A stretch of DNA of 45,437 nt from Spirochaetales bacterium (GTDB lineage: Bacteria > Spirochaetota > Spirochaetia > Sphaerochaetales > Sphaerochaetaceae). The notes beneath the pieces were generated by a model that saw only the letters and a list, made by a program, of their open reading frames with translations, had not been told where the DNA came from and did not search any database. A program made the translations under genes and the position numbers. Location of the stretch: contig JAQYHB010000026.1 of NCBI GenBank assembly GCA_028722305.1, positions 1-45,437 of the forward strand. The letters run 5' to 3'. Every line of letters begins with the position of its first letter. The first letter of the stretch is position 1. Below, in pieces: positions 1-45,437 of this stretch.

Positions 1-1
1 C

Positions 2-613
2 AAGGACAAGCGGATCGGCGTCCTGCTCAACATCGAGGGACAGAACGAGGTGCGCTCGTACGAGGCAGTGAAGCGGAGGATGCTCTACTACACCTGCCGG
101 CTGGTCAGCGAGCAGAAGGAGGACGTCTTCACGGACGACCAGTACGGGGACCTCGCGGAGGTGGTGTCGGTCTGGATCTTCCTCAGGCCGGCGGAGAAGG
201 ACCAGGGGCGCGTGGTCGAGTGGAGCATGGCCGCAAGGCAGCTCACCGGCCTGGACGAGAGCGGCACCAGGTGGAAAGGCAGGTTGGAGGGGCTGAAGGT
301 GGTGGCCGTTTGCGTCCCGGTCCAGAAGCATGTACAATCGAAGACGGTGGCGGACCTGCTGGGGGTGTGGCTGAACGCCTTGCTTCCGCCCCAGAGCGAG
401 GAGGATACGGGCATGTTCGAGGGTGCAGGCCGCTCCTTGTGGAAGGAAGTACGCCAACAAGGAATTCAAGAAGGCAAGGGGACAACCTTGCGGGAAAACA
501 TCCGAAGCCTTGTCAAACGGCTCCACCTGTCGACAGAACAGGCGATGGATGCGTTGGATATTCCTCCGGATGAGCGGGACCGTATCCGTAAGAAGCTCCT
601 GCCGTCTTTGTGA
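2..613 (+). CDS. Rpn-family PD-(D/E)XK nuclease / putative transposase, 5' truncated by window
   Basis: The reading frame is open from base 2, so the true start lies before the window; 203 residues are visible. The first residues contain an IExQ motif (LLNIEGQNE) followed by a YEAVKRRMLYYTCRL stretch, a DQYGDLAEVVSVWI segment and, near the C-terminus, a polar helix ending in RIRKKLLPSL. This order is typical of the Rpn/PDDEXK_2 family annotated as recombination-promoting nuclease or putative transposase; the E and Q would belong to the catalytic core, and the Asp before it is outside the window. Members often occur in many copies in treponemes and clostridia. The biological role is unsettled. 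A terminator follows at 639-677, so it is transcribed apart from hipBA. Confidence 0.75.
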   Translation, partial: KDKRIGVLLNIEGQNEVRSYEAVKRRMLYYTCRLVSEQKEDVFTDDQYGDLAEVVSVWIFLRPAEKDQGRVVEWSMAARQLTGLDESGTRWKGRLEGLKVVAVCVPVQKHVQSKTVADLLGVWLNALLPPQSEEDTGMFEGAGRSLWKEVRQQGIQEGKGTTLRENIRSLVKRLHLSTEQAMDALDIPPDERDRIRKKLLPSL

Positions 614-638
614 TGCGAGAGAAGTTTTGGATATCGGA

Positions 639-677
639 GGGAATGTTGTTCTGCAAAAGCGCAGCATTCCCTTTTTT
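639..677 (+). terminator. Rho-independent terminator after the nuclease gene
   Basis: GGGAATG (639-645) pairs with CATTCCC (665-671), with an inner CTGC/GCAG extension, and six T residues follow at 672-677. It lies 25 bases after the stop codon of the upstream gene. Confidence 0.8.
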
Positions 678-810
678 GTGTTCCTTCTTCCGTAAATATC
701 TGAGGAGCGCTTTTCTGGTTTCTCTGGCAGGTTGGTGTATCGCACGGGATGTTCCACTTGTTCTTATAGCGGAGAGAGGGCGTGGAATCTGCGGCAACTT
801 CCTGGAGTGT

Positions 811-888
811 CTTTGTGGGATACAAAGTGCAATAAAGTACCTTTAATATGTGAAAAACAACTACTAAGGGTAAAACTTTGCACTTTGT
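811..888. promoter_or_regulatory. Probable HipB operator: separated inverted repeat
   Basis: ACAAAGTGCAA (822-832) and its exact reverse complement TTGCACTTTGT (878-888) lie 45 bases apart. The left arm is also half of a local palindrome, CTTTGT-ggga t-ACAAAG (811-827). The right arm covers the -35 box of the hipB promoter. Autorepression through paired operators is known for HipB; its assignment here is inference. The rest of the 310-base interval 614-923 holds the upstream terminator and no convincing gene. Confidence 0.55.
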
Positions 889-906
889 TTTTTGTTGTGA
901 TATACT
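878..906 (+). promoter_or_regulatory. hipBA promoter
   Basis: TTGCAC (878-883), a 17-base spacer and TATACT (901-906) form a near-consensus sigma70-type promoter. Transcription should begin near 913, leaving only about 11 bases before the hipB start at 924; a GGAGG at 913-917 sits at this predicted 5' end. Confidence 0.7.
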
Positions 907-923
907 CGTATCGGAGGGTGGAC

Positions 924-1262
924 ATGCGCATTATCTCGGAATCGTCGGATACGGAGGTCCTGCAGGAACTGGGAGAACGTCTGAAAAGGCTGAGGATCGC
1001 CTCGTGGAAGACGCAGGCAGACTTGGCAACTGCGACCGGAATCGCCCTGAGGACGGTCAAGAACCTCGAAGCCGGGAAAGACGTGGCATTTTCCACCGTG
1101 CTCAAGGTCATGAGGGCCCTGGATGTGCTTCAGAATCTGGATACGGCGATTCCTCCACTGGAAATCAGCCCGAACGAGATCATGAAAATGGGAAAGCAGC
1201 GCGAACGTGTCCGCAGGGCCAGTGGCAGGACTACCGCATGGAAATGGGGGGATGAAACATGA
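924..1262 (+). CDS. hipB: HipB-type antitoxin, HTH transcriptional regulator
   Basis: A 112-residue protein. Residues about 12-70 form an Xre/Cro helix-turn-helix: LGERLKRLRIASWKTQADLA, then TGIALRTVKNLEAGKD as the recognition region. It would bind its own operator and neutralise the downstream kinase toxin. The ATG at 924 is chosen because GGAGG lies six bases upstream and the promoter at 878-906 leaves no room for the longer in-frame start at 732. Its TGA overlaps the hipA start in an ATGA (1259-1262), indicating translational coupling. The C-terminal tail (RERVRRASGRTTAWKWGDET) is basic and makes it longer than the 88-residue E. coli HipB. Confidence 0.85.
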   Translation: MRIISESSDTEVLQELGERLKRLRIASWKTQADLATATGIALRTVKNLEAGKDVAFSTVLKVMRALDVLQNLDTAIPPLEISPNEIMKMGKQRERVRRASGRTTAWKWGDET

Positions 1263-2581
1263 CGTCGGCGTATGTGGTGCTCTGGGGCACAATCATTGGT
1301 TCCGTCGTATTTGACGAGAGGCGGAAGATCGGAATTTTCGAATACGATCCGGCGTTCAGGACTTCGCGCATTGAGGTCTCGCCGATTGTCATGCCGCTTT
1401 CCGCCCGGAGATACGAGTTCCCTCAGTTGCGGGCGGAGTCCTTTCACGGACTGCCGGGATTGCTCGCCGACAGCCTGCCCGACAAATTCGGCAATGCCGT
1501 CATAGACGCATGGCTCGCGCATCAGGGAAGAAGCCCTCAGTCGTTCAATCCCGTCGAGCGTTTGTGCTACACGGGTAGCAGAGGCATGGGCGCGCTTGAA
1601 TATGTCCCTGCGCGCGGCCCGGACCCGAGGGAAAGCCAACAGATCGAGATTGACCGGCTTGTCGAACTCGCTACAAAAGTCCTGCAGGCGAGAAAAGGCA
1701 TGCATGTGGTTCTCGGAACCGATTCCCTTGAGGAAATCATCAAGGTGGGCTCTTCGGCGGGAGGTGCGAGGGCTAAGGCCGTCATCGCGTGGAACGAGAC
1801 CACCGGGGACATCAGGTCCGGCCAGCTTCCTGCCGGAATCGGGTACGGGAACTGGCTCATGAAATTCGACGGGGTGGATGGCAACGGCGATAAGGATGGG
1901 GATGACGGTCCCCAGTACACCCGGATCGAGTACGCGTACTACCTCATGGCTTTGGCATCCGGAATCGACATGTCGGAATGCAGGCTTCTTGACGAAGGCG
2001 GGCGGAGGCACTTCATGACACGACGGTTCGACAGGGACATGCGTACCGGAGACAAGATCCATATGCAGACCCTCGGCGCGCTGGCCCATTTCGACTTCAA
2101 TGTGAGCGGCGCATACAGCTATGAGGACGCGGCGAGGATCATGAGAAGGCTCAGGCTGCCGTACACGGATATGGAGCGGTTGTTCCGCCGGATGGTGTTC
2201 AACGTGCTCGCCTGGAACCATGACGACCATGTGAAGAACCTGTCTTTCCTCATGGACCGCAACGGCACATGGTCGCTTGCTCCCGCATATGACGTCACGT
2301 ACGCATACAAACCGGACAGCATGTGGGTGAGCAGCCATCAGATGACAATCAACGGAAAACAAAGCGACATCGGGTTGCGCGACCTTCTCGCTGCAGGGGC
2401 CAATATGGGAATCAGGGAAAGCCGGGCCCGGTCCATTGTCATCGAAGTGAAGGACGGGATCGGTGGATGGGATGGCTTCGCGAAAAGCGCTGGTTTGTCC
2501 ATGCGGGTCGCCGGCGCCATCGGCGCGAAACTCTTGGAATCGCAAAGGCGATTTTCCCGTGAACTGCAAGCGATTGTCTGA
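1259..2581 (+). CDS. hipA: HipA-family serine/threonine kinase toxin
   Basis: At 440 residues it matches the length of E. coli HipA. It contains the HipA N-terminal domain (about 1-110), the glycine-rich VGSSAGGARAK loop (163-173) whose serine region is the autophosphorylation/ATP-lid segment, the WLMKFD strand with the ATP-binding lysine (202), the catalytic WNHDDHVKNLSFLMD loop (319-333) and the metal-binding AYDVTYA (343-349). HipA kinases phosphorylate aminoacyl-tRNA synthetases (GltX in E. coli) and trigger dormancy; the target here cannot be told from sequence. All catalytic residues look intact, so the toxin is probably active. It is coupled to hipB by a four-base overlap. Confidence 0.92.
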   Translation: MTSAYVVLWGTIIGSVVFDERRKIGIFEYDPAFRTSRIEVSPIVMPLSARRYEFPQLRAESFHGLPGLLADSLPDKFGNAVIDAWLAHQGRSPQSFNPVERLCYTGSRGMGALEYVPARGPDPRESQQIEIDRLVELATKVLQARKGMHVVLGTDSLEEIIKVGSSAGGARAKAVIAWNETTGDIRSGQLPAGIGYGNWLMKFDGVDGNGDKDGDDGPQYTRIEYAYYLMALASGIDMSECRLLDEGGRRHFMTRRFDRDMRTGDKIHMQTLGALAHFDFNVSGAYSYEDAARIMRRLRLPYTDMERLFRRMVFNVLAWNHDDHVKNLSFLMDRNGTWSLAPAYDVTYAYKPDSMWVSSHQMTINGKQSDIGLRDLLAAGANMGIRESRARSIVIEVKDGIGGWDGFAKSAGLSMRVAGAIGAKLLESQRRFSRELQAIV

Positions 2582-2650
2582 GTCCGTTACCGCATTGTTC
2601 CGGGGCCCATTCATTCCGAAGGAAGCGCAGGCGGCCGAGGGTGCCTTCCA

Positions 2651-2680
2651 TTGACTTTTCAGACTGCATTCTGCTAGATT
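2651..2680 (+). promoter_or_regulatory. Promoter of the tRNA-Val / riboswitch transcript
   Basis: TTGACT (2651-2656), an 18-base spacer and TAGATT (2675-2680) with an extended TGC just before it. Predicted transcription start is near 2687, only about three bases ahead of the mature tRNA 5' end at 2690. No second promoter is visible between the tRNA and the riboswitch. Confidence 0.65.
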
Positions 2681-2689
2681 TGTCTCTGC

Positions 2690-2761
2690 GGCCGGATAGC
2701 TCAGTGGGAGAGCAGGTGCCTTACACGCACCGGGTCGGGGGTTCAAACCCCTCTCCGGTCA
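2690..2761 (+). tRNA. tRNA-Val (anticodon UAC)
   Basis: Folds as a full cloverleaf. Acceptor GGCCGGA (2690-2696) pairs with TCCGGTC (2754-2760), with one G-T pair. The D stem is GCTC/GAGC. The anticodon stem GGTGC/GCACC holds loop CTTACAC with anticodon TAC at 2722-2724. The T stem GGGGG/CCCTC holds loop TTCAAAC. The discriminator base is A2761. CCA is not encoded. The manganese-type riboswitch begins within five bases of the 3' end, so the tRNA must be cut from a longer transcript. Confidence 0.95.
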
Positions 2762-2765
2762 AACT

Positions 2766-2880
2766 GAAGGGGAGTAGTCCTGAAAAGGATGGAGTCAACA
2801 GCCGGCAGTAGCCTGGTTCCATCCAACCGCATGTGGCGGGTGCACAAGACCTTCTGGATATCAAGTCCAGGGGGTCTTGT
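2766..2880 (+). ncRNA. yybP-ykoY-type manganese riboswitch
   Basis: The conserved landmarks appear in order: GGGGAGTAG (2769-2777), a TCCT-GAAA-AGGA hairpin (2778-2789), GTCAACA (2794-2800) and GCACAAGACCTTC (2842-2854). A five-base P1 helix GAAGG/CCTTC (2766-2770 with 2850-2854) closes the element, as in the known family. Between them lie hairpins CCGG..CCTGG and CCGC/GCGG. The expression platform overlaps the 3' end: ACAAGACC (2844-2851) can instead pair with GGTCTTGT (2873-2880) to make a terminator. Mn2+ binding would protect the aptamer and let transcription continue, an ON switch, as known for this class. Assignment is by recalled consensus, not a covariance-model search. Confidence 0.8.
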
Positions 2881-2890
2881 TTGTGTTTTC
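2844..2890 (+). terminator. Riboswitch-controlled terminator (also the only visible tRNA-Val terminator)
   Basis: ACAAGACC (2844-2851) pairs perfectly with GGTCTTGT (2873-2880), with an inner CTGGA/TCCAG stem (2854-2858, 2866-2870) and loop TATCAAG. A T-rich tract TTGTGTTTT follows (2881-2889). The 5' arm is the conserved aptamer segment, so aptamer and terminator exclude each other. Confidence 0.75.
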
Positions 2891-2908
2891 CCCTGAAAGG
2901 AGTTTCGT

Positions 2909-4189
2909 ATGGACAAGATGCAAGTCGGAGTGCTTGCGATGGTGCTGGCAATGTATGCCGTCGTCATCCTCAAAAGCGAATGGAAGGTGTGGGCAAGCGT
3001 CGTCTGCGCTGCGCTCATGGTCGCCACCGGGGTCGTCGGCATCCATGAGGCGTTCTTTTCCATGATCAACTGGAACGTATTGATGATCTACGTGGGGTCG
3101 ATGGTCATCGCCGAGATGTTCCTGTACAGCAAGGCGCCGGCCGTGCTTGCCGACCGGATCATCTCCACCAGCAAGAATGTCGGGCATGCCATCGTCGCGA
3201 TTCTGGTCATGACCGGCATCATCAGCGCCTTCGTCGAGAACGTAGCCACCGTCCTGGTCATGGCTCCCATCTGCCTCGCGCTGAGCAAGAAGCTGAAGAT
3301 GGACCCGACCTACTTCATGGTCGGCCTTGCCGTCATGGCCAACCTCGAGGGGACCGCCACGCTGGTAGGCGACCCTCCGAGCATGATTTTCGCCAACTAC
3401 ACCGGCTACGGGTTCAATGACTTCCTGTTCCACGAGGGCAGGATTTCCATCTGTTGGTTCATACAGGTCGGCCTCTTGGCAGGCGCCTTGTATTTCCTCT
3501 TCCATTTCCGCAATGCCGAGCAGCCGCCGAAGGTGGAGGGAGAGAAGATGGTCAGTTGGGTGCCGACCATCCTGCTTCTGGGCATGATCTTCGGCCTGGC
3601 CCTCTGCTCCTTTCTGCAGAGCGGTGTCGGATTCCTCAGCGGTTCTTTCGTGCTTGCCTTGGGCGTTGTCGCCGCCCTCTGGTACCTGCTGGGACAGAAA
3701 AAGGGGAAGGGAGAGACCATTTCCATGCTTCGCGGCCTGGATTGGGAGACCATTTTCTTCCTTGCCGGCATCTTCGTGGTCGTCGGGGGGATCGAGAACT
3801 CCGGGCTTCTGGAGCTGCTTGCCGGACACATGGAGTCCCTGATCGGCGGCAACGTCCTGGTCGGGTTCATCCTGATCCTGCTGGTTTCCGTCCTGATCAG
3901 CGGCTTTGTCGACAACGTCCCCTACATCATGGTGATGCTGCCGGTCGCCGACCAGCTTGGCAGGGGGCTCGGCCTGGCACCCGAACTGTACATGTTCGCC
4001 CTGTTGATTGGCTCCTGCCTGGGCGGCAACCTGACCTGCTACGGCGCTTCGGCCAATGTGGTCGCCGTCGGCATCCTGAAGAAGCACGGCGTTCCCTGCA
4101 ACTTCGGCAACTGGCTGAAAATCGGGGTTCCGTTCACCTTGCTCACCACTGCCGCGTCGGCTGTTTCCCTCTGGCTCGTCTGGGCCTGA
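2909..4189 (+). CDS. ArsB/NhaD (SLC13-like) ion transporter under manganese-riboswitch control
   Basis: A 426-residue polytopic membrane protein with roughly 11-12 hydrophobic segments. Two pseudo-symmetric halves each carry an ion-transporter signature: SAFVENVATVLVMAPI followed by GTATLVGDPPSM in the first half, and SGFVDNVPYIMVMLP followed by GSCLGGNLTCYGASANVV in the second. These place it in the ArsB/NhaD permease group of the ion transporter superfamily, whose members move arsenite, Na+/H+ or organic anions. AAAGGAG (2896-2902) sits six bases before the ATG. The manganese-type riboswitch directly upstream suggests a role in Mn2+ export or in relieving Mn2+ stress; that substrate is inference, since the usual partners of this riboswitch are MntP, TerC, UPF0016 and P-type ATPases. 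Confidence 0.85.
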   Translation: MDKMQVGVLAMVLAMYAVVILKSEWKVWASVVCAALMVATGVVGIHEAFFSMINWNVLMIYVGSMVIAEMFLYSKAPAVLADRIISTSKNVGHAIVAILVMTGIISAFVENVATVLVMAPICLALSKKLKMDPTYFMVGLAVMANLEGTATLVGDPPSMIFANYTGYGFNDFLFHEGRISICWFIQVGLLAGALYFLFHFRNAEQPPKVEGEKMVSWVPTILLLGMIFGLALCSFLQSGVGFLSGSFVLALGVVAALWYLLGQKKGKGETISMLRGLDWETIFFLAGIFVVVGGIENSGLLELLAGHMESLIGGNVLVGFILILLVSVLISGFVDNVPYIMVMLPVADQLGRGLGLAPELYMFALLIGSCLGGNLTCYGASANVVAVGILKKHGVPCNFGNWLKIGVPFTLLTTAASAVSLWLVWA

Positions 4190-4196
4190 GGCACGT

Positions 4197-4225
4197 TTGC
4201 AACATCGGGACTGTTTTGGTACGAT
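4197..4225 (+). promoter_or_regulatory. Promoter with leaderless spacing ahead of the CmpB-type gene
   Basis: TTGCAA (4197-4202), 17-base spacer, TACGAT (4220-4225). Only six bases separate the -10 box from the ATG at 4232, and no Shine-Dalgarno sequence is present, so the mRNA probably starts at or next to the start codon. Confidence 0.55.
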
Positions 4226-4231
4226 AGTGCC

Positions 4232-5041
4232 ATGCAGTCCCATGTGGTTTTCCAGCAGTATGTCCTGTACTTCGTCGTGTATTCCGTCTGCGGGTATTTC
4301 GCGGAGGTCACCTACTGCTCGTTGCTCCAGCGCAAGCTGGTCAACAGGGGGTTCCTGTACGGGCCATGGATCCCCATCTACGGTTTCGGCGGCCTTGTCA
4401 TCCATGTGGCGACCTCTTCCCTGCACGTTGCCGCAAGCAATCCGGTGGTCGTCTTCTTCACCAGCATGGTGAGCGCTTCGGTCATCGAGTACATCGGTTC
4501 CTGGTGGATGGAGAAGGCCTTTGGGCTGAAGCTGTGGGACTACAGCAAGCACCGCTTCAACATCAATGGCCGCGTCTGCCTGCTGAACAGCACGCTGTTC
4601 GGCTTGGGCGGACTGGCATTGACTTACGGCGGCCATTCCTCGGCAGCCGGCTGGGTTGACAGGCTCAGCCCGCAGGCCCTCGCCTGGTCGAGCAATTCGT
4701 TGTTGCTGCTCTTCACCATCGATTTCGTCTGCTCCGTCTACCGGCTCAAGAAGTTCCGTGAGGGACTGGCGGAACTGCAGCGCTTGGTCGAGCAGGGAAG
4801 GGAGAACCTCGAGCTGCTGAAGACGATGGATCGCAAGGAAGTGGTGGAATTGGTCCAGAATCGCTTTGCCGAGAAGGCGGCCTTGTGGAAAGGGAACTTC
4901 GGGCGTCAGGGCAAATTGCTTCTGTCCAAATTCCCGACCATGCGTGGAGGTTCGCTTCCCCACATGGACGAGCTGCTTGAGCTGTTGAAGGCCGAAGATC
5001 CCCTGAAAGAATTCAAACAAAAGGTTCTGAAACATGATTAA
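4232..5041 (+). CDS. Putative ABC-transporter type IV (CmpB-like) membrane protein
   Basis: A 269-residue protein. The N-terminal half (about 8-170) has four or more membrane segments and the family hallmarks CGYFAEV, NRGFLYGPWIPIYGFGG, EYIGSWWMEK and LWDYSKHRFNINGRVCLLNS, typical of the CmpB / PF06541 family. These proteins were named from sequence as ABC-transporter-like, but no ATPase partner is next to it and no function is established. The C-terminal third (about 175-265) is a charged, probably coiled-coil cytoplasmic tail. The downstream yggS start overlaps its last codons by eight bases, so the two are translated together. Confidence 0.75.
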   Translation: MQSHVVFQQYVLYFVVYSVCGYFAEVTYCSLLQRKLVNRGFLYGPWIPIYGFGGLVIHVATSSLHVAASNPVVVFFTSMVSASVIEYIGSWWMEKAFGLKLWDYSKHRFNINGRVCLLNSTLFGLGGLALTYGGHSSAAGWVDRLSPQALAWSSNSLLLLFTIDFVCSVYRLKKFREGLAELQRLVEQGRENLELLKTMDRKEVVELVQNRFAEKAALWKGNFGRQGKLLLSKFPTMRGGSLPHMDELLELLKAEDPLKEFKQKVLKHD

Positions 5042-5729
5042 GGAAACACTCGAACAGGTTCGCGAGGAGATTCGCGACGCGGAGAAACTGGCTGGCAGAG
5101 CCGAAGGTTCGGTAGCGCTGATGGCGGTCAGCAAACTGCACACCTATGAGAACGTGCTGGAGGCCTATGCCTGCGGCCAGCGGCTTTTCGGAGAAAACCA
5201 CGTGCAGGAAGTTGAGGCGAAATTCCCGCTCCAGCGCCCCGAGGGTATGGTGTTGCACCTGATCGGACACTTACAGAGCAACAAGGTGAACAAGATTGTC
5301 CCCTTGGTCGATGGCATCGACAGCGTCGACTCGCTCCGGCTGTTGGAGAAGATCGAGAAGGCTGCCACCGCCAGCAACAAGACCATCGAGGTGCTCTTCG
5401 AGGTCAACACCAGCGGCGAAGAGCAGAAGAGCGGCTTTGTCTCCGACGAGGCCCTTTTCGAAACACTTTCCCACGCGGGAGAGATGCCCCACATCAAGGT
5501 GAAGGGGCTGATGACGGTCGGCCCGCTGGGTGGCGATGCCGACAAGAACCGTCAGGCCTTCAGACGACTACGCCAGTTACGCGATGAGTGCCAAAAGCGC
5601 TATCCCTCCCTGGACTTCTCCACGCTCAGCATGGGCATGAGCGGAGATTTCCCAATCGCCATCGAGGAGGGCAGTACCATGGTCCGCATCGGTACTGCCA
5701 TCTTCGGTCCCAGGAACTACAACCTGTAA
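5034..5729 (+). CDS. yggS: YggS/PROSC-family pyridoxal-5'-phosphate homeostasis protein
   Basis: A 231-residue single-domain alanine-racemase-like TIM barrel. The PLP-binding lysine is Lys34 in LMAVSKLHTYENV. Also present are the family motifs FGENHVQEVEAKF, LHLIGHLQSNKV, NTSGEEQKSGF, GLMTVGPLGGD and SMGMSGDFPIAIEEGSTMVRIG, the last binding the PLP phosphate. The protein carries and buffers PLP in the cytoplasm and affects amino-acid balance; no enzyme activity is known. Its start overlaps the upstream membrane-protein gene by eight bases. Confidence 0.95.
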   Translation: MIKETLEQVREEIRDAEKLAGRAEGSVALMAVSKLHTYENVLEAYACGQRLFGENHVQEVEAKFPLQRPEGMVLHLIGHLQSNKVNKIVPLVDGIDSVDSLRLLEKIEKAATASNKTIEVLFEVNTSGEEQKSGFVSDEALFETLSHAGEMPHIKVKGLMTVGPLGGDADKNRQAFRRLRQLRDECQKRYPSLDFSTLSMGMSGDFPIAIEEGSTMVRIGTAIFGPRNYNL

Positions 5730-5733
5730 GCCT

Positions 5734-6096
5734 ATGAAGCGATTCCTCGCTACGGTGTTGATCCTGCTGCTTCTCTTGCCGCTCGCTGCTGCGGAGACGG
5801 ACTCGACGACGGTGACGTACGAGCCCTACCAGAGCGGGGAGTTCCCCCAGTGGGCCTATGAGCTTCGCAGGGGGGAAACCCTCTTCTTCGGCTCGCTGGC
5901 CATTACCTTTCCGATGGTCGTTCTTGGCTGGAACGGCATTAACCTGATGGGAGGCGACCTGCCTACCTCGCCCGCGTTCGAGACCACGCTGAAGCAGGCG
6001 GGGGTGGCCTGCATCCTTTCGTTCGGCATTGCCCTTGCCGACTGGATCATCGGTGAGGTTCAGGAGAACCGACAGAATGCCAAGCAGAACTATTGA
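5734..6096 (+). CDS. Small exported or membrane protein, unknown
   Basis: A 120-residue protein I do not recognise. It starts with a clear signal sequence (KR followed by ATVLILLLLLPLAAAE, cleavage likely near residue 20). Two further hydrophobic segments follow at about 51-67 (FGSLAITFPMVVLGW) and 88-107 (GVACILSFGIALADWII). The stretch between them carries WAYELRRGETLFFGS. It starts four bases after the yggS stop and its 3' end overlaps the next gene by 20 bases, so it belongs to the cmpB-like/yggS/rluD-like operon. It could be a small inner-membrane or envelope protein; no function can be assigned. Confidence 0.7.
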   Translation: MKRFLATVLILLLLLPLAAAETDSTTVTYEPYQSGEFPQWAYELRRGETLFFGSLAITFPMVVLGWNGINLMGGDLPTSPAFETTLKQAGVACILSFGIALADWIIGEVQENRQNAKQNY

Positions 6097-6997
6097 GAAA
6101 CAGATTGTCGTCTCCGGCAGTGACGGGAAGACCCGGTTGGACAAATATGTCGCTTCCCTCGGAGAAGTACCCCGTACTGTCTTCCAGGACAGGAGCATCC
6201 AGATTTCCGTCAACGGCAAGAAGCAGAAGAAGAGCGTTCTCGTCCACGACGGAGACCACATCTTCCTGACTTACACGGAAAGCTTTTTCGACGGAGTGAA
6301 AGCGGAGGATATCCCGCTGGATGTCCTGTACGAGGACGACGATGTGCTGGTGATCGACAAGGTGCAGGGCATGGTGGTCCATCCTGCCGCAGGCAACTGG
6401 GACGGAACCTTGGTCGGAGCGCTGCTGTTCCGCTATGGTTCCGGCTTCGCCGACGAGGAAGGGGACGAGCTACGCCCGGGAATCGTCCACCGCCTGGACA
6501 AGGATACCAGCGGGACGATGGTGGTCGCCCGCAATCCGGAAAGCCAACGCCGCCTGGTGGAACAGTTCAAAAACCACACGACGGAAAAAGTCTATATCGC
6601 CATCGTCAAGGGACAGTTCCCCACAAGCCACGGCGTCATCGAGACCGGCATCAGGCGCTCCGATCGGGACCGCAGGAAATTCTGCACCTGTCCCCCAGAC
6701 GAGGGCAAACGAGCCTATACCGAATACCAGATCCTACGACGCTACCGGACCTGCAGTCTTGCCAGGATTACCATCAGGACTGGGCGAACCCATCAGATCC
6801 GGGTCCATATGGCCTCAATCGGCCATCCGGTCGTCGGGGATCCTCTGTACGGAAGGGGTGATGACAAGGCGACGTTGATGCTGCACGCCTTCAGCCTTTC
6901 CTTCGACCAGCCGATGACGGGAAGGCGCCTTACGTTCCGCAGCCCGATGCCGGAACGCTTCAAACAGTATTTGGCCGGTCAGCGCTCCAGAATTTGA
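6077..6997 (+). CDS. RluA/RluD-family pseudouridine synthase
   Basis: A 306-residue protein with an N-terminal S4 RNA-binding domain (about 12-70, TRLDKYVASLGEVPRTVFQDR) and a pseudouridine synthase catalytic domain (about 85-300). The signature GIVHRLDKDTSG contains catalytic Asp141, and RTGRTHQIRVHMASIGHPVVGDPLYG is the second family motif. It isomerises uridines in structured RNA; RluD-type enzymes with an S4 domain usually act on 23S rRNA helix 69, but exact specificity cannot be read here. The ATG at 6077 is preferred over the upstream start at 6029 because the S4 domain begins just after it and AGGAG lies at 6062-6066. Its 3' end overlaps the convergent minus-strand gene by 38 bases. 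Confidence 0.92.
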   Translation: MPSRTIEKQIVVSGSDGKTRLDKYVASLGEVPRTVFQDRSIQISVNGKKQKKSVLVHDGDHIFLTYTESFFDGVKAEDIPLDVLYEDDDVLVIDKVQGMVVHPAAGNWDGTLVGALLFRYGSGFADEEGDELRPGIVHRLDKDTSGTMVVARNPESQRRLVEQFKNHTTEKVYIAIVKGQFPTSHGVIETGIRRSDRDRRKFCTCPPDEGKRAYTEYQILRRYRTCSLARITIRTGRTHQIRVHMASIGHPVVGDPLYGRGDDKATLMLHAFSLSFDQPMTGRRLTFRSPMPERFKQYLAGQRSRI

Positions 6998-7571
6998 GGT
7001 TGTCCAGCTCGTTCAGATCCTCGTTGAACAGCCGCTCGATGCCGATCTTGCTGATTGTCCCGTGTCCGGGAAAGACCAGATAGTTGGTGTCCATGCTGGT
7101 GAGCCGTTGCTTGATCGAGGCGGTCAGCAACTCATGTTCCAGATAGCCCGAGGTATGCGCCACCAGGCTTGCTTCCAGCGTGTCGCCGGTGAAGATGGCA
7201 TGGCCGATCACGTAGACCATGCTGTCGATGGAATGCCCTGGGATGTGCATGGCCTTCACCGTGAATCCCGCGATCTGGTAGCTTTTCCCATCCTCCACCA
7301 CCAGATGATCCTCGTTCAGGCCATGGGTGGAGCCTGCGTAGACATCCAGGTGGTCATACACTTTCTCGAGGGTCCCCAGGCCTTGGCTATGAGCGCTGTG
7401 CGTGTGGGTCAGCAGCACCGCCTTCGGCGAGAAACGGGCTTGGCAGAGCAGACTGACAAGGGGCGAGTCGACATGACCCGGGTCGATGATGATCGAGTCC
7501 CCGCCTTCATCGGGACCGACCACATAGGTGTTGCAGAAGCCGACGACGGAAAAGTGCGGGTAGATCTTCAT
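6960..7571 (-). CDS. Metallo-beta-lactamase-fold hydrolase with altered HxHxDH motif
   Basis: A 203-residue MBL-fold protein resembling glyoxalase II-like hydrolases. The usual metal-ligand motifs are present as H56-T-H58-S-A60-H61, H113 (HIPGHSIDS), D130 (FTGD) and H170 (FPGHG). The canonical HxHxDH has Ala at position 60 instead of Asp, the residue that normally binds the second metal and orients water. The protein may thus be mononuclear, altered in activity or inactive. Start at 7571 overlaps the pentapeptide-repeat gene stop as ATGA, so the two minus-strand genes are coupled. Substrate unknown. Confidence 0.85.
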   Translation of the reverse strand: MKIYPHFSVVGFCNTYVVGPDEGGDSIIIDPGHVDSPLVSLLCQARFSPKAVLLTHTHSAHSQGLGTLEKVYDHLDVYAGSTHGLNEDHLVVEDGKSYQIAGFTVKAMHIPGHSIDSMVYVIGHAIFTGDTLEASLVAHTSGYLEHELLTASIKQRLTSMDTNYLVFPGHGTISKIGIERLFNEDLNELDNLKFWSADRPNTV

Positions 7572-8152
7572 ACGCGGATGATCTCCTCCGGGTTGGAATA
7601 CCTGAAGCTGACCCGCCTCTGGTCGGAGAAGGCGAAGTTGGTCTTCTTCAGGTTGCAGTCCTCGAACGGCGTGTCTTTCAGGAAACTCGAGGAGAAGTTG
7701 GAATAGTAGAGGTCGCAGGAGTTGAAGGTGGAGGAGAGGCTGTCGATGCCGGAGAAGTTGGAATGGACAATGAAGCTTCCGGAGAAGTCGCAGTGGACCA
7801 GCTTGCTTCCGGAGAAGACGGTGTAGCGGCAGTCGATGTCGTGGAAGAGGCACTGGTCGAACATGCAGAAATCGAAGAAGGAACTGATGAAGTGGACGCC
7901 GGAGAAGTCGACCCGGCGGAAGGTGCACCAGGCGAAGTTGCATCCCGCGATCGTCTTTTTCTCGGGAATCCGCATTGGTCCGAAGATGGCGCTGGTGACG
8001 CAGAAGTCGTCCAAGCGTCCTTGGCCGAGCAGCCGGTCCTTCGCCTGCGCGAGCAATGCATCCTGGTCTTGGCTATGGCGGAAACAGAAATCGCTTCCCG
8101 TGGAAGCGTAGTGGTTGCAACCCTCGTGTGCGCACAGTCGAAATGCAAACAT
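7568..8152 (-). CDS. Pentapeptide-repeat protein with N-terminal Cys/His cluster
   Basis: A 194-residue protein. Residues about 68-185 are pentapeptide repeats of the form xxC/S-D/N-F/L (for example CNFAWCTFRRVDFSG, CDFSGSFIVHSNFSG, EDCNLKKTNFAF), which build a right-handed quadrilateral beta-helix. The N-terminus has C7, H9, C12, H14, C23 and H26, a spacing that suggests a small zinc-binding module ahead of the helix. Many pentapeptide proteins are scaffolds or DNA mimics; no target is evident. The ATG at 8152 starts directly at the Cys/His module; a longer frame to 8329 would run into the rsgA gene. It is co-translated with the MBL-fold gene through a four-base overlap. Confidence 0.8.
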   Translation of the reverse strand: MFAFRLCAHEGCNHYASTGSDFCFRHSQDQDALLAQAKDRLLGQGRLDDFCVTSAIFGPMRIPEKKTIAGCNFAWCTFRRVDFSGVHFISSFFDFCMFDQCLFHDIDCRYTVFSGSKLVHCDFSGSFIVHSNFSGIDSLSSTFNSCDLYYSNFSSSFLKDTPFEDCNLKKTNFAFSDQRRVSFRYSNPEEIIRV

Positions 8153-8180
8153 GCTTCCACTTTCCGACTCCGTCCGGTTG

Positions 8181-8209
8181 TTGTCAAGCTTCCTTCCGTT
8201 CTGTACTAT
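8181..8209 (+). promoter_or_regulatory. rsgA promoter
   Basis: TTGTCA (8181-8186), 17-base spacer, TACTAT (8204-8209). The start codon of rsgA is nine bases beyond the -10 box, so the predicted leader is about three bases. The GGAG at 8211-8214 would lie before the transcription start. Confidence 0.6.
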
Positions 8210-8218
8210 CGGAGTGGT

Positions 8219-9184
8219 ATGGAAACCCGCATTGGCCTGGTGCTCAAAGGCATCAACAACATCTATACCGTCCGGTACCCTGACGGATCCGAGCGGCTGT
8301 GCCGGATCAAGGGCAAGCAGTTGGCCCACACCGAAGGAGAATACAACCCGATTGCGACCGGCGACTGGGTGGATGTCACCGACGACGGTCAGATTCTTGC
8401 CAGAAGGGAACGGAAGAGCTCCTTCGTCCGGTGGAACGTCAAGGGGCTTTCCAACCAGAGCGTGGCTGCGAACATGGACCAGGTCCTGGTGGTCGCCTCG
8501 GTTTCCAATCCTCCTTTCCGTCCCCGCTTTCTCGACCGCGCCATCGCCTGCGTGCGTGGCGCGCAGGTGGTCTTGGTCCTGACGAAGTGCGACCTAGGAG
8601 AAAGCGGAGAGGACCAGAGGGTGCGCTTTGACACCTATCGGGAGCTGGGGTATCCGATTGTGCGGGTCAGCGGCAAGACGGGTGATGGAATGGAGGAGCT
8701 GAAGGTTCTGTTGAAGGGCAAGGTGAGCGCGCTGGTGGGGCAGAGCGGGGTTGGCAAGTCGACACTGGTCAACGCCCTGTGTGGCAGCGACCAGCGGACG
8801 AACGAGATTAGTGGGAAATATGACCGGGGCAGGCACACGACCAACCATGCGGTCATGCTCTTCCATCCTGGCTACACGCTCATCGATACTCCGGGAGTGC
8901 GCGAGCTGCTCCCCCCCCACGGGGATCCCCATGAGATCGAGCGGAGTTTTCCCGAGTTCCGTGATGCCGGCTGCCTGTACCCAGGCTGTCTGCATCGGGA
9001 TGAGCCCGGTTGCAGGGTGAAGGAACTGGTTGAGGAGGGCAAGATCCTCGCCGACCGATACGAGAGCTATCTCCATATGCTTGACACCCTTGAGGACATG
9101 GCCCCTGGCTGGGTCAAGGTGGAGAAGAAGATGCCCAGGAAGAAAAAATTGAAATACAAGGATTATCATGGAGACGCAGAGTAG
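8219..9184 (+). CDS. rsgA: Ribosome small-subunit biogenesis GTPase RsgA
   Basis: A 321-residue circularly permuted GTPase. It has an N-terminal OB-fold (about 1-75), then GTPase motifs in permuted order: G4 TKCD (122-125), G1 GQSGVGKS (174-181), a RHTTNHA switch segment and G3 IDTPG (about 220). A C-terminal zinc-binding segment follows (CLYPGC-LHRDEPGC). RsgA helps release maturation factors and check 30S assembly. The ATG at 8219 is the natural start: the long upstream frame to 7763 is antisense to the pentapeptide-repeat gene. The basic C-terminal tail (KKMPRKKKLKYK) probably binds rRNA. The mutS2 start overlaps its end by 17 bases. Confidence 0.95.
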   Translation: METRIGLVLKGINNIYTVRYPDGSERLCRIKGKQLAHTEGEYNPIATGDWVDVTDDGQILARRERKSSFVRWNVKGLSNQSVAANMDQVLVVASVSNPPFRPRFLDRAIACVRGAQVVLVLTKCDLGESGEDQRVRFDTYRELGYPIVRVSGKTGDGMEELKVLLKGKVSALVGQSGVGKSTLVNALCGSDQRTNEISGKYDRGRHTTNHAVMLFHPGYTLIDTPGVRELLPPHGDPHEIERSFPEFRDAGCLYPGCLHRDEPGCRVKELVEEGKILADRYESYLHMLDTLEDMAPGWVKVEKKMPRKKKLKYKDYHGDAE

Positions 9185-11516
9185 CAAAGATCTGGAATAC
9201 ACAACCGTACTTGCCTCGTTCGAGGAGGCCTGTCTGTCCCGTGAAGGAAAAGAGACGCTTGAGGGCCTCGCCTTCTGCCAGGACCGCCAGGAGTTGGAAC
9301 GACGGCAGGCGATCATCTGCGATTATGTCAGGTTGATGTCCAGCGGCATGGTGGAGAGCCCTGTCGCCTTTCCCGACATCACCGACGCCATCAGTCGACT
9401 GGATGACATCCGCTACACCCCGGACGGGGAGACGCTGTATAGCATCAGCTCCTACATCCGCGCGGCGGAGCGTCTGTGCGCATTCACCAAGAGCACTCTT
9501 GAGGACAAGCTTCCGATGGCTAGCCTCTCTGGCCTGTTCGGGGAAGGAATTGAGGCTCCGCTTCGCGCCATCGCCAGCGAGATCCGCGACACGCTGGAGC
9601 CCGATGGAACGGTCAAGCCGACCCATCCCGCCATCGCGGCTCTCCTCAAGCAGGTGGAGACCGCCAAACAGGGGCGTATCTCGTTTGCACGGCAGTATAT
9701 CCATGCCCATCAGGAGCAAGCTCAGGCCGACCAAGGGGTCTGGAGGGATGGCCGGCTCGTCATCCCGATGCGCAGCGACCGCACCAGCAAGGAGCAAGGG
9801 TTCGTCAGCGGTTCCTCGGCAAGCGGGAGCACCTTGTTCCTCGAGCCGTTCCGGTTGGTCGAGCTGAACAACGAGGTGACCCTGGCCCAGCAGCAGATAT
9901 TGATCGAGACAGCCAAAATCCTTCGCGCCCTTTCGGACAAAGTCAAGGGTATCCGGCGCGCGCTTGCCCATTTGAGCGGACAGGTCGGAGTAGCCGACTG
10001 CTGGTACGCCCTTGCCCGGAGCGCCCATCTTGGGGACATGCACCAGTGCCAGGTGGGACCGACGGTCAAGCTGCTGATGGCGCGCCACCCGCTGCTTGGC
10101 GCCAAGGCCGTCCCCATCACCGTCAACCTGGATGCCAAGGTGCGGGCGGTCGTCCTGACTGGCCCGAACGCCGGCGGCAAGACCGTCACCATCAAGACCA
10201 TCGGACTGCTTGCCATGATCAACCAGCTCTGTGGCTACATTCCTGCGAAGGAGGGAAGCTCGCTTCCCCTGTTCGACCAGGTGCTTACCGAAATCGGGGA
10301 CGGCCAGAGCATCGAGGAGGGGCTTTCCACCTTCAGCGGCCATATGCATCGCGTCGCCGAGGCTTTGCGTTCCATGACCCCGAGAAGCTTGGTGATCCTT
10401 GACGAGCTTGGCAGCGGCACCGATCCCGTCGAGGGCTCGGCCTTGGCGCGGGCGATCGTGGAGGAATGCCTTGCCTGTGGCTGCCTGACGCTGGTCACCA
10501 GCCACCATGGCGTGCTGAAGGAGTTCGCCTATGCGAGGGAAGACGTGATGAACGCGTCGATGGCTTTCGACGAGCAGAGCCACGAACCCACCTTCCAGGT
10601 GGTGCAGGGTGTTCCAGGCGACAGCCATGCGTTGGATACCGCTGTCCGCCAGCATATTCCGCCACGGGTCATCGCGCGCGCAAAGGAGTATCTGGGTACC
10701 AGCGCCGTCCAGATCGGCGAAGTGATCAAGGGGCTGGAGAAAAAGCGTCAGGAGCTTGACCGCAGGGAGCTCTTGGTCGCGCAGCAGGAAGGGGAGATCG
10801 CCCGGTTGAGAAAGGAGCTGCGGGAGAAGGAGCTGGAACTTCGCCGTCAGCGGCTCGAGATTGTCGACAGCCAGGACACCGAGCTTGCCAGATACCTTCG
10901 CAACAAGAACAAGGAAATCGAGCACCTCTTGGTCGAGCTCCGCACCTCGGGCGGGCTGACCAAGGAGAAGGAGGACAAAGCCCGAGCGGTCGTCAGCAAT
11001 CTGAAGAACAAGAAGGAAGAGACCGAGCACTGGCTGGACAAGGAGGAGCGCTCCTTGAACCGTGCCAAGCCCGGCATGGCCTATGCGGCAGGAGACCATG
11101 TCCTGTGCGGGACGATGCGCCGCCAGGGGGTCGTGAACAAAGTCCTGAAGAAGGACGTCTACGAGGTGGTCGTCGGCTCCATGCGGATGACGATGAAGGG
11201 CAAGGATCTGGCACCGGACACCACGAAGGAAGCGCCGTCCAAATGTACCATCTCCTATACCGGCAGCACACCCGCTCCTGTTTTCGAGATGGATGTGCGG
11301 GGGCTGACGTTGGAGGAGACGCTCAGGAAGCTGGACTTGCAGATCGAGGGTTGTCTTGTCCATGGAGTGACCCAGTTCGGAATCATCCATGGCTTCGGGG
11401 ACGGAATTCTCAGTAAGGGCGTGCGCGAATATCTGGACAAGCACCCCTCGGTCAAAAGCCACCGCTTCGCGGAGCCCAACGACGGAGGCATGGGAAAGAC
11501 CTACGTCTTCCTGTGA
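9168..11516 (+). CDS. mutS2: MutS2 ATPase with Smr domain
   Basis: A 782-residue protein. It contains the MutS core/lever helices (about 1-300), an ABC-type ATPase with Walker A GPNAGGKT (332-339), signature region SIEEGLSTFSGHM and Walker B LVILDELGSGTDP. Then come a long charged coiled coil (about 515-620) with a KOW-like segment, and a C-terminal Smr domain (about 705-782) with DVRGLTLEE and IIHGFGDG. MutS2 lacks mismatch-recognition domains. It is known to suppress recombination and, in Bacillus, to split collided ribosomes. Pairing here with the ribosome-assembly GTPase RsgA, with a 17-base overlap, fits the ribosome role. Ends two bases before the convergent PHP gene, with no terminator seen. 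Confidence 0.95.
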   Translation: METQSSKDLEYTTVLASFEEACLSREGKETLEGLAFCQDRQELERRQAIICDYVRLMSSGMVESPVAFPDITDAISRLDDIRYTPDGETLYSISSYIRAAERLCAFTKSTLEDKLPMASLSGLFGEGIEAPLRAIASEIRDTLEPDGTVKPTHPAIAALLKQVETAKQGRISFARQYIHAHQEQAQADQGVWRDGRLVIPMRSDRTSKEQGFVSGSSASGSTLFLEPFRLVELNNEVTLAQQQILIETAKILRALSDKVKGIRRALAHLSGQVGVADCWYALARSAHLGDMHQCQVGPTVKLLMARHPLLGAKAVPITVNLDAKVRAVVLTGPNAGGKTVTIKTIGLLAMINQLCGYIPAKEGSSLPLFDQVLTEIGDGQSIEEGLSTFSGHMHRVAEALRSMTPRSLVILDELGSGTDPVEGSALARAIVEECLACGCLTLVTSHHGVLKEFAYAREDVMNASMAFDEQSHEPTFQVVQGVPGDSHALDTAVRQHIPPRVIARAKEYLGTSAVQIGEVIKGLEKKRQELDRRELLVAQQEGEIARLRKELREKELELRRQRLEIVDSQDTELARYLRNKNKEIEHLLVELRTSGGLTKEKEDKARAVVSNLKNKKEETEHWLDKEERSLNRAKPGMAYAAGDHVLCGTMRRQGVVNKVLKKDVYEVVVGSMRMTMKGKDLAPDTTKEAPSKCTISYTGSTPAPVFEMDVRGLTLEETLRKLDLQIEGCLVHGVTQFGIIHGFGDGILSKGVREYLDKHPSVKSHRFAEPNDGGMGKTYVFL

Positions 11517-11518
11517 GG

Positions 11519-12265
11519 TCAGCCTGCCTCGTGCAGGCGTACGGGAAGCTCAAGGGAAAAGCGCGGATTCCGCAACTCTTCTCCTGGGATGGAGAGCTCC
11601 AGCTGCCTGTGTGCCCTGAGCAGGTCGGCGTACTCCTTGGCAGAGGATAGCCGCTTCGCGGTCCGTATTCCGAAGGGCTTCCTGTCGTCCAGCTTGTGGA
11701 CATCATGCACGTCGCTGCCGGCTGTCATGCACAGATTCCATCGCGCGGCGTAGTCCCGGGACCGCTGGTCCTCGAAGACGCTGTCGTGCAGGTTGTAGCC
11801 CTCGATGCCGTCCACCACGCGGGGCCAGAGGTCAATGGCGGTCTCGTAGTCCCGCTCGCGGTAGGGGTGGGCCTGGATGACGGCTCCGCCTCCCTCGTGG
11901 ACCAGTTCGTACTGCCTCGTATGGCTTGCGGAGACGATCTCGGAATGCTGCAGGAGCCAATTCCTGTCCAGACCATAGACCAGATACTCGTCGTTGCCCA
12001 GCCTTGCCTCCCAGCCGAAAAAGACGTCAAGGCCCGCCTTCGCCCCCGCCTCTTTCGCGCGGAGGTATCCTTGGAGGAACTCGTCGACCTGCCGCTCCCA
12101 AGGAAGGGACTGGTCGATGGCGCAGTTGCCGTTGAAGAAATGGTCGGTGACGAATATCCCGGTATAGCCGAAGGCCTTGTAGGCGGGGATGTAGTCCTCC
12201 GGAGAGGAAATGCCGCAGCGGCTTCCGACATTGGTGTGCAGGTGTGTCTCGTACAGGTAGCTCAT
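11519..12265 (-). CDS. PHP-domain metal-dependent phosphoesterase
   Basis: A 248-residue PHP (polymerase and histidinol phosphatase) domain protein. Motifs visible are ETHLHTNVGSRCG (motif I, HxH), FVTDHFFNGN (motif II), WEARLG, QAHPYRE, and GSDVHDV near the C-terminal metal site (about 195-201). It likely hydrolyses a phosphomonoester using two or three metal ions in the cytoplasm; the substrate is unknown. Its ATG overlaps the stop of the EamA transporter gene upstream (ATGA at 12262-12265), so both are co-translated. The C-terminal 50 residues are not conserved in a recognisable way. Confidence 0.85.
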   Translation of the reverse strand: MSYLYETHLHTNVGSRCGISSPEDYIPAYKAFGYTGIFVTDHFFNGNCAIDQSLPWERQVDEFLQGYLRAKEAGAKAGLDVFFGWEARLGNDEYLVYGLDRNWLLQHSEIVSASHTRQYELVHEGGGAVIQAHPYRERDYETAIDLWPRVVDGIEGYNLHDSVFEDQRSRDYAARWNLCMTAGSDVHDVHKLDDRKPFGIRTAKRLSSAKEYADLLRAHRQLELSIPGEELRNPRFSLELPVRLHEAG

Positions 12266-13101
12266 TTCAGGAACCTGCCTACATCGACTTGGCTGAGGAT
12301 GACCGCGGACAGGACGATCGCGCAGCCGGCCAACTCGATTCCGCTGAGATGCTGCCCGAGGATCAGGAAGCCGAAGATGGCGCTGAATACCGATTCCATG
12401 GAAAGGGGGATGACGGCAAGGCTCGGACCGAGCATCCGCTGGCCGACCGCCTGCAGCGTGTAGGCGACGCCGGTGGACATGATGCCGGTATAGAGGATGG
12501 GGATGGCGGCCGAACGGAGGGAGGCGAAATCAGGCCGTTCGCCGGCGCAGATGAAGGGCAGGCAGATGATGCCGGCCGTCAGGAACTGGAAGGCGGAGAG
12601 CACCAAGGGGTCTGCCTCTCGGAAATGGTCGACGAGCAGGATCTGCAGGGCGAAGAAGAAGGCGCACAGCATCATCAGCGCCTCGCCCTTGCCGAAGCCC
12701 TCCATCCGGGCCCCGCAGAGCAGGAACAACCCGAGCAGGGCGAAAAGGACGCAGAACCAGTTCTTCCTGGTCACCTTCTGGCCGGTGACTACGGCGAGGA
12801 AGGGAACCAGGACCATGTAGAGGCTGGTGATGAAGCCGGCCTTGCCGGTGGGCAGCAGGCCGATGCCCGCCTGCTGGACCACGCAGGCGAGGGTAATGGC
12901 GATGCCGCACCATATCCCGCCCTTCAGGCTGGAGCGGATCCTGTCCCTGCGCCTGACGACAACGGGAAGAAGGACAAGGAACCCGATCAGGAACCGGATG
13001 CCGTTGAAGGTCCAGGGACCCACGACATCGAACGAGACGCTCTGCGCCACAAACGCCATGCCCCAGATTGCGGAGGCGGCCAAACAAATGACGAAACCCA
13101 T
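12262..13101 (-). CDS. EamA/DMT-family transporter
   Basis: A 279-residue protein of about ten hydrophobic segments arranged as two EamA repeats (about 1-130 and 140-275). Typical sequence features include [12 protein letters not shown] at the start, a [20 protein letters not shown] segment ending the first half, and [13 protein letters not shown]...[12 protein letters not shown] in the second. Family members export or import metabolites such as amino acids; the substrate is not predictable. The ATG at 13101 is chosen over the in-frame start at 13137 because the first helix begins right after it and the promoter lies at 13109-13137. It is the first gene of a two-gene operon with the PHP phosphoesterase. 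Confidence 0.88.
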
Positions 13102-13108
13102 ATGGGGT

Positions 13109-13137
13109 AACCTACTGTACTGGAAAAGATATTGCAA
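13109..13137 (-). promoter_or_regulatory. Promoter of the EamA-PHP operon, leaderless spacing
   Basis: Read on the minus strand: TTGCAA (13137-13132), 17-base spacer, TAGGTT (13114-13109), then seven bases to the ATG at 13101. There is no Shine-Dalgarno sequence. The -10 box is weak, so confidence is moderate. Confidence 0.45.
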
Positions 13138-13146
13138 GATGATGGA

Positions 13147-13177
13147 TTGCCCGGTCCGCCGTCAGGTGTGCTACTAT
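13147..13177 (+). promoter_or_regulatory. udp promoter, leaderless spacing
   Basis: TACTAT (13172-13177) lies six bases before the udp ATG at 13184, with TTGCCC (13147-13152) as a possible -35 at a long 19-base spacing. No Shine-Dalgarno sequence precedes the start. It shares an 82-base divergent region with the EamA operon promoter. Confidence 0.45.
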
Positions 13178-13183
13178 ACAGCC

Positions 13184-13960
13184 ATGTCTGATTACATGAA
13201 TGGAACCGGTATCCAGTATCATCTGCATACCAAGAAGGGCGACGTCGGCCGCTATGTGATTCTTCCGGGGGATCCCGGAAGGGTGGAGAAAATCGCCAAA
13301 CATCTGGAGAATCCCCGCTTCGTCAGCCAGAACCGCGAGTTTGTCGTCTGGAACGGAACGTTGGAGGGGGAGACGGTGACCGTCTGCTCGACCGGTATCG
13401 GCGGGCCGTCCACCGCAATCGCCATCGAGGAGCTCAGCCAGTGCGGGTGCGACACCTTCGTCCGCATGGGAACCTGCGGCGGCATCAAGCTGTCCGTCAT
13501 GGGCGGGTCGGTCGTCGTCGCCACCGGCGCGGTGCGCCAGGATGGCACAAGCCGCGAGTACGCCCCGATCGAGTATCCAGCGGTCCCGGATTTCTCGGTC
13601 ACCGAGAGTCTGGTCGCCGCCTGCAAGAAGCTGAAGCTGGATTGGCACGCCGGCGTGGTCCAGAGCAAGGACTCGTTCTACGGGCAGCATGACCCTGAGG
13701 CGATGCCGACCGCATCGGACCTGTTGTACAAGTGGGAGGCGTGGAAACGGCTTGGCGTGCTTGCCAGCGAAATGGAGAGCTCGACGCTCTTTACCGTCTG
13801 CGCGAGGCTCGGAGCCAGAAGCGGCGCCTGCTTCTACGTCATCGGCAACCAGGAGCGCGAGAAGCTTGGCATGTCCAACCCGAAGGTCTTCGATACCGAG
13901 GTCGCGATCAAGGTAGCGGTCGAGGGGGTCCGCCAGCAGATCATCCGCGATAAAGCGTGA
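13184..13960 (+). CDS. udp: Uridine phosphorylase
   Basis: A 258-residue nucleoside phosphorylase of the PNP/UDP family. Key motifs are [17 protein letters not shown] (phosphate-binding, with the Gly-Asp-Pro loop), [28 protein letters not shown] and the nucleoside-binding [15 protein letters not shown]. The match to E. coli Udp runs nearly end to end. It cleaves uridine with phosphate to uracil and ribose-1-phosphate in pyrimidine salvage. The ATG at 13184 matches the family start; the longer frame to 12827 lies antisense to the transporter gene. Its 3' end overlaps the convergent unknown gene by 20 bases. Confidence 0.93.
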
Positions 13961-14264
13961 TTCCGCCCTTGGCGAGCTTGTCCATTTCCGTTTCAGCGAG
14001 AGCCGTCAGGTCGGTGTCCTTCTCCTCGACCACCAGGTATGGTTCGATGGAGAAGAGCTCCAGCCCGATACGGGTATAGTCTTCCTGCAATGTCTTGTTG
14101 GGAAACTGTTCCATGTCCAGCTGGAAGCGGATATGGACCATATCCCGCTGGATGTCCTCGCTAGGGACCAGGAGGGTCCTGTCGTTTTGGATTTCGACGA
14201 TCCGGATCAAGCCCCGCTTGGGCGTGTCGGTGAGCAGATATTTGTGCGAACGTGCGTCTTGCAT
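13941..14264 (-). CDS. Conserved-looking hypothetical protein, unknown
   Basis: A 107-residue soluble protein that I do not recognise. It is rich in charged residues and predicted beta strands ([21 protein letters not shown]), followed by [22 protein letters not shown], and has no signal peptide or membrane segment. The ATG at 14264 is chosen because an extended -10 promoter lies six bases upstream and the longer frame would run through the V-ATPase E gene on the other strand. It converges on udp with a 20-base overlap and diverges from the V-ATPase operon. Expression is therefore likely, but no role can be given. Confidence 0.65.
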
Positions 14265-14270
14265 GGGGGC

Positions 14271-14279
14271 AGTATAGCA
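14271..14279 (-). promoter_or_regulatory. Extended -10 promoter of the 107-residue unknown gene
   Basis: On the minus strand TGC-TATACT (14279-14271) lies six bases before the ATG at 14264. No good -35 is seen, which fits an extended -10 promoter. The 11-mer TTTGCTATACT is identical to the one in the divergent V-ATPase promoter. Confidence 0.55.
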
Positions 14280-14336
14280 AAAATCCCCAAATGTTTCTGC
14301 TTTTATACCAAAAAAGAGGGGAAACGTGCGTTTTCC

Positions 14337-14365
14337 TTTCAGTGCTCGGAAAAATTTGCTATACT
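14337..14365 (+). promoter_or_regulatory. V-ATPase operon promoter
   Basis: TTTCAG (14337-14342), 17-base spacer, TATACT (14360-14365) with extended TGC. Predicted start near 14372, giving a leader of about 40 bases to the first ATG at 14413. Confidence 0.6.
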
Positions 14366-14412
14366 TCCGAAGAAAACTTTTTGTTACCAAGTCAAATAAG
14401 GTAGGAATCGAG

Positions 14413-15012
14413 ATGGCATTACAGATTGAGGATTTGGTTGCTTCCATCCGCAAGGACGGGGTCGAGGCAGCGCAGAAAGATGCCGACAAGATCGTGAGCG
14501 AGGCGAAAGCCCAGGCGCGGCAGATTGTGGAGCAGGCAAAGCGTGACGCCGCCCAGCTGAAAGCTGACACCGAACGTGAGCTCAGCGTGCGCGACGCCAG
14601 TGCCCGCGCGACGCTTGCCCAGGCCGGACGCGATGTCGAGCTTTCGTTGAAAAAGGCCCTGAGCGCCCAGCTGGACCGCCTGCTTGAGGCCCGAGTGGAG
14701 AAGGCCCTCGCCCCTAGCGAGCTTGCGTCCCTAATCACCAGCGTGGTCAAGAGCGGTGTGGTCGACACCAAGAACGAGGAAGTCCAGGTCAACGAGAAGA
14801 CCTGCAAGGCGCTGTGCCAGGAGCTGGCGGTCAGCTTGGCTGCCGAGCTGAAAGGCGGGCTGGTCGTCAAGCCTGTGCGCGGTGTCGATACGGGCTTCCG
14901 CATCGCGGAAAAAGACGGCAGTGGCTTCTACGATTTCAGCGCGGAAGAGATTGCCTCCCTGCTCAAGCCCTTCCTGGGTGACGAGATGGCGAAAATCGTC
15001 TTCACCGCATAA
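14413..15012 (+). CDS. atpE: V-type ATP synthase subunit E
   Basis: A 199-residue peripheral-stalk subunit. The N-terminal half (about 15-105) is a long alanine/glutamate/lysine coiled coil (AQKDADKIVSEAKAQARQIV), and the C-terminal half (about 110-199) is the globular domain that binds the A/B head, ending in LKPFLGDEMAKIVF. The start ATG at 14413 follows AGGAA; a longer frame begins at 14326 inside the promoter region. It is the first gene of the seven-gene V-ATPase operon. No separate subunit G (the usual coiled-coil partner of E) is encoded nearby. Confidence 0.9.
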   Translation: MALQIEDLVASIRKDGVEAAQKDADKIVSEAKAQARQIVEQAKRDAAQLKADTERELSVRDASARATLAQAGRDVELSLKKALSAQLDRLLEARVEKALAPSELASLITSVVKSGVVDTKNEEVQVNEKTCKALCQELAVSLAAELKGGLVVKPVRGVDTGFRIAEKDGSGFYDFSAEEIASLLKPFLGDEMAKIVFTA

Positions 15013-15024
15013 GGGGGGACGGAA

Positions 15025-15558
15025 TTGGGTTCCTATTATTATCTGGTCACATCGCTTCCGATGCTTCGCTACGACAGCCCCAGCCCCATCACGGTGGAGC
15101 AGTTCCTGGCTGCCTGCAGGAGCAATCTGGGCGCGGGTGACTACCACCAGGTGCAGTGCGCCCTTGACGGGACTCCCTCAGGCAATCATTTCCTGAAGAG
15201 GTACCAGGCGTTCTGCCAGATGGTGCAGAGCGAACTCAGCGAGCAACGGGCGCACAAGCTCGGCATGAGCCCGGAACGCTATCGGAACAACGGGGCGAAG
15301 AGCTACGTGGTCGCCGAGGCGGTCCGCAAGGCGCTTGCCGACGAGAACGTGCTCGATGGTGAGATGACGTTGATCGTGCTCAAGTGGAACTATCTCGACG
15401 AGATGAGCGCGCAGCATGTGTTCGATCTCGACGGTCTTCTCGCCTACGCGCTGAAGCTCGGTATCATCACCAGGAAGAGCCTCTTCACCCAAGAGGCAGG
15501 CAATGCGGAATTCCAGCGGCTGTTCCAGCAGCTTGAGTCCGACATCAAGTCAATGTAG
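15025..15558 (+). CDS. DUF2764 family protein, V-ATPase-associated
   Basis: A 177-residue protein between subunits E and A, the usual site of DUF2764 proteins in spirochaete and chlamydial V-ATPase operons. It starts with YYYLVTSLPMLRYDSPSPIT, a hallmark of the family, and is otherwise helical. It may take the place of the missing subunit C (the central-stalk/rotor link), but that is inference. The start is TTG at 15025, preceded by AAGGGGGG; no ATG or GTG is available near the conserved N-terminus. The stop overlaps a GTG two bases on, close to atpA. Confidence 0.82.
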   Translation: MGSYYYLVTSLPMLRYDSPSPITVEQFLAACRSNLGAGDYHQVQCALDGTPSGNHFLKRYQAFCQMVQSELSEQRAHKLGMSPERYRNNGAKSYVVAEAVRKALADENVLDGEMTLIVLKWNYLDEMSAQHVFDLDGLLAYALKLGIITRKSLFTQEAGNAEFQRLFQQLESDIKSM

Positions 15559-15569
15559 TGGAGTTGTCT

Positions 15570-17327
15570 ATGGCACATACAAATGGACGTGTTGTCGCAG
15601 TGAACGGCAACATGGTTGCAGTAGCATTCGATGACGCGATCAGCATGAACGAGGTGGGGTACATCCACAGCGGAGACACCCGCCTCAAAGGAGAGGTCAT
15701 CAGGATCAACGGCAAGACCGCGAGCATGCAGGTGTTCGAGAGCACCAACGGCGTCGCGGTCGGCGATGCCGTCGAGTTTACCGGGGAGATGCTTTCCGTC
15801 GAACTTGGACCGGGCTTGCTTACCCAGATCTACGACGGCTTGCAGAACCCGCTTCCGGAAATGGCCCAGCAGTGCGGCTTCTTCCTGCAGCGCGGCGTCT
15901 ACCTGAACCCGATTCCCGACAAGGACTGGGAGTTCACCCCGCTGGCGAAGGTCGGCGACAAGCTGCATCCCGCCGATTCCATCGGCTGGGTCCCCGAGGG
16001 AATCTTCCAGCACCAGATCATGGTTCCCTTCTCCTTCCCGGAGGGGGAGTACACCGTCAAGTCGATCAAGGCGAAGGGCACCTACAATGTCCGCGATGTG
16101 GTCGCCGTGGTCACCGACGCGAAGGGCGAGGAGCATGAGCTCTCCATGGTCTTTTCCTGGCCTGTCAAGCGGGCGATCACCAACTACGAGGAGCGTCTCA
16201 GGCCGGATGAGCCGATGGTGATGAAAATCCGCCCGATCGACACGTTCCTGCCGGTCGCCAAGGGCGGTACCTTCTGCGTGCCTGGTCCGTTCGGTGCCGG
16301 CAAGACCGTTCTGCAGCACATGGAAAGCCGCAACGCTGACGCCGATATCGTCATCATCGCCGCTTGCGGGGAACGTGCCGGAGAGGTCGTCGAGATCCTG
16401 AAGGAATTCCCCGAGCTGAACGACCCGAAGACGGGCCGCAGCCTGATGGAAAGGACCATCATCATCTGCAATACCTCGTCGATGCCTGTCGCCGCCCGCG
16501 AGGCATCCGTGTACACGGCGGTCACCATGGCAGAGTACTACCGCGAGATGGGACTGAACGTGCTGATGCTCGCGGACTCCACCAGCCGCTGGGCCCAGGC
16601 GATGCGCGAGATGAGCGGCCGTCTGGAGGAGATTCCAGGCGAGGAAGCCTTCCCCGCATACCTGGAAAGCCGCATATCCAGCTTCTACGAGCGCGCCGGC
16701 AAGGTGAAACTGAGAAACGGCAAGATCGGCTCGGTCACCATCGGCGGTACTGTCAGCCCTGCCGGCGGCAACTTCGAGGAGCCTGTGACCCAGGCCACCC
16801 TGAAGGTCGTCGGCGCCTTCCACGGACTTTCCCGCGAGCGGTCCGACGCCCGCAAGTATCCTGCCATCGACCCGCTGACCTCCTGGAGCAAGTATGTGGG
16901 CATCATCCCCGCCCCGAAGGTCGAGTACGCACGGTCCATCCTGTTCAAAGGCAACGAAGTCAACCAGATGATGAAGGTTGTCGGCGAGGAGGGAACCAGC
17001 GTGGACGATTACGTCACCTACCAGAAGGAGGAGTTCCTTGACGCGGTCTACCTGCAGCAGAACTCCTTCGACCCGGTCGACTCGTCCGTCGAGGTGGACC
17101 GCCAGCGGTACACCTTTGACCTGCTCTTCCACATCCTTGCGGCGAATTTCCACTTCGAGGACAAGTCCGAGGTCAGGTCGTTCTTCAACCAGCTGAGACA
17201 GATGTTCCTTGACTGGAACGGCATGGCTTGGCAGAGCGGGGATTTCAAGTCCCAGGAAGAGAAGATGCGCAAGCTGGTCGAAACAAAGTTCGCCTCCTAT
17301 GACAAGGAAGCGGAGAAGCTTTTCTAA
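15570..17327 (+). CDS. atpA: V-type ATP synthase catalytic subunit A
   Basis: A 585-residue catalytic subunit. It has an N-terminal beta-barrel (about 5-75), the A-type non-homologous insert (about 110-190), Walker A GPFGAGKT (239-246), the catalytic-Glu region [11 protein letters not shown] and Walker [18 protein letters not shown]. The signature [13 protein letters not shown] precedes the C-terminal helical domain. It hydrolyses or makes ATP at the A/B interfaces. ATG 15570 is chosen over GTG 15558, which overlaps the upstream stop, because GGAG lies six bases before it. Conservation along the whole length leaves no doubt about the family. Confidence 0.97.
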
Positions 17328-17338
17328 GGAGTCGGATG

Positions 17339-18640
17339 ATGCAGAAGGTTTATACGAAAATTGAGTCCATTGTCGGCAACGTCATCACGCTGCACGCCAC
17401 TGGAGTACGGAACAACGACCTTGCCATCGTGAAGACCAAGATGGGCAACAGCTACGCCAACGTCATCAAGCTCGACCATGACCTGGTCAGCCTGCAGGTG
17501 TTCGCCGGCGCCCAGGGAGTCTCCACGGGAGACGAGGTCCGCTTCCTCGGGCACGCCATGGAGGTCTCCTACTCGGACGCCCTGCTCGGCCGTGTCTTCG
17601 ACGGCGCGGGCGAGCCCCGCGACAAGGGTCCTGCCTTAACCGACAACATGATCACCATCGGAGGTCCCTCGGTCAACCCTGCCAAGCGTATCACCCCGAA
17701 GACCATGATCAGGACCGGTATTCCGATGATCGACGTCTTCAACACGCTGGTCGAGAGCCAGAAGCTCCCGATTTTCAGCGTCAGCGGCGAGCCGTACAAC
17801 CAGTTGCTTGCCCGTATCGCCATGCAGGCCGAGGTCGATTTGATCGTCCTTGGCGGCATGGGCTTGAAGTACGACGACTACCTCTACTTCCGCGACACGC
17901 TGGAGAAGAGCGGAGCCATGAGCAGGACCATCATGTTCATCCATACCGCAAGCGACCCGACGGTCGAGTGCATGATGATTCCGGATATGGCCTTGGCCGT
18001 CGCCGAGCGCTTCGCCCTGGACGGAAAGAAGGTGCTGGTGCTGCTCACCGACATGACCAACTACTGCGACGCCATGAAGGAAATCGCCATCACGATGGAC
18101 CAGGTTCCGTCCAACCGCGGATACCCGGGCGACCTGTACAGCTCCCTAGCCAGCCGCTACGAGAAGGCGGTCGAGTTCGAGGGCGCCGGGTCGGTCACCA
18201 TCCTCGGCGTCACCACGATGCCCGGCGACGATGTCACGCACCCGGTTCCGGACAACACCGGATACATTACCGAGGGCCAGTACTACCTGAAGAACGGCCA
18301 CATCGAGCCCTTCGGCTCCCTGTCCCGTCTGAAGCAGAACGTCAACAAGGACACCCGTGACGACCACCGTTCGCTGATGGACGCCATGATCAAGCTCTAC
18401 GCCCAGTACAAGGACACTGTGGAGAAGAAGTCGATGGGCTTCATGATGTCCGACTGGGACGAGAAGCTCTTGAAGTATGGCGCTTTGTTCGAAAGCAAGT
18501 TGATGGACCTTTCGGTCAATATCCCTCTCGAGCAGGCTCTTGACCTCGGTTGGGAAATCCTCGCCGAGTGCTTCGAGCCCAACGAGACCGGCCTGAAGAG
18601 CGACCTGATCAACGAGCGCTGGCCGAAGAAGCTGGCGTAA
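17339..18640 (+). CDS. atpB: V-type ATP synthase subunit B
   Basis: A 433-residue regulatory subunit of the A3B3 head. It shows [15 protein letters not shown], the degenerate nucleotide loop [11 protein letters not shown] (where the catalytic subunit has a P-loop), [13 protein letters not shown], the signature [18 protein letters not shown], and the C-terminal helical domain. Two adjacent ATGs exist (17336 and 17339); the second is favoured because AAGGAG at 17326-17331 is seven bases away. Lies eight to eleven bases after atpA. Confidence 0.96.
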
Positions 18641-18652
18641 GGGAGATAGGTG

Positions 18653-19264
18653 ATGGCCGTCAAACTGACGAAAAACGAGCAGAAAGTCCAGAAAGACGCG
18701 CTGAAGCAGTTCCAGCGGTATCTGCCGACTCTGCAGCTGAAGAAACAGCAGCTGCAGATGGTCATCCGTCAGATCCAGAGCCAGATGGAGGAGCTGAAAG
18801 CAAAGCAGAAGGCAGTGGTTGCCGGAATGCAGGACTGGATTGCCGTCTATAACGAGAACACGGCGTTCAGCCCGTCGCTGAAGATCGAGCATCTGGTGAA
18901 GGTCGACAAGGTGGTCCAGACCACCGGCAACATCGCCGGCGTCAGGATCCCCGTCTTCAAGGAGCTGGAGTTCAAGCCTATCGTCTACGACTTGAACGCG
19001 TATCCGCTCTGGGTGGACAAGGGGCTCAGCGCCTTGCGGGATGTGGCACGGTATGATGCGCTGGTACGGACTCTGGAGCAGCAGGTCGACCTGCTTGGCA
19101 AGGAGCTCAGGACCACGACGCAACGCGTCAATCTGTTTGAGAAAGTGAAGATTCCGCAGGCGAAGGAGAACATCCGCCGCATCGGAATTTACCTCGGTGA
19201 CCAGCAGACCAGTGCGGTCGTCCGCGGCAAGATCGCGAAGAAGAAACTGGTACGGGAGGCCTGA
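18653..19264 (+). CDS. atpD: V-type ATP synthase subunit D
   Basis: A 203-residue central rotor-shaft subunit made mostly of long helices. The N-terminal (KLTKNEQKVQKDALKQFQRY, LKKQQLQMVIRQIQS) and C-terminal (RVNLFEKVKIPQAKENIRRI) helices would form the antiparallel coiled coil that turns inside the A3B3 head. The ATG at 18653 has GGGAG seven bases upstream; a GTG at 18650 is the only nearby alternative. No subunit F gene, its usual partner, is present in the window. Confidence 0.93.
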   Translation: MAVKLTKNEQKVQKDALKQFQRYLPTLQLKKQQLQMVIRQIQSQMEELKAKQKAVVAGMQDWIAVYNENTAFSPSLKIEHLVKVDKVVQTTGNIAGVRIPVFKELEFKPIVYDLNAYPLWVDKGLSALRDVARYDALVRTLEQQVDLLGKELRTTTQRVNLFEKVKIPQAKENIRRIGIYLGDQQTSAVVRGKIAKKKLVREA

Positions 19265-19268
19265 TGCT

Positions 19269-21152
19269 ATGATCGAACCGATGAAAAAGGTCTATCTTGT
19301 CGTGCAGGCCACCCGCAAGAAGCAGATGCTCAAGGCACTGCGCAAGGCTGGCATCGTCCATGTCCAGGATGCTCCGAAACCGGTGCATAGCGGAAAGGCC
19401 GATGAGATCGGCAAGCAGGCCGAGAACTACGCGAGGATCGAGAGCGCCTTGCTGGAGTTCGGCGACGCGAAGAAGACACCCCAGAAGAAACTGGACGAAA
19501 AGACCTTCTCGCAGTGGGCCGAACGGGTCACTGCGCTCCTTGACCAGCGCAAGGTGTTGACCGAGCTGGTGGCAGGCGACACCCGTGAGCTCGAGCGGAT
19601 CCAAGGGTGGGGCGACTTCCATGTGGAGGAACTGAATGACCTGGAGAAGCAAGGCGTCAAGCTGGCTTTCTACACGATCGGGCCCAAGGAACTCGCTGCG
19701 CTGGATTCCAGCATTCCTCTGATCGTCCTCAGCGACGTGGATGGGCAGAAGGCCATCGCTGTCGTTGGCAGCGACGCCTATGTGCCCGGCGGCCGTCGTT
19801 TCGACCTGCCTTCCAAGGACGCAGAGACGCTCCGGGAAGAGCTCAAGGCGAGCAACAAGCAGCTGGAGGACATCCAGGCCGAGTTGCGGCAGGGAGTTGC
19901 CTATCTCGACGCGCTCAAGCACGCCGAGAAGCTGAACGCCCAGGCCGCCATCTTCCAGAAGACCAGCGACGAGATGGGTGGGGATGATGTCCTTTCCTAT
20001 CTTGTGGGCTACCTTCCTGTCCGTATCGAGTCCTCGTTCACCGAGCTTGCCGGCCGCGAAGGGTGGGGCTACGCGTTGGAGGATCCGGAGGAAGACGACA
20101 ATCCCCCGACCCTGCTGCGCTATCCAAAGGGCTTCAGCCTGATGCAGCCGATCTACAACATTCTCGGTACCTATCCTGGCTACCGAGAGCGGGATATCTC
20201 CGTTCCGTTCCTGCTCTTCTTCACGGTCTTCTTCGCGATGATCATCGGAGATGGCGGATATGGGCTGGTTTTCCTGCTGGCAGGGCTTGGGATGCGCAAG
20301 GTTCAGAAGAAATGGAATGACACCAGCATGCTGGTCGTCGTCCTGGCGATTGCGACGATTGTCTGGGGCGCGGTGACCGGCACTTGGTTCGGCTCGACCT
20401 GGATTCTGGAGCACGTGCCCTTCCTGCGCATGCTGGTCATACCGACATTGGCGAACATCCCGCAGCTGTTCGTGAAGGCGAGCGGCGAGGTGATGGACGC
20501 CAAGACGGTGCAGGACCATGTGATGAACTTCTGCTTCATTCTTGGTACCCTCCAGCTGGCGCTTGCCTGCGTGATGAACGTCCTGTACAAGCTGCCTCGC
20601 AAGAACCTGAGCTGGGTGAGCGACGTGGCCTGGTTTGTCGATCTGGTGGTGCTCTACCAGCTGATCCTGACCATGCTGCTTCCCTCAATCAGGCTTCCGT
20701 TCATGCTGGACACGATGACAATCCTGAAGATTGTCGCCGTTGGCTACGTGGTGGTCATCCTTTTCCGGAACCAGGATACGGGCAAGAAGTTCTCCGATGG
20801 CGTCAAAGAGGGGCTGATGGGCTTCCTCCCCACCTTCCTCGATACCATCAGTTGCTTCAGCAACATCATGAGCTACATCCGTTTGTTCGCTGTCGGCATG
20901 GCGGGTTTCGCCATCAGCCAGTCGTTCAACTCGATGGCTCTCGGGGTTGCCGGGGCAGGGAGATTGGTTGGTATCATCGGCTTCATGCTGATCGTGCTGC
21001 TCGGACACATGCTGAATATCGTCATGTGTCTGCTCAGCGTGATCGTGCATGGTGTTCGTCTCAACATCCTGGAATTCTCCAACCAGCTTGGCATGGAGTG
21101 GTCCGGGTACAAATATGATCCGTTCAGGGAAACGGTGAAAAGCGAAAACTAA
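19269..21152 (+). CDS. atpI: V-type ATP synthase subunit I (a-subunit)
   Basis: A 627-residue membrane stator subunit. The N-terminal half (about 1-320) is cytoplasmic with coiled-coil segments (ELKASNKQLEDIQAELRQG). The C-terminal half has about seven or eight membrane spans beginning near DISVPFLLFFTVFFAMIIGDGGYGL. The essential arginine for ion passage is expected in the FSNIMSYIRLFAVGMAGFAI helix (Arg in SYIRLFAVG). With the K ring it forms the ion half-channels. Start at ATG 19269 follows GGGAGG; the longer frame from 19197 overlaps atpD. Confidence 0.94.
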   Translation: MIEPMKKVYLVVQATRKKQMLKALRKAGIVHVQDAPKPVHSGKADEIGKQAENYARIESALLEFGDAKKTPQKKLDEKTFSQWAERVTALLDQRKVLTELVAGDTRELERIQGWGDFHVEELNDLEKQGVKLAFYTIGPKELAALDSSIPLIVLSDVDGQKAIAVVGSDAYVPGGRRFDLPSKDAETLREELKASNKQLEDIQAELRQGVAYLDALKHAEKLNAQAAIFQKTSDEMGGDDVLSYLVGYLPVRIESSFTELAGREGWGYALEDPEEDDNPPTLLRYPKGFSLMQPIYNILGTYPGYRERDISVPFLLFFTVFFAMIIGDGGYGLVFLLAGLGMRKVQKKWNDTSMLVVVLAIATIVWGAVTGTWFGSTWILEHVPFLRMLVIPTLANIPQLFVKASGEVMDAKTVQDHVMNFCFILGTLQLALACVMNVLYKLPRKNLSWVSDVAWFVDLVVLYQLILTMLLPSIRLPFMLDTMTILKIVAVGYVVVILFRNQDTGKKFSDGVKEGLMGFLPTFLDTISCFSNIMSYIRLFAVGMAGFAISQSFNSMALGVAGAGRLVGIIGFMLIVLLGHMLNIVMCLLSVIVHGVRLNILEFSNQLGMEWSGYKYDPFRETVKSEN

Positions 21153-21184
21153 CATCGTTGTTTGGCAACAACAAGGAGTAAACT

Positions 21185-21616
21185 ATGAACGTTGCATTTA
21201 TCGGTATGGCGTGTGCCCTCGGCCTTTCTGCCCTCGGCTCTGGTCTCGGCGCGGGAGCTGCGTGCTCCGCGGCTGTCGGTGGATGGAAAAAGTGCTATGC
21301 GAACGGAAAGCCGGCACCTTTCATCCTCGTCGCTTTCGGCGGTGTTCCTCTCACCCAGACCATTTACGGGTTCCTGCTGATGACCTTCATCAAGAACGCT
21401 GTCGCCTCCATTGACCCGTTGCTTGGGCTGGGCGTCGGCCTGTTCGGCGGCATCGCCATCGGGCTCTCCGCCTTCATGCAGGGACGCTGCGCCGCCTGCG
21501 CCTGCGATGCTTTCGCTGAGACAGGAAAGGGAACCGCGAACTACTTCATGGTCATCGGTATTATCGAGACCGTCGCACTGTTCACCCTTGTGTTCGGCAT
21601 GTTGATGCTTGGCTGA
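21185..21616 (+). CDS. atpK: V-type ATP synthase proteolipid subunit K, Na+-type residues
   Basis: A 143-residue proteolipid with four hydrophobic helices in two repeated hairpins. The ion-binding carboxylate is Glu128 (GIIETVALF). The first hairpin has no matching acid: it carries Thr57-Gln58 (VPLTQTIYGF), and Gln99 lies in AFMQGR. This set (Thr, Gln, Gln, Glu) corresponds to Thr64, Gln65, Gln110 and Glu139 that bind Na+ in Enterococcus hirae NtpK. The rotor ring thus probably carries Na+ rather than H+, one ion per four-helix subunit. Last gene of the operon, followed by a strong terminator. Confidence 0.93.
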   Translation: MNVAFIGMACALGLSALGSGLGAGAACSAAVGGWKKCYANGKPAPFILVAFGGVPLTQTIYGFLLMTFIKNAVASIDPLLGLGVGLFGGIAIGLSAFMQGRCAACACDAFAETGKGTANYFMVIGIIETVALFTLVFGMLMLG

Positions 21617-21648
21617 AGCCGACACACCAGACAACGGTGGATTGATGA

Positions 21649-21686
21649 CCGGTACCCCAGTTCGGGGTGCCGGCCATTTTCTTTTT
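21649..21686 (+). terminator. V-ATPase operon terminator
   Basis: CCGGTACCCC (21649-21658) pairs with GGGGTGCCGG (21664-21673), ten pairs including one A-G mismatch or shifted pair, loop AGTTC, followed by CCATTTTCTTTTT. Confidence 0.82.
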
Positions 21687-21714
21687 GGTGGAAGCCAGGA
21701 AATACTGGTATACT
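21685..21714 (+). promoter_or_regulatory. Promoter of the ankyrin-repeat gene
   Basis: TTGGTG (21685-21690), 18-base spacer, TATACT (21709-21714) with extended TGG. Start near 21721 gives a leader of about 11 bases to the ATG at 21732. The -35 overlaps the T-run of the V-ATPase terminator. Confidence 0.55.
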
Positions 21715-21731
21715 GGAAATGGGGGCAGAGA

Positions 21732-22379
21732 ATGTTCAACAATCGAAGACAATCCTACCAGACGGCCAGCGCGGATGAGGTGACCCTGCAACAGGGGCTT
21801 ACCGCGCCGAGTCTCTACGTGGATGGAGATTACCGGAAGATCGAGCAGTTCCTTCTTTCCGGTGCCTATGTGAATACCCGCAGTGGCAGCGGGAAGACAC
21901 CGCTGATGGTGGCGGTGAGAAACAACTGCGACCCGGAAATCGTCAAGCTCCTGCTCAAGAGCGGTGCCGACCCGAACCTGCGCGACAGCAAGGGCAGGAC
22001 CGCGCTGATGTACGCGGCGGGGCACTCCTACATGACCACCATCAACCTGTTGCTACAGGCAGGCAGCAAGATCGACGAGGAAGAGGAGCACACCGGGCTG
22101 ACCAGCCTGATGTTCTCCCTGATCAAGCAAAGGGAAATCCAGGTGGTGACTGGACTGATTGACGCGGGAGCTGATGTCAACCATCGCGACATCATCGGCG
22201 AGACCCCGCTGATGATGGCGGCGCGGTATGCGACCGGAAGCCTGGTGGTGGAGATGCTGGTCAAGAGCGGGGCGGATACGACCGCGGTCAACAATGCCGG
22301 TACCAGCGTCCTATCCTACGCCTGGGAGAATACCGCCCATCCTGAGGTTGCCTCTTACTTGGTACGGCTGGGCAAGTAA
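21732..22379 (+). CDS. Ankyrin-repeat protein
   Basis: A 215-residue soluble protein with about five ankyrin repeats from residue 25 on. Examples are KTPLMVAVRNNCDPEIVKLL-LKSGADPN, RTALMYAAGHSYMTTINLLL-QAGSKID, TSLMFSLIKQREIQVVTGLI-DAGADVN and ETPLMMAARYATGSLVVEML-VKSGADT. Ankyrin stacks bind proteins; the partner is unknown. No signal peptide, so cytoplasmic. It stands as a single gene between the V-ATPase terminator and ispG, with a start chosen at ATG 21732 because upstream frame runs through the terminator. Confidence 0.88.
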   Translation: MFNNRRQSYQTASADEVTLQQGLTAPSLYVDGDYRKIEQFLLSGAYVNTRSGSGKTPLMVAVRNNCDPEIVKLLLKSGADPNLRDSKGRTALMYAAGHSYMTTINLLLQAGSKIDEEEEHTGLTSLMFSLIKQREIQVVTGLIDAGADVNHRDIIGETPLMMAARYATGSLVVEMLVKSGADTTAVNNAGTSVLSYAWENTAHPEVASYLVRLGK

Positions 22380-22430
22380 TCTTGCACAAAGCGCGTTTTC
22401 TTGCCAACATGGTGCCCGAGAGGCAGAGCG

Positions 22431-23468
22431 ATGCGATTGGTCCATGTTGGCAACGTGCTTATCGGTGGTGGGAATCCCGTATCCGTACAGACGATGTACG
22501 ATTGCCCGATTCCCCACGCGAGCGGAGATATCGATGGCTTGATGCGTCGGATGGGAACCCTGCACACGATGGGTTGCGATATCATCCGGTACTCCTATCC
22601 CCACCTCGAGGATCACGAGCCATTCACGGAAATCTGCAGGCGAAGCCCGATGCCGGTTGTCGCCGACATCCACTTCGATTGGAAATGCGCTTTGGATGCG
22701 ATTGCGTGTGGGGCCCATGCCATCCGGATCAACCCGGGGAACATCGGTGCCCGCTGGAAGGTCGACGAGGTGTTCAAGGTCGCCCAGGACCATGATATCG
22801 CCATCCGCATCGGTTTGAACAAGGGCTCGCTTCCACGGACAGGCAGCCCCGATCCGGCCCAAAGGATGGTCGACTACGCTCTGGAATACCTTGATTGGGC
22901 CGAGCAGACTGGTTTCACCAACTGCGTCGTCTCGCTGAAATCCTCAGACCCGGAAGAGGATTACCGTGCGGCAAAACTGTTCGCGGCGCAGAGCGATTAC
23001 CCCCTGCACCTCGGCGTGACCGAGGCTGGCAGCGTGGTCAGCTCGGTGACCCGTTCCACCTGGGTCCTTGGGAGGCTCCTCTCCGAGGGAATCGGGGGGA
23101 CGCTACGTATCTCCATCACGGGACCGATCGAGACCGAGGTCCAGGCAGGCGTGGAGTTGCTCAGGACCCTTGGCCTGCGCAGGCAGGGCATCCGCGTGGT
23201 CAGTTGCCCGCGCTGTGGCCGCTGCTCGTTCGACTCCCAAGGCTTCCTCGCCTCGGTTGAGCAGGATCTGCTTTCCATTCCCAAGCCCATGACCGTTGCC
23301 ATCATGGGCTGCCAGGTCAACGGTCCTGGCGAGGCCAAGAACGCAGACCTCGCGATTACCGGCATCGGGAACTCGGTATTCCTCTATCAGAAGGGAGTAC
23401 TGAGCCGGAAAGTCGACGTGAAGGACGCCAAGCGGGCGCTGCTGGAGGCGGTCAAGGCCTTTCATTGA
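22431..23468 (+). CDS. ispG: 4-hydroxy-3-methylbut-2-enyl diphosphate synthase (flavodoxin/ferredoxin)
   Basis: A 345-residue IspG/GcpE. The N-terminal TIM barrel runs from VHVGNVLIGGGNPVSVQTM to about 250 and includes ADIHFDWKCALDA and RINPGNIG. The C-terminal [4Fe-4S] domain has CPRCGRC and MGCQVNGPGEAKNADLAI, giving the three cluster cysteines plus the NGPGEA loop. It makes HMBPP from MEcPP in the non-mevalonate isoprenoid pathway. ATG 22431 starts right at the conserved N-terminus with AGAGG upstream; the in-frame TTG at 22401 is less likely. Its stop codon lies within the uvrA -35 box. Confidence 0.95.
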   Translation: MRLVHVGNVLIGGGNPVSVQTMYDCPIPHASGDIDGLMRRMGTLHTMGCDIIRYSYPHLEDHEPFTEICRRSPMPVVADIHFDWKCALDAIACGAHAIRINPGNIGARWKVDEVFKVAQDHDIAIRIGLNKGSLPRTGSPDPAQRMVDYALEYLDWAEQTGFTNCVVSLKSSDPEEDYRAAKLFAAQSDYPLHLGVTEAGSVVSSVTRSTWVLGRLLSEGIGGTLRISITGPIETEVQAGVELLRTLGLRRQGIRVVSCPRCGRCSFDSQGFLASVEQDLLSIPKPMTVAIMGCQVNGPGEAKNADLAITGIGNSVFLYQKGVLSRKVDVKDAKRALLEAVKAFH

Positions 23469-23493
23469 CATGGCTTGACGCTCTCTGTATATT
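23465..23493 (+). promoter_or_regulatory. uvrA promoter
   Basis: Consensus TTGACA (23465-23470), 17-base spacer, TATATT (23488-23493). The -35 overlaps the ispG stop codon. Predicted start near 23500 leaves about eight bases before ATG 23508 and no Shine-Dalgarno sequence. I saw no LexA box that I could name with confidence. Confidence 0.75.
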
Positions 23494-23507
23494 CACAAAC
23501 GTTAACT

Positions 23508-26336
23508 ATGCAAAATCAGCTGATCATCAAGGGTGCACGTGAGCACAATCTGAAGAATATCGACCTGACGCTGGAGAAAAACAAGCTGATCGTCATCAGC
23601 GGCCTCTCCGGTTCGGGCAAGAGCAGCCTTGCCTTCGACACCATCTTCGCCGAGGGACAGAGACGGTATGTGGAAAGCCTTTCCGCCTATGCCCGTATGT
23701 TCCTGGGCCGGATGGAAAAGCCGGATGTCGACTACATGGAAGGGTTGCAGCCCGCCATCGCCATCGAACAGAAATCGACCCATAAGAACCCGCGTTCCAC
23801 GGTGGGCACCATCACCGAGATCTATGACTACTATCGCCTGCTGTGGGCGCGCTGTGGCGTTCCCCATTGCCCGAACTGCGGAAGGGAAATCAGCGAGATG
23901 TCGGTGGACCAGATCATCGACGTCGTGTTCTCCCACGGGGAAGGGACCCGCATCATGGTCAGCGCCCCGATCGCCATCAGGCGCAAGGGAGAGTACAAGA
24001 AGACGTTCGAGGATGCGAAGAAGGCAGGCTACCAGCGAGTCAAGGTGGACGGTACGATGTACCTGCTCGACGATGTTCCCAAGCTGGAGAAACAGGTCAA
24101 GCACACGATTGACGTGGTGGTGGACCGCATGGTCATCCGCAGGGAGGACAGGCAGCGGCTTGCCGACTCGATCGAGACCTGCGATGATATGACGGGCGGA
24201 CTGGTGAAGGTCACCTTCGTCGACGCCGACAGGAATGAGACCGAGCAGATCTTCAGCGAGAGGAACAGCTGTCCCTTCTGCGGCATCACCCTTCCCGAAA
24301 TCGAACCTAGGCTCTTCTCCTTCAACAACCCCTACGGCGCTTGCCCTGAGTGCAACGGCCTTGGATTCAAGACGGAGTTCGACCCGGACCTGCTGATTCC
24401 CGATTACAGCCTGTCCTTCAATCAGGGAGCCGTGTTGACCAACAACCCGGAGGCTACCTGGTCCCGCGTCCCTTTCGAGGCGTTGGCCAAGGCCTACCAT
24501 TTCTCGCTGGACACGCCTTTCGACAAACTTCCGAAGGATATCATCCAGAAGATTCTTTATGGCACCGAGGAGCCGCTCTCGATGCACTACGTCTACAAAA
24601 ACGGAGAGGAGACGGTCAACAAGCCCTATCCCGGCCTGATCAAGGACATGTGGAGACGTTACCGCGAGACGCAGAGCATGCAGATCAAGGTCTGGATGGG
24701 CCAGTTCATGAAGGAATCGGTCTGTCCGGTCTGCCATGGCGACCGCCTCAGGCCCGAGGCGCTCTCGGTCACCCTGAACGGCAAGAACATCATCGAGGCG
24801 ACCCACCTTTCCGTCCGGGAGTCCCTGAAATTCTTCAATGACCTGGTCTTGACCGAGAACCAGCAGAAGATCGCGGGACAGGTCCTGAAGGAAATCCGTG
24901 CCCGCCTGTCCTTTCTGAACAACGTCGGCCTGCAGTACCTGACCATCGACCGGGCCAGCGCCACCTTGAGCGGCGGCGAGGCCCAGCGCATCAGGCTTGC
25001 CACCCAGATCGGTAGCGCCCTGAGCGGGGTGCTCTATGTCCTGGACGAGCCCTCGATCGGCCTCCATCAGCGGGACAACCAGCAGCTGATCGATACATTG
25101 AAGAACCTTCGGGATCTGGGCAACACCGTCCTGGTGGTCGAGCATGACGAGGACACGATCCGCCAGGCGGACTACGTCGTCGACCTTGGTCCTGGGGCGG
25201 GCGTCGAGGGCGGCTATATCACCGCCCAAGGCACGCCAGACGAGATTGAGAAGAACCCCAAATCGATTACCGGGCAGTTCCTTGCCCATACCCTGACCAT
25301 CGATGTTCCCAAGGAGCGGAGGAAGGGAAACGGCCATCATCTGAGGCTTGAAGGGGCGAGAAAGCACAACCTGAAAGGGGTCGACGTCGACATTCCCCTC
25401 GGCAAGCTGGTAGTCTTCACCGGCGTCTCCGGCAGCGGCAAGAGCACGTTGCTCAACGAGGTCCTGCTTCCCGCGGTCAAGCGCAGGCTCGCCAAGAAGC
25501 CCGATACCTTCGATGGGTACACCAAGCTGACCGGTACCGGTTTCATCGACAAGGTGATCAATATCGACCAGACGCCCATCGGGCGCACCCCGCGTTCCAA
25601 TCCCGCGACCTATGTCGGGGTCTTCGACCCGATCCGCAACCTGTTCGCGGAGCTCCCCGAGAGCAAGGCGCGCGGCTACAAGAGCGGGCGCTTCAGCTTC
25701 AATGTCCCGGGAGGGAGGTGCGAGAACTGCCATGGGGATGGAACCCTGAAGATCGAGATGAACTTCCTGCCGGACGTGTTTGTCACCTGCGATGTCTGCC
25801 ATGGCAAGCGCTTCAACAAGGAAACCCTCGCGGTCACCTTCAAGGGGAAGAACATCGCCGATGTCCTTGACATGACCATGGCCGAGGCCAGTGAGTTCTT
25901 CAACGCATTCCCCGCAATCAAGCGAAAGATCGATACCCTTTGCAGCGTCGGCCTCGATTACATCAAGCTGGGACAGAGCGCGCTTACCCTCAGCGGAGGC
26001 GAAGCCCAGCGGGTCAAGCTGAGCAACGAACTTTCCAAGATCGGTACCGGCAGGACCCTGTACGTGCTGGACGAGCCGACCACGGGCCTTCACTTCGCCG
26101 ACGTGAAGAAGCTGATGGAGGTGCTCAACCGGCTCGTGGACAAGGGAAACACCGTGGTGCTGATCGAGCACAACCTAGACGTGATCAAGCAGGCTGACTG
26201 GCTGGTTGACCTCGGGCCGGAAGGAGGGGACGAGGGAGGGACGATTGTCGCCCAAGGAACTCCTGAGGATGTTTCTCTTTGCATGCAATCTTATACAGGC
26301 TATTATCTGAATAAGATTCTGCATGACAACGCATAG
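23508..26336 (+). CDS. uvrA: Excinuclease ABC subunit A
   Basis: A 942-residue DNA damage sensor with two ABC ATPase modules. It contains Walker A GLSGSGKSSL (about 31-40) and GVSGSGKSTL (about 640), two ABC signatures (LSGGEAQRIRLATQIG and LSGGEAQRVKLSNELS), and two DEP Walker B segments (VLDEPSIGLHQRD, VLDEPTTGLHFAD). Zinc modules are seen at CPNCG...CPFCG/CPECNGLG and CENCHGDG...CDVCHGKRF. As a dimer with UvrB it finds bulky lesions in nucleotide-excision repair. The ATG at 23508 matches the family N-terminus (NQLIIKGAREHNLKNIDL). The next gene starts within its last codons (14-base overlap). Confidence 0.98.
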   Translation: MQNQLIIKGAREHNLKNIDLTLEKNKLIVISGLSGSGKSSLAFDTIFAEGQRRYVESLSAYARMFLGRMEKPDVDYMEGLQPAIAIEQKSTHKNPRSTVGTITEIYDYYRLLWARCGVPHCPNCGREISEMSVDQIIDVVFSHGEGTRIMVSAPIAIRRKGEYKKTFEDAKKAGYQRVKVDGTMYLLDDVPKLEKQVKHTIDVVVDRMVIRREDRQRLADSIETCDDMTGGLVKVTFVDADRNETEQIFSERNSCPFCGITLPEIEPRLFSFNNPYGACPECNGLGFKTEFDPDLLIPDYSLSFNQGAVLTNNPEATWSRVPFEALAKAYHFSLDTPFDKLPKDIIQKILYGTEEPLSMHYVYKNGEETVNKPYPGLIKDMWRRYRETQSMQIKVWMGQFMKESVCPVCHGDRLRPEALSVTLNGKNIIEATHLSVRESLKFFNDLVLTENQQKIAGQVLKEIRARLSFLNNVGLQYLTIDRASATLSGGEAQRIRLATQIGSALSGVLYVLDEPSIGLHQRDNQQLIDTLKNLRDLGNTVLVVEHDEDTIRQADYVVDLGPGAGVEGGYITAQGTPDEIEKNPKSITGQFLAHTLTIDVPKERRKGNGHHLRLEGARKHNLKGVDVDIPLGKLVVFTGVSGSGKSTLLNEVLLPAVKRRLAKKPDTFDGYTKLTGTGFIDKVINIDQTPIGRTPRSNPATYVGVFDPIRNLFAELPESKARGYKSGRFSFNVPGGRCENCHGDGTLKIEMNFLPDVFVTCDVCHGKRFNKETLAVTFKGKNIADVLDMTMAEASEFFNAFPAIKRKIDTLCSVGLDYIKLGQSALTLSGGEAQRVKLSNELSKIGTGRTLYVLDEPTTGLHFADVKKLMEVLNRLVDKGNTVVLIEHNLDVIKQADWLVDLGPEGGDEGGTIVAQGTPEDVSLCMQSYTGYYLNKILHDNA

Positions 26337-29300
26337 ACGACACTATTTTGCTATCTTGTGCGCTCTGGCACTCCAGCTGGAGTGTCTTCCCCTTCATGCG
26401 GACGCCTTGCTGAGGAGCCTGGTTTCCACGGCCGACCGATATGAGCTGGAGCAGATGGCAAGCCAGCGTGGCATGGCTGTCCGCGGCCTGTCCGACGACG
26501 AGCTCAGAACCCGTCTTTTCGCATTGGCAGGGGAGGATGAAGAAGGGGAGGAACGGGAGAAAGCTGGCGAGTCCAGCTACCAGATGCGGATTGAGAATGC
26601 CGAGCGGATGCGGAAGGTGGGTGACGGCTCTTTGGTGACGCTGCTCGGTGACGTAAGGGCGATGATCCGCGTCACTCAGGACCCTAGCGGGAAAGAGAAG
26701 GAACTGGATGCCGACAAGGTGATTGTCGACGCAGACCACACGCTGTTCTCCGCCATGGGAGGGGTCGTCTATACCGACCTGAACCCCGATGCGGCGGTGC
26801 AGGGCATGCAGGGTGACATCATCACTTTCGACTGGCAGGACTCCTTGCTGAAGATCACCGGCGGAATGACCGAGACCGAGCGGACCAACAGCAAGGACGA
26901 GAAGGTGGAGTTCTATACCACTGGAGACGAAATCACCTATGACACCAACCAGGGGCTGATTTTGTTTCGCCACGGTTCAATCACCAACAACCCGGTCCAC
27001 GCATACTCGTCGATTACCGCCAGCAAGCTCGCCGTCATGGACAACGGCGACATGTTCATCGAGAACGCCTACCTTTCCATCGGACGGGTTCCGGTCCTCT
27101 GGCTTCCGTTCTTCATCTTTCCCGGCAGCCGGATGCTCGGGAACCCTGCCATCGGCATCGAGAGCGACAGGGGCTGGTTTGTCAATACCACCTTCGAGTT
27201 CTACGGTACCTATCCGGGTGTCTCCAGCGGTTCCTCCTCGAGCTTCACGCGCCTGCTTGAGACCGATGACGGGGCAGTGAAGGTGCTCGATGGGTCGGTC
27301 TACCGTCCACTTGGCCAAGGAGAAAGCCTCAGCCGTTTCCAGCAGTGGGCGAGGGACAGCGGCTCCTATATGGCACTGATTGCCGACAGTTACCAGAACA
27401 GCGGTCTGGTGGGGGGGCTGGTGACCGAGAACAATCTCTGGGGGAAGCGGCTTTCCCTGAAGTTCGACGGTAGGATCGCCACGACCACTACCGGCAAGGA
27501 TACCCTTACCAGCTACAGCTCCTATCCGAAGACCCGGTACCTGGTGGAAAGCGAGGTCTCCCTGAAGACCCAGACACTTTCCCTGACCCTTTCCATGCCG
27601 CTGTATTCCGACCCGAGGGTAAAGCGCACCTACACCAACCGTTTCACCAGTTTCTCGATGGATCACCTCTGGGGGGCCGACTGGCCGACCACCTATTCCA
27701 GCGAGGTGACCACCTATACCTGGAAGGTCAGCGGTTCTTTCAAGCTCCCCACCTGGTGGGACAGCGAGCTGATCAAGAGCCTGACGGTCACCACGGCCGA
27801 GGCCTCGGCCACCTACAAGTGGTTAAGGGACAGCGACAGCAACACCTACGGCTACGTCCTGAATGCGGTGACGCTTCCCAGCCTCAAGGCCTCCATGAGC
27901 GGCACCATCTTCTCCTTCAGCGAGGAGCGGGCTGGTTCCCCCACGACAAAGACCCGGACAGAGCAGGAAGAAGAGGACGAGCTCGTCAGGAAGGAGAGCG
28001 AGGTTTCCGCCGACCCGCTGGTCAACGCGATGATGGAAAGCGCGTTCAATGCGCGCTCTGCCACCACTGCAGTGGCCAAGAGATCCCGGTCTGTGTCGCT
28101 GACCTACTCGCTCAGCGAGAACCTGACACAGACAGGTTCGAGCCAGAACAACACGTTCGACTGGGAGGACACCCAGTACCGGTACAACCAGAGCAAAGGG
28201 TCACTGCTCTTCGACACGGTCGCCGATGGCTCTTGGCTCACTTTCAGCGAGGAGCTGGATCCCTCCTACACGAGCACCTACGACGCCTCGAAAAGTACCA
28301 GGGAAACCAAGGGCTTCACCCTCTCTTCGACCACCAAGGGCGCCATCCCCCTCATCGGCCTTTCCTACACGCTGACCCAGAAGCTTTACACCTATTCGGA
28401 GACTACCACCTACAGCAGCGCTACCGATACGGAGAGCACTACGTCGGAGACTATGGCCGGAGAGTTCAACAAATCCACGGTGACCACCCACCAGGTGGCG
28501 CTCTCCAAGAGCTTTGCCCTTTCCAAGGGAACCTTGACACCGACCATGACCTGGGTTCTGCCGCCACTTACCCAGTCGTTGACGCCGTCGGTCACATACA
28601 GGATCGGCCCATGGACCTTTTCCGGATCCTTCAAGTTCTCCGCCCAGAAGGAGGCAGGGCCGCTGGAAAGGGACTTGGGAACGCTCTCCTTGGGGCTGGA
28701 CACCCGGTTCCTCACGGTAAGCGTGAAGGGCACCTATCAGACCCAGGAATACAAGTCCGACGAGTTTTGGTATCCGTTCGCCTCTACCGGCTCGGCGGCG
28801 TTGAGGCTTCTTGGATGGACCTTCTCCGGCAGCTATGACTACCAGAACGACAACGACAGCTACGGGATGCACCACTTCAATTCCCTTTCCGCCGGCCTGG
28901 CCTGGGGGCCGGTCAAGTCGACGTGGAGCTGGAACGGCCAGCGCGACGAGCTGGAAAGGTACAAATGGATCACCGTGGTGGATCTGGCTGATGGCAAGCT
29001 GGTCTGGTGGAAGCGGCGCATCACCCTCACCTGCGACCTCGACTCGACAATGACAGTCAACTATCAGGACCGGTATGCGACCAACCTTGCTTTCAAGCTC
29101 TCGGTCGGTTTCTCCATCGCCGAGTTCCTGGAGGTGAAATTCTCGATGTCGTCATCCAACACCAGCTTCTTCACCTATTACAAGAACGATACCTTCCAGT
29201 GGAAGGAGATGTGGCAGGACCTGGCCCGCTCGTTTGACGTATTCGGTGGCGGTATCCGGCAGACGAATTTCAACCTCAGCTCCCTCGGACTGGAAATCAT

Positions 29301-29499
29301 CCATCATATGGACGATTGGACTCTAAATTGCAAATACACAGGAAGTGTTGTATTATCGGACAATAAATATTCTTGGGTTCCTGTCATTTCGGTCTTCCTC
29401 CAGTGGAAGACGCTACCGGAACTCAAGGTGGACGAGAACTGGACGCGGAAGTCAAACGATTCGGCTTGGCAGGAAACCAGCTCGGTATATAGTGACTGA
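26323..29499 (+). CDS. LptD/OstA-like outer-membrane assembly protein
   Basis: A 1058-residue protein with an N-terminal signal sequence (FAILCALALQLECLPLHADA). An OstA/LptA-like periplasmic domain (about 95-250) has repeating beta strands such as LTGDV/ADKVIVDADHTLFSA and GDEITYDTNQGLILFRHGSI. It is followed by IGRVPVLWLPFFIFPGSR, a typical LptD junction. The rest (about 300-1058) is a long alternating Ser/Thr/Tyr/Trp-rich region consistent with a large beta-barrel. LptD inserts LPS in Gram-negatives; many spirochaetes lack LPS, so the cargo may be another glycolipid. The order uvrA-lptD matches what I recall in T. pallidum (TP0514-TP0515). A highly acidic stretch lies at about 72-85. Confidence 0.85.
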   Translation: MTTHRRHYFAILCALALQLECLPLHADALLRSLVSTADRYELEQMASQRGMAVRGLSDDELRTRLFALAGEDEEGEEREKAGESSYQMRIENAERMRKVGDGSLVTLLGDVRAMIRVTQDPSGKEKELDADKVIVDADHTLFSAMGGVVYTDLNPDAAVQGMQGDIITFDWQDSLLKITGGMTETERTNSKDEKVEFYTTGDEITYDTNQGLILFRHGSITNNPVHAYSSITASKLAVMDNGDMFIENAYLSIGRVPVLWLPFFIFPGSRMLGNPAIGIESDRGWFVNTTFEFYGTYPGVSSGSSSSFTRLLETDDGAVKVLDGSVYRPLGQGESLSRFQQWARDSGSYMALIADSYQNSGLVGGLVTENNLWGKRLSLKFDGRIATTTTGKDTLTSYSSYPKTRYLVESEVSLKTQTLSLTLSMPLYSDPRVKRTYTNRFTSFSMDHLWGADWPTTYSSEVTTYTWKVSGSFKLPTWWDSELIKSLTVTTAEASATYKWLRDSDSNTYGYVLNAVTLPSLKASMSGTIFSFSEERAGSPTTKTRTEQEEEDELVRKESEVSADPLVNAMMESAFNARSATTAVAKRSRSVSLTYSLSENLTQTGSSQNNTFDWEDTQYRYNQSKGSLLFDTVADGSWLTFSEELDPSYTSTYDASKSTRETKGFTLSSTTKGAIPLIGLSYTLTQKLYTYSETTTYSSATDTESTTSETMAGEFNKSTVTTHQVALSKSFALSKGTLTPTMTWVLPPLTQSLTPSVTYRIGPWTFSGSFKFSAQKEAGPLERDLGTLSLGLDTRFLTVSVKGTYQTQEYKSDEFWYPFASTGSAALRLLGWTFSGSYDYQNDNDSYGMHHFNSLSAGLAWGPVKSTWSWNGQRDELERYKWITVVDLADGKLVWWKRRITLTCDLDSTMTVNYQDRYATNLAFKLSVGFSIAEFLEVKFSMSSSNTSFFTYYKNDTFQWKEMWQDLARSFDVFGGGIRQTNFNLSSLGLEIIHHMDDWTLNCKYTGSVVLSDNKYSWVPVISVFLQWKTLPELKVDENWTRKSNDSAWQETSSVYSD

Positions 29500-29507
29500 C
29501 AGGTGGT

Positions 29508-30482
29508 ATGGAAATACAGATAACCTTCGATAGCCAGGACGTGATGCAAAAGGTCTGCGGGGCAGGGGACAGGAACCTTCCCTATCTGGAATTGCTGACT
29601 GGGAGCGAGATCATCGAGCGTGGCAATATCCTGACGGTCTCCACGAGCCAGAATGAGACGGGAGACCAGGCCCAGGTGTTGATCGAGCGCCTGAAGACGG
29701 CGTCAAGGGGCCGCGAGGCGATTACGGAAGCCGAGATCTTCATGGAGTGGCAGAGCCTGAAGAATGGAGAGACGATGCCACTGGGATGGACGCGTCCGGA
29801 AAGCGCCAGCCCCATGGTTTCCGTGCATGGCAGGCTGATTTATCCGAAAAGTCCCGCGCAGGAATCCTATATCCGGCTGATGGACAGCGACCAGATCGTG
29901 TTCGCCACCGGCCCTGCCGGCACAGGCAAGACCTTCCTGGCGGTGACCCATGCCCTCTCGTTGCTGTTTTCCGGCAAACGGCAGAAGCTGGTCATCACCC
30001 GTCCGGTGGTGGAGGCGGGGGAGAGCCTCGGGTTTCTTCCTGGTGACTTGAATCAGAAAATCAATCCCTATCTGAGGCCGCTCTACGACGCGATGGAGGC
30101 GGTTGTCAGCCCGACGGCGGTGCGCAAGCTGGAGGAGAATGGATCCATCGAGGTGGCTCCGTTGGCCTATATGCGCGGCCGCTCCCTGCAGAATGCCGTG
30201 GTGCTTCTCGACGAGGCGCAGAACACGACGAAAGAGCAGATGCTGATGTTCCTGACCCGGATCGGGGAGAACGCCAGCGCCGTCATCACCGGCGACGAGA
30301 GCCAGGTTGACTTGCCCCGGGGAAGACAGAGCGGGCTTACCCACGCGCTCTCGATTCTCCGGGACATCGATGGAATCGGCATCGTCCGTTTCCACAGCAG
30401 GGACGTCGTGCGGGGAAGAATCGTACAGAAGATTATTGACGCCTATGCCTCGGATGGCGCGTCAAGAGGAATGAATGGATGA
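29508..30482 (+). CDS. PhoH-family ATPase (PhoH-like)
   Basis: A 324-residue protein. The N-terminal 110 residues are the PhoH-like extension, and the ATPase core begins at about 113 (YPKSPAQESYIRLM). Walker A is GPAGTGKT (135-142), Walker B is NAVVLLDEAQN, and TGDESQVDLPRG is the arginine-finger region. It is probably an RNA-linked ATPase or helicase; it is often next to ybeY, as here. Overlaps the next gene by an ATGA at 30479-30482. Eight bases follow the lptD-like stop. Confidence 0.92.
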   Translation: MEIQITFDSQDVMQKVCGAGDRNLPYLELLTGSEIIERGNILTVSTSQNETGDQAQVLIERLKTASRGREAITEAEIFMEWQSLKNGETMPLGWTRPESASPMVSVHGRLIYPKSPAQESYIRLMDSDQIVFATGPAGTGKTFLAVTHALSLLFSGKRQKLVITRPVVEAGESLGFLPGDLNQKINPYLRPLYDAMEAVVSPTAVRKLEENGSIEVAPLAYMRGRSLQNAVVLLDEAQNTTKEQMLMFLTRIGENASAVITGDESQVDLPRGRQSGLTHALSILRDIDGIGIVRFHSRDVVRGRIVQKIIDAYASDGASRGMNG

Positions 30483-32761
30483 GTAAGGCAACAAAAACCG
30501 GAACGTCCGAATATGGCATCCAGCGAATCACCTCGGTGAGCTGGGTGCTGATGATACTCGTGGCCGTCGGCGCGATGCTGGTACCGATCCTGCTCTCCTT
30601 GGACATCAGCATGGTGGCCAGGTACAGCCTGAAAAAGTACCAGGTGGGCGAGCTGTGCGACGAGGACGTCTACGCTCCCGCCACCTTCGAGTTCATCGAC
30701 GAGGCGAAGACCGAAGAGGCGCTGGAAGAGGCGCAACGGGCCGTTCTTCCGACCTTCACCTATTCGCTGAACGAGACGCTGCGGGCTACCAGCCGCATGG
30801 CGCAGTTCATCGACGCCTGGCAGAACTACAGCCCGGAGGAGGCCGCGGGGAGAGTGCGGGACATGCTGGAGAAGGAAGGGCTGACCGACTCGCAGCAGAT
30901 TGTCGGCCGGTATGCATCGCTTTCGTCCGATGACCGCAGCCAGCTCTTGCTGGCCAGCCAGGAGACGATGCAGAACCTGCTCGACCGCGGTGTCTACTCG
31001 GAACAGGATTTCAACACGATCCGCGCCCAAGGATACACCTCTTTCCTGTTGAAGGATATGCCCGGTAGTGGCGGCAGGCAGACGGTCTCCATCGAGCAGA
31101 TGGCGTCCAAGGACAACCTTGAGAAGAACATGACCAGCTGGATGGAAGCCTATACCGTCTCGATCAAAGGGTACCAGCTTGTGCTGCTCGAGGATACGAT
31201 GCAGCTGCTGATTACCGAAAACGTACGCTATGACCGGAACCTGACCCTGTTGGAACGCGACCAGGCCAAAAGCGCCACCGCTCCGATTTATGTGACGGTC
31301 ACGAAAGGTCAGAAGATCCTTGAGAAGGACAAGGTGATCACCGCCAGCCAGGTGGCGTTGCTCGAGGAGGCTGCCCACCACCGTACCGCATACAGCATAT
31401 TGGAACTGATTGGTTGGAGCGTCTATACCGTACTGATTACCGCCTGCGCGGTCGTCGTCTTTTTGATGTTCATCCCGCACTCTCCGAGAAAGTACCAGTA
31501 CCTGCGCTTCGCCATGGTCGCGGTGCTGCTGAGCGAGATTGCCGGCTATTTCATCATCCGCTACACCAAGACATTGCCGTACGACCTGAAGGAGTCCGTC
31601 ATCCCCTACATCCTGGCGCCTTTGTTCGTCAGCCAGGTGAGCGACAAGAAACGGTATGGGGCTGTCATTGCCTTCCTGATGGCGTCCTATTCGCTGCTTC
31701 TGCCAGACGCCACCATCATGACATTCTTCATCTGCCTCACCAACGGCGCCATCTGCGTCTTCTTCTTCCAGCACGCGGACCGGAAGGTGGAGAACATCTA
31801 CCACTGGCTTTACGCCTGTATCACCTGTATCTTCACCGAACTGGCGCTCAGCCTGGTCGAGGATGTCTCGCTCGCCACATTGATGCCGATCATCGGCGTT
31901 CTGGTCATCAACATCACCGTGTCGGTTGCGCTTTGCAGCCTTGCCGTTTCGATTTGCGAGAGTGTTTTCAACCTGCCGACCGAAAACAGGCTCAACGAGC
32001 TTGCCTTCAGCCACAGCCCGTTGCTTGACAGGCTGGAAATGGCGGCGGTAGGGACCTACAACCACTCGCTGAATGTCTCCGAGCTGGCGTTCGAGTCCGC
32101 CAAGGCGATTGGTGCCAACGCCATGCTTGCACGCGTCGGCGGCCTGTACCACGACATCGGGAAGATGGACTACCCCGAGTACTTCGTCGAGAACCAGGGG
32201 GACGAGAACAAACAAAACGACCTGAAGCCGAGCCTGTCGGTCGCCATCATCAAGAGCCATGTGAAGACCGGCATCGAGAAGGGACGTCAGGAAGGTCTGC
32301 CGGCTGAGATCCTCGACATCATCGGTGAGCACCACGGCAACGACGTCATCAGCTTCTTCTACCGTAAGGCCCAGGACCAGGCGGGCGAAGACGCAGACCT
32401 GGTGAGCAAGAACGATTACCGGTACGACGCGCCACTGCCTGACAGCAAGGAGGCCGCCTTGGTGATGATCTGCGACTCGGTCGAGGCGGCAAGCCACACG
32501 GTCAAGAAGCCGACGCCTGGCAAGTTCGAGAAACTGGTCCACACGATCATCATGCAGAAGATCGAGCACGGCCAGCTCGGCGAGAGCCACCTCTCGCTGA
32601 CCGACCTGGATGTGGTGAGCAAGACGCTGACAAAAAGCCTGATCGGACGCAACCATCACCGCATCGAATACCCGAAGGAAACCACTGCGAGCGGCGAGGA
32701 TGCGCAAAAGCCGTCGGCCTACGGGCCTGCCAACCAGGAGAATGCAAACGAAAATGAGTAA
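30479..32761 (+). CDS. PgpH-type 7TM-HD cyclic-di-AMP phosphodiesterase
   Basis: A 760-residue membrane protein with the YqfF/PgpH layout. A first membrane span (about 20-42) is followed by an extracytoplasmic 7TMR-HDED domain (about 45-300), then seven spans (about 310-485) and a cytoplasmic HD domain (about 510-720). The HD metal motifs are TYNHSLNVSELA, LYHDIGKMDYPEYF and EHHGND, ending in MICDSVEAAS. PgpH hydrolyses c-di-AMP to pApA; this implies c-di-AMP signalling, though no diadenylate cyclase is in this window. It lies between phoH and ybeY, a grouping conserved in Firmicutes. The start overlaps the phoH stop by four bases, and its end overlaps ybeY. Confidence 0.92.
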   Translation: MSKATKTGTSEYGIQRITSVSWVLMILVAVGAMLVPILLSLDISMVARYSLKKYQVGELCDEDVYAPATFEFIDEAKTEEALEEAQRAVLPTFTYSLNETLRATSRMAQFIDAWQNYSPEEAAGRVRDMLEKEGLTDSQQIVGRYASLSSDDRSQLLLASQETMQNLLDRGVYSEQDFNTIRAQGYTSFLLKDMPGSGGRQTVSIEQMASKDNLEKNMTSWMEAYTVSIKGYQLVLLEDTMQLLITENVRYDRNLTLLERDQAKSATAPIYVTVTKGQKILEKDKVITASQVALLEEAAHHRTAYSILELIGWSVYTVLITACAVVVFLMFIPHSPRKYQYLRFAMVAVLLSEIAGYFIIRYTKTLPYDLKESVIPYILAPLFVSQVSDKKRYGAVIAFLMASYSLLLPDATIMTFFICLTNGAICVFFFQHADRKVENIYHWLYACITCIFTELALSLVEDVSLATLMPIIGVLVINITVSVALCSLAVSICESVFNLPTENRLNELAFSHSPLLDRLEMAAVGTYNHSLNVSELAFESAKAIGANAMLARVGGLYHDIGKMDYPEYFVENQGDENKQNDLKPSLSVAIIKSHVKTGIEKGRQEGLPAEILDIIGEHHGNDVISFFYRKAQDQAGEDADLVSKNDYRYDAPLPDSKEAALVMICDSVEAASHTVKKPTPGKFEKLVHTIIMQKIEHGQLGESHLSLTDLDVVSKTLTKSLIGRNHHRIEYPKETTASGEDAQKPSAYGPANQENANENE

Positions 32762-33236
32762 GGTCGCCCATATCATCGATATCAGCTATGAGGACTCGTC
32801 CGAAGAAAAACGGATCGACGGGCAGATGGTCGAGGACCGCTTGTACCGGATTCTCGACGCGCTGGGAATCAAAACCCCTGTGGAGTTCTCCGTCTCTTTT
32901 GTCGACGACGATGCCATCCACCAGCTGAACAAGCAGTACCGCAATATCGACCGTCCCACCGACATCCTTACTTTTGTCCAGGAGGATGACAACAGCTTTC
33001 CCGGCATGCCTGCCGAGGAGGCGAGGGTGCTTGGAGACATGGTCATCAGCCTCAGTTCGATGCGCTCCAATGCCGAGGCCTTTGGCGTCAGCGAGGATGA
33101 GGAGCTCTTTCGTCTTCTGATCCACGGGGTCCTCCACCTGCTGGGGGAGAACCACGAGACCAACGAGGTGGAGAAAGAGCCGATGCTCCAGAAGCAGGAA
33201 CGGCTTTTGGCACAACTCAGGGGGTCGCAGGAATGA
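32754..33236 (+). CDS. ybeY: Endoribonuclease YbeY
   Basis: A 160-residue UPF0054 metalloprotein. The zinc site is HGVLHLLGENHE (His, His, His), close to the canonical HGxLHLxGYDH with Tyr-Asp replaced by Glu-Asn. NRPTDILTF is seen here as DRPTDILTF and GDMVIS follows. YbeY acts in 16S rRNA 3'-end maturation and ribosome quality control. The ATG at 32754 lies inside the last codons of the pgpH-like gene (8-base overlap), and its own stop overlaps corC by ATGA. Confidence 0.95.
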   Translation: MSKVAHIIDISYEDSSEEKRIDGQMVEDRLYRILDALGIKTPVEFSVSFVDDDAIHQLNKQYRNIDRPTDILTFVQEDDNSFPGMPAEEARVLGDMVISLSSMRSNAEAFGVSEDEELFRLLIHGVLHLLGENHETNEVEKEPMLQKQERLLAQLRGSQE

Positions 33237-33988
33237 GCTGGTTTTTTCGCAAGAAGCCCCAGGAAATCCCGGAAGAACAGGAAAGCCAGGCCGAGGTACA
33301 GGAACGGCAGACGATGATGGAGGGGATCAACGAGCTTGACGTGATGAGCGTCAAGGAGGTGATGGTTCCCCGTATCGACGTGCAGTTCATGCCGGCGGAC
33401 ATTTCCCGGCCCGAGTGCATCCAGATAATCAAGGAGACCGGCTTCAGCCGGTACCCGGTCTACGAGAAGTCGATTGACAACATCATCGGCGTCCTGTACG
33501 CCAAGGACATCATCCGGGCCGAGGGCGAGCCCTTTTCGGTGCGTGACCTGATGCGCAAGGCCTATTTCGTTCCGGAGAGCAAGCGGCTGGACGACCTGCT
33601 GCATGAGTTCAAGCGGAGGAAGGTCCATATCGCCATCGCCGTGGACGAGTACGGAGGGGTGAGCGGCATCATCTGCATGGAGGACATCCTCGAGGTGATT
33701 GTCGGGGACATCCAGGACGAATTCGACAGCGACACCCCTGAGGAGATCCATAATCTCTCCGATGGTAGCTGGATTGTCGACGCCCACACCTCGATCGACG
33801 AGGTCAACGATACCCTTGGTCTGGAAATCAAGGATGACGAGAACGAGTCCATCGGAGGCTATGTCTTCGAACGTTTCGGTAGGATTCCCCAGAAGGGGGA
33901 GTCGATTGTCGTGGACGGCCTTCGTTTCGAGGTGATTGGAATCGATGGGCACAAGATCCTGAGCATCCGGATCTGCAAGGAGAAATGA
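33233..33988 (+). CDS. CorC/HlyC-type CBS-domain protein
   Basis: A 251-residue cytoplasmic protein. A paired CBS (Bateman) module is at about 40-165, with VMVPRIDVQFMP and GFSRYPVYEKSIDNIIGVLYAKDI in the first repeat and VAVDEYGGVSGIICMEDILEVIVGDI in the second. A CorC_HlyC transporter-associated domain is at about 175-248 (SWIVDAHTSIDEVNDTLGL, GYVFERFGRIPQKGE). The DUF21 membrane domain of CNNM proteins is absent, so this is the soluble CorC form linked to Mg2+/Co2+ efflux or to Lnt/YbeX-like RNA functions near ybeY. Last gene of the uvrA-to-corC run. Confidence 0.9.
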   Translation: MSWFFRKKPQEIPEEQESQAEVQERQTMMEGINELDVMSVKEVMVPRIDVQFMPADISRPECIQIIKETGFSRYPVYEKSIDNIIGVLYAKDIIRAEGEPFSVRDLMRKAYFVPESKRLDDLLHEFKRRKVHIAIAVDEYGGVSGIICMEDILEVIVGDIQDEFDSDTPEEIHNLSDGSWIVDAHTSIDEVNDTLGLEIKDDENESIGGYVFERFGRIPQKGESIVVDGLRFEVIGIDGHKILSIRICKEK

Positions 33989-33997
33989 GAAGATTCG

Positions 33998-34026
33998 TTG
34001 ACCGCAGGTCATCGAATTTGTATATT
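33998..34026 (+). promoter_or_regulatory. pgk-tpi-secG promoter
   Basis: TTGACC (33998-34003), 17-base spacer, TATATT (34021-34026). Starts ten bases after the corC-like stop. The transcript would have a leader of about 40 bases and a Shine-Dalgarno GAGGAG before ATG 34074, unlike the leaderless genes. Confidence 0.75.
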
Positions 34027-34073
34027 GTTGGTTGGTGTTTGCAACCAGTCACATTAGGAAAGCGAGGAGCACT

Positions 34074-35252
34074 ATGCAGCTGAATACGATTAGAGATTAT
34101 GACTTTTCCGGAAAGCGCGTTGTCATCCGTGTGGATTTCAACGTCCCATTGAAAGACGGTGTGGTCACCGATGATACCCGCATCAAGTCGGCGCTTCCGA
34201 CCATCAACTATCTGCTCGACCACGGCGCCAGCCTGGTCGTCCTGACCCACCTTGGCAGACCGAAAGGGAAGAAGAATCCTGAGTTCAGCCTGAAGCCGGT
34301 CGCGAAGAAATTTGCCGAGGACCTCGGCCGCAACGTGCAGCTGGCTGACGACGTGATTGGACCCGAAGTCGAGGCCCAGGTCAAGGCTCTGAAGCCCGGC
34401 CAGGTCTTGCTGCTGGAAAACGTCCGCTTCTATGCCGAGGAAGAGGCTAACGACCCCGAGTTCGCCAAGAAGCTTGCCAGCTACGGCGATGTGTATGTCA
34501 ACGATGCCTTCGGCACCGCCCACAGGGCCCATGCCTCCACGGAGGGTATCGCCCATTACCTGCCGGCATACGCTGGCTTCCTAATCGAGAAGGAGGTCAA
34601 GTTCATGGCCCCTCTGCTCGAGAATCCCGCCCGCCCGTTCGTCGTCATCATCGGCGGAAGCAAGGTTTCCTCGAAAATCTCCGTCCTTGAGAGCATGCTG
34701 AAGACCGCCGACACCATGATCATCGGTGGCGGTATGGCCTATACCTTCAAGAAAGTGCTCGGCTTCAAGATCGGCCAGTCGATTTTCGAGCCTGACTATG
34801 TCGATGTAGCGAAGAAGTTCCTGGAAGACGCCAAGAAGAAGGGCGTGAAGGTCATCCTTCCGGTCGACAACCTCTGTGGTGACTCGTTCGACGAGCATAC
34901 CCCGGTTTCCCTCTACGAGGGTGACATTCCTGACGACAAGCAGGGTATGGACATCGGCCCGAAGACTGTCGAGTTGATCCGTCAGGCCCTGAAGGGCGCC
35001 AAGAGCGTCGTCTGGAATGGCCCGATGGGTGTCTTCGAGTTCGACGAGTTCGCCCATGGTACCGAAGAGGTCGCGAAGATGCTGGCCGAAAGTGACGCGA
35101 CCACCGTCGTCGGTGGTGGCGATTCCGTCGCCGCTGTGAACAAGTTCCATCTTGCCAGCAAGATCAGCCATGTCTCCACCGGTGGCGGCGCTTCCCTTGA
35201 GTTCCTGGAGGGCAAGGTCCTTCCCGGCATCAAGGCCTTGGAGAAGAACTGA
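34074..35252 (+). CDS. pgk: Phosphoglycerate kinase
   Basis: A 392-residue glycolytic enzyme. Motifs include [13 protein letters not shown] (phosphoglycerate-binding N-domain), [47 protein letters not shown] and the C-domain nucleotide site [10 protein letters not shown] and VGGGDSVAA, ending with [17 protein letters not shown]. It makes ATP from 1,3-bisphosphoglycerate. ATG 34074 with GAGGAG upstream is the family start; the frame extends to 34032 without support. One base separates it from tpi. Confidence 0.98.
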
Positions 35253-35253
35253 G

Positions 35254-36006
35254 ATGAGAAAACCCTATATCGCTGGAAACTGGAAGATGAACCTCACCCC
35301 GAGTGAGGCCGCGAAGCTGGCGACTGAGCTTGCCGTTGCCTTGAAGGGCAGCGACCGCAAGGTCATGGTCGCCCCCTCGTTCGTATCCATTCCCGCTGTC
35401 GTCAACGCGGTCAAGGGAAGCAACATCATCGTTGCCGCCCAGAACGTGAACGACCACAAGAGCGGAGCCTTCACCGGCGAGGTGAGCGCCTCCCAGTTGG
35501 CCGACCTTGGCGTGCGGACCGTGATCCTCGGCCACAGCGAGAGACGCCATATCTACGGCGAGTGCAACGAGCTGATCAACAGCAAGGTGCTCTTCGCCCT
35601 CGGGAACGGCTTTGACATCGTCCTGTGCGTCGGTGAGACGCTTGACGAGAGGGAAAGCGGCAACCTCGAGAAGGTCCTGGGCGACCAGATCACCATCGGG
35701 CTGAAGGGTGTTTCCAAGGAACAGATGCCCCACATCACCATCGCCTACGAGCCGGTCTGGGCAATTGGAACAGGAAAGACCGCGACTCCGGAGGATGCGG
35801 ATTCCACCCATAAGGTAATCAGGAAGATGGTTGCGGATTTGTATGACAAGTCGGTTGCAGAAGATTTGATTATACAGTATGGTGGTTCTGTTAATGCTTC
35901 CAACGTCAAGGCTTTGATGGCAAAGGAAAACATCGATGGCGCCCTTGTGGGTGGTGCATCGCTTTCCGTGGAGAAGTTCCTGCCCATCGTCAACTTTGAC
36001 AAATAA
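35254..36006 (+). CDS. tpiA: Triose-phosphate isomerase
   Basis: A 250-residue TIM barrel. Catalytic features are GNWKMN (Lys near 12), [11 protein letters not shown] (His), [13 protein letters not shown] (Glu) and the phosphate-binding YGGSVNASN and GALVGGASL. It interconverts DHAP and glyceraldehyde-3-phosphate. ATG 35254 follows the pgk stop by one base. The upstream in-frame extension to 35152 lies within pgk. Confidence 0.98.
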
Positions 36007-36017
36007 GGCGGAGTGAG

Positions 36018-36380
36018 ATGGCTGTTTTGAATGTATTCCTGTTGGTTCTGTTCGTACTGGTTTGCCTGCTCTTGATTTTCATTGTGGCGATTCAGGATGA
36101 GAATAGCGAAGGGCTCGGCGGCATCTTCAGTGATGCGAGCAACGCCGCGTTTGGTTCCCGTATCGGTTCGGTTGTCAACCGCACGACCGCAATCTTGGGC
36201 GCCGCCTTCATCGTTCTTGCCTTGGTCGTCGCCATGCTGAACAAGTCCAGCTCCGGCGACAAGCTGCTCGACCAGGTGGATACCAACCAGGTCCAGCAGA
36301 CCACCGAGTGGTGGAACGGAACTGCTTCGAATGCGGATGCTGCTGCACCTGCAGAGACTGCTGCCCCTCAGGCGAACTGA
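36018..36380 (+). CDS. secG: Preprotein translocase subunit SecG
   Basis: A 120-residue protein with two membrane helices (about 4-26 and 56-76) joined by the conserved SecG loop IQDENSEGLGGIFSDASNAAFGSR. The C-terminal tail (about 85-120) is polar, Asn/Gln/Ala rich, and longer than in E. coli-type SecG. It belongs to the SecYEG channel in the inner membrane and follows tpi as in many bacteria. Confidence 0.92.
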   Translation: MAVLNVFLLVLFVLVCLLLIFIVAIQDENSEGLGGIFSDASNAAFGSRIGSVVNRTTAILGAAFIVLALVVAMLNKSSSGDKLLDQVDTNQVQQTTEWWNGTASNADAAAPAETAAPQAN

Positions 36381-36406
36381 GCGAGCGGTCCCACAGAGGT
36401 GTCCGG

Positions 36407-36443
36407 TACCGACCGCATGCGAGTGCGGCCGGTATTATTATTT
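36407..36443 (+). terminator. Terminator after secG
   Basis: TACCGACCGCA (36407-36417) pairs with TGCGGCCGGTA (36424-36434), 11 positions with one mismatch, loop TGCGAG, then TTATTATTTT. The next gene starts 16 bases after the end, so its promoter must lie at or beyond this hairpin. Confidence 0.78.
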
Positions 36444-36458
36444 TCGGTAGGTGGATAG

Positions 36459-36881
36459 ATGCGAGTTTGTGTTCTCTATGCAGGCGCGGGAAGGGATTCG
36501 GGGAAGCTGAAAGCGATTGCCGATGCCCTTGCGCGGGGAGTGGAAAGTCAGGGTAACCAGGTCGACGTGTACGACATGGCCTTGGAAAATGGGAAGAAGG
36601 TTTCCTTTTACGATTATCTGATCGTCGGGACTGAATCGACCGCCTTTTTCGGCGGGAAGATTCCATCGACCATCAGGGACTTCTTCAAGAACGCGGGTAC
36701 GGTCAGCGGCAAACGCTGCATGGCTTTTGTCCGGAAGTCCGGACTGCGGAGCCAGCGCACCCTGCAGGTTTTGATGAAGGTGATGGAAGGAGAGGGAATG
36801 TATCTGCGCAACAGCGAGGTGTTCGCTCGCCCTGATTTTGCCCAGGCAACAGGCAAACGGCTCAAGGTGAGTCACGAATAA
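36459..36881 (+). CDS. Flavodoxin-like protein
   Basis: A 140-residue flavodoxin-fold protein. It starts with a strand RVCVLYAGAGRDSGKLKAIADALARG, where a true flavodoxin has an (S/T)xTGxT FMN-phosphate loop. The central IVGTESTAFFGGKIPSTIRDFF resembles the flavodoxin fold's second FMN-contact region. The altered first loop makes FMN binding uncertain. It is followed 16 bases later by the parvulin gene and preceded by the secG terminator. A redox role is only inferred. Confidence 0.75.
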   Translation: MRVCVLYAGAGRDSGKLKAIADALARGVESQGNQVDVYDMALENGKKVSFYDYLIVGTESTAFFGGKIPSTIRDFFKNAGTVSGKRCMAFVRKSGLRSQRTLQVLMKVMEGEGMYLRNSEVFARPDFAQATGKRLKVSHE

Positions 36882-36897
36882 GAGGAGACAACGCTTC

Positions 36898-37935
36898 ATG
36901 AAACGTATCGCAACCATCATCGCGTGCGCCTTGATTGCGGCCGGCAATTTGTTCGCCGCCATCAGCAATCCGGCCGCCACTGTGTTTCTGACCAAGTCTA
37001 CGGTAATCTCCACGCAGGAGCTGAATGATCGTGTCAAGCAGTACCAGGACCTGTATACCCAGGCGGGACAGGATCCTACCTCCGTACAGCCTATCCAGGT
37101 CTTGGATGTGATGATCAACGACGAGCTCTTCCGCCAGGGTGCCGCCCGCGATGGAATCAATGTGACTGATGTCGATGTCGACAACCAGATCAAGACCATG
37201 CAGAACCAGTATGTCTCTAACGGCATGACCGCAGACCAGTTCAACCAGGCCGCCATCCAGAGGTATGGCTCCCTGGACAACTTCAGGCAGAACATCAAGG
37301 ACCAGATGATGGTGCAGCAGTACCTGATGTTGAAGAAGGGAAGCGAGCTGAGCCAGGCCCCAACGGTCACCGACGCGGAGATCAATGAGGTCTATCGCCG
37401 CAACAAGACCACCTTCGTCCAGCCGGAGAACGTGAAGATCAGTCATATCTTCATTCCCTTCGATTCCACCGGCGACAAGAGCAAGGACAACCAGAACAAG
37501 GCCATGCTCGACCAGGTAGCCAAGGATATCAAGAGCGGGAAGATCACCTTCGAGGCGGCGGTCCAGCAGTACAGCCAGGATGATGGCAGCAAGGACAAGG
37601 CCGGCGATATCGGCTGGCTCACCACCGAGGATACCTCGGCCGCCAATATGCTCGGCAATGATTTCGTCAACCAGGCCTTCGCCACCGAAGTCGGCAAGAC
37701 CAGCGACGTGATTGTCAGCAACCAGGGCTACCATATCGTGAAAATCCTGGCTCATGGCGACGCCAAGTTCCTGGCGCTGACCGACAGGATCGGTCCCGAC
37801 ACCACGGCGACGGTATACGACTATATCAAGCAAAACCTCCAGCAACAGAAACAGCAGGAGGCGATTCAGAAGGCCGAAAGCGACATAATCAAGGATTTGC
37901 GCGCCCAGGCGAGAATCAAGGTGTTGTACAAATAA
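36898..37935 (+). CDS. Periplasmic parvulin-type peptidyl-prolyl isomerase (SurA/PpiC-like)
   Basis: A 345-residue protein with a signal peptide (MKRIATIIACALIAAGNLFA). It has a SurA-like chaperone N-domain of helices (about 30-165) and a PpiC rotamase domain (about 175-285: VKISHIFIPF, AVQQYSQDDGSKDKAGDIGWL, GYHIVKILAHG). It should help fold outer-membrane and periplasmic proteins, fitting the beta-barrel proteins encoded elsewhere in this window. Its stop overlaps the nusB start by one base. Confidence 0.92.
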   Translation: MKRIATIIACALIAAGNLFAAISNPAATVFLTKSTVISTQELNDRVKQYQDLYTQAGQDPTSVQPIQVLDVMINDELFRQGAARDGINVTDVDVDNQIKTMQNQYVSNGMTADQFNQAAIQRYGSLDNFRQNIKDQMMVQQYLMLKKGSELSQAPTVTDAEINEVYRRNKTTFVQPENVKISHIFIPFDSTGDKSKDNQNKAMLDQVAKDIKSGKITFEAAVQQYSQDDGSKDKAGDIGWLTTEDTSAANMLGNDFVNQAFATEVGKTSDVIVSNQGYHIVKILAHGDAKFLALTDRIGPDTTATVYDYIKQNLQQQKQQEAIQKAESDIIKDLRAQARIKVLYK

Positions 37936-38405
37936 TGAAGACAAGACATAAGGCAAGGGAAATCGCCTTGCAGACGCTCTACGCGATGGACTTCAATGGC
38001 CAGCTGGATGCCGGGCATATCCCGCAGGCCTTCAGTGGGGTGGACGAGAAGGAGTACGAGTCGATGGAGGACGAGGTGAAGCTTTTTGCCCGCTATCTCG
38101 TCAACGGGACCATCGAGAACCTGGAGGAAATCGACCAGCTGATCGGCCAGTACTCGCTGAACCGTCCAGTCGAGCGGATCGACGTAGTCGACCGCAACAT
38201 CCTCCGGCTTTCGGTTTTCTGCTTCCTGTACGACAAGGAAATCCATCCCAATATCGTCATTGATGAAGCGGTCAAGCTCAGCCAGGAGTTCTCCACAGAC
38301 GTGACCTACAAGTTCATCAATGGCATCCTGGATACGATGAGCAAGAAACTTCCTCTTGCCTTCTCAAAGAGGGGTTCCGGGAAGGAAGAAGAGGTTCAAA
38401 AATGA
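37935..38405 (+). CDS. nusB: Transcription antitermination factor NusB
   Basis: A 156-residue all-helical protein. It has HKAREIALQTLYAMDFNG at the start, then LIGQYSLNRPVERIDVVDRNILRLSVF and IVIDEAVKLSQEFSTDVTYKFINGILD, the RNA/NusE-binding NusB features. With NusE it binds boxA RNA in rRNA transcription. It overlaps the upstream stop by one base and the map start by four (ATGA). Confidence 0.94.
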   Translation: MKTRHKAREIALQTLYAMDFNGQLDAGHIPQAFSGVDEKEYESMEDEVKLFARYLVNGTIENLEEIDQLIGQYSLNRPVERIDVVDRNILRLSVFCFLYDKEIHPNIVIDEAVKLSQEFSTDVTYKFINGILDTMSKKLPLAFSKRGSGKEEEVQK

Positions 38406-39163
38406 TTCAATTGAAGACGGAAGAGGAGATAGACGGTATCCGTAAGAGCTGTCATCTTTGCGCACAAATGATGGCTGAGGTGGGGCAGATCCTGAGGCCG
38501 GGCATGTCCACGTGGGACATGGACAAGTTCTGCTACGACTTCACCATCGCCCATGGCGGCAAGCCCGCGTATCTCCATTTCGAGGGGTTCCCGGCGACCG
38601 CCTGCATCTCGGTTAACGAGGAGGTCATCCACGGCATCCCGAGCAAGAAACGGATTGTCGAGGAGGGTGATTTGGTCGACCTGGACCTTGGCATCAACCT
38701 GAACGGCTTTTTCTCCGATATGTCCCGCACCTTCGTTATTGGAGGGAAAACCAAGCCGGAATGGCAGAAACTGAATGACGTGACCGCCGAGTGCCTCGCC
38801 CTTGGCATTGAAGCCGCAGGCAGGCCGAGAGCTCGCATCCAGGACATTGGAGCTGCTGTGCAGAAACATGCCGAGAAGTACCATTATGGGGTTGTCCGCG
38901 AGTACTGCGGACACGGTGTCGGGCTGGAGGTGCATGAGGATCCGGAGATTCCCAACTATACCTCGCCGTTCATGCCGAATCCCCGTATCCGTGAGGGGAT
39001 GGTCCTCGCCATCGAGCCGATGATCAACCTTGGCACGAAGAACATCCGCCAGCTTGGCAATGGATGGACCGAGATTACTGCAGACGGACAGCCCAGTTGC
39101 CATTGGGAGAACACGGTCGCGATCACCCATAACGGCCTTGAGATTTTGACCGTGACCGATTGA
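38402..39163 (+). CDS. map: Methionine aminopeptidase type I
   Basis: A 253-residue pita-bread metallopeptidase. The two-metal site residues are visible in DLDLGIN, FFSDMSRTF, the HG-containing GHGVGLEVHEDP, IEPMINLG and the final WENTVAITH. The substrate histidine is in VNEEVIHGIP. It removes initiator methionine from nascent proteins. Coupled to nusB by an ATGA overlap. Confidence 0.97.
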   Translation: MIQLKTEEEIDGIRKSCHLCAQMMAEVGQILRPGMSTWDMDKFCYDFTIAHGGKPAYLHFEGFPATACISVNEEVIHGIPSKKRIVEEGDLVDLDLGINLNGFFSDMSRTFVIGGKTKPEWQKLNDVTAECLALGIEAAGRPRARIQDIGAAVQKHAEKYHYGVVREYCGHGVGLEVHEDPEIPNYTSPFMPNPRIREGMVLAIEPMINLGTKNIRQLGNGWTEITADGQPSCHWENTVAITHNGLEILTVTD

Positions 39164-39174
39164 GGAGGGAGAGT

Positions 39175-39792
39175 ATGGAGAAGGAGTTCATTCCAGGCGA
39201 CAAGATCCGTGATGACGCGCTGAAATTGGTCAACCACATGTACATGGACGACCATTTCATCCCTGATGTAATCTATGCCAGTCTTCGTGGCGGCGCCTAC
39301 ATGGCCAACGTCTTTAGCGAGTACTACAAGATGGTGCGTCTGAGGGAGAAGGGGAAGCCCGTGCTCTATGCAGCGGTTGTCGCCAGAAGTTACGGCTTTC
39401 TCCGCAACCAGACCAAGGTGATGGTGGACGGATGGACCTACTCTCCCGAGTATCTGCGTACCGGCGACAAGATCCTGCTGGTGGATGACATCTTCGATAC
39501 CGGCAAGACGGTCAACGCCCTTGCCACCACGATTATGGAGCATGGCATTCCCCGCGAAGACCTGAAGGTGGCGGTATACGACTACAAGGTCCCCGTCTAT
39601 AAAAGCAGCGAGCCTCTTCCCATCCAGCCTGATTACTACTGCCGCAAGCATGTGATCAAGAGCCCGGACGAGGATCGGTGGATCCACTACAATTGCCATG
39701 AGTTCGTCGGCCTGACCAGCAAGGAGATTGACGCGCAGTACAGCGATCCCGAGGTGAGACGGATCCTGCACGAGGTACGTGGCGACAACTGA
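39175..39792 (+). CDS. Type I phosphoribosyltransferase
   Basis: A 205-residue PRTase. The PRPP-binding motif is ILLVDDIFDTGKTV, preceded by IYASLRGGAYMANVFSEYYK (the purine-PRTase-like hood). The C-terminal part (PDYYCRKHVIKSPDEDRWIHYNCHEFVG) resembles xanthine/guanine or hypoxanthine salvage enzymes. Purine salvage is likely but the exact base is not clear. ATG 39175 has GGAGGGA upstream. A terminator follows at 39816. Confidence 0.88.
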   Translation: MEKEFIPGDKIRDDALKLVNHMYMDDHFIPDVIYASLRGGAYMANVFSEYYKMVRLREKGKPVLYAAVVARSYGFLRNQTKVMVDGWTYSPEYLRTGDKILLVDDIFDTGKTVNALATTIMEHGIPREDLKVAVYDYKVPVYKSSEPLPIQPDYYCRKHVIKSPDEDRWIHYNCHEFVGLTSKEIDAQYSDPEVRRILHEVRGDN

Positions 39793-39815
39793 GCGCCGTC
39801 CTCTTCCTGTGCCTG

Positions 39816-39844
39816 TGGAGCTGTCGGGTGACAGCTCCATTTTG
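39816..39844 (+). terminator. Terminator after the phosphoribosyltransferase
   Basis: TGGAGCTGTC (39816-39825) pairs perfectly with GACAGCTCCA (39830-39839), loop GGGT, then TTTTGT. Confidence 0.85.
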
Positions 39845-39900
39845 TATGAAACATGTACCCCGTTGCCGTTGTTTGAAAGGTAGATAGGAGGGAAGTTGCC

Positions 39901-40152
39901 ATGATTCATTTCCTTGCGAAGATTTTCCGTGGTTGCCTGCGTATCACCTTGGTGCTCACGCTGGTCGCCGTGGCGGTGGTCGGATATCGGAGCGGAGTGG
40001 ACAATGCCGCCCAGATTGGTTGGCCGGCTGGCGTATGCGGGGCGGTTTCGATGCTGGTCGCCTTGCTCATTGGCATATTGGTCAATGGAGTGGTCTTCGG
40101 CATGGCCGCCAATATCATCGAGATCCACGACGCCGTCTGCAAGAAGAACTAG
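39901..40152 (+). CDS. Small two-helix membrane protein, unknown
   Basis: An 83-residue protein I do not recognise. It has a basic start (MIHFLAKIFRGCLR), a first helix ITLVLTLVAVAVVGY (about 15-29) and a second GVCGAVSMLVALLIGILVNGVVFG (about 44-67). AGGAGG about ten bases before the ATG supports translation. It stands alone between the upstream terminator and a bidirectional one, so it is a single-gene unit. Confidence 0.65.
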   Translation: MIHFLAKIFRGCLRITLVLTLVAVAVVGYRSGVDNAAQIGWPAGVCGAVSMLVALLIGILVNGVVFGMAANIIEIHDAVCKKN

Positions 40153-40157
40153 GATAG

Positions 40158-40188
40158 GAAAAAGGCCTTGCCCGCGATGGGCAAGGCC
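40158..40188. terminator. Bidirectional terminator
   Basis: AAAGGCCTTGCCC (40158-40170) and GGGCAAGGCCTTT (40176-40188) form a perfect 13-base stem with loop GCGAT. A-tracts before and T-rich bases after serve the small plus-strand gene and the minus-strand lipoprotein gene that converge here. Confidence 0.9.
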
Positions 40189-40209
40189 TTTCTCTTGGTG
40201 GAGCAAACG

Positions 40210-41496
40210 TTAGAGCGTGGTGTCGTACTGCTCGCTGGCGCTGGTAGAACCATTGCTGGAGCTGTTGTTGGTCACGTTGTCCCAGTTGATGGTGATCGAG
40301 ACCATGCCGCTTTCATTTGTGCCTGCAAGCAGGTTGCTCTTCGAGCTGACATCCGTGCGCAACTCGTAGAAGCAGTTGATCAAGTCGCTGTCCAAGCGAT
40401 AGGCGAAGCCCTTGCGGAGCGAGCTGTCGTCAAAGTCCGCGATTTCCGTGGCGCCGGCAGTGTCCTCGGTGAACTCCAGGACGATGATGGCCCTGCTCTT
40501 GTAGTTCGGCTTGGTGACGATATACTCCTTGCCACCACTCGAGATGTAGTACATCATGCAGCCTGTCCCATACGAGTAACCGCTGGATTTATAGTCGATC
40601 TCGGTAGCGGTCTCAGAAACCAAGCTGTACTTGTACAGCCTGCCGTTGGTGCAGAGGACGTACGCCGCCTTCTCCGAGGAGTTGATGACGAAATTGGCGG
40701 GACGATAGGGGTGGGTGCCTGAGCTTTTCGCCAGCAAGGAGGGAACTCCGCTGTTCCACTTGAAGAAGTACAGGTCCGCATCATAATCGTCGTCATCCTC
40801 TTCGTCGTTGTTCACCTTGTGGACCCTCGTCATCATCGAATAGGTTTTGGCCTGCGTCCTCTGGAAGTAGTATGCGCCGACGTCGTATTGCATGCTGCTG
40901 GTATTGGCGACGTCAAGTACCGAATTGCTGTCCGTCAGGGCGGTAAAGGTGACAGCAGAGGAATTGACCATTGCAGGTGCAGGATAGCAGAGGTAGACCT
41001 TGTCGTTCGCATCGTCAAAGACCACCAAACCGCCATCTTCGTGAAGACCTTTGATCCAATAGCCATCGGAAGTTGCGGTGACACCGGTGACGCTCAGGGG
41101 GACAGACGGGTAATTGGTGCCAGAGTTGAGGTCATACAGGCCGATCGTGCTCCGGTATCCGTCGTTGGAATTCCTGTCGCTCTGGAAATAGAGCAGGTAT
41201 TGGCTGTCATACAGGCAGCTGTACTGGACCAATGCGCCATTGCTGTTGGCAACAAGCGTGTTCTCTCCCTGCAGCACCTTGCTGTAGATGTCGCTTCCCT
41301 GTTCAGAAGAACTGGAGTTGGAGAAAAGCCCCTTGTTGTTCTGGTAGTACACAGTACCGCTGACTACTCCGAGAATCTTCTGGTAATTCTTGTCAGGGGT
41401 ATCCTCGGCGGTGACGACTTCGACCAGGACCGAGCCGTCGCAGGACGCCAGCAACACCGCGAGAAGCACCGCATAAAGGATATGTCTGAGTTTCAT
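40210..41496 (-). CDS. Lipoprotein, unknown (possible beta-propeller)
   Basis: A 428-residue protein with a lipoprotein signal sequence ending in LLAVLLASC, which would be lipidated on Cys19. The mature part is rich in Tyr/Ser/Asn beta-strand repeats (for example YLLYFQSD, IGLYDLNSG, LYKYSLVSET), suggesting a propeller-like fold, but no named family was recognised. ATG 41496 is chosen over GTG 41502 because AAGGAG lies seven bases before it, within the stop region of the upstream barrel gene. It is the second gene of the two-gene operon. No conserved enzyme motifs. Confidence 0.8.
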   Translation of the reverse strand: MKLRHILYAVLLAVLLASCDGSVLVEVVTAEDTPDKNYQKILGVVSGTVYYQNNKGLFSNSSSSEQGSDIYSKVLQGENTLVANSNGALVQYSCLYDSQYLLYFQSDRNSNDGYRSTIGLYDLNSGTNYPSVPLSVTGVTATSDGYWIKGLHEDGGLVVFDDANDKVYLCYPAPAMVNSSAVTFTALTDSNSVLDVANTSSMQYDVGAYYFQRTQAKTYSMMTRVHKVNNDEEDDDDYDADLYFFKWNSGVPSLLAKSSGTHPYRPANFVINSSEKAAYVLCTNGRLYKYSLVSETATEIDYKSSGYSYGTGCMMYYISSGGKEYIVTKPNYKSRAIIVLEFTEDTAGATEIADFDDSSLRKGFAYRLDSDLINCFYELRTDVSSKSNLLAGTNESGMVSITINWDNVTNNSSSNGSTSASEQYDTTL

Positions 41497-41507
41497 AGCC
41501 ACGCTCC

Positions 41508-42125
41508 TTACAGGTTCCGGTACGAGACCGAAAGCGTGATCGGCATCAGGCCGAGCACGCCGTCATTCTCCTGATCGCCGGAATTGTAGTTGAATTCCGG
41601 AATCAGCCATAGGCCGGAGTGGATGCCGACTCCCCAATGTTCCCAGATGTAGAAGTTCATGCCGACATCCAGGCTGAGCGAGAGGTTCAGCATCGACTTG
41701 TCCTCGCCAAAGCGCTCGTAGACGGTACCGATTCCCAGGCTGACCGGAAGGTCGACGGTGCCTTGCACCGGATACCAGGTCAACTTGAACTGGAGGGGAA
41801 CTGCGGTGAACAGGTCGTCATTGACACAGTAGTTGAAGTCATACCCAAGTTCTCCGCCAAGACTCAGCGTGCTTGAGGTGAACCGCTCGAAACCGAGGGA
41901 GAAAAATCCACCCCAATTGAGTTTCGTCGCATGGTCATCCTCGCCCCAAAGCCAGTAATTCGAATCAAGTCCTTCCGCATCGCCAAAGAAATGAATGAAG
42001 CCAGGCATGCTGGTGCCGGCCGCAAAATGAAAGATCATGCTACCGGTCCGGTAGGTATCGGTAGCGGCGAATGCCATGGAGGGAAGGAAAAGACTGAGAG
42101 CCAGAATGGCTACTTTTTTCTTCAC
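41508..42125 (-). CDS. Small outer-membrane beta-barrel protein
   Basis: A 205-residue protein with a signal peptide (KKKVAILALSLFLPSMAFA). The mature region alternates aromatic and hydrophobic residues as in beta strands (FFSLGFERFTSSTLSLGGELGYDFNY, LQFKLTWYPVQ, LSLDVGMNFYIWEHWGVG, ITLSVSYRNL), fitting a barrel of about eight strands. It resembles small treponemal barrels such as TP0733, by memory only. The start is GTG 42125 with GAGG six bases upstream; a longer GTG start at 42137 lacks that spacing. It is co-transcribed with the lipoprotein. Confidence 0.78.
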   Translation of the reverse strand: MKKKVAILALSLFLPSMAFAATDTYRTGSMIFHFAAGTSMPGFIHFFGDAEGLDSNYWLWGEDDHATKLNWGGFFSLGFERFTSSTLSLGGELGYDFNYCVNDDLFTAVPLQFKLTWYPVQGTVDLPVSLGIGTVYERFGEDKSMLNLSLSLDVGMNFYIWEHWGVGIHSGLWLIPEFNYNSGDQENDGVLGLMPITLSVSYRNL

Positions 42126-42152
42126 AGCGTACCTCACAATAATTCGAGTTTA

Positions 42153-42181
42153 ACAATACTTTGCTTCGTCTTCAATGGCAA
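42153..42181 (-). promoter_or_regulatory. Promoter of the barrel-lipoprotein operon
   Basis: On the minus strand TTGCCA (42181-42176), 17-base spacer, TATTGT (42158-42153). Predicted start near 42146, leader about 20 bases. Confidence 0.65.
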
Positions 42182-42190
42182 CAAGTTCCA

Positions 42191-42220
42191 TTGTAAAGAA
42201 TGATGGTTTTCCTGTAGAGT
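42191..42220 (+). promoter_or_regulatory. folD promoter
   Basis: TTGTAA (42191-42196), 18-base spacer, TAGAGT (42215-42220). Its -35 lies nine bases from the divergent barrel promoter's -35. AAGGAG (42228-42233) precedes ATG 42245. Confidence 0.55.
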
Positions 42221-42244
42221 TTCAAAGAAGGAGAGCGAGTACCC

Positions 42245-43102
42245 ATGCGCCTTTTGACAGGAAAAGAAGTAGCGGAATCTGTCTATCAGGAAATACGTGA
42301 GACACTGGAAAAGCATCCAGGCCTGCACCCGACTTTGGCGGTGATTCTGGTTGGCGACGACCCGGCCAGCCAGACCTATGTCCATACCAAACACAAGAAA
42401 TGCGAGGAGCTCGGTTACGGCCATCTGGACTACCATCTTCCCGCGACGACAGGCATGGAGGAACTGCTTGCCCTGGTGAAGAAGCTGAACGTGGACCCTG
42501 CGGTCCACGGAATCCTGGTGCAGTCGCCGCTTCCGGCAGGGCTGGACGAGCAAAAGGTCGTTGAGGCAATCGACCCGGGGAAGGATGTCGACGGGTTCCA
42601 TCCGGTCAACGTCGGCAAGCTCCTGATCGGCCTGGACGGCATGAAGAGCTGCACTCCCTATGGGGTGATGAAACTGTTGTCGTATTACCATATCCCTCTG
42701 GCCGGCAAACACGTCGCCATCATCGGACGTAGCAACATTGTCGGTAAGCCGATGGCGGCCATGCTGGTCCAGAAGGGCGTGGACGCCACGGTGACGCTCT
42801 GCCATTCGAGAACGGAGCACCTTTCAGAAATCACCTCGGGCGCCGATATCGTCATGGTGGCGGTGGGAAAGGCCGGGTTTCTGAAGGCCGACATGGTCAA
42901 GGAAGGCGCCGTGGTCATCGATTTCGGCATCTCCCGTATCCCTGACGCGACGAAGAAGAAGGGATACCGGATTGTAGGCGACGTCGCCTTTGACGAGGTC
43001 GCGCCGAAATGCGACGCGATCACCCCTGTCCCGGGGGGAGTGGGGGTCATGACGATCGCCATGCTGATGTATAATACTCTGAAGGCGGCTCTCGCATGCT
43101 GA
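42245..43102 (+). CDS. folD: Bifunctional methylene-tetrahydrofolate dehydrogenase / cyclohydrolase
   Basis: A 285-residue FolD. Motifs include the substrate site VGDDPASQTYVHTKHKKCEELG (with Tyr and Lys of the active centre), VQSPLPAGLDEQKVVEAIDPGKDVDG, the NAD(P) site IIGRSNIVGKPMAAMLV and TPVPGGVGVMTIAML. It interconverts 5,10-methylene-THF and 10-formyl-THF. The next gene starts within its last codons (7-base overlap). Confidence 0.97.
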   Translation: MRLLTGKEVAESVYQEIRETLEKHPGLHPTLAVILVGDDPASQTYVHTKHKKCEELGYGHLDYHLPATTGMEELLALVKKLNVDPAVHGILVQSPLPAGLDEQKVVEAIDPGKDVDGFHPVNVGKLLIGLDGMKSCTPYGVMKLLSYYHIPLAGKHVAIIGRSNIVGKPMAAMLVQKGVDATVTLCHSRTEHLSEITSGADIVMVAVGKAGFLKADMVKEGAVVIDFGISRIPDATKKKGYRIVGDVAFDEVAPKCDAITPVPGGVGVMTIAMLMYNTLKAALAC

Positions 43103-44409
43103 AGAAGACTTTTTTCATTGAGACGTATGGTTGTCAGATGAACATCGCCGAGAGCAACGCGCTTGAGGCGAGGCTTCTGGGTAGCGGACTTGCCAAAGCC
43201 GACGAGGCGGAGCACGCCGATGTGGTGATTCTCAACACCTGCTCCGTGCGCAAGACCGCCGAGAGCCGGATCTGGGGAAGGCTGGGTTTCTTCGCCCATG
43301 TGAAGAAGAGCCACCCGATGACCTTGGTGGTCACCGGATGCATGGCCCAGCGCCTGTTGGACGAGCTGAAGCAAGAGGCACCGCAGGTCGACTACGTGGT
43401 GGGCGTCAACGACAAACAGAAGATCCTTGACATCGCGACCGAGGGCAGCTTCACCCAAAGCGACACCTACGAGTTCGACCATCTTTCCTATCATGAGGGG
43501 GATATCTCTTCATTTGTGCCCATCATGAACGGTTGCAACAACTTCTGCACCTACTGCATCGTTCCCTATGTCCGGGGACGCGAGACGAGCCGTCCGGTCG
43601 CAGACATCCTCAGGGAGATCGATTTCCTTGAGGGCAAAGGGGTGCGCGAGGTGACGTTGCTTGGGCAGAATGTCAACAGCTACCATTCCACCGAGGAAGA
43701 CGGGACGGTTGTGCTTTTCCCTGAGTTGCTGCGCCGTATCGCGGAACGTTGCCGCACCATACGCTGGGTCCGCTTCGACAGTCCCCATCCGAAAGATTTC
43801 TCTGATGACCTGATCAAGGTTCTGGCAACGGAAAGGCATGTTGCCAAGCATGTGCACGTGCCGTTGCAGAGCGGCAGCACAAGGGTGTTGAAGCTGATGA
43901 ACAGGCACTACACCAAGGAGCAGTTCGTCGCCCTTCTGGACAAGATGCGCGAACAGGTTCCCGGTATCACCTTCGCCGTGGATGTGATGGTGGGCTTCCC
44001 AGGCGAGACCGAGGAAGAATTCCATGACACGCTCGAGGTGATGGGGAACATGAAGGCGATCGAGCCCTTCATGTACTACTACAACCCCCGTGAAGGCACA
44101 CGGGCGACAATGATGGAAGGCCAGGTGGATGACGAGACCAAGCATCGGAGACTCAGCGAGCTGATCGCCTTTGAGACGGAAATCGTCAGGAAAGAGCATG
44201 AGAAGCGCGTTGGCCAGGAGGCGGAAGTATTGCTTACCCAGGTAAGCAAGCAGGATGGGAACGAGATGCTCGGCCATACCGAGCACGACGAGATGGTCGT
44301 GGTCAAGACCTGCGCGCCGGTCGGTTCCCTGCTGAACGTCAAGCTGACCGGTATCAAGGGAAACACCTTTGAGGGCGCAACCCTCGGGGAAGGAAACATC
44401 GATGGGTGA
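43096..44409 (+). CDS. miaB: tRNA-2-methylthio-N6-isopentenyladenosine synthase MiaB
   Basis: A 437-residue radical-SAM methylthiotransferase. The N-terminal cluster cysteines are in ETYGCQMN, NTCSVRKTA and TGCMAQ. The radical-SAM CNNFCTYCIVPYVRGRE is at about 147-163. A C-terminal TRAM domain follows (GQEAEVLLTQVSKQDGNEMLG). GCQMN distinguishes MiaB from RimO and MtaB. It thiomethylates A37 of tRNAs that read UNN codons. Overlaps folD by seven bases and the sirtuin start by eight. Confidence 0.96.
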   Translation: MLKKTFFIETYGCQMNIAESNALEARLLGSGLAKADEAEHADVVILNTCSVRKTAESRIWGRLGFFAHVKKSHPMTLVVTGCMAQRLLDELKQEAPQVDYVVGVNDKQKILDIATEGSFTQSDTYEFDHLSYHEGDISSFVPIMNGCNNFCTYCIVPYVRGRETSRPVADILREIDFLEGKGVREVTLLGQNVNSYHSTEEDGTVVLFPELLRRIAERCRTIRWVRFDSPHPKDFSDDLIKVLATERHVAKHVHVPLQSGSTRVLKLMNRHYTKEQFVALLDKMREQVPGITFAVDVMVGFPGETEEEFHDTLEVMGNMKAIEPFMYYYNPREGTRATMMEGQVDDETKHRRLSELIAFETEIVRKEHEKRVGQEAEVLLTQVSKQDGNEMLGHTEHDEMVVVKTCAPVGSLLNVKLTGIKGNTFEGATLGEGNIDG

Positions 44410-45208
44410 GTTTAGCGAAAGAGAAGAGGTATTCCAGCCGAAAATCCAAAGGCTGGAAGAGATGATCAAGGCTTCCCGGTCGACCTGCGTCTTTACGGGC
44501 GCCGGCGTTTCGACATTGAGCGGCATCCCTGATTTCCGGGGAGCGCACGGGGTGTATACCGACCCGTGGCATGGCATGGACGTGGAAGATATCGTCTCCA
44601 TCGGCTTTTTCGAGCGCGAGCCTTCCATTTTCTACCAATGGGCAAAGGCCGTATGGTACAACGTGGAGCACTACCAGCCCACTATCGTCCATACCACGTT
44701 GGCGAAGATGGAGCGCCTGGGATACATGCAGAGCCTTTACACCCAGAACATCGACATGCTTCACGAGCGTGCCGGAAGCAAGGCAGTCTATGATGTGCAT
44801 GGCTCCGTCGCCCATCATCATTGCCCCAATTGCGGCAAGTATTTTCCCTACGAGGCTGTAGCCAAGGTGGTACAGGCGGGAAAGGTGCCCCATTGCGATG
44901 TCTGCGGACATGTGATCAAACCCGATATCGTCTTGTACGGCGAGTCGCTGGATTCCTATATCCTCAGCCGAGCCTATGAGGAGTTCAGCTCCTGCGACCT
45001 CTGCCTGGTCCTCGGTTCCAGTCTGACGGTACAGCCCGCTGCCTCGTTCCCCGTCTTGGCCTGCAGGCATGGGGCGAAGTTCGTCATCGTCAATGCGCAA
45101 CCGACCATGCAGGATGACGCGGCTGACCTGCTCTTTTCCGATCTGGAGCAGGTGTTCACTGCCTTGGACAAGTGGCTGGACACGCTTCCGGTACGAAAGA
45201 AACGTTGA
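44402..45208 (+). CDS. NAD-dependent protein deacylase (sirtuin)
   Basis: A 268-residue Sir2 family protein. The NAD-binding GAGVSTLSGIPDFRG is at about 33-47, and TQNIDMLHERAG and the catalytic-His VHGS follow. A structural zinc site has CPNCGKYF and CDVCGHVIKPDIVLYGE. Cytoplasmic lysine deacylase; acyl preference cannot be read. ATG 44402 overlaps the end of miaB by eight bases, so it is co-translated with folD-miaB. An N-terminal helix of about 25 residues precedes the core. Confidence 0.93.
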   Translation: MGEFSEREEVFQPKIQRLEEMIKASRSTCVFTGAGVSTLSGIPDFRGAHGVYTDPWHGMDVEDIVSIGFFEREPSIFYQWAKAVWYNVEHYQPTIVHTTLAKMERLGYMQSLYTQNIDMLHERAGSKAVYDVHGSVAHHHCPNCGKYFPYEAVAKVVQAGKVPHCDVCGHVIKPDIVLYGESLDSYILSRAYEEFSSCDLCLVLGSSLTVQPAASFPVLACRHGAKFVIVNAQPTMQDDAADLLFSDLEQVFTALDKWLDTLPVRKKR

Positions 45209-45437
45209 TTGAACGAGTAAGTGCGACAGTGCAACGGCAAGAGCAACAGTGGAGGGTAAACGCGACCCCTGAAGGGATCTTCTCCCTGTACGGAATGGGG
45301 GGAATCGGCGATAATCGGGGGCGGAAGGCCGATTGCGGAGGAAAAGGGACGATAGTCCCCCGGAGGTTGCCCGGGACCCGCGTTTTTTGCGAGGTTAGGC
45401 GCAACCCCTGGAAAGAAGGGTAGACTTGCTCGGCTGT
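45209..45437. other. Terminal non-coding stretch, nothing firm
   Basis: 229 bases after the sirtuin to the window end. A short GGGAC-GATA-GTCCC hairpin (45346-45359) and a CGCGTTTTTTGCG element are present but lack a terminator's T-run position. An open frame at 45172-45423 has no recognisable protein character and overlaps the sirtuin end. Confidence 0.4.

Follow-up and report, generated by a model that had tools for sequence, protein, structure and literature searches.

Riboswitches are usually thought of as the 5' leaders of mRNAs that start at promoters of their own, whereas transcripts that join tRNAs to a protein gene are exemplified by the Escherichia coli thrU-tyrU-glyT-thrT-tufB unit, in which tRNAs and mRNA share one primary transcript and are separated by processing. 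Among manganese riboswitches, the transcriptional type of yybP-ykoY element from L. lactis is the closest described system: Mn2+ stabilizes helix P1.1 and so keeps its 3' strand out of the terminator, and the gene is turned on (PMC11087558). In the X. oryzae structure the metal-contacting bases are A10 and A48, of which A48 is key to Mn2+ sensing (PMC6754395). The spirochaete locus described here has in common with the L. lactis riboswitch the L1 sequence GGGGAGUAG, the L3 sequence UCAACA, a four-way junction, and a P1.1 helix set against an intrinsic terminator; it differs in that a tRNA lies upstream in place of a promoter start and in that the terminator would also end the tRNA transcript. 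With the E. coli tufB unit it would share co-transcription of tRNA and mRNA, but the E. coli unit has no ligand-gated terminator between the two. No description of a tRNA-riboswitch unit was found in the literature searched (open-licence papers).

The window, by which we mean the whole stretch of 45,437 nucleotides analyzed, belongs to genome G000, which was compared with two other genomes of its genus, a group of uncultured spirochaetes, G001 and G002. We consider it likely that tRNA-Val(UAC), a Mn2+ riboswitch, and a transporter gene form a single unit that arose and operates as follows. One transcript would start at the tRNA promoter and run through all three elements, and RNase P and RNase Z would free the tRNA at any manganese level. 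When Mn2+ is low, the hairpin at 2844-2880 would form and the transcript would stop roughly 120 to 130 nt past the tRNA; when Mn2+ is high, the aptamer would stabilize P1.1, the terminator would be blocked, and polymerase would enter the transporter gene. The manganese-controlled terminator of the riboswitch would double as the tRNA terminator and gate the transporter. The insertion of the riboswitch-transporter block between tRNA-Val and a CmpB-like gene would date from the ancestor of the genus. The features of the locus are as follows.

2651-2680, forward strand: promoter-like site TTGACT-18-TAGATT with a TG before the -10, the sole candidate for the whole unit.
2690-2761, forward strand: tRNA-Val, anticodon TAC (UAC), on which ARAGORN and Rfam agree (64.9 bits); CCA is not encoded.
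2762-2765, forward strand: spacer AACT, which links the discriminator base of the tRNA to P1.1 (sequence); the RNase Z cut is predicted after 2761.
2766-2854, forward strand: yybP-ykoY Mn2+ aptamer (sequence, alignment, and covariance model).
2766-2770/2850-2854, forward strand: P1.1, 5 bp in the window.
2769-2777, forward strand: L1 GGGGAGUAG, part of the aptamer core.
2787-2797/2814-2824, forward strand: P3.1.
2795-2800, forward strand: L3 UCAACA, which includes A2800, the A48 equivalent.
2827-2830/2836-2839, forward strand: P4.
2845-2851, forward strand: C.AGACC, part of the aptamer core, which closes L1.
2844-2889, forward strand: intrinsic terminator, made up of hairpin 2844-2880 and an interrupted U tract, which shares strand 2850-2854 with P1.1.
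2895-2902, forward strand: Shine-Dalgarno sequence GAAAGGAG of the transporter gene (sequence).
2909-4189, forward strand: transporter gene (CitMHS/ArsB, ion transporter superfamily; 426 aa), with its ATG at 2909.
4232-5041, forward strand: CmpB-like gene (PF06541), the right border of the inserted block, found directly after tRNA-Val in sister genera.

A pattern scan of positions 2300 to 5000 returned a single sigma-70-type match, the site at 2651-2680 before tRNA-Val, in agreement with the original prediction that one promoter precedes the tRNA. Shuffled sequence also gives about one such match, and the weight of this result rests on the position of the site right before the tRNA and on its identity in G002. 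The corresponding promoter in G001 was weak by consensus in the scan and reads by eye as TTGCCT-17-TATATC. Among the 38 tRNAs of G000 above the cut-off, two more serve valine, with anticodons GAC and CAC, and tRNA-Val(UAC) was found as a single copy in this assembly, which is 95% complete. The G001 tRNA-Val(TAC) (L006:2921-2994, minus strand) has the T loop GTCCAAAT, with a C at the nearly universal U55 position, which may reflect an error in sequencing or mark an unusual tRNA. Upstream of the tRNA, a helix-turn-helix/HipA-type gene pair occupies positions 732 to 2581 of the window (HipA, 1259-2581) and is present in G000 and G002; HipA had no match in the stretch of G001 that was read.

The aptamer follows the tRNA closely. 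Its first helix had been predicted to begin at 2766 after a gap of five bases; P1.1 does begin there, and the gap is of four bases, after which the aptamer opens with GAAGGGGAGUAG. RNase Z is encoded, with scores over the cut-off, in all three genomes, and a cut after the discriminator base (2761) would leave a leader that starts with AACU, 4 nt before P1.1 (2 nt in G001). Because the juxtaposition of tRNA and aptamer recurs in G001, G002, and the named contig RUG023, it is neither a chance event nor an assembly error.

Whether the junction lies within one transcript or between two depends on the signals around it. Right after tRNA-Val, a terminator-like hairpin with a T run was present in 25 of 27 sister-genome loci, and between tRNA-Val and the aptamer it was present in none of the three genomes of this genus. 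The promoter-driven riboswitches of the Treponema type (L018, L068, L069, L091, and others) share the aptamer, the terminator layout, and an orthologous transporter with the window, but they have no tRNA and do have a promoter of their own: a promoter-like site whose -10 ends 10 to 22 nt before GGGG was found in all eight such leaders, and in seven of them it was matched by fewer than 5% of shuffles. Neither in the window nor in G002 or G001 did a scan for the sigma-70 consensus find a -10/-35 pair from which the aptamer could be transcribed by itself, which bears out the expectation that there is no second promoter. Because neither a second promoter nor a terminator was found before the aptamer, unlike in the relatives, co-transcription of tRNA, riboswitch, and transporter gene is the simplest reading. 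The proposal that the tRNA is the 5' part of the riboswitch mRNA gains support from the one promoter-like site, from the missing signals at the junction, and from conservation in three species.

There might instead be two transcripts, the tRNA being ended by an unrecognized terminator or pause and the riboswitch mRNA starting from an unrecognized promoter in the tRNA gene or at its 3' end, an arrangement that we regard as rather unlikely. Promoters within tRNA genes are conceivable, and since the scans know the sigma-70 consensus only, which the tRNA promoter of G001 itself fails, promoters may have been missed. Even so, no hairpin plus T run separates position 2761 from the aptamer, no -10-like hexamer with a well-placed -35 occurs at the junction in three genomes where promoter-driven relatives have one, and any promoter there would have to fit into sequence already constrained by the tRNA.

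Sister genomes of the family have the order tRNA-Val(UAC), terminator, CmpB-like gene, and YggS gene, with CmpB following tRNA-Val in 21 sister loci. In all three genomes of the genus the tRNA-riboswitch-transporter arrangement is kept, and the order is tRNA-Val, aptamer, transporter, CmpB, YggS. The transporters of G000, G001, and G002 are 65 to 95% identical, and those found with tRNA and aptamer (these three and RUG023) form one clade with support of 99/99. Treponema and its relatives have orthologues of 55 to 65% identity; the other family members searched have only proteins of about 35% identity. The single clade, the synteny with and without the block, and this pattern of identity together make a single gain most likely, by which the ancestor of the genus acquired the riboswitch-transporter block at the 3' end of tRNA-Val. 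The orthologous riboswitch-transporter of Treponema has its own promoter; in this genus both the tRNA terminator and the riboswitch promoter appear to be gone, so that each half would use the signal of the other. Presence and absence of the block suggest a horizontal origin from Treponema, a question that the transporter tree, with weakly supported deep forks, does not settle. In most of the orthologues retrieved from Treponema, the 700 bases upstream do not contain the aptamer core, and Mn2+ control is thus not general for this transporter. Downstream of the transporter gene, TTGCAA-17-TACGAT (window positions 4197-4225) may be a promoter of the CmpB-like gene, which therefore need not belong to the manganese unit.

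The 3' strand of P1.1 (2850-2854) is also part of the terminator, making the two structures mutually exclusive, and the predicted fold switches between them. RNA ending at 2862 was predicted to form P1.1, and when the 3' half of the terminator was added, the terminator replaced P1.1; the tRNA cloverleaf stayed intact in both predicted folds. By analogy with the L. lactis riboswitch, the switch in the window would respond to Mn2+ by turning the gene on. In G000 and G002 other bases interrupt the terminator U tract, and termination may for this reason be leaky or incomplete.

It could then be asked whether the leader is an inherited accident, that is, one transcript with a decayed leader or a leaky terminator, in which Mn2+ no longer has a bearing and the transporter is simply expressed from the tRNA promoter. 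The interrupted U tracts fit such decay, as does a P1.1 of just 5 bp in the window. We nevertheless hold it to be quite unlikely, given that the core has stayed whole in three species across the transporter divergence given above. P1.1 has moreover changed in step, from GAAGG/CCUUC in G000 to GAAAGG/CCUUUC in G001, which is one pair longer, and all three species retain the terminator stem (-19 to -27 kcal/mol).

A more intimate role for the tRNA, in which the uncleaved pre-tRNA hinders the aptamer until RNase Z cuts, so that tRNA maturation would be coupled to manganese sensing, seems very unlikely. Ensemble folding first drew attention to such crosstalk: removal of the tRNA raised the probability of P1.1 from 0.80 to 0.99 in the window and from 0.53 to 0.94 in G001. 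When the other 37 tRNAs of G000 were placed before the same aptamer, however, the median P1.1 probability was 0.85 and 16 of them came no higher than tRNA-Val, and the tRNA is transcribed and able to fold before the aptamer exists. Because the drop in P1.1 is ordinary among these 37 tRNAs, the crosstalk was rejected as a candidate and the tRNA is not treated here as part of the sensor; it would act as the supplier of the promoter. It also strikes us as rather improbable that the arrangement is a stable unit in which a single-copy tRNA has no terminator other than the metal-gated one, the RNase Z cut defines where the aptamer RNA begins, and maturation and manganese sensing are mechanically coupled. 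The preferred reading remains a tRNA that would lend its promoter to a manganese switch.

The identity of that switch was established by alignment and covariance modeling. The Rfam Manganese model (RF00080) gave the window aptamer 16.9 bits (E=0.01), short of the cut-off of 45, a gathering score that is a reporting cut-off and not a biological definition; the E. coli mntP riboswitch, at 41.6 bits with the same library, also falls under it. The cut-off is strict, and Rfam alone is too insensitive for these leaders. Twelve leaders were aligned: three from this genus, eight promoter-driven orthologues from Treponema and relatives, and E. coli mntP. The motifs GGGGAGUAG, CAACA, UGG, and C.AGACC were invariant across all twelve, and A2773 and A2800 aligned as the counterparts of A10 and A48. 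The window thus contains L1 GGGGAGUAG, L3 UCAACA with the invariant Mn2+-contacting adenosine, and AGACC. Covariation supported the conserved helices P1.1, P1.2, P3.1, P3.2, and P4: both sides varied in 17 of 25 pairs, a count equaled in none of 500 shuffles, and 86.8% of cells were paired, compared with 32 to 49% when the partner strand was slid. A first model (R1) includes the window and E. coli mntP, making its scores for those two circular; a second (R2), built to avoid this from the eight Treponema-type leaders alone, scored the window at 63.3 bits (E=2.8e-16), G001 at E=8.9e-16, E. coli mntP at E=2.3e-9, and, in sister genera, leaders that precede MntP-type genes at E of about 1e-5. E. 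coli alx was not reported by R2 at E values up to 1 and was weak with R1 (15.3 bits). The aptamer's identity as a yybP-ykoY Mn2+ riboswitch is, on this comparative evidence, a firm assignment, and it is extremely improbable that some other structured leader follows the tRNA: the sub-cut-off Rfam score that would favor one is paralleled by E. coli mntP, and the independent model, which also finds the MntP-type leaders, agrees with the invariant core and the covariation.

Matches to the aptamer model were found in 36 of 393 Spirochaetota genomes. In the sister genera g11 and g16, Mn2+ aptamers under the Rfam cut-off precede MntP-type genes (L282 to L288), indicating that Rfam misses a whole clade of such leaders. 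These riboswitches have the organism family and the aptamer class in common with the window; they differ in controlling the known type of Mn2+ exporter and in having their own upstream region and no tRNA. In a genome of the Treponema family, sub-threshold Rfam matches to the TD-1 and TD-2 RNAs adjoin a Mn2+ aptamer (L290:1199-1350). Outside the genus, one more close upstream tRNA was found among the readable loci, in a distant spirochaete (L308:1350-1660; G193:C234). There, tRNA-Gln(CTG) with the promoter TTGACA-17-TAATAT is followed by a 46-nt AT-rich linker, the aptamer, a terminator, and a 45% identical transporter. L308 shares with the window a tRNA with a good promoter before the aptamer and the transporter type; it differs in its longer AT-rich linker, which has a weak inverted repeat and leaves room for separate promoter and terminator signals. 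One such case among about 30 loci is not far from chance if, as we estimate, roughly 40 of 2,500 genes are tRNAs.

A pattern joining the tRNA T-arm to GGGGAGTAG matched once in the 393 genomes of the phylum, in the window, although it misses G001, whose T loop has GTCC. The same pattern matched once in 274 Treponema-family genomes, at a site with no tRNA. Matches on viral contigs were rejected as chance, the aptamer model giving E values of 0.33 or worse among the loci kept from the matches listed. The plasmid collection returned short matches only, inside the tRNA.

Known parts are combined here in a new way; the unit is conserved in one genus, has a readable history, and is not a new RNA class. 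A riboswitch has apparently been captured by a tRNA transcription unit, to which the tRNA gives the promoter and the switch gives the terminator, and a manganese-controlled gene seems to be expressed from the promoter of a housekeeping tRNA. The locus offers a natural experiment on three questions: the extent to which a riboswitch needs a 5' end of its own, the way tRNA 3' processing proceeds when a folded aptamer lies only four bases off, and the rewiring of regulons by insertion beside tRNA genes. The sister genomes without the block make the steps readable.

Follow-up and report, generated by a model that had tools for sequence, protein, structure and literature searches.

The window, a stretch of 45,437 nucleotides from a Spirochaetales bacterium of the family Sphaerochaetaceae, carries on its forward strand a compact unit formed, from the proximal to the distal end, by a tRNA gene, an aptamer-like element, a terminator and a transporter gene. 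The tRNA-Val (2690-2761, anticodon TAC, without encoded CCA) is identified by ARAGORN and by the Rfam tRNA model (64.9 bits). It is preceded by a predicted sigma-70 promoter, TTGACT-18-TAGATT (2651-2680), the sole promoter-like site in 2560-2960, where shuffled sequences lead one to expect 0.1; its spacing is retained in a relative with 96% identity (L002). The aptamer-like element starts at 2766, only 4 nt past the end of the tRNA, which leaves no space for a second promoter. The tRNA-Val promoter would then be the only promoter of the whole unit. Downstream of the terminator (2844-2889), a Shine-Dalgarno sequence AAGGAG (2897-2902) lies 6 nt before the ATG of a 426-residue transporter gene (2909-4189). 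A further valine tRNA of this genome has the anticodon CAC, and no second copy of tRNA-Val TAC was seen in the DNA search.

Aptamer fold and competing terminator

Positions 2766-2854 adopt a fold of the yybP-ykoY (Mn2+) aptamer type. The 5' strand of P1.1, GAAGG (2766-2770), pairs with CCUUC (2850-2854), a pairing kept or compensated in the 40 copies described below, and the aptamer is closed by P1.2 (2777-2778 with 2844-2845). The 5' side of loop L1, GGGGAGUAG (2769-2777), faces CAAGACC (2845-2851) and includes the position of the extruded adenosine; its core GGGAGUAG is invariant in 40/40 copies, while the first G of L1 is an A in four copies, each with a matching U. A2773 of this loop corresponds to the extruded A10 of the X. 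oryzae structure (PMC6754395). A small P2 of 3 bp (CCU-GAAA-AGG, 2779-2788), absent from most spirochaete copies, is followed by P3.1, whose 5' strand (2787-2797, alignment columns 38-47) is the partner of 2814-2824 (UGG...); in these columns 94.6% of cells are paired, and double changes occur in eight of the nine pairs. P3.2 is a hairpin, GGC-AGUA-GCC (2804-2813), supported by the alignments, and P4 a second one (2827-2839) with double changes in all 5 modelled pairs. The predicted Mn2+-discriminating adenosine of L3 is A2800, an A in 39/39 alignable copies; its equivalents, A48 in X. oryzae and A41 in L. lactis, contact Mn2+ through N7 (PMC6754395). When mapped on these structures, A2800 sits below the P3.1 pair C2796-G2815, the receiver of the A-minor contact of A2773, and A2773, this pair and A2800 are all invariant or nearly so across the 40 copies.

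The last strand of the aptamer, CAAGACCUUC (2845-2854), forms the 3' side of L1 and P1.1, and is at the same time part of the 5' arm of an intrinsic terminator, which would be the OFF state. This double role of CAAGACC at 2845-2851 had been claimed in an earlier note on this DNA, and it holds. The terminator stem had been described there as a perfect 8-bp helix; it is in fact 16 bp long (2844-2859/2865-2880, G-U pairs counted), with a loop of 5, and its U-tract (2881-2889) is imperfect, UUGUGUUUU, two G interrupting it. As the same note had stated, the tRNA has no other visible terminator, and no further terminator-like site is present in 2560-2960.

The region folds with an energy of -53.0 kcal/mol (z = -3.85), better than all 200 shuffles. 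P1.1 belongs to the minimum-energy fold when the terminator 3' arm is left out, and the terminator wins when this arm is included; the fold with P1.1 forced reaches -38.6 kcal/mol, against -53.0 kcal/mol for the terminator fold. In a growing transcript, the computed equilibrium probability of P1.1, which takes in neither tertiary contacts nor metal, is ~0.92 for ends between 2854 and 2870, 0.52 at 2872 and 0 at 2874, the position at which the terminator closes. The two folds are thus mutually exclusive, as earlier proposed, P1.1 forming first and being lost once the terminator closes; and since P1.1 is formed by 2854 and gone by 2874, the switching decision falls within ~20 nt of transcription. 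An expression platform competing for P1.1 is found in the window and in its relatives, and a switch helix common to aptamer and terminator is the published mechanism of the L. lactis riboswitch (PMC11087558).

Conservation and relation to known Mn2+ riboswitches

With the window transporter as query, 80 orthologous loci were gathered, nine of which (L031, L033, L044, L054, L072, L083, L084, L105 and L106) display upstream the succession GGGGAGUAG, a CAACA-like L3, C(A/C)AGACC and a terminator. These nine loci, together with the window and L003 from its genus, make up an 11-sequence alignment in which the 4 aptamer helices were assigned by hand. In this MAFFT alignment, unfitted to the structure, 88.2% of the pair cells are canonical and 14 pairs are changed on both sides, and none of 500 shuffles equals any main measure. 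A covariance model built from it, R1, finds one copy in the window's own genome and the element in 29 more genomes of a phylum sample of 392; in the window's family, 5 genomes harbour it, among them the two congeneric G082 and G083 and two with MntP downstream. The window copy, with 81.1 bits, is among the best of the phylum. With 40 copies aligned, the share of canonical pair cells is 92.3% and 21 of the 24 pairs show double changes, values as high being reached by 0/500 shuffles, in an alignment that is fitted to the model and hence biased towards its structure. P1, P3 and P4 are backed by this covariation.

The central claim concerns the shared strand. Eight to nine of its 9 positions pair in the terminator in all 36 loci whose two parts could be parsed. 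AGACU replaces AGACC in 7 loci. Opposite this U, P1.1 has a G (G-U) in three of them and an A in the other four; on the terminator side, five have an A and two a G-U wobble. Two loci, L145 and L146, have U148 of this strand changed to A, answered by a U in both the P1.1 partner and the terminator partner. Substitutions matched in both partners indicate that selection preserves both pairings of one strand, and such dual upkeep is what mutually exclusive folds predict. Compensatory changes in related genomes, a check proposed in the earlier note, are present in both alignments and in the shared strand. The readthrough-when-bound logic that it had put forward is supported by the exclusive folds, by this covariation and by the L. 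lactis precedent.

The same stretch might be read as a plain tRNA terminator preceded by a non-switching relic, with the transporter expressed by constant readthrough. The terminator alone is indeed by far the stabler fold (-53.0 kcal/mol, the aptamer with P1.1 forced reaching -38.6 kcal/mol), and a plain terminator occupies this position in sister genera. Every conserved aptamer position is, however, intact in 3 species of the genus with ~81-96% DNA identity, and the score of the window copy (81.1 bits) is among the highest in the phylum; the relic reading is very improbable.

The earlier note had looked to Rfam RF00080 for the family assignment. A match exists in a 341-nt search, but it is weak (16.9 bits, E = 0.009) and stays under the curated cut-off of 45; nothing exceeds this cut-off in the window, in the whole genome or in 11 relative loci. 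The validated E. coli mntP leader itself scores 44.9 bits against RF00080 (Rfam 15), 0.1 below the cut-off, and the validated alx leader is unreported even at E up to 10 (E. coli loci L141:5465-5573 and L142:5375-5501). Since the cut-off fails both validated leaders, a sub-threshold score of the window is no bar to membership, and the low score is best read as a weakness of the Rfam model, not as evidence of difference. Conversely, R1, built from spirochaetes only, detects the mntP leader with 43.5 bits (E = 8.7e-9) and the alx leader with 17.7 bits (E = 0.03), so that homology with an experimentally validated Mn2+ riboswitch, E. coli mntP, is detectable. This homology to the mntP and alx leaders, the conserved L1 and the discriminator A uphold the aptamer family first proposed. 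Because RF00080 leaves a whole subtype undetected, and does not even pick up a validated E. coli riboswitch, Mn2+ regulons are under-annotated.

With the yybP-ykoY riboswitches of L. lactis yoaB, X. oryzae yebN and E. coli mntP/alx, the window shares the L1 strands GGGGAGUAG and CAAGACC and a P3.1 capped by UCA/UGG. It also shares the discriminator A of L3, P4 and, as in L. lactis, a P1.1 overlapping the terminator (PMC6754395, PMC11087558). Whereas the published structures are four-way junctions, P2 of the window has just 3 bp and most spirochaete copies lack it: P2 is missing in ~32 of the 40 copies, where the P1.2-P3.1 linker measures 6-9 nt, and these copies should therefore be three-way junctions. 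In the literature searched, the main surveys of the family not included, no description of a P2-less form came up. In L. lactis yoaB, the ligand-stabilised P1.1 likewise blocks an overlapping intrinsic terminator (PMC11087558), but it controls a P-type ATPase gene that has a promoter to itself, in place of an ArsB-like transporter served by a tRNA promoter. To note, the Na+-I (DUF1646) riboswitch, considered in view of the antiporter-like target, gives no Rfam match and its published motif description is unlike the window.

The transporter, its counterparts and the ligand

The transporter exhibits the ArsB/CitMHS/DASS (ion transporter) fold and is a candidate Mn2+ exporter. Its Pfam matches are CitMHS with 216 bits and ArsB with 63 against a cut-off of 22 bits, the ArsB match being at the superfamily level. 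The NCBIfam ArsB models give 70-82 bits where their cut-offs are 415-760, and the protein falls far under every cut-off of the NCBIfam ArsB, MamN and DASS models. In the structure model (pLDDT 85.8), the closest solved fold is that of ArsB 10tp of L. ferriphilum (TM 0.80), followed by VcINDY-type carriers (TM 0.71). The predicted fold is thus that of the ArsB arsenite pump and of DASS carriers, from which the sequence differs strongly (20% identity or less). No ars gene is present in the neighbourhood read around the transporter. Two motifs, ENVATVL and DNVP, are conserved, one in each half of the protein.

The genes located behind the element in relatives have been read at 30 loci of the phylum scan (L111-L140). 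Orthologues of the window transporter follow it in 16 (the window's own locus included), an OAD_beta-type protein in 6 (L112, L113, L115, L116, L119 and L123), P-type ATPases in 4 (L137-L140), MntP in 2 (L135 and L136), and a partly masked GDT1/UPF0016 protein in 1 (L131); one gene is lost to a contig end. In the family of the window, MntP also stands behind the element in L145 and L146. Table 1 of PMC9936198 counts MntP, UPF0016 and P-type ATPases among the established families of Mn2+ exporters, the status of the relatives' genes as known exporters being assigned by family membership. It is the presence of these genes behind the element that argues most strongly for Mn2+ as the ligand, and Mn2+ is presumably the ligand in the window's species as well.

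The architecture could nonetheless serve another ligand, either a different divalent ion or mainly pH. With P2 lacking in most copies and L3 of variable length past the discriminator, the pocket could have drifted, and some of the targets, namely CitMHS/ArsB-like and OAD_beta proteins, do not appear in the published list of Mn exporters (PMC9936198). As L1, the C-G pair receiving the A-minor contact and the discriminator A are all kept, and as MntP, GDT1 and P-type ATPases lie behind other copies of the element, such a change of ligand is improbable.

The published Mn exporter families are CDF, MntP, UPF0016, TerC, P-type ATPase and CaCA (PMC9936198), and the window transporter, CitMHS/ArsB by Pfam and by fold, lies outside all of them. 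Both the ON logic and the known exporters behind the same element suggest that it most likely removes or exports Mn2+. That it might instead be an importer, or an anion or arsenite carrier under a genuine switch, is suggested by its closest solved folds, ArsB and Na+-coupled dicarboxylate carriers. Pfam CitMHS, moreover, takes in metal-citrate carriers. Against this, a switch that is ON at high metal fits removal, and in related genomes the element precedes families of proven exporters. The ENV/DNVP motifs resemble those of cation/H+ antiporters of the ArsB-like superfamily. On balance the importer or anion-carrier function is rather unlikely, and Mn2+ export is preferred. An independent hint could come from B. 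burgdorferi, in which peroxide resistance rose after insertions into two genes of the "ArsB/NhaD superfamily" (PMC5333916), a phenotype that would fit the loss of a Mn2+ exporter; no Borrelia genome was recognisable among the matches to the window transporter for orthology with BB0637/BB0638. In the literature searched, which does not cover the main surveys of the family and so makes an earlier mention possible, no Mn2+ riboswitch was found linked to ArsB/CitMHS/NhaD or OadB.

The OAD_beta proteins belong to six loci of Treponema type. The assignment is by Pfam for one (oxaloacetate decarboxylase beta-subunit, 489 bits), three more being read as the same protein, and L115 and L116 being included for their near-identical leaders and gene starts. 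In the single neighbourhood read, that of an OadB-like gene on the reverse strand (L181:6167-7372), genes of the alpha and gamma subunits do not adjoin. Next to the ArsB-like protein, an OadB-like pump working on its own is thus a second candidate Mn2+ transporter of a new kind.

Most orthologues of the window transporter in the phylum are devoid of the element. The window genome possesses an MntP gene (G000:C33:66242-66694, L186) without aptamer, no second element having been found before this mntP, whereas MntP of G048 and G061, from the same family, does carry it; the switch therefore seems to move between exporter genes. In another genome (G393:C14:150625-153179), tandem transporters, 61% and 56% identical to that of the window, stand behind one aptamer.

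The composite tRNA unit and the proposed switch

The order tRNA-Val, aptamer, transporter is retained in 3 species of the genus (G000, G082 and G083). In sister genera, tRNA-Val is directly followed by a short hairpin and a T-run, and the aptamer is absent. These plain units (L004, L007, L009, L011, L017 and L021) share with the window the tRNA-Val, the type of upstream promoter and an immediate terminator, but this terminator is a simple hairpin, replaced in the window's genus by aptamer, terminator and transporter gene. The element thus occupies the former place of the tRNA terminator.

The adjoining tRNA-Val might call to mind a T-box or another tRNA-sensing leader. Such an identity is exceedingly improbable: Rfam gives no T-box match with E values of up to 10 allowed, the gene controlled encodes a transporter and is not a valine gene, and most relatives with the element have no tRNA beside it. 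The other Rfam RNA families do not match either.

The locus is very probably a Mn2+ riboswitch that acts by terminating transcription, a spirochaetal form of the yybP-ykoY family lodged within the 3' trailer of tRNA-Val(UAC) and gating an ArsB-like transporter. RNA polymerase would start at the tRNA promoter and transcribe the tRNA, then the aptamer. At low Mn2+, the terminator hairpin would capture the closing strand of the aptamer (2845-2854), and transcription would end at ~2885, yielding the tRNA precursor alone. Mn2+ bound between L1 and L3, at the discriminator A2800, would hold P1.1, block the terminator and allow readthrough into the transporter gene, whose product, once made, most likely clears Mn2+ from the cell. 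This reading is directly supported by the parts identified, by the two exclusive folds, which are conserved and covary, by the homology with a validated E. coli Mn2+ riboswitch and by the target genes of relatives. A spirochaetal Mn2+ riboswitch placed in a tRNA trailer is of unusual build but of ordinary kind: a switch already known, pointing to a testable new family of ArsB-fold Mn2+ exporters in spirochaetes. In such an arrangement, an essential, strongly transcribed tRNA unit lends its promoter and its terminator decision to a metal-stress gene.

A second case comes from a distant family, in which one genome was available (G191, L183). There, tRNA-Gln(CTG) is located 41 nt upstream of an aptamer (L183:6128-6334) followed by an orthologue of the window transporter, apparently an independent tRNA-riboswitch unit. 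The 41-nt spacer is AT-rich and offers room for a weak terminator or promoter, which makes the tRNA-Gln case suggestive, not proven. The other 28 element loci scanned have no tRNA near the element, and no paper on bacterial tRNA-riboswitch units was found with the terms tried. Whether metal-gated tRNA units arose in two unrelated spirochaete lineages (tRNA-Val, and tRNA-Gln in G191), mostly with a P2-less three-way subtype, borrowing the tRNA promoter and, at least for Val, acting as the tRNA terminator, and controlling a new family of ArsB-fold Mn2+ exporters, is at present an evenly balanced proposition.

Directly upstream of the tRNA in the window, positions 732-2581 harbour an HTH-like ORF and a HipA-like kinase (PF07804, 169 bits), a pair that looks like a HipBA-type toxin-antitoxin.
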